38,506 nt of DNA from an uncultured Thiocystis sp. (GTDB lineage: Bacteria > Pseudomonadota > Gammaproteobacteria > Chromatiales > Chromatiaceae), in assembly GCF_903866365.1 (NCBI RefSeq), contig NZ_CAIPNF010000288.1, forward strand, positions 1 to 38,506, read 5' to 3'. The notes under the pieces were generated by a model. It made no database searches and was not told where the DNA came from. It saw nothing but the letters and a program-made list of their open reading frames with translations. Position numbers and translations under genes: made by a program. Position 1 is the first letter of the stretch. Each line of letters opens with the position of its first letter. Below are positions 1 to 38,506 of the stretch, one piece after another.

Positions 1-581
1 CCGCAGTTCGCCGACGCGGGCGACGCGATGGCGGCGCGGGCGGTGCCGCAGCCCGAAGCCGATGTTGCGTTCCACCGACGGATCCGGAATTAGACCGAAA
101 CCCTGGAACGCCATGCCGATGCGCCGCGCCTCTTTATCGCAACGGTCCGCCCCGGCGTCGACACCCGCCCACCATGGATCAGGATCTCGCCGCGGGCGAT
201 CGGCTCGAAGCCGGCGATGGCGCGCGGCAGCGTGGTCTTGCCGCAGCCGCTCGGACCGAGCAGACAGCTGATGGGGCCGTCTTCCAGGACAATGGTGACG
301 TCGCGCGCCTTATGTTGAATGGCATCGCGGGATCGGATGATGGAACGACTGCACAGTATGACCGGGAGTAGGCCAGCCAGTCCGATGGTGAGCGCGGCCG
401 GGGCCGAATCGGCCAGATGCTCGTCGGAGGCCAGTTCGAAAGCGCGCACGGCGAGCGTGTTGAAGTTGAAGTGCCGCAGGATGAGGGTCGCCGGCAGATC
501 CTTCAGAACATCCTCGAAGACCAAGAGCAGGGTGGTCCTCAGATTGCCCCTGAGCATCGGGATGTGCTCCCGCCGCGACAC
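1..581 (-). pseudogene. Relic of an iron(III) ABC transporter: permease tail joined to ATPase start (fbpB-fbpC like)
   Basis: Read on the minus strand, about 581-400 encodes the end of an FbpB-type permease, with the family-typical stretches DLPATLILRHFNFNTLAVRA and ELASDE. The frame runs on without a stop into an ATPase start with the Walker A motif GPSGCGKTT and AIAGFEPI (about 280-200). The ATPase then shifts frame near 125-140. The continuation IGMAFQGFGLIPD, SVERNIGFGL is readable in another frame down to the left edge. The permease has no N-terminal part: its sequence stops matching at about 585. In intact systems FbpB and FbpC are separate inner-membrane proteins that import ferric iron. 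The join of the two, the lost 5' end and the frameshift indicate a decaying gene pair. The rest of the ATPase, if present, lies left of the window. The family call is from motif memory and is fairly secure. Confidence 0.75.
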
Positions 582-603
582 GGCGGCGAATTCGACCGAA
601 TGG

Positions 604-858
604 ATGGTCGGTCAGGCTGGCCAGGCGCTGGAGGCGATCACGACGGCCGTCGACGGGATTTCCGCGACCATGACCCACCTCGCCAGCGCCGCCGAGGAAC
701 AGACCGCAGTGGCCAATGAAATCAATCAGGGGATCGTGGCGATCAGCGATGCCACCCATGAAGGAAGCGCGGGGATGACCCAACTGGAGGCGGCTGGTCG
801 GCAACTGACCCGGCTTGCCGGCGAGTTGCGGGATCAGGCCGGGAGATTCCGGGCCTGA
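604..858 (+). pseudogene. C-terminal fragment of a methyl-accepting chemotaxis protein
   Basis: The last ~85 codons before the stop at 858 read as the distal arm of an MCP cytoplasmic coiled coil: GQALEAITTAVDGI, then the highly typical SAAEEQTAVANEINQGI, and a heptad-rich tail ending AGRFRA. Full chemoreceptors are 500-700 residues, with a sensor, membrane segments, HAMP domain and signalling hairpin tip. None of these is present, and the reading frame upstream of about 600 is antisense to the transporter relic instead. The fragment has no start codon or ribosome-binding site of its own and is probably not functional. It was most likely left behind by a deletion or rearrangement that also removed the 5' part of the transporter gene on the other strand. 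A 5-bp stem (882-886 with 894-898) lies just past the stop but has no T tract. Confidence 0.75.
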
Positions 859-913
859 ACCGAGCCTTTAAGCCCAAGGCCGGCGGGTTGTAACCGCCAG
901 ACACGGTTTTGGG

Positions 914-1660
914 TCAATGCAGCCGCTGCCCCGTACACCAGCGATCGAAGTAACGCTGCATGACCTCGCGCACCTGCGCCGGGTAGTTCAGAACTTCCAT
1001 CTGACCGATACCTTCCCGGAAAAAATCCGGCGCGTCTTCTGGCAGATGCTCGACGATGGCGTCAAAGGCGTCATCCATCAGAGATGGCTGGTGGCTGCGG
1101 GTGGCAACGATGCCGCGATTCAGGAGCAAGACGCGCCAGGGCCGTGCGGGGTTTGTCGTTTCCGACTCCAGCGCGCGTTCGAGGCCGATGCCGTCGATGA
1201 TCTCGTTCATCAGTCCGAAGAGTTCCACTAACTGATCGGGTTCGCGAAGGCTGTTGGCCAATTGGGCGGCGGCGTTGATCACGGGTTCCGGATGCGTCAG
1301 TTCGCCACCTCGGCGCAGTATCCAGCAGCAGAGCGGGAGTGTGAGTTGCTCAAGCGCATGTGCCTGAAGCGGTAGATCGAGACGCTTGCTCAGCGCCGCG
1401 AGCTGGAGGAGCAGATCCATCCCGTGATCGAGGAGAGCCGAGGGTTCCGATCCGGTTGCAGCGCGGAGCGCCTGGGCGGAGTCCGCCAGGCTCTCCTGTT
1501 CGGCCGCGCGGAGGATGTCCAATAAACGTTCGAGTCCAATCAAAAGCACCCGAGGGTTTGGCTCGATGGGAGTCTTCGACTCCTCGAAGGCACGTTGAAT
1601 CTCGTCGCCCGGTTCGACGAGCTGATCTGCGATGTAGGACATATCGATAGGTGGCAGCAT
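914..1660 (-). CDS. Hypothetical protein, 248 aa, helical
   Basis: An uninterrupted frame with strong GC3 bias and normal composition. I do not recognise a named family. The product is Leu/Glu/Ala-rich and looks all-helical (for example RVLLIGLERLLDILRAAEQ and DHGMDLLLQLAALSKRLDL). It has a Cys-Cys pair (LPLCCWILRRGGEL) and a C-terminal section rich in aromatic and acidic residues (DAPDFFREGIGQMEVLNYP). There is no signal peptide or membrane segment, so it is probably cytosolic. The start at 1660 is preceded by a weak purine-rich stretch (about 1673-1679). An alternative ATG is at 1642. It stands alone on the minus strand, divergent from rnm. The 210-bp space between them has two short palindromes, at 1691-1704 and 1749-1762. 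Confidence 0.7.
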   Translation of the reverse strand: MLPPIDMSYIADQLVEPGDEIQRAFEESKTPIEPNPRVLLIGLERLLDILRAAEQESLADSAQALRAATGSEPSALLDHGMDLLLQLAALSKRLDLPLQAHALEQLTLPLCCWILRRGGELTHPEPVINAAAQLANSLREPDQLVELFGLMNEIIDGIGLERALESETTNPARPWRVLLLNRGIVATRSHQPSLMDDAFDAIVEHLPEDAPDFFREGIGQMEVLNYPAQVREVMQRYFDRWCTGQRLH

Positions 1661-1870
1661 GATGGTCGAGCATCTCTTGACGAAAAAGACGGCGCAATTG
1701 CGCCTGAGCTTATACCGAATCCAGAGTGAATTGCATGGTTGTGAGTGGCCGCAACCTTGCGGTTAGCCTCGACGCTTGGTTGGGACTTGATATAGAAGCA
1801 TAGCAACTCGATGTGTCTCCGTCCGGGTTCTGCGCTCACGCGGTCTCCCGCCTTCGGGTAAACTAGACCG

Positions 1871-2770
1871 ATGAACTCAATTTATGATTTACATACGCAT
1901 TCGACGGCATCCGACGGTACCCTGACGCCTGGCCTGTTGGTGCGGCGAGCCGCGGCGGCTGGCGTGACCGTTCTCGCGCTCACCGATCACGATACGACCG
2001 AAGGACTGGCGGAAGCCGGCGCGGTGGCACGCGAACTGGGCATTACGCTGATTCCGGGCGTCGAGATCTCGGTCACCTGGGGTGCGCGAACCGTGCATAT
2101 CGTGGGTCTGAATCTGGAGATCGACAATCCGGCGCTTCAGACCGGGCTCGCGGGTTTGATGGATTTTCGTGCCTGGCGGGCCGAGGAAATCGGACGCCGA
2201 CTTGCCAAGCATGGGATTGAGCAAGCCTATGAAGGGGCGAAGGCGCTCTCCAACGGTGTCTTGATTGGGCGTACCCACTTTGCCCGTTTTCTGGTCCATC
2301 GGCGGCTGGCGGCCGACACCGGCGATGTCTTCAAACGCTTTCTCACCAATGGCAAGCCGGGCTATGTCGCTGGTCAATGGGCAACCCTGGAGGCGGCGGT
2401 TGGCTGGATCCGCGCGGCTGGCGGTCAGGCGGTGGTTGCCCATCCGGCCCGCTATGGGCTGACCCGCACGCGGGTGCAGGCGCTGCTGGGCGAATTTCGC
2501 GAGCACGGCGGGGTGGCGATCGAGGTGGTGACGGGCAGTCACAGTCGGGATGACGCCTTTACCTTTGCGCGCCATGCCCGTGAGCAGCATCTGCTCGCTT
2601 CGGCGGGATCGGATTTTCACGGGCCGGAGAATCCCTGGCTCGAACTCGGTCGTCTTCCACCGCTGCCGGAGGATTGCACGCCAATCTGGCATGATTGGCG
2701 CCACCTGGCACGCGACTTCGACCCGGCACTGGCCAAACCCGGCGTGTTTCGCACACTGCTGGGAGGATAA
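1871..2770 (+). CDS. rnm: PHP-domain 5'-3' exoribonuclease / 3',5'-nucleotide bisphosphate phosphatase (RNase AM)
   Basis: The protein opens with the PHP metal-site motif DLHTHSTASDG, followed by LTDHDTTEG, PGVEIS and later SDFHGP. These His/Asp clusters bind the catalytic metals. The length (299 aa) and motif order match the YciV/TrpH-like family. In E. coli this protein (RNase AM) trims the 5' ends of rRNAs and degrades short oligonucleotides and 3',5'-bisphosphates. The ATG at 1871 is followed at once by the conserved first PHP motif, so the start is well fixed. A TAAACT box ends a few bases upstream. The stop at 2770 is 11 bp before yciO, which is also its neighbour in E. coli, so the two are probably co-transcribed. 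Confidence 0.93.
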   Translation: MNSIYDLHTHSTASDGTLTPGLLVRRAAAAGVTVLALTDHDTTEGLAEAGAVARELGITLIPGVEISVTWGARTVHIVGLNLEIDNPALQTGLAGLMDFRAWRAEEIGRRLAKHGIEQAYEGAKALSNGVLIGRTHFARFLVHRRLAADTGDVFKRFLTNGKPGYVAGQWATLEAAVGWIRAAGGQAVVAHPARYGLTRTRVQALLGEFREHGGVAIEVVTGSHSRDDAFTFARHAREQHLLASAGSDFHGPENPWLELGRLPPLPEDCTPIWHDWRHLARDFDPALAKPGVFRTLLGG

Positions 2771-2781
2771 ACAACTGGAAT

Positions 2782-3405
2782 ATGGCGCAATTCTTTCAAA
2801 TCCATCCGGAAAACCCGCAGGCGCGGCTGGTGCGCCGCACGGTCGAGATTCTGCTGGAAGGCGGCGTGGTGGTCTATCCGACCGATTCCTCCTATGCCCT
2901 GGGCTGCCAGATCGGCGAGAAATCGGCCATGGAGCGTATCCGCCGCATCCGTCGGCTGGACGACAAGCACAATTTCACCCTGGTCTGCCGCGATCTCTCC
3001 GAGATCACCACCTATGCCCGCATCGACAACCAAGCGTTCCGGCTCCTGAAAACCCTGACGCCCGGCCCCTACACCTTCATTCACGAGGCCACCAAGCAAG
3101 TGCCGCGACGCCTGCTGCACCCTAAGCGCAAGGCGATCGGCATCCGCGTGCCCGATCATGAAATCTGTCGCGCGCTGCTGACCGAACTCAATCAACCCAT
3201 CCTGAGCACCACGCTGATCCTGCCGGATGACGATCAACCGCTGACGGATCCCTATGAAATGCGCGAACTGCTCGACAAGCATGTCGACCTGGTGATCGAC
3301 GGCGGTTTCTGCGGCCTGGAGCCGACGACTGTGGTGGACATGACCGCCGACCCCCCGGCGCTGGTCCGACTTGGCAAGGGCGACGCGACTCTCTTCGAGG
3401 AATAA
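2782..3405 (+). CDS. yciO: YciO, Sua5/YrdC/YciO-family protein
   Basis: 207 aa, and similar throughout to E. coli YciO: FFQIHPENPQARLVRRTVEI at the start, then VVYPTDSSYALGC (nucleotide/threonylcarbamoyl pocket of the Sua5/YrdC fold), HNFTLVCRDLSE, TPGPYTFI and GLEPTTVVDMT. YrdC and Sua5 make threonylcarbamoyl-AMP for the tRNA t6A modification. YciO has the same fold but its in vivo role is less certain. It is a single-domain cytosolic protein without the Sua5 C-terminal domain. The frame is open further upstream, but ATG 2782 gives the family N-terminus. The stop overlaps the next start as TAATG (3403-3407), indicating translational coupling with the M50 protease. Confidence 0.93.
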   Translation: MAQFFQIHPENPQARLVRRTVEILLEGGVVVYPTDSSYALGCQIGEKSAMERIRRIRRLDDKHNFTLVCRDLSEITTYARIDNQAFRLLKTLTPGPYTFIHEATKQVPRRLLHPKRKAIGIRVPDHEICRALLTELNQPILSTTLILPDDDQPLTDPYEMRELLDKHVDLVIDGGFCGLEPTTVVDMTADPPALVRLGKGDATLFEE

Positions 3406-4091
3406 TGGAAACGCTGAATCAGCTGCAACTCCTGGCCGTGCTGGCCATCCCGGTCATTTTCGCAATCACCGTGCACGAGGCCGCCCACGGCTGGGTCGCC
3501 AATCGGCTGGGCGACAAGACCGCCTTCATGCTCGGGCGCGTGACCTTCAACCCTATCCGGCATATCGATCTGGTCGGGACCATCCTGGTACCCACGATCA
3601 CCTATCTCTTCACCAGTATGTTCGGCACCGGAATCCTGTTCGGTTGGGCCAAGCCGGTGCCGGTCAATTGGCGCAATTTGCGTCATCCCCGGCGCGATAT
3701 GGCGCTGGTGGCGGTCGCCGGGCCGAGCGCCAACCTCATCATGGCGCTGCTCTGGGGGCTAATGATCCAACTGGGTCTGCTGCTCATGCCGACCAGTCAA
3801 TGGGTGGGAGGGCTTTTGAAAGCGATGGGCGCCGCCGGCATCCTGATCAACGTCTTCCTGATGGTCCTGAATCTGGTGCCGCTGTTGCCCCTGGACGGCG
3901 GACGGGTGCTGAATGCGCTCTTGCCGCCACGCCTTGCCGTCTGGTTTTCCCGGCTGGAGCCCTTCGGACTCGTCATCCTGCTAGCGCTGCTGGCCACTGG
4001 ATTGCTCGGTTCCATTCTGTTTCCGCTCGTGATCGGCGTCGTCGATCTCCTGCCTGGCGCCGGCGCCGTGAAAACACTCTTCCATTTCTGA
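3405..4091 (+). CDS. Site-2 protease family membrane metalloprotease (peptidase M50)
   Basis: 228-aa polytopic membrane protein. The zinc motif HEAAH lies at residues 24-28 in the first membrane segment. The third zinc ligand is in the late motif NLVPLLPLDGGR. A further hydrophobic segment carries VAGPSANLIMALLWGL. This is the minimal S2P form (YwhC-like), without PDZ or CBS domains. S2P enzymes cut substrates inside the membrane; the substrate of this one cannot be told from sequence. The ATG overlaps the yciO stop, and trpS begins 14 bp downstream, so rnm-yciO-M50-trpS looks like one operon. All catalytic residues are present. Confidence 0.92.
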   Translation: METLNQLQLLAVLAIPVIFAITVHEAAHGWVANRLGDKTAFMLGRVTFNPIRHIDLVGTILVPTITYLFTSMFGTGILFGWAKPVPVNWRNLRHPRRDMALVAVAGPSANLIMALLWGLMIQLGLLLMPTSQWVGGLLKAMGAAGILINVFLMVLNLVPLLPLDGGRVLNALLPPRLAVWFSRLEPFGLVILLALLATGLLGSILFPLVIGVVDLLPGAGAVKTLFHF

Positions 4092-4105
4092 CGCGAGGTT
4101 CCCCC

Positions 4106-5317
4106 TTGGCTTCTGCCTCCGCACAACACGCGCGCGTGCTTTCGGGCATGCGTCCCACGGGCCGGCTGCATCTCGGCCACTATCATGGCGTCCTCAAAAA
4201 CTGGCTGGAGTTGCAGCACGAGTACGAGTGCTTCTTCTTTGTCGCCGACTGGCACGCGCTCACCACCCATTACGAGGATCCTTCGATCATCCCGGAGAGC
4301 ACCCACGAACTGGTGATCGACTGGCTGGCCGCCGGGATCAATCCGGGCTCGGCGACCATCTTCGTCCAGTCGCGGGTGCCCGAGCATGCCGAGCTGCATC
4401 TGCTGCTCTCCATGATCACCCCGCTGGGCTGGCTGGAACGGGTACCGACCTACAAGGATCAGCAGGAACGGCTCAAGGAGCGGGATCTGGCGACCTATGG
4501 TTTTCTCGGGTATCCGCTGCTCCAAAGCGCCGACATCCTCGTCTACAAGGCCGGACAGGTGCCGGTGGGCGAGGATCAGGTCGCCCATGTCGAATTGACC
4601 CGCGAGGTCGCGCGCCGCTTCAATCATCTCTATGGACGCGAGCCGGGCTTCGAGGACAAGGCCGAGGAGGCCAAGCGCAAGATGGGCAAGAAGAACGCCA
4701 AGCTCTTCGACAGCCTCAAGCGCCGCTATCAGGAACAAGGCGATCAGGAGGCGCTGGAGGTCGCCCGCGCGCTGATCGAGGGGCAGGGCAATATCACGCT
4801 CTCCGACCGCGAGCGTCTGTTCGGCTATCTGGAGGGCGGCGGGCGCGTGATCCTGCCCGAGCCGCAACCGCTGCTCACCAAGGCGTCCAAAATGCCGGGT
4901 CTGGACGGGCAGAAGATGTCCAAGTCCTACCGCAACACCATCTCGTTGCGGGACACGCCCGCCGAGGTCGAAAAGGCGCTGCGGACCATGCCGACCGACC
5001 CCGCCCGTGTGCGCCGCACCGATCCCGGCGAGCCGGAAAAGTGCCCGGTGTGGCAGTTCCATCAGGTGTATTCCAACGAGTCCGTGCGCGACTGGGTCCA
5101 GCAGGGTTGCCGTTCGGCGGGGATCGGCTGTCTCGAATGCAAACAGCCCATCGTCGACGGCGTGCTCGCCGAGCTGATGCCGATTCAGGCCCGCGCGCTG
5201 GAATACGAGGCCCAGCCCGAACTGGTGCGCAGCGTCCTCAACGAGGGTTGCGAGAAGGCGCGCGATGTTGCACGCGAGACCTTGCAAGAGGTGCGTCATG
5301 CCATGTCGCTGCTGTGA
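4106..5317 (+). CDS. trpS: Tryptophanyl-tRNA synthetase
   Basis: Class I aminoacyl-tRNA synthetase charging tRNA-Trp. The HIGH-type motif is HLGHYHG, in the context LSGMRPTGRLHLGHYHG. The KMSKS motif is intact in LDGQKMSKSYRNTISL. The protein is 403 aa, longer than the 334-aa E. coli enzyme. An insertion before the KMSKS region (RKMGKKNAKLFDSLKRRYQE and following) resembles the long TrpS type of pseudomonads. The start is not ATG: TTG 4106 lies ~7 nt after GAGG (4095-4098) and gives the expected N-terminus. GTG 4136 is the alternative. The frame stays open far upstream, but that part is the shadow of the protease gene. Confidence 0.93.
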   Translation: MASASAQHARVLSGMRPTGRLHLGHYHGVLKNWLELQHEYECFFFVADWHALTTHYEDPSIIPESTHELVIDWLAAGINPGSATIFVQSRVPEHAELHLLLSMITPLGWLERVPTYKDQQERLKERDLATYGFLGYPLLQSADILVYKAGQVPVGEDQVAHVELTREVARRFNHLYGREPGFEDKAEEAKRKMGKKNAKLFDSLKRRYQEQGDQEALEVARALIEGQGNITLSDRERLFGYLEGGGRVILPEPQPLLTKASKMPGLDGQKMSKSYRNTISLRDTPAEVEKALRTMPTDPARVRRTDPGEPEKCPVWQFHQVYSNESVRDWVQQGCRSAGIGCLECKQPIVDGVLAELMPIQARALEYEAQPELVRSVLNEGCEKARDVARETLQEVRHAMSLL

Positions 5318-5388
5318 CGGGCAAATTCCGAGACCAAAGAAGATGGTGTTTCTCGCGGAAGCACCGAGGATCCTAAATCTGGCATTTG

Positions 5389-5427
5389 GAACCGCAAAGG
5401 CGCAAAGGAAACGAAGAAAAACAAAGG
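5389..5427 (+). repeat. Degenerate CGCAAAGG-type direct repeat in the scpA leader
   Basis: AACCGCAAAGGCGCAAAGG is followed by two more degraded units (AAACGAAG, AAACAAAGG) ending directly at the scpA start codon. Repeats of the general form AACCGCAAAGRCGCAAAGG are familiar as short dispersed elements in many bacterial genomes. The last unit could double as a poorly spaced ribosome-binding site. Confidence 0.5.
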
Positions 5428-6306
5428 ATGGAATCGATCAATACCACTGCTGGCGCAACGCTGCCGGAAGCCATGATCCAGGCTGGCGCTATAACACCGT
5501 TGCCGCTGGCCATGGTGCGGGGCGCGCCGCTCCTGAAGCTTCCGCTGGATCTCTATATCCCGCCGGACGCGCTGGAGGTCTTTCTCGACGCCTTCGAGGG
5601 ACCGCTCGACCTGCTGCTCTATCTGATCAAGCGCCAGAATCTCGATATTCTGGACATCTCGATCGCCGACATTACCGCGCAATACATGGAATACGTGGAT
5701 CTGATGACCGAACTGCGGCTGGAACTGGCGGCCGAGTATCTGGTCATGGCCGCCATGCTGGCCGAGATCAAATCGCGCATGCTGCTGCCGCGTTCCAGCG
5801 AGGCGGGAGAGGACGAGGAGGGCGACCCGCGCGCCGAGCTGATCCGCCGTCTTCAGGAATACGAGCGTTTCAAGCAGGCCGCCCAGGATCTCGACGCCTT
5901 GCCGCGACTGGAGCGGGATGTCTTCGCCGTCCATGCCGAGATCCCGCCGGGCCATTCGCAACGGGTGCCGCCCGAGGTCGATCTGCGCGAACTGCTGCTG
6001 GCGCTGCGTGGCGTACTCTCGCGCGCCGACCTCTTCACCAGCCACCGGGTCGAAAAGGAATCGCTCTCGCTGCGCGAGCGCATGTCTCGGGTCATGGAAC
6101 GACTGCACGGCGGCGGCTTTCTCTGTTTTACCGATTTGTTCGAGCTGGACGAAGGTCGTCCGGGCGCGGTCGTGACCTTTCTGGCCCTGCTGGAACTGAT
6201 CAAATCCAGCATCCTGGAATTGGTCCAAACCGAGCCCTACGCGCCCATCCATGTCCGGCTGCGCGAGTCGGCACACCCGGAGCCCGATGACCTCGCCCTC
6301 GCTTAA
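5428..6306 (+). CDS. scpA: Segregation and condensation protein A
   Basis: ScpA is the kleisin subunit that bridges the SMC heads and binds ScpB in the SMC-ScpAB complex. The diagnostic N-terminal stretch is FEGPLDLLLYLIKRQNLDIL, followed by IADITAQYMEY and LAAEYLVMAAMLAEIKSRML. The C-terminal winged helix includes VVTFLALLELIKSSIL. The protein is 292 aa from ATG 5428. A second in-frame ATG at 5474, preceded by GGAAG, is possible and would remove a leader not conserved in the family. The gene starts 110 bp after trpS. scpB begins inside its last codons (20-nt overlap), as is typical for this pair. Confidence 0.93.
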   Translation: MESINTTAGATLPEAMIQAGAITPLPLAMVRGAPLLKLPLDLYIPPDALEVFLDAFEGPLDLLLYLIKRQNLDILDISIADITAQYMEYVDLMTELRLELAAEYLVMAAMLAEIKSRMLLPRSSEAGEDEEGDPRAELIRRLQEYERFKQAAQDLDALPRLERDVFAVHAEIPPGHSQRVPPEVDLRELLLALRGVLSRADLFTSHRVEKESLSLRERMSRVMERLHGGGFLCFTDLFELDEGRPGAVVTFLALLELIKSSILELVQTEPYAPIHVRLRESAHPEPDDLALA

Positions 6307-6874
6307 ACAGATCGCCGAGGCCGCGTTGATCGCCTTCGGCGGTCCACTGACTCTGGACCGCATGCTGGAGTTGTTCCCCGAGGAGGAGCGCCCGGAGCGG
6401 ACTCAACTCCTGGACGCGATTCGGGAACTGGAGACCGACTATCGAACGCGCGGGATCGAACTCGTGGAGATCGCCGGCGGTTTTCGCATCCAGGTGCGCG
6501 CGAGCGTGGCGCCTTGGGTCGCGCGTCTGTGGGACGAAAAGGCGCCGCGTTATTCGCGCGCGCTGCTGGAGACGCTGTCGTTGATCGCCTACCGCCAACC
6601 CATCACCCGTGGCGAGATCGAGGACATCCGCGGGGTCGCCGTCAGCACCAACATCATTAAGACGCTCACCGAGCGCGAGTGGGTACGGGTGGTCGGACAT
6701 CGCGACGTGCCCGGACGGCCCGCGCTCTATGCCACCACCCGTAAATTCCTGGATTATTTCGGCCTGCGTTCGCTCAACGACCTGCCGCCGCTGGCCGCGA
6801 TCCGCGACCCCGATTCATTCCTGGGCGAGGAGTTGACGTTGAGCGATCCCAAGTTCGAGGTGCCGGATCGTTAG
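6287..6874 (+). CDS. scpB: Segregation and condensation protein B
   Basis: 195-aa ScpB, which dimerises through winged-helix domains and stabilises the ScpA-SMC complex. Family motifs are ALLETLSLIAYRQPITRGEI, IRGVAVSTNIIKTL, GHRDVPGRPALYATT and FLDYFGL. The start ATG 6287 lies within scpA. An upstream in-frame start at 6251 would add 12 residues of non-family sequence. The gene ends 45 bp before the convergent hydrogenase protease gene. No clear hairpin terminator is seen in that gap. Confidence 0.93.
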   Translation: MTSPSLKQIAEAALIAFGGPLTLDRMLELFPEEERPERTQLLDAIRELETDYRTRGIELVEIAGGFRIQVRASVAPWVARLWDEKAPRYSRALLETLSLIAYRQPITRGEIEDIRGVAVSTNIIKTLTEREWVRVVGHRDVPGRPALYATTRKFLDYFGLRSLNDLPPLAAIRDPDSFLGEELTLSDPKFEVPDR

Positions 6875-6919
6875 ATACGGTTCGTGCCTCACCGACGTCT
6901 TGCGCGGGTGCGGTAGGGA

Positions 6920-7387
6920 TTACGCTATTGCAAATGTTGATGTTTCGCCGCGCATCAGCCGGTCGACCCAATCCAACATCTTTTCCATCGCCATCTCGCC
7001 GATCGGGGTCAGGCAATAATTAGAGTAGTCGAAGGAGTCGCCGCCGGCGGAGACCAGAAAACTCTCGGGCACGCGCCCGTAGAGGGTCTCGCACCAGGCC
7101 AAGAGTTCCCGCGGATCGAGAAAGTGGGCCATGGTCGAGAGGGCGTGGGCGTCGGGCGCGAGCCGCTGGCAGCGGACCTCGCCCGGTGCGGCATCCACGG
7201 CGGCATCGAGAAAGATCACCCGGTCCTGCTCCGCGATGTCGGCGACCAGCTCGGCGGTGAGGATATGACGTGACATCACCTCCACGCCCGCCGGAACCCC
7301 CGTGTTTTCCAGTCGGTCCGCAACCAGCGGACCGAGTGCGTCGTCGCCCCGGATGGGGCTGCCATAACCGATAATCAGAATCTTCAT
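6920..7387 (-). CDS. hoxW: NiFe-hydrogenase maturation protease (HoxW-like)
   Basis: 155 aa, of the HycI/HyaD/HoxW endopeptidase family. The N-terminus carries the signature GYGSPIRGDDALGP (nickel-sensing acidic residue and glycine loop), followed by VIFLDAAVDAAPGEV. These proteases remove the C-terminal extension of the large subunit once nickel is inserted. It starts 9 bp after hoxH, whose C-terminus has the cleavable extension, so HoxH is the expected substrate. The symbol is inferred from this position. It is the last gene of the operon. Confidence 0.88.
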   Translation of the reverse strand: MKILIIGYGSPIRGDDALGPLVADRLENTGVPAGVEVMSRHILTAELVADIAEQDRVIFLDAAVDAAPGEVRCQRLAPDAHALSTMAHFLDPRELLAWCETLYGRVPESFLVSAGGDSFDYSNYCLTPIGEMAMEKMLDWVDRLMRGETSTFAIA

Positions 7388-7396
7388 GGGCGGCGC

Positions 7397-8827
7397 TCAG
7401 GACCGGCTCAGGGTGTCGACGACCCGTCCGGCGGCGTCCTTGAGTTCGATCCGCAGCGGCATCTGACCGAAGGCGTGCGAGGCGCAGGACAGGCAGGGAT
7501 CGAAGCAGCGGATGACCGCCTCGACCCGGTTGAGCATGCCTTCCTGAAGGTTGTTGCCGTCGACATAGGCGTCCGCGACCTGCCGGATGGACTGGTTCAT
7601 GGCGAGGTTGTTGTGTCCGGTGGCGATGATCAGGTTGACCCAGGTGATGAGTCCCTCCTCGTCGATTCGATAATGATGGATCAGCGTGCCGCGCGGCGCC
7701 TCGGAGACACCGATGCCCTCGTCGCGGTTGCTGCGCGCCCGCGCCCGTACCCGATGATCGAGGATCGTCGGATCCTTCAGCAGGCGCTCCATCATCTCCA
7801 GCGCGTGGATGATCTCGACCAGCCGGGCGTAGTGGTAGTGGAAACTGCTGGCAATGGGGCCGGATTCCTCCTGAAGCATGTGGAACTCGGCGAGCGCGAC
7901 ATCCGCATAGGGCGTGCCGCATGCCTGCGCATTATTGAGTCGCGCCAGGGGTCCGACCCGATAGATCCCCTTGGGATAGCCCTGGGGCTTATAGTAGGGG
8001 AATTTCATGTAGCTAAAGTCCTCGACCGCCTCGCCGATTACCCGCTCATAGTCCTCGGGCGGCACCATGTCCTCGACGAGGCGGCCCTTGGCGTCCTTGA
8101 TGCGTAGCAGGCCGTCATAATGCTCGAAGTTGCCCTGGGGCGTGACCAGGCTCAGGAACATCGTCGGCAGACTGCCAAAGTGCGTCGCCTCGTCCTTGAA
8201 CTTGGGTACCAGGGTCTTGAAGAAATCATAGGTACGCCTGGCGATCTCCAGCCCCTCCGGGAGCAGCTTGAGCATGGCGTCGCGCTTTTCCAGGGTCAGC
8301 GGCTCGTTGACGCCGCCGGGCACCACCCAGGTGGGATGGATCTTCTTGCCGCCGAGGGTTTCGATGATGCTCTGACCGATCTGGCGCAGCCGGATGCCGT
8401 CCCTGGCGAGCGCGGGATCCTGACGCATGACGCCGAAGATGTTGCGCGTGGCCGGATCCGCGTCCCAGCCGAGCAGCAGGTCGGGCGAGGACAGGTGGAA
8501 AAAGGACAGGGCATGCGATTGGGTGAACTGGGCGAGATTCATGATCCGGCGCAGGTGTTCGCCGGTCGGCGGGATGCTGACCGAGAGCAGGTGGTCGCAC
8601 GCCTTGTTGGAGGCCAGCAGATGGCTGACCGGACAGATGCCGCAGGTGCGCGCGGTGAGCGCGGGCATTTCGCGGTAGGGGCGGCCCTCGCAGAATTTCT
8701 CGAAGCCGCGAAACTGAGTGAGATGGAAACGCGCGTCCTCGACCTCGCCCCCGTCGCCGAGTTGCAGGGTGATGCGGGCGTGGCCTTCGATGCGGGTGAC
8801 GGGTTCGATGGCGATGGTGCGGCTCAT
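7397..8827 (-). CDS. hoxH: Bidirectional NAD-linked NiFe hydrogenase large subunit
   Basis: 476 aa, carrying the NiFe(CN)2CO active site. The N-terminal metal ligands are in RTCGICPVSH and the C-terminal ones in DPCLSCASH. The latter is followed by a 25-residue tail (AFGQMPLRIELKD and on) expected to be removed by the maturation protease after the His. The start at 8827 gives the family N-terminus SRTIAIEPVTRIEGHARI. The longer open frame upstream is not conserved-looking. It is separated from its partner hoxY by about 4.6 kb of inserted genes. It starts 44 bp after the hicA stop, so its expression may depend on read-through of the insert or on a new promoter in it. Confidence 0.96.
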   Translation of the reverse strand: MSRTIAIEPVTRIEGHARITLQLGDGGEVEDARFHLTQFRGFEKFCEGRPYREMPALTARTCGICPVSHLLASNKACDHLLSVSIPPTGEHLRRIMNLAQFTQSHALSFFHLSSPDLLLGWDADPATRNIFGVMRQDPALARDGIRLRQIGQSIIETLGGKKIHPTWVVPGGVNEPLTLEKRDAMLKLLPEGLEIARRTYDFFKTLVPKFKDEATHFGSLPTMFLSLVTPQGNFEHYDGLLRIKDAKGRLVEDMVPPEDYERVIGEAVEDFSYMKFPYYKPQGYPKGIYRVGPLARLNNAQACGTPYADVALAEFHMLQEESGPIASSFHYHYARLVEIIHALEMMERLLKDPTILDHRVRARARSNRDEGIGVSEAPRGTLIHHYRIDEEGLITWVNLIIATGHNNLAMNQSIRQVADAYVDGNNLQEGMLNRVEAVIRCFDPCLSCASHAFGQMPLRIELKDAAGRVVDTLSRS

Positions 8828-8871
8828 GGCGGGAAATCCTGTCGGTTTGGGCTGACAATGGCGCGAGTGTT

Positions 8872-9102
8872 TCAGGTGCGTCGCGCCGTGATGAATTCTT
8901 CGAGAGAAACATCCGCTTGCTTGAGAATGCCGGCCAGGGTTCCGGGCTTGATTTCTCGATGATTTGGAACGACGCAACCAGATGACTGACGGCGCAATAC
9001 GAGATGGCTGCCACGTTGACGTACCACCACGAAACCCAATCGTTCCAATGCCCGGACTGCCTCCATCCCTGAGGTGATGGGCAATTTAGGCATATTCGGC
9101 AA
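8872..9102 (-). CDS. hicA: HicA-family toxin (YcfA-like mRNA interferase)
   Basis: 76 aa (or 73 from the second ATG). The dsRBD-like HicA pattern is clear: VRALERLGFVVVRQRGSHLV with the catalytic His in GSH, then VVPNHREIKPGTLAGILKQA. HicA toxins cut mRNA in the absence of HicB. The start overlaps the end of the hicB-like gene by 17 nt. The order hicB-hicA and the tight overlap support a functional pair. It is the last accessory gene before hoxH. Confidence 0.88.
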   Translation of the reverse strand: MPNMPKLPITSGMEAVRALERLGFVVVRQRGSHLVLRRQSSGCVVPNHREIKPGTLAGILKQADVSLEEFITARRT

Positions 9103-9292
9103 TCTCGAAGGTCGTGAGCAGCGGGCGGGCGACGATTTTCAACGGAAATTCTTCAAGATACAGCGCGGTTGCTTCGCGCAAATTCGCCAAGGCGTCTTCA
9201 ACGGTTTCGCCTTGCGTGGTCGTCCCCGTTTCAGGATTGAAGGCGATATATCCGCCTTCAGGCGCGGGGGTCAGAATTGCGGAGAGTTCCAT
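9086..9292 (-). CDS. hicB: HicB-family antitoxin, short form
   Basis: 68 aa with the partial RNase-H-like HicB fold: AILTPAPEGGYIAFNPETG, then GETVEDALANLREATALYLE. The protein lacks the C-terminal DNA-binding (ribbon-helix-helix or HTH) domain of long HicB antitoxins, so it may neutralise HicA without direct autorepression. ATG 9292 is chosen because it gives the family start; the frame is open to 9358 but that part is not HicB-like. It lies directly upstream of hicA. Confidence 0.85.
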   Translation of the reverse strand: MELSAILTPAPEGGYIAFNPETGTTTQGETVEDALANLREATALYLEEFPLKIVARPLLTTFEIAEYA

Positions 9293-9338
9293 GTGAGTTG
9301 ACCTGTCGTGAGGAGCGATACCGATCGGCGGGCTGGGC

Positions 9339-9369
9339 GTCACGCCTGTTTTATTCAAACAGGCGTGAC
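9339..9369. other. 13-bp perfect stem-loop between hsdS and hicB
   Basis: GTCACGCCTGTTT at 9339-9351 is the exact reverse complement of 9357-9369, around a 5-nt loop (TATTC). It lies in the 90-bp gap between the specificity subunit and hicB. There is no T tract after it on either strand, so it is not a textbook intrinsic terminator. It could slow transcription, protect an RNA 3' end, or mark a cassette border. Confidence 0.75.
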
Positions 9370-9382
9370 GGTTTCAGGAACT

Positions 9383-10819
9383 TCAGGCATCGGCGGGATC
9401 TCTTGTCGGATGCTTTCGCGATTCCAGATAAGCGAGCGCGGCGGCTTCGGAGTCTTCGATGGCGATTTCGACGGCGCGTTTGGCTGCGGCGAGGAGTTGG
9501 GTGGCGCGTTGTTTTTGCGCGTAACTTTGCTCTACGAACTGACGAATGTTTTTTTGTACGTCTACGGGGGGTAGCGATACGCGAAATTGCGCGATGTCAT
9601 TTGGATACAATTCAACTTGCCCAGATGAACCACGCAGACGCTGTTCGACCTGTGCTTGTCCGACTATCGAGTTCATAAACACCGACAAATAGACCGCATC
9701 CAATCCTTTTTTTGGACGTAGGATGGTGACGTGGTTATCCGGTACAGCTTTATCGTGATGCAGGTAAGTTGCCGAGCGACCTATCGTGCCAACGCCTGTG
9801 CCATTGACTAGCACGTCGCCGAATTGGATGAGCAAATCATCATCTCCGGCGACGGCACAGCGATTGTTAGCATCTAGCTGTACCACGCCGCGCAACACAT
9901 GCTTGGAGTTCACAACAGGAAGACCTTCATCCACGTAGTCAGGTTGTTTACCACGTTGGATTTTTATTAGCCAATCTCCCAGTAAAACGCCGCCAATTCG
10001 GTTTATTTGGTCTAGCAACGCCGCGAAACGAGGGTGAAAATGCTCCGCATCCAATCGTCCGGCGGCGAAAGCATCGCGGCTGTTACGGATATAGGTTAGG
10101 GCTTCGAGCGGTTGCCAGTTGTCCAAGCTGATGGCGCAAAGGAGAGTCGTTTCGGCCCGATGTAGCAATTCCCCTGACTGCAATTGATGTCTTTCCGATA
10201 GCGCGATAGTTTCCTGAATCTTTCGCTCAAATTCGGTGCCAAGTTTCGGGATTTCTAATTGTTCTATCTGCGACAGAAAAACGTGCTGCTGTACACTTCC
10301 GCGAGCCTCTCGCTTCAAATAATTCTGTCCAAAGCGCGACAACAAGAAAGCATATAAAATGAAAGGGTTGATTGCCTTTCGTACATCAATTTTGGCAATG
10401 TCTTGATTGGAATTGATGGGGTACGGCCAACTGTCTGTAGCAATGGCTACTTCGCCGATCGTTCCTGACATCGATAGAAGAACCATGCCCTCCTTAATTT
10501 CTGATTTCCAGAGAAGCGCATGGGCATCCTGGCTGATGTACAGCATGTTCGAGAAGTTCACGCGGCCACCTTTCATGTTTACACCGCGAATAAAGGGTAT
10601 GCCCGCATCAAGGTAGTGAACTTCGTTGTTCAGCGAGTACGCGCCAAAGGACCGAACTTCTGCTCCAGATTCCCTAAGTCGGCGGCTCCCTTTTACACGA
10701 AGGATCTTCTCCTCTTTCAAATATTGCTTTTGGAAGTAAATGCTATCGATACGGAAGATGTCGTTGTTCTTCTGCGTGTAACTTAACCTCACTTCCGCCG
10801 CCTCCAGCCCCTCCAACAA
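9383..10819 (-). CDS. hsdS: Type I-like restriction-modification specificity subunit
   Basis: About 478 aa with two target-recognition domains. The first ends in QHVFLSQIEQLEIPKLGTEF. The second holds ALLDQINRIGGVLLGDWLIK and NDIAQFRVSLPPVDVQKNIR. Helical spacers follow each. HsdS-type subunits read the bipartite DNA target and present it to the methyltransferase. The start is uncertain. The only usual start codon at the N-terminus is TTG 10819, without a visible ribosome-binding site. The frame is open to 10885 and encodes FDAARYARLLEGLEAAEV, which looks like the true start of such subunits. That section overlaps the end of the upstream gene across a run of seven T (see findings). The gene is more AT-rich than its surroundings, suggesting recent transfer. 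Confidence 0.85.
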   Translation of the reverse strand: MLEGLEAAEVRLSYTQKNNDIFRIDSIYFQKQYLKEEKILRVKGSRRLRESGAEVRSFGAYSLNNEVHYLDAGIPFIRGVNMKGGRVNFSNMLYISQDAHALLWKSEIKEGMVLLSMSGTIGEVAIATDSWPYPINSNQDIAKIDVRKAINPFILYAFLLSRFGQNYLKREARGSVQQHVFLSQIEQLEIPKLGTEFERKIQETIALSERHQLQSGELLHRAETTLLCAISLDNWQPLEALTYIRNSRDAFAAGRLDAEHFHPRFAALLDQINRIGGVLLGDWLIKIQRGKQPDYVDEGLPVVNSKHVLRGVVQLDANNRCAVAGDDDLLIQFGDVLVNGTGVGTIGRSATYLHHDKAVPDNHVTILRPKKGLDAVYLSVFMNSIVGQAQVEQRLRGSSGQVELYPNDIAQFRVSLPPVDVQKNIRQFVEQSYAQKQRATQLLAAAKRAVEIAIEDSEAAALAYLESRKHPTRDPADA

Positions 10820-10848
10820 CCGCGCATAGCGCGCCGCGTCAAAGGGGC

Positions 10849-13002
10849 CTAGCGAAAAAAACCGAAGCCCTCTTTTTTCGCAAACTCAATAAACGCCTCG
10901 GCGATGCCTTCCTCGGTCAATCCGTCATGGTTGAACAGATCATGCCTGACGATCAAATGCCCGTGAGCGTCGAGCAGCGGGCTACCGTCGGGCGCGGAGC
11001 GATAAATCTTGTCACCGGAGGTGTCCTTGCTCGGCTCGCGCATGGTGGCAAAAAAGATCGGATAGTCGTCCTGTTTGGGGCAGATTGGCCCGGCATTCGG
11101 GTCGTCGTTCCATTTCTGCACAAAAAGCACGCTGGTCTTGGTGCCGGTGTGCGGCTTGAAGACGTTGCCGTGCAGCCCGACCACCGCCAGGAGGCGGCAA
11201 TGCTCGGCGAGATATTCGCGCAGATTCTTATCGGAGGCGTTGTTGAAGCGCCCCTGCGGCAACACCACCGCCATGCGTCCGCCCGGCTTGAGGAAACTCA
11301 GATTGCGCTCGATAAACAGGATGTCGCGCCCGACGGTGTTTTGATGCTTGAGCTTGGTCTTGCGGTAGCTGCCATCGGCCAGCTTGTAAATGACCTCGTG
11401 GCTGGCGCTCAGGGCTTCGGGAAAGGTGGGCGCGCGATCCGTCGCATTGACGATGTTAGGGTCTTGCGAATCGACCTTGCTGATTTTTTCCAGACTGACC
11501 GAGCGCGCCAGATCGTACTTGGCGAGGATGCGCGTCTCTTTGATGTCGCCCGCGAAGGGCGGATTGGCCATCAGGATGTCAAAGCCGAAATCGCGGTTGC
11601 TGGTCTTGTCGCGGCGTAGTTTGCGCAGTCGTTTCCAGCCCTCGCCGTAAACGTCGGTCCAGTTCTCGTCGCCGGTCTTCTCGTCCCAACGTTCGTAGTC
11701 CAGGGTGTTGAGATGCAGGACGTTGGTCTGACCGTCGCCCGCGATCAGGTTCAGGGTACGCCCGACCCGCACCGCCTTTTCGTCAAAGTCGATGGCGAAA
11801 ACCTTGTCGCGCACATAGTCCTCGCAACGGGCGGGCTTTTTCTCGGTGGTGAAGAGATGGCTTTTGCTCAAGCCTTCCGCCTTTATGATCTGTTCCCAGA
11901 CATGAAAGATGGCATGCACCGGAAAGCCGCAACTGCCCGCCGCCGTGTCGATTAGGGTTTCCTGCTCCTGCGGATTGAGCATCTTTACGCAGAGATCGAT
12001 CACATAACGCGGGGTGAAGTATTGACCTTTTTCGCCCTTGCTGGATTTGTTGATGAGATATTCAAACGCCTCATCGACGACTTCGAGATTAGAGTTGAAC
12101 AGCTTGACGCCCTCCAGCGAGGCCACGCACACCGCTAGATGGCTGGGGGTCAGATCGATCCGCGCGCCCTCCGGGAAGACGCCTTCCCATTTCGCCCGCG
12201 CCTTGTCGAATAGATCCTGGATCTTGGCCTTCAGTTCGGTCTCGGTGTCGCCGTAGTTTTTGAAGACCAGATGGCGCTTGCAATCGCGGTCGCGGTCGCG
12301 CCCACCTTCCCATTCGTCATAAAGCTTGGTGAAGATGAGTTTGAACAATTCCTCGAAGACATCGACGCCGGCATTGGCCAGCACCTCGTCTTCCATTTCA
12401 AGGATCTTATCCCGGAGCGATTTTTTCTCGGCGACGAGCTTGTCCAGTCGGATGAGATCGTCGATCGTCCAGCGTTCGGCGAGGACATCCGACAGCTTCT
12501 CGTGGGCCGTGGGAATTCGGGGGATGTCCTCGAAATAATTGGGATCCTTGCGGTGATACTGCGAAATCTGCTCGCCGTTGGTCCAGACGCCCATCGGCGC
12601 GCCGCTAGCATTGCAGTAGCTCTTGAGCTGATCTTTGCCGTCCTTGAGCTTGGGTTTCTTCAGTTCGACGAGGATGTAGGGCGCGGTGGTCTTGTCCTTG
12701 TCGAAGAGACAGATGTCAGCGCGCTTCTTCTCGCGCCCGAAACTGATTTCATACTCGACCGCCATCCGGCTGACGGGATAGCCGAAATCGTCGCGCAGCA
12801 CCAGGATGTAAAGCTGGCGGACGGCTTCCTCGGGCGTGAGCTTGATCGGCTTGCCGCGTACCAGATAGGTGACGTAGGGAACCGATTTGCCTCCCGAATC
12901 CTTCAGCGTGATGGACGCTTCCAGCGTTTTGATGTGCTCGGGCCGAAACTGGCTGAATGTGTAGGCGCTGTCTTTCAGCAGTTCGGCGAGGGTAATGGTC
13001 AT
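10849..13002 (-). CDS. Fused PD-(D/E)XK nuclease / N6-adenine DNA methyltransferase
   Basis: 717 aa. The N-terminal domain resembles the nuclease domain of HsdR (HSDR_N type): D96 in RADICLF and E113-x-K115 in LVELKKPK fit a PD-(D/E)XK site, with a Gln at 125. The C-terminal two thirds is an HsdM-like methyltransferase: GQYFTPR (327-333), SAM motif DTAAGSCGF (352-360) and catalytic NPPF (480-483). There is no helicase/translocase, and no separate hsdR gene lies in the window. A nuclease-methyltransferase polypeptide with a separate specificity subunit is the architecture of BcgI-type (type IIB/IIG) systems. The start ATG 13002 is the family start. The gene ends with a T7 run just before its stop, overlapping the open frame of the specificity subunit. 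Confidence 0.88.
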   Translation of the reverse strand: MTITLAELLKDSAYTFSQFRPEHIKTLEASITLKDSGGKSVPYVTYLVRGKPIKLTPEEAVRQLYILVLRDDFGYPVSRMAVEYEISFGREKKRADICLFDKDKTTAPYILVELKKPKLKDGKDQLKSYCNASGAPMGVWTNGEQISQYHRKDPNYFEDIPRIPTAHEKLSDVLAERWTIDDLIRLDKLVAEKKSLRDKILEMEDEVLANAGVDVFEELFKLIFTKLYDEWEGGRDRDRDCKRHLVFKNYGDTETELKAKIQDLFDKARAKWEGVFPEGARIDLTPSHLAVCVASLEGVKLFNSNLEVVDEAFEYLINKSSKGEKGQYFTPRYVIDLCVKMLNPQEQETLIDTAAGSCGFPVHAIFHVWEQIIKAEGLSKSHLFTTEKKPARCEDYVRDKVFAIDFDEKAVRVGRTLNLIAGDGQTNVLHLNTLDYERWDEKTGDENWTDVYGEGWKRLRKLRRDKTSNRDFGFDILMANPPFAGDIKETRILAKYDLARSVSLEKISKVDSQDPNIVNATDRAPTFPEALSASHEVIYKLADGSYRKTKLKHQNTVGRDILFIERNLSFLKPGGRMAVVLPQGRFNNASDKNLREYLAEHCRLLAVVGLHGNVFKPHTGTKTSVLFVQKWNDDPNAGPICPKQDDYPIFFATMREPSKDTSGDKIYRSAPDGSPLLDAHGHLIVRHDLFNHDGLTEEGIAEAFIEFAKKEGFGFFR

Positions 13003-13121
13003 GCGTCGGTCCCGTGCAATTCTGATGACGTGGTGAATTCGATGAGCGCGGACGCTGTGCTTTCGCGAATCTGACGGATCTTCAGTCCGACTTTTCCGCT
13101 CTCGCGCGGAACACGACGAAT

Positions 13122-13409
13122 TCACGCAAGAGCGGCCCGCTCCTCGTTCTCCAACGCCTTGGCGGTGATCTCGTGATAGAGATGAATGAGGGTACCGATG
13201 ATCTCGTTCAGTTCGGGATGCTGTTCCCATTTGGGCTGTAGGGCTTTTGAATCCTCGAAGACGTCCTGGAGAAACTGGATGTCGAAGCTATCGAGCCGTT
13301 CGCCGCGGTCGACTTTTGACTTGATGTCGAGGGCACGCGGTAGGCGCTGAGTCCGCATCCGGTCCAGCAGGGCCACAATCACGCCTGTGTCGTGATTGGA
13401 ATCGTTCAT
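13122..13409 (-). CDS. Small hypothetical protein, 95 aa
   Basis: An acidic, helical protein with a clear reading frame from ATG 13409: VIVALLDRMRTQRLPRALDI, then VDRGERLDSFDIQFLQDVFE, ending EITAKALENEERAALA. I do not recognise a named family and assign no function. It starts 47 bp after hoxY and ends 119 bp before the methyltransferase. It could be the last gene of the ancestral hox segment or the first gene of the inserted cassette. Its GC-rich codon use is closer to hox than to hsdS. Confidence 0.65.
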   Translation of the reverse strand: MNDSNHDTGVIVALLDRMRTQRLPRALDIKSKVDRGERLDSFDIQFLQDVFEDSKALQPKWEQHPELNEIIGTLIHLYHEITAKALENEERAALA

Positions 13410-13456
13410 CTGAGAGCCCCCTGCCTTTCGGCGGTCAATGACTGGTGAAAAGCGGT

Positions 13457-13999
13457 TCAAGCCCCGAAGCGCGTCACCGAACTCGGGTCTGGCGTGCGTC
13501 CCTCGATCAGATCGTTCAGGATCGTCCAGATGGCGTCCGCGCTTGGTGGACAGCCCGGCACGAAGACATCGACCTTGACCTCGCCGTGGATCGGCTTGAC
13601 GGTCGTCAGCAGGGCCGGGACGTCGCGCGTCGGGATCTGGGGTTGCAGGGTGACGTTCTCGCGATAGGCGCGATCCATCACGTCGGCGAGTTTGAACGAA
13701 TTCCGCATGGCCGGGACGTTGCCGGTGACCGCGCAGTCGCCGAGACTGATCAACAGGTTGCAATGCGCGCGGAAGAGTTTGGCCTTTTCAAGATCGTCCT
13801 CGGAGCTGATGGAGCCTTCCAGAATGCCGACATCGACCCGGTCCGGCAGTTCCTTGGTATCGACCAGCGGGCTGTAGACGATGTCGACCTTCTTGACGAG
13901 TTCGATCAGCCGCTCGTCCAGATCCAGAAAGGACATGTGACAGCCCGAACAGCCGTCCAGCCAGGCGGTGGCGACCGTGATCTTGGTGGGTGTGCTCAT
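13457..13999 (-). CDS. hoxY: Bidirectional hydrogenase small subunit
   Basis: 180 aa. HoxY relays electrons from the NiFe site of HoxH to HoxFU through a single proximal [4Fe-4S] cluster. The cysteine motifs are [32 protein letters not shown] and [11 protein letters not shown]. As is usual for group 3d enzymes it lacks the Tat signal peptide and the distal clusters of membrane hydrogenases, so the enzyme is cytoplasmic. The start ATG 13999 overlaps the hoxU stop by 4 nt (ATGA), indicating translational coupling. The longer frame upstream is the shadow of hoxU. Confidence 0.95.
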
Positions 14000-14727
14000 G
14001 AGAGATGTCTCCGGCGCGCGAGAATTGGCAGAAAGTGCTGATCCTTGACCATTTCGCCCACCGAGGTGCCCTGTTTGACCAGGGCGCCGGTCGGACAGAC
14101 CTGCACGCATTTGCCGCAGCTCGTGCAGGTGTCGCTTTCGCCCCAGGGCCGCGCCAGGTCGCTGATGATCCGGCAGTCGCTGCCGCGGCTCATGACATCC
14201 CAGGTGTGGGCGCCCTCGATCTCGTCGCAGACGCGCACGCAACGGGTGCAGAGGATGCAGCGGTTGTGATCGAGCCGGAACATCTCGTGCGAGCTGTCGA
14301 CCGGATAGGCGACCTGCCGGTAGGGGATGCGCACATGGTCGACGCCGCATTTCTGGGCGAGCCATTGCAGTTCGCAGTGGCCGTTGGAGACGCACACCGA
14401 GCAGACATGATTGCGCTCGGCGAACAGGAGTTCGATGATGGTGCGCCGATAGCGTTGGAGCTTTTCGGTGTTGGTCTGGATCCGCATGCCCTCGGCGACC
14501 CGGGTCGAGCAGGCCGCGTAGAGTCGGCTCTGTCCCTCCAGTTCGACCACGCAGAGGCGGCAGCCACCCCACACCGAGAGTCCGTCGAGATTGCAGAGAC
14601 TGGGAATCGGGATGCGGTTTTCGCGACAGACCTCGATGATGGTCTCATCCTCGCGGGCGGACAGATCCCGGTCGTCGATCCGGAGCGTGACGACGCGGAC
14701 ATTCGGTGTGGTGGCGGGTTGGGCCAT
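13996..14727 (-). CDS. hoxU: Hydrogenase diaphorase iron-sulfur subunit
   Basis: 243 aa, related to the N-terminal part of NuoG. It has a [2Fe-2S] domain ([20 protein letters not shown] and a later ACST Cys), a His/Cys cluster region ([14 protein letters not shown]), and two ferredoxin motifs, [11 protein letters not shown] and [14 protein letters not shown]. HoxU passes electrons between HoxF and HoxY. It is overlapped by hoxY downstream. Its usual upstream neighbour hoxF is displaced by the inserted cassette, leaving 47 bp to the DUF29 gene. Confidence 0.95.
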
Positions 14728-14774
14728 GGAGCCTCCAGGGTGGTCGTCGGGATGCCGTTAGACGGCCTTTGTCG

Positions 14775-15221
14775 TCAGGTCCAATATTCAGGATCGAGCA
14801 GCTGCTCGACGGTAAACGGGCATTCGGTCGGGAAGGTCGCCGCGGGCAATCCGGTTTCGAGGATGGCACCTTGTCGCGCGGCCGGGTAGCGTCGCGCAAG
14901 GATGTCGGGCAGTTTCCCGGTCAGGCTGGGACTGTCTTCCAGCAATTCCGCGATCTCGTCGCGGGCGTTGGCGATCGACAGTTGCCAACTCAGGCTTCGC
15001 AAGGTCGGTTGATAGCGCCATTTCAGCAGATGCAGGATCAGGATCTTGAGATGACTGGCGAGCGCATGCTTTTCGGCGCGACCCATGTCTTCGATTTCCT
15101 CGGCGATGCGTTGCAGATCCAGACCCGCCAGATTTCCCGCGCGCAATCGGTGAGCACTCTCCAGCGCCCAGGCGTAGAAGTCCCGGTCGTGGCTCGCTGG
15201 AATGCCGGTTTGAGTCGCCAT
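14775..15221 (-). CDS. DUF29 family protein
   Basis: 148 aa with the DUF29 pattern: FYAWALESAHRLRAGNLAGL, DLQRIAEEIEDMGRAEKHAL and HLKILILHLLKWRYQP, with later WQLSIANARDEI and a C-terminal P-F-T-hydrophobic-E-Q-hydrophobic-L motif (PFTVEQLLD). These small helical proteins are common and often multicopy in cyanobacteria and purple sulfur bacteria. Their function is unknown. ATG 15221 is chosen; upstream in-frame sequence overlaps the preceding gene. It is the last member of the cassette between hoxF and hoxU. Confidence 0.88.
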   Translation of the reverse strand: MATQTGIPASHDRDFYAWALESAHRLRAGNLAGLDLQRIAEEIEDMGRAEKHALASHLKILILHLLKWRYQPTLRSLSWQLSIANARDEIAELLEDSPSLTGKLPDILARRYPAARQGAILETGLPAATFPTECPFTVEQLLDPEYWT

Positions 15222-15243
15222 GGTCGGTTTCTCCGAGCACTGC

Positions 15244-15570
15244 TCAAGCCGCGCGCGACAATCGCTGATTGACGACCTGCCAGAAGGTGGCGACCGATGA
15301 CTGAACCCCATCGAAAAAATCCTCGAAAAAACCCGGTTCGTTCAGCAGCGGTGGGTAAGCATAGCGCTCGCCATCCGTGCCGACATCGCTCACCCAATCC
15401 GTGGGTTCGTTGGCATCGATCAGCATGAACAGCGACGCTGGAAACAGATAGGGCAAGCCCCGGTCGTTCAGCACACGATAGTCACCGGCCTCGATCCCGA
15501 TCACGCAGTACGTCTGCCCGGCGGTTAGGTCGGGGTAGTCGGAATTGGCTTGCTTCAGTTTGACGATCAT
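15244..15570 (-). CDS. Probable immunity-type small protein
   Basis: 108 aa, acidic, with LTAGQTYCVIGIEAGDYRVL, then LPYLFPASLFMLID and NEPGFFEDFFDG followed by a VATFWQVVNQ tail. From memory this resembles small immunity proteins paired with contact-dependent or polymorphic toxins, but I cannot run a search. The start ATG 15570 overlaps the stop of the upstream 77-aa ORF by 4 nt (ATGA). Tight coupling of a small basic ORF followed by an acidic ORF is typical of toxin/immunity pairs. Confidence 0.6.
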   Translation of the reverse strand: MIVKLKQANSDYPDLTAGQTYCVIGIEAGDYRVLNDRGLPYLFPASLFMLIDANEPTDWVSDVGTDGERYAYPPLLNEPGFFEDFFDGVQSSVATFWQVVNQRLSRAA

Positions 15571-15800
15571 TGGGGCAACCTTTTCAGCTTGACCTCGTAC
15601 CGACCCACGCCGTGATGTTCGTACCAGTGAAATTCATAGCGCTCCCCGTCAATGTCGAACGGAGGGCTGCTCTTTTTCGTCCACTGCGACGACCTTCCGC
15701 CATACGTCTCTACAAGCCTCTGCAGATCGCGAATGCGTTGTCCCTTGGCGATGGCCCTGGAGCGGGCAATCAGTTCTTTTGTCAGGCCAGGAGTTGTCAC
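15567..15800 (-). CDS. Small ORF resembling a detached polymorphic-toxin C-terminal domain
   Basis: 77 aa, basic, from GTG 15800 (TTG starts are also possible). The sequence has RSRAIAKGQRIRDLQRLVET, then YGGRSSQWTKKSS and YEFHWYEHHGVGRYEVKLKR. A His-Trp-Tyr-Glu-His core in a short basic domain looks like toxin tips found at the C-terminus of CdiA/Rhs-type proteins. No carrier domain, signal peptide or pre-toxin linker is present, so it is either an orphan toxin module or an intracellular toxin-antitoxin gene. It starts 15 bp after hoxF and overlaps the immunity-like gene. The family assignment is a recollection, not a search result. Confidence 0.55.
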   Translation of the reverse strand: MTTPGLTKELIARSRAIAKGQRIRDLQRLVETYGGRSSQWTKKSSPPFDIDGERYEFHWYEHHGVGRYEVKLKRLPQ

Positions 15801-15815
15801 TGTCCTGCCTCACGA

Positions 15816-17426
15816 TCAACCACCCGCCAGTTTCTCCTCATACTCATCACGAAAATACCGCAACGTGCTCAACACCGGATTGGGCGCCGTCTGACCCAGC
15901 CCGCAGAGACTGGTGGCCTGGACCACTTCGCAGAGTTCTTCCAAGAGGGCAAGATCCGCGTGGGTACCCTGTCCCCTGGCGATCTTGTCCAGCAGACCGT
16001 GCATCTGCTGCGTCCCGGCGCGGCAGGGAATGCACTTGCCGCACGACTCGGTCATGCAGAATTCCATGAAATAGCGTGCGACATCGACCATGCAGGAGGT
16101 CTCGTCGATGACGATCATGCCGCCGGAGCCCATCATGGTGCCCAGCGTTTTGAGACTGTCGTAATCGACCGCAATATCCAGATGTTGTTCCGGGATGCAG
16201 CCGCCGGACGGGCCGCCGGTTTGGACCGCCTTGAACGCCTTGCCATCGGGAATGCCGCCGCCGATGATCTCGATGATGTCGCGCAGGCTGGTGCCCATGG
16301 GCACCTCGATCAAACCGGTGTTCTGGATCTTGCCCGCCAGCGCAAACACCTTGGTGCCCTTGGATTTCTCGGTGCCGATGCCGGCGAACCAGTCGCCCCC
16401 GTTGCGGATGATGGGGGCGATATTGGCGAAGCTCTCGACATTGTTGATCAGGGTCGGGCAGCCCCAGAGACCGGACTCGGCGGGGTAGGGCGGACGCGGG
16501 CGCGGCTGGCCGCGCAGACCCTCAATGGAGGCCATGAGCGCCGTCTCCTCGCCGCAGACGAAGGCGCCGGCGCCCAGACGGATCTCGACCTCGAAGCTGA
16601 ATTGCGTATCCGCGACCTTGCTGCCCAGAAAACCCGCGCGCTTGGCCTTGCGGATGGCGGTCTGCAACCGCTCCACGGCCAGCGGATATTCGGCGCGGAC
16701 ATAGACATACGCCTTGTTGGCGCCGATGGCATAGGCGGCGATCGCCATGCCTTCGAGCACCCGATGCGGGTCGGACTCCAGGACCGCGCGATCCATGAAG
16801 GCGCCCGGATCGCCCTCGTCGGCGTTGCAGATGACATATTTCTGAACGCCGGGGGTTTTGGCCACGGTCGACCATTTGAGTCCGGTCGGATAGCCGCCGC
16901 CGCCGCGTCCGCGCAGACCGCTGGCGGTAACCTCGCGCAGCACATCGGCGGGCGTCATCTCGCTCAGCGCCTGGACCAGCGCCGCGTAACCGCCCACGGC
17001 GACATAGCCCTTGAAGCTGTCGGGGTCGATGATCCCGGAGTTTTCCAGCACGATCTTCTGCTGACGCGCAAAAAAGGGCTGGTCGGTCGGGCAGCGCAGG
17101 CGTTCCACCGGCGCGCCGCAGACGCTCCCCAGGATGTCGGGCGCGTCGGCGGGGGTCACGTCGCGATAGAGAACTGAATCAGCCAGACCGCAGTCCTTGT
17201 CCGCCACAGCGACCAGGGGACCGGCGGAGCACAGCCCCATGCAGCCGACCCCTTTGACTCGGCAGGAACCGCCGCCGTCTCCGCAGGCGTTCGTGAGCGC
17301 CTCCAGGACTGGCAGGGAGCCGGATGACTGACAACTGGCCGCCACGCAGACGCGAACCTCGCGCCGGACGGCGGCCTCCTCGGCGCGGTATTCCGCAGCC
17401 TTTTCGGCAAGATCTTCCAGGTGCAT
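15816..17426 (-). CDS. hoxF: Hydrogenase diaphorase flavoprotein subunit
   Basis: 536 aa. The N-terminal thioredoxin-like [2Fe-2S] domain is marked by [11 protein letters not shown] and [12 protein letters not shown]. The FMN/NADH-binding core follows, with [28 protein letters not shown] and [14 protein letters not shown]. The C-terminal [4Fe-4S] motif is [13 protein letters not shown], with a distal Cys in TSLCGLGQ. It is homologous to NuoF and oxidises or reduces NAD(H) for the hydrogenase. The start lies 1 bp after the hoxE stop. The stop is followed within 16 bp by the inserted toxin-like ORF, so the insert sits almost flush with the gene end. All key residues are intact. Confidence 0.96.
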
Positions 17427-17427
17427 G

Positions 17428-17922
17428 TCAGTCCAGCGCCTCCAATTTGGCGATCAGGGTATCGGGGGCCAGCTTGCCCAACACATTGCCATCCAGAACC
17501 ACCGCCGGCGCGAGACCGCAGGCGCCGACACAGCGCGCGGTGAGCACGGATAGCCGATCATCCTCGGTGGTGTCGCCGGGATTGATCCCATGGCGTTCCT
17601 GGATCCCTTCCAGAAGTGCTCCAGCCCCCTTGATATAGCAGGCGGTGCCGGTACAGACCACGCAGGCATGCCGGCCCTTCGGCTTGAGCATGAAGATATG
17701 ATAGAAGGTCGCGACGCCATAGACCTTGCTCAAGGGCTGATCGAGCGAGGCGGCGACGAAGCGCAGCGCGGTCTCGTCGAGAAACCCGAAGGCGTCCTGC
17801 ACGCTGTGCAGGGTTTCGATGAGCGCGTGGTCCGCGTACCCGTTGCGACGCATGGTGGCGTTGACGAGTTTCCAGCGTTTGTCATCGCTGGGCAACGGCG
17901 GCTTGGCTTGTTGCTGGGTCAT
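17428..17922 (-). CDS. hoxE: Hydrogenase diaphorase subunit HoxE, NuoE-like
   Basis: 164 aa with a helical N-terminal part and a thioredoxin-like [2Fe-2S] domain. The four cysteines are in [12 protein letters not shown] and [15 protein letters not shown]. HoxE occurs in the pentameric HoxEFUYH enzymes of cyanobacteria and purple sulfur bacteria, as an extra electron-transfer subunit. It is the first gene of the operon, preceded by a strong AAAGGAGG ribosome-binding site 4 nt from ATG 17922. Confidence 0.95.
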
Positions 17923-17926
17923 GTCG

Positions 17927-17934
17927 CCTCCTTT
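17927..17934 (-). promoter_or_regulatory. Strong Shine-Dalgarno site of hoxE
   Basis: AAAGGAGG on the minus strand, 4 nt before the hoxE ATG. It is nearly a full complement of the 16S anti-SD and one of the strongest in the window. It fits the first gene of the operon and fixes the start at 17922. Confidence 0.8.
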
Positions 17935-18252
17935 GGCGGACGGTCTTTAGGGGCGCGAAACATCCGCGAGCAACCAGGCTGATGGCTGGTCGTTGGCGGC
18001 GGACAGCGTGTTCGGTGGATCGATCAATTCGGACAGCGGATACCTTGACCCGAGTGTATAACAGATTCGTGGCGGCGAGATGTCCGTTCGTGACGTTCCT
18101 GAAGCCGCTCGTGGTGAATCTTCATCGAGGCTTGTCACGCCATCGACTCATCCTGAGAATTGCCGCCCCCCGGCGTTCTTTCGGCGCTTGCGGCGTCCCG
18201 GCGATATACTCATGGCTGCCGTCGGCCCTCATTATTGTTGTTTGGAAAGACT
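17935..18252. promoter_or_regulatory. Divergent intergenic region between hoxE and pssA
   Basis: The space between the two divergent genes must hold the hox promoter and the pssA promoter. On the plus strand TATACT at 18205-18210 is a good -10 box, 42 bp before pssA, without an obvious -35 at the right spacing. On the minus strand TTATAC (about 18057-18062) is a possible -10 for hoxE with a long leader. No regulator site, riboswitch or small ORF could be identified by eye. Confidence 0.4.
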
Positions 18253-19005
18253 ATGGACGAAACACAACCCCCCCGTAAACGCCCGCGCGGCATTTATCTG
18301 CTGCCGAATCTCTTCACGACCGCAGCCTTGTTCGCGGGTTTTTATGCCGTGCTCGCGTCCACTCAGGACCGTTTCGAGGCGGCCTCCCTGGCGATCTTCG
18401 CGGCCATGGTTCTGGACGGTTTCGACGGGCGGATTGCCCGCATGACCAACACGCAAACCGATTTTGGCGCCGAGTACGACAGTCTTTCCGACATGGTCGC
18501 CTTCGGCGTGGCGCCCGCGCTGGTCGCCTATCATTGGGCGCTGGGCGAACTCGGCAAGGTTGGCTGGCTCGCGGCCTTTGTCTTCACCGCCGCCGCCGCG
18601 CTGCGCCTAGCCCGCTTCAATACGCAGATCGGGATTGCCGACAAGCGCTATTTCCAGGGTCTCGCGAGCCCTTCCGCGGCGGCGATCGTCGCCAGCGGCA
18701 TCTGGACCGCCAGCGATCTGGGGATCGATGGGGCCGATGTCTCCTGGCTTGCGGCCTTTCTGACCGCGGGCGCGGGTCTGCTGATGGTCAGCAATTTCCG
18801 CTATCTGAGTTTTAAACAGTTGAATCTGCAGGGGAGGGTGCCCTTTCTGCTGGCGGTGGGCATCATGCTGGGATTCGCCGTGGTCTTTATCTATCCGCCG
18901 CTGGTGCTGTTTGCGCTCGCGTTGACTTATGCCGTTTCCGGGCCGGTCTGGACCTTGCTGCGGCTCCGGCAGAGCCGCGCCAGACGGCGGCGCGAAGCGA
19001 CTTAG
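18253..19005 (+). CDS. pssA: CDP-diacylglycerol-serine O-phosphatidyltransferase
   Basis: 250-aa integral membrane enzyme that makes phosphatidylserine, the precursor of phosphatidylethanolamine. The CDP-alcohol phosphatidyltransferase motif is complete: DGFDGRIAR, then DFGAEYDSLSDMV, giving D-G-x2-A-R-x8-G-x3-D-x3-D with all acidic residues. Several hydrophobic helices follow. The N-terminus is a short basic segment (PPRKRPRGIYLLPNLFT) typical of the membrane-bound PssA type. ATG 18253 is preceded by GGAAAG. The protein ends in an Arg-rich tail (RQSRARRRREAT). Confidence 0.93.
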   Translation: MDETQPPRKRPRGIYLLPNLFTTAALFAGFYAVLASTQDRFEAASLAIFAAMVLDGFDGRIARMTNTQTDFGAEYDSLSDMVAFGVAPALVAYHWALGELGKVGWLAAFVFTAAAALRLARFNTQIGIADKRYFQGLASPSAAAIVASGIWTASDLGIDGADVSWLAAFLTAGAGLLMVSNFRYLSFKQLNLQGRVPFLLAVGIMLGFAVVFIYPPLVLFALALTYAVSGPVWTLLRLRQSRARRRREAT

Positions 19006-19155
19006 GAACGGCGAACGGCTCGAGCTCGACGAATGCGCGTTACCCGCCTGGATGCAAACGGCTGAAATAAGGAAGCCGCGCTACAAGCGAACGCCGCGGC
19101 CTTGGCCGAAATCGAACGCCTGCGCGCGCAGTTGGGTGGCGATGTTCAACCGTAG
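19006..19155 (+). pseudogene. Relic of a Rpn/PD-(D/E)XK nuclease family transposase-like protein
   Basis: Two short coding remnants lie in different frames directly after pssA. The first (about 19008-19085) reads NGERLELDECALPAWMQTAEIRK, of which LPAWMQTAEIRK resembles the helix at the end of the nuclease domain in these proteins. The second (about 19066-19155) reads EAALQANAAALAEIERLRAQ and ends LGGDVQP with a stop, like their charged coiled-coil C-terminus. The frame change and the missing N-terminal nuclease domain show a decayed gene. The assignment is from pattern memory and is moderate at best. Confidence 0.45.
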
Positions 19156-19175
19156 GATGCCGGGCAGTGTAACGG

Positions 19176-20150
19176 TTAAGATCGGATCATCGCGAGGGCC
19201 ATGTCGACCGCCGCGAACAGGCTCCCGGGATCGGTGCGGTCGGTTCCCGCTAGATCCAGGGCGGTGCCGTGGTCGACCGAGGTGCGAATGATGGGCAGGC
19301 CAAGCGTGACGTTGACGGCGCGTCCAAACCCCAGATGCTTGAGGACCGGCAGCCCCTGATCGTGATACATGGCGAGCACGGCGTCGGTGTCCGCGAGCCG
19401 TTCCGGCACGAAGGCCGTGTCGGCCGGCAGGGGGCCGGTCAACTGCATCCCTTGCCTTCTCATTTCGTCCAGAACCGGGGCGATGACCTCGATTTCCTCG
19501 CGCCCCAGATGCCCGCCCTCGCCGGCATGCGGGTTGAGACCGCAGACCAGGATGCGTGGCCGGTCGATGCCGAAACGTCGCGACAGATCCCGATGCAGGA
19601 TGCCGATGACCTCCGCCAGACGTTCGCGCGTGATCGCACCGCTGACCCGCGACAGCGGCAGGTGGGTGGTGACCAGCGCGACGCGCAGGCCGGGGGTGGC
19701 CAGCAGCATCACCGGAATCGCGTTGCAACGCTCGGCCAGGAACTCGGTGTGTCCGGTGAAGGGTAGCCCCGCGTCGTTGATCACGCCCTTGTGGACCGGC
19801 CCCGTGACCAGTCCGTCGAAGGTGCCGTCAAGACAGCCATCGCAGGCGCTTGCCAGCGTCTCCAGCACATAGGCCGCGTTGGCGGTGTCGAGCTGGCCAG
19901 CGACGGCCGGCTGGCGCAGCGCGACCGGAAAAACGCTCAGATGGCCGGGCGGCGAGGCGACGGGCGTGGCACGCGGATCGAAGGTCTGGAGCCGGAGGTC
20001 GAGGCCCAGGTTCCGGGCGCGCGCCGCCAGCAGATCCGGATCCGCCACGACCACGAGTTGGGCCGCTGGCGGGCGTTGCGCGAGCCGCGCGACCAGATCG
20101 GGACCGATCCCCGCCGGCTCGCCCGGCGTGATGGCAAGACGCCGCGTCAT
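19176..20150 (-). CDS. pdxA: 4-hydroxythreonine-4-phosphate dehydrogenase
   Basis: 324 aa. PdxA is the NAD-dependent enzyme oxidising 4-phosphohydroxy-L-threonine in pyridoxal phosphate synthesis. Motifs are [13 protein letters not shown] at the start, [40 protein letters not shown] and [17 protein letters not shown]. The metal-binding His residues in TGHTE, NPHAGE and YHDQG are all present. The start at 20150 overlaps the surA stop by 4 nt (ATGA), so the two are translationally coupled. The longer frame upstream is a shadow of surA. Confidence 0.95.
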
Positions 20151-21478
20151 GAGGTCTGATCGAGCCGGATCTCGACATAGGCCTCGTCGCGCAGTCGCCG
20201 CAGCCATTCTTCCGTGGCCTCTTCCGCCTTGCGCCGCTGTAGGGCCTCGCGCGCCTTGACCCGCAGGATGTCGACGCTGGCATCCTGGCTGCGCCGCTCC
20301 TGAACCTGCACGATATGCCAGCCGAACGAACTCTTGAAGGGCTCGCTAGTGTCGTTGATCGCGAGCGCCGTCATGGCCTCCTCGAATTCAGGGACCGTGT
20401 CTCCGGGATTGACCCAGCCAAGATCGCCGCCCTTGAGTGCCGATCCGGTATCGTCGGAATGCGCGCGCGCCAGGGTCGCGAAATCCTCGCCGTCCAGAAT
20501 GCGCTGGCGCAATTGCGAGAGACGCCGTTTGGCATCGTCGTCGGAGACCACTTCATTGGTGCGGATCAGGATGTGTCGCGCCTTGGTCTGGGTGACGTTT
20601 TGCGCGGCGGCACCCTTGATTTCGCGCATCTTGATGATGTGAAAACCGCTGGAGTTGCTGAGCGGGTTGCTGATCTCGCCCTCGGCCATGGAAAAGGCCA
20701 GATCGGCGACGAGAACCGGCACCGCGCCCATCTCGAACCAGCCGAGATCGCCGCCTTCGAGCGCGTTGCGACCATCCGATTCGCGCACCGCCATCTCGCC
20801 GAAGTCGGCGCCCTGGCGCAACTGGGCGACCAGCCGGTTGGCCTTGGCTTCGGCGGCCTTGACCTGTTCGGGCGTCGGATTCTCGGGCAGCGCGATCAGG
20901 ATGTGCTGCAAGCGGACCTGTTCGCGCTCGATCAGCCGGCTGGATTCCTTCGCCAGAAAGCGGTCGATCTCCTGATCGGTGATGCTGATCTTGTTGACGA
21001 CCTCCTGACTCTGCAGGCGGCTGGTGAGGATCTGGGTACGGGTATCCTCGCGGAAATCCGCAAAGCGGATACCGCCGGCCTCCAGGGTGGTTTGCAATTC
21101 CTCCAGCGACAGATTGTTGCGGCCGGCAATCTTGGTCAGGGCCTCGTTGAGGGTGGCTTCATCCACTTCGATGCCGAGATCCTTGGCGCGTTGCCGCTGC
21201 AAGCGCTTCAGGATCAGCCGGTCGAGCACCTGTTTCTCTAACTGAGCGCGCGGCGGCTCGGCGGTACCCTGTTGTCGCAGCTGCGGAAGGACCAGACTGA
21301 CCTCCCGGCTAAGTTCGCTCCGCACGACCACATCGTCGTTGACGACCGCGACAATGGCGTCCAACTCCTCGACGCCAGGTTGGGCGAGGACGGCGCTCAT
21401 CGACAGGATCAGAATGGCCCCCAGGCGGCCAAGAGTTGCAGGCCGCGGCGCGCGGCGGCTAGTCCGTTTGATAACCAT
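20147..21478 (-). CDS. surA: Periplasmic chaperone and peptidyl-prolyl isomerase SurA
   Basis: 443 aa. An N-terminal signal peptide (basic RRAPR followed by [14 protein letters not shown]) directs it to the periplasm. The N-terminal chaperone domain begins [19 protein letters not shown]. Two parvulin domains follow: the first around [13 protein letters not shown] to [11 protein letters not shown], the second around [20 protein letters not shown] to [12 protein letters not shown]. SurA escorts outer-membrane beta-barrels, including LptD, to the BAM complex. It lies between lptD (20-nt overlap upstream) and pdxA (4-nt overlap downstream), the conserved gammaproteobacterial order. ATG 21478 gives the signal peptide. 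Confidence 0.95.
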
Positions 21479-24131
21479 AGATTCCTCGTTCCAGGAGTTT
21501 GTCGATCCGGTTGCCGAATGAACCGAGACCGGCCAACTCAAGTTGTAGCATGACGCTGGTACTGCCCGTGTTGTCGGAACTCCGTTTCAAGTGCTGTCCC
21601 AGCACGCGCAGACGCCAGCAGCAGCGGCCGAATTCGAGGCCGGCAAAGGCCTCGACGGTTTCGTGGTTGAGTAGCGAATACAGCCAGCGTCCGACGAGTT
21701 TAACGTGCGAACCGATCGGCATCTGAAAAGAGAAGTCGGTGTCTTCGTATTGCTCGGCGGCCTGCGTGCCAAGATTGTACCGGTAGGCCAGATTGAGCAG
21801 GCGATCTTCATCGGGGACATAGCGAAGTTGCAGAATTTGTTTCTCCCAGACTTGCTCGGTTTGATGCGGATTCCACTGGACGCTGGCGAGGGCGGCCCAG
21901 TCCGGATGCAGGCGTGCCGCGAGTTCGCCGGCGACCGAGGAACTGAGGTCGGTTTCGACGCTGTCGCCGGTCAGTTGCACCCGCCGGTGGTCGAAGTAAT
22001 ACACCTGACCGATGCTCGCGCGGAACAATTCGTCGCCGGTACGGTTGGCGATGGTGCGCGAGGTCAGGCCAAGGGTAAGGCGGTTTTCGTCTCCAATGCG
22101 GTCATAGCCGGTGAAGCGGTTCGGTCGAAAGAGGCTCGCGAAGCTGAAATTGAGCGCGGTGGTATCGAAGCGCGGCGTCTCCGACTGATCCTCGAAAGGT
22201 GTCAGGACATAATACAGGCGCGGCTCCAGGGTCTGTAGCGTCGGGGTGCCGAGCCAGTCGGTCTCGCGCTCGAAAATGAGCTTGCCGTCGAGATCGAAAC
22301 TCGGGATCAGATGCGAGGGTCGGCTCGCTAATCCCTCGGTCTGGCCGATGAGATCATAGTCGGTGTAGAACAGCCGTGCGCGGGGGATGACATGGCCAAA
22401 GCTGCGTCGCAACGGAATGCGCACGGAGGGGATGGCCACCAGACGGTTGCCATGCACCGCCGAGCGATGATCGAAGTAGTCGTATTGACTCTCGAAGCGG
22501 TATTCGAGAAGCTGTTTCCAGTGTTTCGGGTCCAGGTTCAGCTCGATGTGCGGTAACTGGCCGTAAGGTCGATCCGCGGGCGCGACGCTGGTGTCGACGG
22601 TCTGGAATTCCTGGACCCGTCCGAGCAGGCGCCAGCCGTCTCCGGCATAGGCGAGATCGCCGCGTCGGCTCAGATTGCGGAGGCTGGTGACATCCAGCCG
22701 ATTGCCGAAATCCTGAAGATACTGGTCGTCGGAAACGGCGGCATAGTCCACGGCGGAGAACCAGCGCGTGCCGAAATGACCCTGCTGTTCGACCCGCAGC
22801 GCGCCCCTCGCGCCCTGATCGGGCGCCTTTTGGTCGCTTGGCAGAACCTCGGCATTGACTTCCAGTTCCTGAAAACTGGCGAGATGGCGTAATTGGGCGC
22901 CGAGCATCAGTCCCCGCGTGCTCATGTAGCGGGGGATCAGGGTGGCGTCCAGGTTGGGGGCGATGTTCCAGTAATAGGGCAGGGTGATATCCGTACCGGT
23001 CTCGTCCGATGAGCCGAAGGTCGGGATCAGCAAGCCGCTGCGGCGCCGGCCATCGATGGGAAAAGACAGATAGGGGCTGTAAAGCACCGGGATGTCGGCG
23101 ATGCGGATGCGCGCATGACGGGCCGTGCCCATGCCGCTCGCCTGGTCGAGTTCGAGTTCGCTGGCCTTGATGGACCAGTCCGCATGGCCGGGCGGGCAGG
23201 TGGTGTAAATGATGTTCCGGTAGCGGCTCAACTGTTCCGAGAGCATCCAGGCGCGCGTTGCCTCGCCGCGCAGATTGGCATTGCCCGACACGCGATAGCG
23301 GACCTGTTCGATGGTTCCCTGCTTGGTCTCCAGATTGTATTCGGCCCTGTTCCCGGTCAGGCGGAGTCCTGGAAAGTCGAGATAGAGGTCGCCGAATGCC
23401 TTGATGTCGCCGCTGCCGCGATGATAGGTGGTGCGATCCGCCTCCAGACGCCGATCGTTCTGGAGAATTTCGACATCCCCCTGTAGCTGGATGAGCGTGG
23501 TGTGCTGGTCGCCGTCGACGCGATCCGCCGTCATATCGATCGGCATGGCGTTGGTGCCGTCCAATGGGGCCGCGCTGTCGATCCCGCTTGAGCCGGGACG
23601 AGGTCCGCAATAGTCCCAGGCCAGATTGGCATGCAAGCGCCTTTCCTGGCGCTGCGCATCTCCCGCGCCGATGGTTTGATTCAGGCCGATGTCGGGGGCG
23701 TTCGTGCCCTCACTTTCTCCCGTGTCTCGTGGCAGCAGTAGCCGGGCATCCTCTCCAGCCGGCCCATGCCGACGCAACGCCGTCAATGATTCGTTGGAGC
23801 TTGGTCTGTTCGGCAGCAGTTCTGTTGGAGATGGGCGATCCGGCTCGATGGTCGACGGGACGAAGAGGTCGGCGCGCGTCTCCGGCACCGACTGCCGTGA
23901 CGCTTCATCCGCCGCGGCGGATTGATTCGGTGGGGTTGGAGGCTGGGCGGAGACTGGCGCCGCGGCTTCGTGCGGGCCTGATGGTGGTTGGCAGTCATCG
24001 CCCGCGCGACTGGATAGATCGGGGCAGGGAGCGGCACTGGCGGGGCTCGGAACCTCAGAGAAGGCTGACGTCGACAAAGCGATGAGAATCGGCAGCGCGG
24101 CCGCGCGCGCGCCGCACCTAAGATCGGCCAT
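21459..24131 (-). CDS. lptD: LPS-assembly protein LptD
   Basis: 890-aa outer-membrane beta-barrel that inserts lipopolysaccharide in the outer leaflet together with LptE. After a signal peptide (ALPILIALSTSAFS) comes an unusually long Pro/Ser/Ala-rich stretch, about residues 28-165. The jellyroll domain follows (MTADRVDGDQHTTLIQLQGD), then the barrel. The four cysteines of the disulfide switch can be placed: YCGP (C175), TTCPPGHADW, and the C-terminal pair in GRCCWRLRV. E. coli LptD is about 780 aa, so most of the extra length is the N-terminal linker. ATG 24131 is chosen because the signal peptide follows; other ATGs at 24140 and 24269 are weaker. The gene overlaps surA by 20 nt. Confidence 0.95.
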   Translation of the reverse strand: MADLRCGARAAALPILIALSTSAFSEVPSPASAAPCPDLSSRAGDDCQPPSGPHEAAAPVSAQPPTPPNQSAAADEASRQSVPETRADLFVPSTIEPDRPSPTELLPNRPSSNESLTALRRHGPAGEDARLLLPRDTGESEGTNAPDIGLNQTIGAGDAQRQERRLHANLAWDYCGPRPGSSGIDSAAPLDGTNAMPIDMTADRVDGDQHTTLIQLQGDVEILQNDRRLEADRTTYHRGSGDIKAFGDLYLDFPGLRLTGNRAEYNLETKQGTIEQVRYRVSGNANLRGEATRAWMLSEQLSRYRNIIYTTCPPGHADWSIKASELELDQASGMGTARHARIRIADIPVLYSPYLSFPIDGRRRSGLLIPTFGSSDETGTDITLPYYWNIAPNLDATLIPRYMSTRGLMLGAQLRHLASFQELEVNAEVLPSDQKAPDQGARGALRVEQQGHFGTRWFSAVDYAAVSDDQYLQDFGNRLDVTSLRNLSRRGDLAYAGDGWRLLGRVQEFQTVDTSVAPADRPYGQLPHIELNLDPKHWKQLLEYRFESQYDYFDHRSAVHGNRLVAIPSVRIPLRRSFGHVIPRARLFYTDYDLIGQTEGLASRPSHLIPSFDLDGKLIFERETDWLGTPTLQTLEPRLYYVLTPFEDQSETPRFDTTALNFSFASLFRPNRFTGYDRIGDENRLTLGLTSRTIANRTGDELFRASIGQVYYFDHRRVQLTGDSVETDLSSSVAGELAARLHPDWAALASVQWNPHQTEQVWEKQILQLRYVPDEDRLLNLAYRYNLGTQAAEQYEDTDFSFQMPIGSHVKLVGRWLYSLLNHETVEAFAGLEFGRCCWRLRVLGQHLKRSSDNTGSTSVMLQLELAGLGSFGNRIDKLLERGIYGYQTD

Positions 24132-24145
24132 GGTTGGCATCCGTC

Positions 24146-24170
24146 TAAACCGCGTCCAGCATGGCATGCG
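24146..24170 (+). repeat. 25-bp dispersed motif, copy 1 (upstream of lptD)
   Basis: TAAACCGCGTCCAGCATGGC continuing ATGCG. It lies 14 bp upstream of the lptD start. Nearly the same sequence recurs at 24318, 24423 and 33095. Confidence 0.65.
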
Positions 24171-24317
24171 TAGTTTCTGCAACGGCTCGGTCCCACCTGA
24201 ATCGACAGGCTTCGTCACTGATGCGGCTGAATGGACACGAGGCTGAATGAGTGGACGAGTTGGTTTCAACCTGTAACCATGTCATATCCAGGCCCTGTCA
24301 GCAATCTTGACATGTGC

Positions 24318-24342
24318 TAAACCGCCTTCGGCATGGCATGGG
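24318..24342 (+). repeat. 25-bp dispersed motif, copy 2
   Basis: TAAACCGCCTTCGGCATGGC continuing ATGGG. It matches copy 1 at 21 of 25 positions, including the first eight bases and the block GCATGGCATG. It lies in the middle of the lptD-amgK intergenic region. Confidence 0.6.
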
Positions 24343-24422
24343 CGGCTGGCGCGTCGACCTGGACTCAACGAACCGAACCGGCGTCGCGGTTGACGCGGGC
24401 CAGGTTTTTATTGGTGATCATT

Positions 24423-24447
24423 GAAACCGCGTCTCGCATGGCGAACG
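24423..24447 (+). repeat. 25-bp dispersed motif, copy 3 (diverged)
   Basis: GAAACCGCGTCTCGCATGGC followed by unrelated bases. It keeps the AAACCGCGTC and GCATGGC blocks at the same spacing as copy 1. It is 75 bp before the amgK start. The 391-bp lptD-amgK gap holds nothing else recognisable apart from these three copies. Confidence 0.45.
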
Positions 24448-24522
24448 GTTCGCGCGCGTCCGGGTTGACGTGTCGCGGAGCGCATGACGGCGGATGTGGG
24501 TTAAGTGTCGTGAGTGGTGGAT

Positions 24523-25554
24523 ATGTCGGATCGGAATGAAAGGTTGCGAAACTGGCTGGCAACTCAGTTCAATGGCGAGTCATTCGAACTCGCGCCCGCC
24601 TCGTCGGATGCGAGCTTTCGGCGCTATTGGCGGGTGAGTCATGCCGCCGGAACCCTGATCGCCATGGATGCGCCACCGGCGTTCGAGGATTGCGGTCGCT
24701 TCGCCGATCTCTCTGGGCGCTTTCGTGCCATCGGCGTCAATACCCCTGAGATCCACGCGGAGGATCGTGCCCAGGGTTTTCTGTTGATCGCCGATCTCGG
24801 AGACCGCGTCTATCTGAGCCAGCTTGACGCCAACAATGCCGACCGTCTGTATGGCGATGCCCTGGGCGCGCTGGCGGTCATTCAGGCTTGCGGACCGCTC
24901 GATGGCCTGCCGTTTTACGATGCCTCGTTTTTACACCGTGAACTCGATCTGTTTCATGAATGGTTTCTGCGGAAACAGCTTGGCCTGAGTCTCAGCGTAG
25001 AGGAGCTGTCGACGCTCGCTCAGGCCAATGAGTTTCTGGTTGCCAGCGCCCTGGAGCAGCCGCAGGTCTGCGTGCACCGTGATTTCCACTCCCGTAACCT
25101 GATGCTGACCGACACGGCAAACCCTGGGGTTCTGGATTTTCAGGACGCGGTGATCGGTCCGGTCACCTACGATCCGGTCTCGCTGCTTCGGGATTGTTAC
25201 ATCGCCTGGCCCGTGGAGCGAGTTGCTGACTGGGCGCTGGGTTATTGTCAGCTTGCCATTCAGTCGGGAGTCTTGCGCCAGGATGACGCCGAACGCTTCC
25301 CGCGCTGGTTCGACCTCATGGGGACTCAACGGCACCTGAAGGCGTGCGGGATCTTTGCGCGCTTGAATCTCCGCGACGGCAAACCGCACTATCTGGGCGA
25401 TATTCCCCGAACCCTTGAATATGTGATCGAGGTGACGGGTAAATACGGCGAACTAGACGAGTTTTGCCGATTTCTGTCGGCGCGGGTCTTGCCTCTGACC
25501 CAGGAAAACTCTGTCAGCCACTCGCGGTCAACGTCACGCGCCGTTCTTCGATGA
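24523..25554 (+). CDS. amgK: N-acetylmuramate/N-acetylglucosamine-1-kinase AmgK-like phosphotransferase
   Basis: 343 aa of the aminoglycoside phosphotransferase fold. The catalytic loop is VCVHRDFHSRNLML and the metal-binding motif is VLDFQDAVIGP. The N-terminus has SSDASFRRYWRV and the glycine-rich ATP loop region. AmgK phosphorylates MurNAc and GlcNAc at the anomeric carbon in the cell-wall recycling route of pseudomonads and relatives. The divergent position next to lptD is typical. The usual partner murU (nucleotidyltransferase) does not follow. Instead the last 21 nt overlap a convergent gene. ATG 24523 is preferred over GTG 24514. The tail after LPLTQEN looks unlike the family and may be a recent extension. 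Confidence 0.85.
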   Translation: MSDRNERLRNWLATQFNGESFELAPASSDASFRRYWRVSHAAGTLIAMDAPPAFEDCGRFADLSGRFRAIGVNTPEIHAEDRAQGFLLIADLGDRVYLSQLDANNADRLYGDALGALAVIQACGPLDGLPFYDASFLHRELDLFHEWFLRKQLGLSLSVEELSTLAQANEFLVASALEQPQVCVHRDFHSRNLMLTDTANPGVLDFQDAVIGPVTYDPVSLLRDCYIAWPVERVADWALGYCQLAIQSGVLRQDDAERFPRWFDLMGTQRHLKACGIFARLNLRDGKPHYLGDIPRTLEYVIEVTGKYGELDEFCRFLSARVLPLTQENSVSHSRSTSRAVLR

Positions 25555-26388
25555 CGACGGGGAATCGAAAAGATCGGCGAGTCCTTCCAGCTCCTCCCAC
25601 GCAAGTGCCTCATCGGAGTCGTTAGGGTCGCTGTCGCCGGATGGACGGATTGGTTTTTGCGCACCGTCGGCGATCGATTCCGGGGCGGTCTTCTCAGGTT
25701 TGGATGCTGTGAATGGCATCTCCGCGAGGGTGTCCGCGATCTCGAACTCGTGCTGGTCAGCAAGTTCTTCTGACCGGACGTCGAAAATGTCCTGGTCCAT
25801 GTCCGTGGTTTCTTCCTCGATCACGATATCCGCGATGGATTCGTCTGGCGGAGCCGCATGAGGCGATGCTGACTCGGGCGGTTGCTGGGATCGGTTGAAG
25901 GCGGCCGAATATTCGCTCATCAATTCATCCAGGGTCTGTTTCGTGCTTTCCAGTTCCGCCGCGAGTTCTGCCTTTTCGCTTTCGAGATGACCGATGTCAC
26001 CCGTCGGCAACCGTCCGCTGGGCGTCAGGGTCGTCCAGGGGCTCAGCACCTTGGCCAACTCCGCTGGAATGTCCTTCAGTTTTGCGCCATCCCGTTCCAG
26101 ATAGAGACTCAGCATCGCGTTGTAAAAGGCCTTCTCGCGCGCGACATACTCATCGACCTTCGCCTCCAATTCCTCGCCTTCCATCTGATAATTCGATTGG
26201 AACAGGGTCGTCAAGGCATCGCGTCGTGAGATCTCGGTCTTATCAAGTTTTTCGATCACGGCGCCGACATGCACCTGATCCGAGTTAAATTGCTTGCGTT
26301 GTCGACGCAGCAGGAAAAATAGAATCGCCCATGCCACCAGGGCGAATTCGGTGGCCAGAACCAGGCTGCCAAGTTCGAGTGCGCTCAT
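25534..26388 (-). CDS. One-TM acidic protein paired with the VWA protein
   Basis: 284 aa, not recognised as a named family. Residues ~4-26 form a single membrane segment (LELGSLVLATEFALVAWAIL) followed by a basic RRQRKQF stop-transfer, so most of the protein should face the cytoplasm. Next come a helical region (YVAREKAFYNAMLSLYLERD), a coiled coil (LESEKAELAAELESTKQTLD), and a long acidic low-complexity C-terminus. Its ATG overlaps the stop of the VWA gene by 4 nt, so the two are coupled and probably act together in the inner membrane. The gene end overlaps convergent amgK. Confidence 0.75.
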   Translation of the reverse strand: MSALELGSLVLATEFALVAWAILFFLLRRQRKQFNSDQVHVGAVIEKLDKTEISRRDALTTLFQSNYQMEGEELEAKVDEYVAREKAFYNAMLSLYLERDGAKLKDIPAELAKVLSPWTTLTPSGRLPTGDIGHLESEKAELAAELESTKQTLDELMSEYSAAFNRSQQPPESASPHAAPPDESIADIVIEEETTDMDQDIFDVRSEELADQHEFEIADTLAEMPFTASKPEKTAPESIADGAQKPIRPSGDSDPNDSDEALAWEELEGLADLFDSPSSSKNGA

Positions 26389-28238
26389 GCTGAATTCACC
26401 CTTGCCTGTCGCGCCGGATCGATCGCGGCGCTTTTCGTCGAGCGACGCAGTAACCACCAAGTCAGGCCGAGCATCAAGCCAAGAATAGCGTTACCGACGA
26501 GCAGATACAGGCTGAATTCGATCCATGACAGCCCTTCGGAGGAATCAGATGTTTTGTCATGACGATTCGCGCCGGCCGGCGCGGCAAACTCGAAGACGAA
26601 TGGTCTGGGCTCCAGATCGAAATCGATCGCCTCGCCGGTCAAGGTGCGTGCCAGCAGCCGGCCATGAAGTTGGAATTCGCCGGGCCGTTCAACAGGAAGG
26701 GACAGGGCCAGGGGAAAGATCGTCGGTTTTGGAACGTCAACGACGGTCTTGCGTCCCTCGGGATCCTGTAGGAGCAGGTAGCCGGACACCGTGCTCGGAT
26801 CGATCAGATCGGGCTCGATCGTCAGGGTCGCCATGAGCGCCGCGACCGGCGACGCGTCCGATGGAAGCTGTTCTTGATAGGCGATCGTAAAAGGCGGGCC
26901 CGCGAGGTGCAAACGCTTCGATGTCTGTCGTTTGAAGGTGCCGCCGTCCAGCACGACGTTCAACTGATAGAGACCTGGAACGAGCGATTTTGTCTCAAAT
27001 TGACTCCGGTAGCGACCGCTTTCCTGATCGAGAACCAACGTGACCTCAACCCCGTTCGCACTGTCCTGGGGCTCCGGCACCTGTTCCGGCGGTGGTTCTT
27101 CGCCGTGCCGAGAGGGCGTTTGTGCCCCGCCATCGTCACCCGGACGCGGACTCTCGGAAATCGGCGTCAGGGTGGCGCTGGCGGTCAGTAACCGCAGGAA
27201 ATCGCTGCGCGTGACGGGTTGTTGGTGGTCGGTCAGCCAGACTTCGAGGCGGAGCGTCTCGCCGTGCCGGAGCGTGTTCGGGAGCGGGGCAAGCTCGATC
27301 CCCAGATCGGTCACGACCACCACCCGGTTATCCGGATCGGTGGCGCCCTGAAGTTCCCATTGGCCGGGTTTGGGCTGGGCCAGGGTCACCAGGTCATAAC
27401 CGGACTCCTTGCGCCAGGTTACCCCCGCCGAGGGTTTGTTAGCCGAAATCAGGTCGCCGGCAGGCGAGATCAGTTGGGTCGCTCCTTCTGCGCCACGGAA
27501 CGCCAGCAGGGTAAATTCGGAAACCCGCGCGTCGATCTCGAACCGGTTGCCTTCCAGTGGGACCGTTGTCGGCGCCGCGGTTTGCTCCAGCATGCGCAGA
27601 AAAACGCGCTGCAGCGCGTCCGCGTCCTTGGGGGATTCCAGCCAGCCGTCGGTCTGCGTGGTCAGGAGGCGCAGGAGCTCGGCATCGACCTCGTCCGACA
27701 GGGCGATGGCATGAACCTTGACGTTGAGGGTCTTGAGCTGTTCGATCTGGGTGGAGACGATGCGCGCGCGCGAGGCGGCACTCTGGTCCGCGTCCTTGGA
27801 GACGTCGACCAGGCCATCGGTCAGCAGAACGAGGTGGCGCTCGCTGTCCGCGGTCGGCGTCTCCCAGCCCGCGACGGCCGCCGTGATGGCCTGTTCGATG
27901 TCGGTGAACAGGCCGCGCGAATGGATGTGTTCGAGTCGGGCGCGGGTGCGGGTCTTCCATTGATCATCGACCGGTCCGGGCGGCGCCAGGATTTCGGTTT
28001 TCTCGGCAAAGAGCCAGACACCCGCGCGGGCGCCTTCCGGCAGGAGTTCGTTGACCAGTCGCAGCGCCGGAATTCGCAGGTTTTGCGGGTCGTTCCGCTT
28101 CATGCTGCCGGAGACATCGATCAGGATTCGCACCTCCGGCGTGGCGGCGACCAGCGTGCCGGCGGTTGTCAACAGGGCCAGCAACAGGGCCGCAAGCAAG
28201 CGCCCGGGGATCCGGGGAGGGGTCGGATGGTGCATCAT
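26385..28238 (-). CDS. Membrane-anchored von Willebrand factor A domain protein
   Basis: 617 aa. A signal peptide (LLAALLLALLTTAGTLVAA) is followed at once by a VWA domain with the metal-site motif DVSGSM (residues 41-46), then LFTDIEQAI and LVLLTDGLVDVS. The middle is beta-rich, with repeated Ig-like stretches such as KSLVPGLYQLNVVLDGGTFK and a Pro/Glu-rich linker. A C-terminal membrane helix (LLVGNAILGLMLGLTWWLL) ends in basic RRSTKS. The bulk is therefore periplasmic, anchored in the inner membrane. The layout recalls the TIGR03503-type VWA proteins, but I cannot confirm that. The metal-binding residues look intact. It overlaps the one-TM gene by 4 nt. The 94-bp gap to the kinase gene upstream has no clear signal. 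Confidence 0.82.
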   Translation of the reverse strand: MMHHPTPPRIPGRLLAALLLALLTTAGTLVAATPEVRILIDVSGSMKRNDPQNLRIPALRLVNELLPEGARAGVWLFAEKTEILAPPGPVDDQWKTRTRARLEHIHSRGLFTDIEQAITAAVAGWETPTADSERHLVLLTDGLVDVSKDADQSAASRARIVSTQIEQLKTLNVKVHAIALSDEVDAELLRLLTTQTDGWLESPKDADALQRVFLRMLEQTAAPTTVPLEGNRFEIDARVSEFTLLAFRGAEGATQLISPAGDLISANKPSAGVTWRKESGYDLVTLAQPKPGQWELQGATDPDNRVVVVTDLGIELAPLPNTLRHGETLRLEVWLTDHQQPVTRSDFLRLLTASATLTPISESPRPGDDGGAQTPSRHGEEPPPEQVPEPQDSANGVEVTLVLDQESGRYRSQFETKSLVPGLYQLNVVLDGGTFKRQTSKRLHLAGPPFTIAYQEQLPSDASPVAALMATLTIEPDLIDPSTVSGYLLLQDPEGRKTVVDVPKPTIFPLALSLPVERPGEFQLHGRLLARTLTGEAIDFDLEPRPFVFEFAAPAGANRHDKTSDSSEGLSWIEFSLYLLVGNAILGLMLGLTWWLLRRSTKSAAIDPARQARVNSA

Positions 28239-28332
28239 GTCGAGGGTGACGGCCGCGTGCGGCAACGCTGGAGTCTTGCGCAAGACCTCGGGCGGCAAGG
28301 GAGAGCGACGGTTGACAATGTCGTGCGCGGCA

Positions 28333-29019
28333 TCACGGCAGCCACAACTCGAAACAGCCGCCCGTCAGGGTGTGACCGTTGGCGAGTCGTATCCGCCCGG
28401 TGCGTTCAGGCGTCTTGTGCATCTGGGCGATGCGGGCCGCGAAGTAAAGCCCCAACCGTGTCCTTGAGGGATCGCTCGTGGGATCGGTCAAATTTCGCGC
28501 TGGCTCGTTGTCATCGGGAAGCCATTGAGGCAGCTTGCCTGGAAAGCCCGAACCGTCGTCTTCCACGCGAATGACCAGGTAGTCGTCGACTGTCTCGGCG
28601 CTCAGCAGAATGCGTTCGCGGGCATAGCGGCGAGCGTTTCCGATCGTGCTATTGAGGACGCCATGGATCAGGTCCGTGTCGAAATAGCCGATCAAGTCGG
28701 GATCGCTGGTCGCGCTCAGATCGAGGTTCAGTGCCTGGCAGAGCGCCTGATTCTCGGCGACGACCTCGTCGAGGAATTCGTCGAGATTCTGTTCGGCGAT
28801 CCGCGCGACCAGTTCTGCGGTCCCCAGCTTATAGAGATTCAGCAATTGAATCAGGTTGCTGTTGGCCCGTTGCGCCTCGTGCTGCAAGAGGCTGGCTTGT
28901 CGCGGATTGGCGAGATGGTTAGCGGGATTGGCGATCAGTTCGTCAAGATCGTTCAGGATCAACCCGAGCGAGTTTTTGATGTCGTGGATGGAAGAGGCAA
29001 GGATGTCGGAGAAGTCCAT
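28333..29019 (-). CDS. Short sensor-less histidine kinase
   Basis: 228 aa. The H-box is almost at the N-terminus (SSIHDIKNSLGLILND, His12). The ATPase domain has an N-box (NSTIGNARRYARE), a G1 box (VEDDGSGFPGKLP) and a G2 region (RTRLGLYFAARIAQMH). No sensor, HAMP or membrane segment is present, so it must receive its signal through a partner and is probably cytosolic. It starts 12 bp after the receiver-TPR gene and is the obvious candidate partner for it. A phosphatase role or a CheA-like scaffold role is also possible. Confidence 0.85.
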   Translation of the reverse strand: MDFSDILASSIHDIKNSLGLILNDLDELIANPANHLANPRQASLLQHEAQRANSNLIQLLNLYKLGTAELVARIAEQNLDEFLDEVVAENQALCQALNLDLSATSDPDLIGYFDTDLIHGVLNSTIGNARRYARERILLSAETVDDYLVIRVEDDGSGFPGKLPQWLPDDNEPARNLTDPTSDPSRTRLGLYFAARIAQMHKTPERTGRIRLANGHTLTGGCFELWLP

Positions 29020-29031
29020 GATGTCGTGCCA

Positions 29032-30645
29032 CTAGACCTTGGGAGCGAGAGTGCGCAGGCGGGAGATGACGTCGTTGAGCCGCCAGTCGTTGGGGGCCAG
29101 CGCATGAACCCGCCCAATATAGCGGCGGACGAGCTGGATGTCTTCGTTGGTGGTGCCCAGTTTTTCCATCTTCATGATGCTGGCCTTGGCTGCGTTCAGG
29201 TTGATGGTTTTGTTGCCCGGCATGTCCTCGGCGGCTTCGTGCAGGAGTTCCAGGGCGGCATCGAATTCGCCTTGTTTGATGAGGCGCACACCCAGATTGT
29301 TGGTTTTGACGACATCTTGCTGGATCTCGCGAATGGCCGTCTCGGTGTCATACTCAACGCCGGCCTCGCGGCAGGCTTGCACGACGTTCATGAGGAACTC
29401 CTCGTCGTCATGGTTGTTGGCGATGGCCTTTTGCAACAGCGCGGCCGCTTTGTCCTGCTCGCCCAACTGCGCGTAGGTCTTCACCATTTCAAGACTGAGT
29501 GTGGCGTGCGACGCCTCGCCGAAGCGCGCTATGGCCGCTTCGGCGGTTTGCAACGCCTCCAGCGCGCCTTCCCGATCGCCTTGCTGTTGTTTCACTGTCG
29601 CCGTTGCGGTCGCCTTGTAGAAGGTCGCTTCGGGCGTGTTCGAAAACACCTTGCCGATCTCGCCGATGACCTTCAACGCCTCGACGTGTTTGTTGTTCGA
29701 TGACTTGGATCGCGCCAGGTTGGCAAACAGCGAGGGATGGTTCAAGACCGAGTGTTTGGCCAGCGTCACGGCGTGACCGAAGGCGATCTCCGCCTCCTGC
29801 GAATTCCCATTGCTCAGCGCCAGTTCGCCGAGCATTTGCTGGCGTTTCAGGCCGCGCGGCGAGAGTTTGACAGCGGAGCGGACGGTCTCTTCGGCCTCGG
29901 CGAACTGCTGCAGGGCGGTCTGGGTTCTGGCGAGCCAGTCACTGGCCGCGATCAGGTTGGGATCGAGCGCGATCAGTTGCCTGAACATCTCCTGGGCCTT
30001 GGCATAGTGTTTTTTTAAGTACAGAACCTTGCCCATCCCGAGGCGCGCCCAGGCGATCTCGCGCGCGGCCAGCACCTGCTCATAGACCGTCATGGCCTCG
30101 TCGTAGCGGTTTGCCGCGAGACAAATCTCCGTTTTGAGCTTGAGCAGATCCGCGAGGTTTTTGGGCGAGGCGGCGATCAATTGGTCCAGTTCGCCGATGG
30201 CGGTGCCATAGTCCTTAGCCACCAGCGCCTTGTTGACCGGAGCCAGATGGGCCTTGCGTTCGAAAAGCTTGTCGAGACGGTTTTTCAGCAGTTCCTTGGT
30301 GAACGGCTTGGACAGATAACTGTCGGGCGCGTATTCCGCCGCGCTCATGACCATCTCGCGCGTGTTTTCGGCCGTGACCATGATAAAGATGCAGTCGATC
30401 CCTATCAGCTGACGATGCCGCGCTTCCTCCAGTACCTGTTGGCCGTCCTTGCCTGGCCCCAGGTTGTAGTCGCATAACACGACATCGAACCGCTTTTTCG
30501 CCATCTGCGCGATGGCGTCATTCCCGTCACGGGCCTGATCGATATGATTGACGCCGAGCGAGCGCAGAATACTTCGGATCGCCGCGCGCATATCGCTGAA
30601 GTCGTCGATGACCAGGCACTGTTTTTGGGAAAATTCTTCTGCCAT
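29032..30645 (-). CDS. Response regulator with receiver domain and TPR array
   Basis: 537 aa. The receiver domain (residues ~8-130) has the acidic pocket in CLVIDDFSDMRAAI, phospho-acceptor Asp in VVLCDYNLGPGKDG, Thr in MVTAEN and Lys in SYLSKPF. It is followed by about ten TPR-like helical hairpins (for example YDEAMTVYEQVLAAREIAWA and YAKAQEMFRQLIALDPN) to the C-terminus. There is no DNA-binding or enzymatic output domain, so the output is presumably protein binding through the TPRs. It is the first gene of the group with the kinase, VWA and one-TM proteins. ATG 30645 is clear. The 81 bp to the purD stop hold its promoter, which I could not define. Confidence 0.88.
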   Translation of the reverse strand: MAEEFSQKQCLVIDDFSDMRAAIRSILRSLGVNHIDQARDGNDAIAQMAKKRFDVVLCDYNLGPGKDGQQVLEEARHRQLIGIDCIFIMVTAENTREMVMSAAEYAPDSYLSKPFTKELLKNRLDKLFERKAHLAPVNKALVAKDYGTAIGELDQLIAASPKNLADLLKLKTEICLAANRYDEAMTVYEQVLAAREIAWARLGMGKVLYLKKHYAKAQEMFRQLIALDPNLIAASDWLARTQTALQQFAEAEETVRSAVKLSPRGLKRQQMLGELALSNGNSQEAEIAFGHAVTLAKHSVLNHPSLFANLARSKSSNNKHVEALKVIGEIGKVFSNTPEATFYKATATATVKQQQGDREGALEALQTAEAAIARFGEASHATLSLEMVKTYAQLGEQDKAAALLQKAIANNHDDEEFLMNVVQACREAGVEYDTETAIREIQQDVVKTNNLGVRLIKQGEFDAALELLHEAAEDMPGNKTINLNAAKASIMKMEKLGTTNEDIQLVRRYIGRVHALAPNDWRLNDVISRLRTLAPKV

Positions 30646-30726
30646 CTTGCTGCGTTCCGCGCGCTCGTCAATCCACCTGCCCCCACCACCGATGGCTCGG
30701 ATGCTACCCCTCCCTGTCGGTCACCA

Positions 30727-32037
30727 TCAAGAAACTTCGCGCGCTGGCGGCTGGTTTGTCTCGCGCGCAATGGCGCGGTAACCGATGTCGCGCCGGCAAT
30801 AGCAGTCATCCCAACGCAGGCGATCGACCCCCCGATAGGCCAGCCGCTGCGCCGCCGACACGCTGTCGCCCAGCGCCGTCACGCAGAGCACGCGCCCGCC
30901 GTTGGTCACCATGGCGTTGCCATCCAGGCGGGTGCCGGCGTGAAAGACCTTGGCCTCGCTGGGCGGTACCTCATCCAGTCCGGCAATCGTGTGTCCGACC
31001 GCATAGCGATCCGGATAGCCGCCAGCCGCCAGTACCACGCCCACCGCGGGGCGAGGATCCCACACGGCCGTCGACTCGTCGAGCCGGCCCGCGAGCGCGC
31101 TCAGACAGAGCCCGACCAGATCCGATTGCAGACGCATCAGCAGCGGCTGGGTCTCGGGATCGCCCAGCCGACAATTGAACTCCAGCACCCTGGGCGTGCC
31201 GTCGGCGCCGATCATGAGGCCGGCGTAGAGGAAGCCCCGATAGCGGATCCCCTCGGCGGCCAGTCCGTCGGCGGTCGGTTGCATGACCTCGCGCAGGATA
31301 CGCTCATGGATCTCGGAGGTAACGATCGGCGCCGGCGAATAGGCGCCCATGCCGCCGGTATTGGGGCCGCGGTCGCCATCATCCCGTGCTTTGTGATCCT
31401 GGGAGGTGGCCAGCGGAAGGATATCGCGACCGTCGACCATGGCGATGAAGCTGGCCTCCTCGCCGGTCAGGAATTCCTCGATCACCACCCGCGCGCCGGC
31501 CAGACCGAAACGGCCCGCGCCCAACATGTCGCGCACCGCAGTCTCGGCGGTGGCCAGATCCTCGGCGAGGATGACGCCCTTGCCCGCCGCCAGTCCGTCG
31601 GCCTTGACCACGATCGGCGCGCCGACCTGGCACAGATAGGCCAGCGCGGGTTCCAGTTCGGTAAAGGCGCCATAGGCCGCCGTGGGGATGGCGTGGCGGG
31701 CGAGGAAATCCTTGGCGAAGGTCTTCGAGCCTTCGAGTCGAGCGGCCTCCCGGCGCGGACCGAAGCAAGGCAGCCCGGCGGCCTCGAAGGCATCGACGAG
31801 GCCCGCGACGAGCGGCGCCTCGGGGCCGACGATGGTCAGGCCGATCGCCTGCTCGGTGGCGAAATGCAGCAGCGCGGGGATGTCGTCGGCGGCGATCGGC
31901 AGGTTCTCCACGCCGGGTTCGCGGGCGGTTCCGCCGTTACCGGGGGCGACGAAGACCCGGTCCGCCAGGGGTGACTGCGCGACCTTCCAGGCCAGCGCGT
32001 GCTCGCGTCCGCCGTTGCCGACGATCAGAATGTTCAT
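30727..32037 (-). CDS. purD: Phosphoribosylamine-glycine ligase
   Basis: 436 aa ATP-grasp enzyme making glycinamide ribonucleotide in purine synthesis. The N-terminus [20 protein letters not shown] is diagnostic. Others are [54 protein letters not shown] and [20 protein letters not shown]. The family usually follows purH directly. Here a broken Uma2 gene and an LpxA homologue intervene. ATG 32037 gives the family start; the four codons upstream are not conserved. Confidence 0.96.
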
Positions 32038-32055
32038 GGTTGGTCTCATGCGATT

Positions 32056-32302
32056 TCAGGGGTTTAGCGCGACATCCCGATAGAGATCGGCCAGCGTCAG
32101 GCGGAGCTTCCAGTCAGCAAGGTCGATGCCTCCATCCATTCCGTTCGCCTCGCTCAACACCCAGCGATCCTGTTCGGGACCGCGCGTGAACAACTCGGCG
32201 TGGGGGCGCTCCTGATCGAGCAACAAATAGTACCGTAGCTCCGGAATAGTCCTCGTGCGTGAGCATCTGTCGGGTCTGAAGTTCGGGCGCGGTCGCGGAC
32301 AT
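32056..32302 (-). pseudogene. Broken Uma2-family gene (internal deletion and frameshift)
   Basis: From ATG 32302 the reading starts like a Uma2 protein (SATAPELQTRQMLTHEDY) but then loses frame. In the next frame the Uma2 C-terminus is intact: ELRYYLLLDQERPHAELFTR, GPEQDRWVLSEANG and [14 protein letters not shown], ending DVALNP and a TGA at 32058-32056. About 100 central residues with the nuclease motifs are missing. Uma2 proteins are PD-(D/E)XK-fold proteins of unknown role, very common in cyanobacteria and Chromatiaceae. The relic lies between lpxA and purD. Confidence 0.8.
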
Positions 32303-32317
32303 GGGCAATCCTCGTCT

Positions 32318-33094
32318 TTAAGCGAACGAAATCAAACCGCGCCGGCTGGACTGGATGAATTGCACGATCTGTTCGGTCTCCGGTCCGGGGTACTCGTGTT
32401 CGGCGCGGACCAGTGCCTCGGCCAGTCGTAGACCGGAGCGGAACACCAGACGATAGACTTCCTTGATCCGTTTGCGCTGTTCCGGGCTGAAACCGTTACG
32501 TCGGAGGCCAACGACATTCAACCCAAGGATTCTGGCGCGATGACCGTCGGCCAGGGCGAAGGGCGGCACGTCCTGAGCCACCCCGGTGACGCCGGCTACC
32601 ATGGCATAGGAGCCGATGCGGCAAAACTGATGCACGGCGACCTGACCGGACAGGAAAACGCGATCGCCGACCTCGACGTGTCCGGCCAAGGTGGCCGAGT
32701 TGGCGAAGATGTTGCGGTTCCCAACGACGCAGTCATGGCCCGCGTGCGAAAAGGTCATCCAGTAATTGTCGTGGCCGATGCGTGTCCCTTCCTCGGACTT
32801 GATGCCGCAACTGATGTTGACCCCTTCCTTGAAGTGATTGCGGTCGCCGATGACGAGCGGACGGGCTTTCTCGGGCGTGAAACTGAGATCCTGCGGTTCG
32901 GATCCGAGTGTCGCGCCATGGCAGACGCGGTTCTCCGCCCCCATGCGGGTGTTGGCATAGATGCGCGCGCAGCTTTCGATGACGCAGCCCTCGCCAAGGA
33001 CCGCGCCGGCCTCGACGATCGAATAGGGGCCGACGCGCACGCTCTCGTGCAGTTCGGCGCCGTCCTCGATGATCGCGGTTGGATGAATGCGCAT
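32318..33094 (-). CDS. lpxA: UDP-N-acetylglucosamine acyltransferase (LpxA family)
   Basis: 258 aa left-handed beta-helix acyltransferase. The hexapeptide repeats start [20 protein letters not shown]. The catalytic His is in [12 protein letters not shown], followed by [28 protein letters not shown] and [15 protein letters not shown]. LpxA adds the first acyl chain to UDP-GlcNAc in lipid A synthesis. The insert-side sequence [18 protein letters not shown] differs from the usual ESVTIHRGT form, so it may be a paralogue. It is not in the usual lpxD-fabZ-lpxA-lpxB cluster. The start ATG 33094 has no Shine-Dalgarno; an upstream ATG at 33124 is in frame. Confidence 0.85.
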
Positions 33095-33182
33095 TAAACC
33101 GCGTCCGTCATGGTCTGCACGCATGGTGCATTGAATGGGGCTTGCGTCAGTCCATGGGCGTCGGCGCTGACGTGGTTTAAGT
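33094..33182. repeat. 89-bp element with imperfect 12-bp inverted ends, upstream of lpxA
   Basis: The left end TTAAACCGCGTC (33094-33105) and the right end GACGTGGTTTAA (33171-33182) are inverted repeats with one mismatch. The left end is part of the fourth copy of the 25-bp dispersed motif (33095-33119). The remaining ~110 bp to purH show nothing else recognisable. It could be a small non-coding mobile element or part of an RNA leader. Confidence 0.5.
33095..33119 (+). repeat. 25-bp dispersed motif, copy 4 (upstream of lpxA)
   Basis: TAAACCGCGTCCGTCATGGT continuing CTGCA. It has the same first 12 bases as the copy 14 bp upstream of lptD, in the same orientation relative to the downstream gene. 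It begins immediately next to the lpxA start codon. Confidence 0.6.
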
Positions 33183-33291
33183 ATTTAACTTCATAACTAT
33201 TTTTCATCTCGAAGCGCGTTCTGTCAATCATGGTTGGTTGCTCGGATGCCGAGATCGCTCCAAGCGGCACAAGGTCGCGCCAGAACGCGCT

Positions 33292-34851
33292 TCAATGCCT
33301 GAAATGACGCATCCCGGTGAAAACCATGGCCATGCCGTGCGCATTGGCCGCGGCGATGACCTCCTCGTCGCGCATCGATCCGCCGGGCTGGATGACGGCG
33401 GCGATCCCCGCCTCGGCGGCCTGGTCGATGCCATCGCGGAAGGGGAAGAAGGCGTCGGATGCCATCGCCGCGCCGGCCACGGCAAGTCCGGCCTGCTCGG
33501 CCTTGATGCGGGCGATGCGCGCCGAATTGACCCGGCTCATCTGCCCGGCGCCCACGCCGACGGTCATGCGCTCGCGCCCATAGACGATGGCGTTGGACTT
33601 GACGAACTTGGCCACGCGCCAGGTAAAGAGCAGATCGTCCAGTTCCTGGTCAGTGGGCGCGCGGCTGGAGACGGTCCGCACCGACTCGGTCAGGCGCAGA
33701 TCCGCGTCCTGCACCAGCAACCCGCCGTTGACGCGTTTGAAGTCGAGCCGGTGGAGCGATTCGCTCGACCAGTCGCCGCATTCGAGCAGCCGCACATTCT
33801 GTTTGGCCGCGACCGCCGCGCGAGCGTCCTCCGAGAGACGCGGGGCGATGATGACCTCAACGAACTGACGTTCGACGATGGCGCGCGCGGTCTCGCCGTC
33901 GAGTTCGCCATTGAAGGCGATGATGCCGCCGAACGCGGACTCGGGGTCGGTTTGATAGGCGCGGTTGTACGCCTCCAGCAGGTTTGCCCCGAAGGCCACG
34001 CCGCAGGGATTGGCATGCTTGACGATCACGCAGGCGGGTGCCTCGACGAACTGTTTGACGCACTCCAGCGCCGCGTCCGTGTCGGCGATGTTGTTATAGG
34101 AGAGTTCCTTGCCCTGGATCTGATGGGCGGTGGCGATCCCCGCCTCGACCACCTCGTGCTCGACATAGAAGGCGGCCTGCTGATGCGGATTCTCGCCATA
34201 GCGCATCGACTGCTGGCGCTTGAATTGCAGGCTCAGGGTGCGCGGGAAAGTGGCGTCCGCGTCGGTCGCGGTCAGCGTGCCGAGATAATTGGCGATGGCG
34301 CCATCATAGCGGGCGGTATGCTCGAAGACCTTGACCGCCAGATCGAAGCGGGTGGCGTCGCTCACCCCGCCGCTCTCGGCGATCTCGGCCAGTACCCGCG
34401 CATAGTCGGCGGCATCCACCACCACGGTCACGCTGGCATGATTCTTCGCGGCGGCGCGCAACAGCGTCGGACCGCCAATGTCGATGTTCTCGATGGCGGT
34501 GGCCAGATCGCAGTCCGGCTTCGCGACCGTCTGCTCGAAGGGATAGAGATTGACCACGACCAGATCGATGGGGTTGATCTCGTTCTCGCGCATCACCCGC
34601 TCGTCGATGCCGCGTCGCCCCAGGATGCCGCCATGGATGCGCGGATGCAGCGTCTTGACGCGCCCGTCCATCATCTCCGGGAAGCCGGTGTAGTCCGAGA
34701 CCTCGGTGACAGGGACATTCTGTTCGGTGAGCAGTCGCGAGGTTCCGCCGGTGGAGAGGATTTCCACGCCACGAGCGGCCAATGCCCGGGCAAAGTCGAC
34801 CAGACCGGTCTTGTCGGAAACGCTGATCAGGGCACGATGAATGGGTTGCAT
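33292..34851 (-). CDS. purH: Bifunctional AICAR transformylase / IMP cyclohydrolase
   Basis: 519 aa, catalysing the last two steps of IMP synthesis. The N-terminal cyclohydrolase domain has [29 protein letters not shown] and [15 protein letters not shown]. The C-terminal transformylase has the KHANPCGVA motif and [20 protein letters not shown], ending [11 protein letters not shown]. All signature motifs and the full family length are present. It lies in the conserved dusB-fis-purH order, but is separated from fis by a 247-bp repeat-filled gap and from purD by lpxA. Confidence 0.96.
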
Positions 34852-34882
34852 GCAGGGGGTCCGGGTTTGGGGTTACTTTAGA

Positions 34883-34903
34883 GTTTTCAGTTTTCAGTTT
34901 TCA
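34883..34903. repeat. Three copies of a GTTTTCA heptamer
   Basis: GTTTTCA repeated three times without gaps, 65 bp from the larger CAACTGC heptamer array and with the same period of 7. Confidence 0.85.
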
Positions 34904-34967
34904 GGTGTCAGATATTTTTTGTCATCAGGGAGCCATGTCGGGAACTTTTCAAGTTCGAGCATTCCAA

Positions 34968-35092
34968 CAACTGCCAACTGCCAACTGCCAACTGCCAACT
35001 GCCAACTGCCAACTGCCAACTGCCAACTGCCAACTGCCAACTGCCAACTGCCAACTGCCAACTGCCAACTGCCAACTGCCAACTGCCAACTG
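34968..35092. repeat. 18-copy perfect CAACTGC heptamer tandem repeat
   Basis: CAACTG recurs every 7 bp from 34968 to 35087 without a single mismatch, giving 18 copies. It sits between the 3' end of fis and the 5' side of purH. Because 7 is not a multiple of 3, every reading frame encodes the same 7-residue repeat, so open frames here are not evidence of a gene. Heptamer arrays of this kind are known from cyanobacteria and some other genomes as unstable short tandem repeats. Confidence 0.97.
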
Positions 35093-35098
35093 TACCAT

Positions 35099-35404
35099 TC
35101 AGCGCTCGATTCCATACTCGCTGAGTCGCTTGCGCAGGGTGCTGCGCGTCATGCCGAGCATTTTGGAGGCGTGGCTGAGGTTGCCGTTGGCGTGTGTCAG
35201 GACGGTCTCGAAGAGCGGCCGTTCGACCTCTTCCATGACCAGGCCATACAGTCCGGTGATCTCGTGATCCGCCATGTTGTCGAGGTAAAACCGCAGGGCG
35301 CTCCGAACGCACAGGCTCAAGGGATCCGTGCGATCCGTCTCCACCACGCGCAGCCCCGCCGACTGCGGTGGTTCCGATGCGTGTTGCGCAGCCGCTGTCT
35401 TCAT
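35099..35404 (-). CDS. fis: DNA-binding protein Fis
   Basis: 101 aa. The C-terminal half holds the Fis dimer helices and helix-turn-helix: [20 protein letters not shown], then [20 protein letters not shown] with the recognition helix and RKRLSEYGI. Fis bends DNA and regulates rRNA and growth-phase genes. The start ATG 35404 overlaps the dusB stop by 4 nt, the conserved dusB-fis operon. The stop lies 6 bp from the heptamer array, so the repeats are in the 3' end of its mRNA. Confidence 0.93.
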
Positions 35405-36450
35405 GCTGCTTGGTTCTCCGTGTCGGGGCATTGGTCGAAGAACGCGAGCACCCTGGACAACTGGTCCGTCGGGGTCTCCGTTCGATTGATGTCTTCTCTA
35501 AAGCTCGCCGCGCCGGGCAGATGCCGGCAATACCAGGCGATATGCTTGCGCGCGACGCAGACCCCGTGGGAACCATAAAACAGGTACAGCTCTTCGAGGT
35601 GCGCGCTCAGGATGTCCTTGATCCAGTCTTTTGGAGGGATCCCGGATGCTGCATGGATCCCGTCACTTGCGGGCTCGTCGGGCGCGAGGCCCGCGGCCAG
35701 GCCGGCGGCGATGTCGCGGAAGATCCAGGGGCGTCCCTGGGCCGCGCGTCCAATCATAATAGCATCGGCGCCGGTGTAGTCCAGAATTCGTCTTGCCTGT
35801 TCGGCGGTGGCGATGTCGCCATTGGCGATCAGCGGCAGCGCGACCGACTCCCGAATCGCGCGCAGCGTGTCGTATTCGGCGGGGATGCCATAGTGACAGG
35901 CGCGGGTGCGGCCATGCACGGTCAGCGCGGCGATCCCGGCCTCGCGGGCAATGCGGGCGATCTGGAGCGCGTTGCGGTGCTCGGGCGACCAGCCGGTACG
36001 GATCTTCAGTGTCACCGGCGCGTCGACGGCAGCGACCACGGCGTCCAGAATCCGCCCTACCAGGCTCTCGTCGCGCAGCAGGGCGGAGCCGGCGGCGACC
36101 TTGCAGACCTTTTTCGCCGGGCAGCCCATGTTGATGTCGATGATGTGCGCGCCCAGCCCCACGCTGACCTTCGCGGCCTCGGCCATCTCGGCGGGGTTGG
36201 AACCGACAATCTGCGCCGCGATCGGGCCTTGCTCGCCGCGATAATCGAGTCGACGGAGCGATTTGCGGCTACCCCAGAGCGCGGTGTTGGCGGCGACCAT
36301 CTCGGCGACCGCCAGCCCCGCGCCAAGCCGCCGGCAGAGGGTGCGAAAGGGGCGATCGGTAATCCCCGCCATGGGCGCCAGAATCAGATTGTTGGCGAAC
36401 TGGTAAGGACCGATGGCGAACGGGATTGGCGGGGTTTGGAGATTTTGCAT
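35401..36450 (-). CDS. dusB: tRNA-dihydrouridine synthase B
   Basis: 349 aa flavoenzyme reducing uridines in the tRNA D-loop. Motifs: [38 protein letters not shown], the catalytic Cys in [21 protein letters not shown] and [13 protein letters not shown], and the FMN-binding [13 protein letters not shown] and [15 protein letters not shown]. Family length and all residues are normal. ATG 36450 gives the family N-terminus; the 12 codons upstream are not conserved. It is the first gene of the dusB-fis operon, divergent from the Uma2 gene. Confidence 0.95.
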
Positions 36451-36509
36451 GGCGGATAAATGGTCGATAATCAGGCGTGAAACCAATCGATTCTTAAGGA
36501 GTGGCGAAC

Positions 36510-37136
36510 ATGCCGCAAGCCGCGACGAAGACGAGTCATTTGACCTACGGCGAGTATTGTCAATGGCCTGACGACGAACGCTGGGAACTCATTGACGGCA
36601 ATGCCTTTGCGATGGCGCCCGCGCCGACGCGATTGCATCAGGATTTTGTGGTCGAGCTGACGCGACAGATTGCCAATGCGCTTCAAGACCACCCCTGCCG
36701 CGTCTATGTCGCCCCCTTCGACGTGCGTCTGCCCAAGGGCGACGAGGCCGATGCACGCATCGACACCGTCGTTCAACCCGATGTCGCCGTGATCTGCGAT
36801 CCGTCCAAACTCGACGACAAAGGCTGTCGTGGCGCGCCGGATTGGATCGTCGAAATCCTCTCGCCCTCCAGCGCTGTCCACGATCAGATCCGCAAGCGTG
36901 CCCTCTACGAACGTCATGGCGTGCGCGAATACTGGCTGCTGCATCCGATCGACCGCGTGTTGACCATCTACCGGCTCGGCGAGCAGGGCGCCTTCGGCAA
37001 GCCGGACGTGGTGGAACTGGAAGGCACGACCGCCGTATCCGCCATCGCTGGGCTGGAAATCCAGTGGCCCGAGATCCGCTATCTGGCAGGCTCGGACTAT
37101 CCCGACTTCCGCGATTCGAGCCGCCGTGCGGCGTAA
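36510..37136 (+). CDS. Uma2 family endonuclease-fold protein
   Basis: 208 aa with the Uma2 pattern in order: LTYGEYCQWPDDERWELIDG, VVQPDVAVICD, GAPDWIVEILSPSS, and KRALYERHGVREYWLLHP. The PDVAV Asp and VEI Glu with the following Lys/Arg fit a PD-(D/E)XK nuclease site. Function is unknown. Start ATG 36510 is 8 nt after AAGGAG (36496-36501). It lies between dusB and the insertion sequence and is intact, unlike the copy at 32056. Confidence 0.9.
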   Translation: MPQAATKTSHLTYGEYCQWPDDERWELIDGNAFAMAPAPTRLHQDFVVELTRQIANALQDHPCRVYVAPFDVRLPKGDEADARIDTVVQPDVAVICDPSKLDDKGCRGAPDWIVEILSPSSAVHDQIRKRALYERHGVREYWLLHPIDRVLTIYRLGEQGAFGKPDVVELEGTTAVSAIAGLEIQWPEIRYLAGSDYPDFRDSSRRAA

Positions 37137-37186
37137 CTGATTGATCCTCCTATTGGACGTCAGCAAAGGTCGGCACTACAAAGAGC

Positions 37187-38506
37187 TTAGGCGATGTGGG
37201 CTTGCCGGTTGGAGGAAATCCTTGGGGGCGGTTGTTCTGGCCGGCGGAGATGCAGCTGATCGAGCAACAGGTGCAGCTCGGGCTCCGGTTCGGTATAGCG
37301 ACGCAAGACCAGGGTGCGCCCATCGGTGGTGGGCCGGTGGACATCGACCATCTGGATGACGGCGAATTTCTCCAGCGCAGACCTTGGGGTCAGACCTGGA
37401 GCGAGAGGCCGCAGCCGGGCCTTCGACGTGACCTGCAGGCAGTAGGCGAGGAAGGCGACGAAGAGATGGGCGGCAATCCGCCGGTCCGATTGGGGAAAGA
37501 TCGGACGAATCTTCAGGTCTCCCTTGAGGTCTTTGAGGGCCTGTTCCACTTCGGTGAGTTGGATGTCATTGGCCCACCGTTGCGCCGGGTTGTCATTGAC
37601 GAGGTTGGTGCGCCGCAAGTAACGCCCCTCGCGTCGGCGGGCCAAGCGCCGCTGCTTGCGGTGGAGGGTCAAGGCGACGGTGTCGGGAGTGACCGGTTGA
37701 TCCTTCTCTGGCACCGGGATCTTGACGAGCCCATAGGCGCGTCCGGCCTCTTTCTTGGCCGCTCCGAGCGTCGGCAAGAGTTGATCCCGGCTGGGGGCCT
37801 GTTGTTGCAATGCCTGCAGGCGTTTGCACAGACGCTTGAGGCGACGTTGGCGCATCGCCTGCTCTTTGTCTCGGCGTCCAGCGCTCAGCGCGCGGACGTA
37901 AGCCTCGTGGTCCTGCTGCAAGAGTTCGACTGTCACCGGCGCGCGCACGACGTGCCAGGGCTGGTCGAGGAAGGCGTGTTCGCGCTGGGTCAGACGGCCT
38001 TTGGGCGTGCCGACCAGATCGTGCACCGGCGGATCCGCGGCGCGCATCAGGCCAGGGTCTCTGCGGTGGGAATCCCCCGATCCAGGACCCACACCCGCTC
38101 GGCTTTGCCGTACTGGCGTTCGATCTTGGCCAAGACATCCGTGAGTGTCCGCTTGTCGAGCGGATTGCCGGGCAGCGCCTCGTCGGCGAGGGGAACGCCG
38201 GCGGGGGGGACGATCAGGGCGAGGACAACCGGAACACAATCCGATCGTTGATCCCGGCTGTAGCCAACCTTCCGCTTGCCCGATTCCGGTGGCTCGCATT
38301 CCACATAGGTGCGGGTCAGATCGTAGCGCAGCACCTCAAAACGGGCCTCGAACAGCGCACGCCAACGGGCCTGGAGATGGGAAAACAAGGCCTCGCGATG
38401 CACCGCGAGCCGGTCGAGACAGCGGTAGAGGGGATCGCTCGGGGCGATCGCGAAGTCTTCCCCCAGCAGATCGCCGATGGCGCTGCGGTCGTACCAGGAG
38501 CGATGC
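37187..38506 (-). mobile_element. IS1634-like (IS4 superfamily) insertion sequence, transposase split by a frameshift
   Basis: The transposase runs in from the right edge. The 5' frame (38505-38047) has HRSWYDRSAIGDLLGEDFAI and the first two catalytic Asp regions, VLRYDLTRTYVE and VWVLDRGIPTAE. It stops at TGA 38049-38047. The rest continues in another frame from ATG 38047: MRAADPPVHDLVGTPKGRLT, then the Glu region QLTEVEQALKDLKGDLKI, ending at 37187. Family members read straight through this point, so one base seems lost. The stop and the new ATG overlap as TGATG, which could allow reinitiation. The 5' end and the left terminal repeat lie outside the window; the right terminal repeat, expected in 37137-37186, could not be defined. 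Confidence 0.85.

Follow-up and report, generated by a model that had tools for sequence, protein, structure and literature searches.

The four genes described here form two modules, not a single system of four parts, the first pairing a small soluble histidine kinase with a receiver-TPR protein and the second a VWA protein with a one-TM protein. In the reading that we prefer, and to which we give a probability of roughly 0.4, these separable modules have been joined in one row and the membrane pair would scaffold the soluble pair or feed into it. Within the window (i.e., the whole stretch of DNA analysed, 38,506 nucleotides), the order downstream of purD is receiver-TPR protein, kinase, VWA protein and one-TM protein, and the group reported by the initial annotation is real, as all four ORFs exist in intact form on the minus strand:

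30727..32049, minus strand: purD (Pfam GARS_N/A/C), 81 bases upstream of the row
29032..30645, minus strand: receiver-TPR response regulator, 537 aa (Pfam, PDB sequence search, AF2 model, alignment A4, residues)
28333..29019, minus strand: sensor-less soluble histidine kinase, 228 aa (Pfam, NCBIfam, PDB sequence search, alignment A1)
26385..28238, minus strand: VWA protein, 617 aa (Pfam, NCBIfam, alignment A3, AF2, fold search)
25534..26388, minus strand: one-TM protein, 284 aa (ORF reading, alignment A2)
25567..25593, minus strand: codons of the tail motif ELEGLADLF (comparison of one-TM tails)

The four-gene row is kept in one clade of Chromatiaceae (purple sulfur bacteria), and purD adjoins it at most of the linked loci of this family where the available sequence extends far enough. 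Because 81 bases separate the row from purD on the same strand, the transcription unit is likely larger than four genes, purD included. Promoter-like matches in the row show no excess over shuffled sequence and terminator-like matches are fewer than in shuffled sequence, so that the proposed unit rests on spacing and strand. At the other end, the one-TM gene, last in the row, overlaps the convergent amgK by ~20 bases.

The Soluble Pair

The kinase is 228 aa long and its H-box histidine already stands at residue 12, which leaves no room for a sensor; HATPase_c (E-value 3.2e-7) is the sole domain above its Pfam cut-off, and Pfam finds no sensor input domain. The H-box (H-D-x-K-N) and the ATP-binding N/G1/G2 boxes are intact, with H12, D13, N16, N128, D154, G156, G158 and G190 invariant in 19/19 kinases (alignment A1). 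Regarding its neighbour, residues 1–130 form a CheY-like receiver (Response_reg, E-value 1.9e-19) and are followed by TPRs (TPR_19, E-value 6.3e-23). In the AF2 model (pLDDT 91.6; 79–97 for the blocks after the receiver), residues 135–536 fold into 22 helices, i.e., about eleven TPR-type pairs, and helices are predicted up to residue 536 of 537, while a fold search returns TPR-superhelix and CheY structures. The acid pocket, the acceptor Asp and the Lys of the receiver are all present: D14, D15, D59 and K113 are invariant in 31/31 aligned proteins, where position 91 is T or S. Neither Pfam nor the AF2 model reveals a DNA-binding or enzyme output. Thus, a kinase devoid of sensor and a receiver devoid of classical output, as first proposed from the sequence, both hold.

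The two genes adjoin each other in all of the best 80 of 573 kinase loci (80/80) and in 18/19 further fetched loci, the exception being L226, and for this reason their products are likely a cognate pair. Even without any link to the VWA protein, a small kinase accompanied almost invariably by a receiver-TPR gene makes a unit in its own right, of which no description was found in the literature searched. PA2572 of P. aeruginosa, considered as a receiver-TPR homologue, was dropped, as it is probably an HD-GYP protein.

The Membrane Pair

The VWA protein contains a VWA domain (Pfam, E-value 5.2e-10) whose metal site is intact, in agreement with the initial annotation: MIDAS residues D41, S43, S45, T112 and D141, numbered from ATG 28238, are invariant in 28/28 proteins (alignment A3). 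This ATG is most likely the start of the gene, the ORF itself opening at 28298. The sequence carries a predicted export signal, and strand-rich domains extend beyond the VWA domain and precede a C-terminal hydrophobic helix, the predicted anchor. Its AF2 model has a pLDDT of 84.3, and fold searches yield general VWA and multi-domain matches. Residues 245–572 match TIGR03503, a hypothetical equivalog of NCBIfam (E-value 2.7e-31), but the score of 108.8 bits lies below the curated cut-off of 305.6. The protein is thus a distant TIGR03503 relative outside the curated family. Four tested relatives likewise match, and no paper naming TIGR03503 was found in the literature searched.

The one-TM protein consists of an N-terminal hydrophobic segment, a conserved helical part and an acidic tail, and its gene most likely starts at ATG 26388 rather than 26460, where it overlaps the VWA stop (ATGA); coupling to the VWA gene and an acidic tail had both been claimed beforehand, and both stand. 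The protein matched no Pfam or NCBIfam family and is the sole member found in the genome; no repeats were found in its gene. A match to its profile exists in 19 of 20 genomes sampled from the 76 with the VWA protein and without the kinase.

The acidic tail changes fast but has LxDLF as a terminal motif in 15/15 proteins of the linked clade vs. 0/10 others (alignment A2; one of the ten, L053, is truncated at the end of its contig). Among the proteins compared, ELEGLADLF is limited to the linked Chromatiaceae clade, and it occurs exactly once in the whole genome. Since LxDLF characterises a single clade and is lacking in L161 and L170, where the modules are linked in the opposite order, it is confounded with descent. 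L058 (genome G026, in which no kinase pair was found) keeps a different tail motif, GSLEDEWAKLLEE. We presume that the tail motif resembles the CheY-docking peptides of CheZ and FliM. Docking of the tail as a general rule was nevertheless dropped, given that the length of the acidic tail after a coiled-coil landmark showed no difference between rows with and without the kinase (p = 0.28, from the 44/66 rows with the landmark, found in 33/41 kinase-positive and 11/25 kinase-negative rows, the remaining 22 rows being dropped; matches L063 and L228 look spurious and several genomes are counted twice).

Co-Occurrence and Linkage of the Modules

Across 370 sampled genomes of the class, the small kinase is present in 42 and the VWA protein in 105, with 29 genomes holding both, 13 the kinase only and 76 the VWA protein only. 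The VWA protein is found in 29/42 kinase genomes vs. 76/328 others (p = 6e-9), and co-occurrence is also significant when counted by families (p = 1.8e-4, taking the highest family number, 161, as the total number of families), both values ignoring descent. Among 54 relatives, the VWA gene is present in 19/19 genomes that have a family-level match to the kinase, and is linked to it in 13 of them; VWA matches in G039 and G042, which look like a paralogue, were excluded from the orthologue counts for relatives, and kinase matches with E-values of ~1e-7 to 1e-10 in G030, G033, G034, G039, G042 and G044 were counted as generic and excluded. Moreover, the VWA gene occurs in 35/36 picked genomes with the kinase pair.

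Linkage is much rarer. Kinase and VWA genes lie close together in 4/29 class genomes holding both (in G119 and G273, among the 25 without visible linkage, the kinase is at a contig end), and the VWA gene appears in 10 of the best 80 of 573 kinase loci, many loci being cut by contig ends; in G040, kinase, receiver and VWA genes sit on three short contigs. Conversely, the VWA/one-TM pair is often present without the kinase/receiver-TPR pair. The initial annotation had proposed one four-part system and had named independent occurrence of the two gene pairs as the outcome to count against it; the gene-neighbourhood survey found the pairs apart in most genomes, which weakens a single system, while co-occurrence beyond chance (ignoring descent) and linkage in two gene orders keep the proposal alive.

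These figures bear directly on the possibility that the row is a neighbourhood without partnership, i.e., that two modules widespread in Gammaproteobacteria were parked behind purD, with rearrangement behind the linkage and shared ancestry behind the co-occurrence. This explanation is quite possible, if short of probable. The separation of the modules in most genomes holding both fits it well, as do the other neighbours of the VWA pair elsewhere (lipid A acyltransferase, rhodanese, RmuC and SoxY genes). Furthermore, the linked Chromatiaceae form a single clade, so that linkage there is one event and counts once, and the descent-corrected test of kinase–VWA pairs, with its 4–5 supported pairs, gives p = 0.25. 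Yet, the same test contains 0 contrary pairs, and within the family the VWA protein is present in 18/18 kinase-bearing genomes vs. 5/15 others (p = 3e-5, ignoring descent). The linkage also comes in two opposite gene orders that map to different regions of the receiver-TPR tree, the opposite order (L161, L170, L208 and L207, the last without a separate one-TM match) belonging to a lineage other than the Chromatiaceae clade. Counting against the preferred reading, one linked genome (L050/L103) lacks the one-TM gene, and its VWA gene is followed directly by an HD-GYP-type gene.

A Possible Signalling Path and Its Alternatives

Being joined in two gene orders, the two linked modules may form one unusual signalling path. 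Starting from the genes, motifs, pairings, co-occurrence and repeated linkage observed, we propose the following topology, phosphotransfer, docking, signal direction and client binding. Briefly, the first module would be a cytoplasmic two-component pair, in which the sensor-less kinase probably both phosphorylates and dephosphorylates its cognate receiver-TPR protein, whose output would be protein binding. The second would be an inner-membrane pair, in which the anchored periplasmic VWA protein is accompanied by a one-TM partner extending its long acidic tail into the cytoplasm. This membrane pair might act as an optional envelope-facing scaffold or input for the first module, with the conserved LxDLF end docking on the receiver or on the TPR superhelix; the state of the envelope would then bias phosphorylation, and the TPR domain would grip or free a client. 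If the link is true, a signalling role would follow for a TIGR03503-like periplasmic VWA family of unknown function (105/370 genomes), and sensor-less kinases would be controllable from outside the cytoplasm.

A stricter version, in which the row encodes a split two-component system whose sensor lies outside the kinase, so that a periplasmic VWA protein with its metal site and the one-TM protein read the envelope and the conserved LxDLF relays the signal to the soluble kinase and to a protein-capturing receiver-TPR effector, possibly capturing c-di-GMP enzymes, appears rather unlikely. Finally, we consider it unlikely that the soluble pair modulates other signalling enzymes (hybrid kinases or c-di-GMP enzymes) in the manner of VieB, next to an unrelated envelope pair: its receiver-TPR gene does adjoin a GGDEF protein with a DGC coil in Sedimenticola (L108), an HD-GYP-type protein lying between two receiver-TPR copies without small-kinase neighbour in the genome of the window (L214) and a hybrid kinase in Marinobacter (L117), the HD-type gene follows VWA immediately in L103, and VieB, also a receiver-TPR protein, binds and inhibits the kinase VieS (PMC4352251), but these neighbours vary by lineage while the small kinase is nearly constant, and the repeated linkage with the VWA gene is left unexplained.

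Comparison with Known Systems

With classical HisKA/HATPase two-component systems, the soluble pair shares the H-box, the N/G1/G2 boxes and the receiver acid residues, whereas a kinase sensor and a DNA-binding or enzymatic output of the regulator, as in those systems, were not found. Likeness to CrbS/MxtR-type SLC5 hybrid kinases is confined to the Marinobacter neighbour and absent from the window locus: in L117, a VC_2705 symporter and a hybrid kinase of 1174 aa, probably CrbS-like judging by its architecture and the adjoining symporter, stand ahead of the soluble pair. RcbAB of V. vulnificus was dropped, a term search of the paper's text finding no receiver, histidine kinase or VWA.

VieB of Vibrio cholerae (VieSAB system; PMC4352251) has an N-terminal receiver with the conserved Asp followed by TPR and lacks a DNA-binding domain, and its gene shares a signalling operon with that of a c-di-GMP phosphodiesterase regulator. 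The receiver-TPR protein has the same order of domains, likewise without HTH. The two differ in that TPR-type helices reach the end of the receiver-TPR protein, whereas the C-terminal half of VieB is described there as being without known homology, and in that the partner of VieB is the hybrid sensor kinase VieS, whereas the neighbour of the receiver-TPR protein is a small soluble kinase.

Gene Row and Surroundings

The four genes picked out by the initial annotation, which encode a receiver-TPR protein, a sensor-less histidine kinase, a VWA protein and a one-TM protein, are indeed arranged in one minus-strand row:

29032-30645, minus strand: receiver-TPR gene, downstream of purD
28333-29019, minus strand: small histidine kinase gene, after the receiver-TPR gene
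stop at 26385, likely start at 28238, minus strand: VWA gene, after the kinase gene
25534-26388, minus strand: one-TM gene, last of the four, overlapping the VWA gene

They are preceded on the same strand by purH, an LpxA-like gene and purD, in that order, and followed by a convergent amgK, then lptD-surA-pdxA. Because the gaps are short (81, 12 and 94 bases) and the VWA and one-TM genes overlap by ATGA, the row from purD to the one-TM gene likely forms one transcription unit; no promoter or terminator signal at the row rose above shuffles. The LpxA-like gene (UDP-GlcNAc O-acyltransferase by Pfam; 32318-33124, minus strand) keeps its position between purH and purD in several relatives. Elsewhere in the window (15816-17922, minus strand) are genes resembling HoxE and HoxF of a bidirectional hydrogenase; HoxE scores above its NCBIfam cut-off.

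Proteins of the Row

The receiver-TPR protein matches the Response_reg and TPR models of Pfam, and a sequence search of solved structures gives CheY proteins as its top hits. Its AF2 model (mean pLDDT 91.6) consists of a receiver and then 22 helices up to the C-terminus, with no further output domain, and Foldseek matches to this model are TPR superhelices and CheY. In 31/31 aligned proteins the acidic residues of the receiver, its phospho-acceptor Asp and its Lys are unchanged. The kinase is 228 residues long; its H-box His, at residue 12, and its intact ATP-binding boxes are invariant in 19/19 aligned proteins. A Pfam search finds no sensor domain on it, and its nearest named relatives, from Thiobaca, Chromatium, Marichromatium and Thiorhodococcus, suggest a Chromatiaceae-like gammaproteobacterium as the source of the window. 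The kinase's H-box reads H-D-x-x-N, which in HisKA kinases is the form permitting both kinase and phosphatase activity, and its sequence would fit such a dual form.

The VWA protein has a predicted export-signal-like start, a VWA domain whose five MIDAS residues are kept in 28/28 aligned proteins, then strand-rich domains and a terminal hydrophobic helix; it matches TIGR03503 well below the family cut-off (NCBIfam). The one-TM protein belongs to no Pfam or NCBIfam family, and no second member was found in its genome. A VWA paralogue (27-33% identity) occurs at locus L071 (contig C450 of the window's genome, 6387-8893, minus strand) and across L067-L074. It is accompanied by a separate partner of about 314 aa, which at L071 matches nothing in Pfam; in 6/8 loci a seryl-tRNA synthetase gene is close by (L071 by Pfam, the rest by BLAST cluster).

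Distribution and Linkage of the Two Gene Pairs

Among 54 relatives, once six generic kinase matches were dropped, 19 genomes had a family-level kinase match, and all 19 had the VWA gene. The two genes were linked in 13 of these and apart in five, with G040, whose contigs are short, assigned to neither group; 12 of the 13 linked rows had a one-TM match, and G023 had an HD-type gene after VWA instead. The VWA gene occurred without the kinase in eight more genomes, and two had only a paralogue-like VWA. A scan of named genomes returned at least 573 kinase relatives; in the best 80, the receiver-TPR gene always adjoined the kinase gene (80/80), and VWA was inside the fetched stretch in 10, many of the other 70 being cut by contig ends. 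The receiver-TPR gene was likewise present at 18 of 19 further chosen kinase loci (exception: L226). Whole-genome searches for 36 of the 72 loci L105-L176 recovered VWA in 35/36 genomes, beside the kinase pair at two loci (L161, L170).

In 370 Gammaproteobacteria genomes, the kinase was found in 42 and VWA in 105: both in 29, kinase only in 13, where distant VWA forms may be missed given the strict thresholds, and VWA only in 76. The membrane pair (VWA and one-TM) can exist without the kinase pair, since 19 of 20 sampled genomes among these 76 keep a one-TM profile match. By Fisher's test, kinase/VWA co-occurrence had p = 6e-9 with genomes as units and 1.8e-4 with families; in the window's family VWA was present in 18/18 kinase-bearing genomes vs. 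5/15 others (p = 3e-5), all without correction for descent; a descent-corrected pairs test had only 4-5 supported pairs, with median p 0.25 and zero contrary pairs.

The order receiver-kinase-VWA is seen in one Chromatiaceae clade (15 rows, SH-aLRT 100), and the opposite order, VWA-TM-receiver-kinase, is seen at L161, L170 and L208; at L207, VWA directly precedes the receiver gene, with no separate one-TM match. The three changes on the tree could alternatively be one gain and two losses. The proposal that the four genes make up one signalling system, VWA/one-TM sensing the periplasm and kinase/receiver-TPR relaying the signal, is only partly supported: co-occurrence and linkage in two orders favour it, but kinase and VWA lie within a few kilobases in just 4 of the 29 class genomes with both (the window's, G067, G091 and G209; in two of the 29, G119 and G273, the kinase gene sits where a contig ends).

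Tail of the One-TM Protein

Acidic tails from the linked Chromatiaceae clade are barely alignable apart from LxDLF near the end, present in 15/15 aligned one-TM proteins of that clade and in 0/10 from other loci, both opposite-order loci included (one of the ten, L053, is truncated where its contig stops). Degenerate DNA for this motif occurs once genome-wide, at the window's locus. Different short motifs are kept in the tails of other lineages (GSLEDEWAKLLEE, DEFGLEDFDLSD and AEIPxDLL, judged by eye), one of them at L058 from G026, a genome without a detected kinase pair. Short motifs are thus kept lineage by lineage, which suggests selection on the end of the tail. A rough comparison of tail lengths showed no difference with kinase presence. 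At L193-L202 and L204-L207, the VWA proteins extend past their final hydrophobic helix into a long acidic tail, and the short stretch covered has no separate one-TM match; it looks as though the tail had shifted onto the VWA protein.

Other Partners and Known Systems

Within the literature searched, mostly open-access, the terms receiver-TPR, REC-TPR, CheY-TPR and TPR-containing response regulator are absent; TIGR03503 is named in no paper found, and no locus joining VWA with a response regulator and kinase shows among the matches listed.

The receiver-TPR gene has other neighbours. In Sedimenticola it adjoins a GGDEF protein gene. At L214 (contig C344 of the window's genome, 17000-35000; 6680-11546, minus strand), two more copies, which share 55-57% identity with the window's, lie on either side of an HD-type gene with DUF3391, near a 7TMR-DISM gene with a HATPase domain, and no small kinase match is found there. 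In Marinobacter (L117 and others), genes for a VC_2705 symporter and for a 1174-aa hybrid kinase carrying PAS_7 come before the kinase pair; the hybrid kinase presumably resembles the acetate-switch kinase CrbS/MxtR. In a Thiorhodovibrio MAG (L103:4096-6541 / L050), the row closes with an HD-domain (HD_5) gene immediately downstream of VWA and lacks a one-TM match, which hints at a link to c-di-GMP.

VieB of Vibrio cholerae, likewise a receiver-TPR protein, binds the kinase VieS and inhibits it (PMC4352251). A VieB-like role, modulating other kinases or c-di-GMP, is kept alive by these GGDEF, HD-type and hybrid-kinase neighbours.
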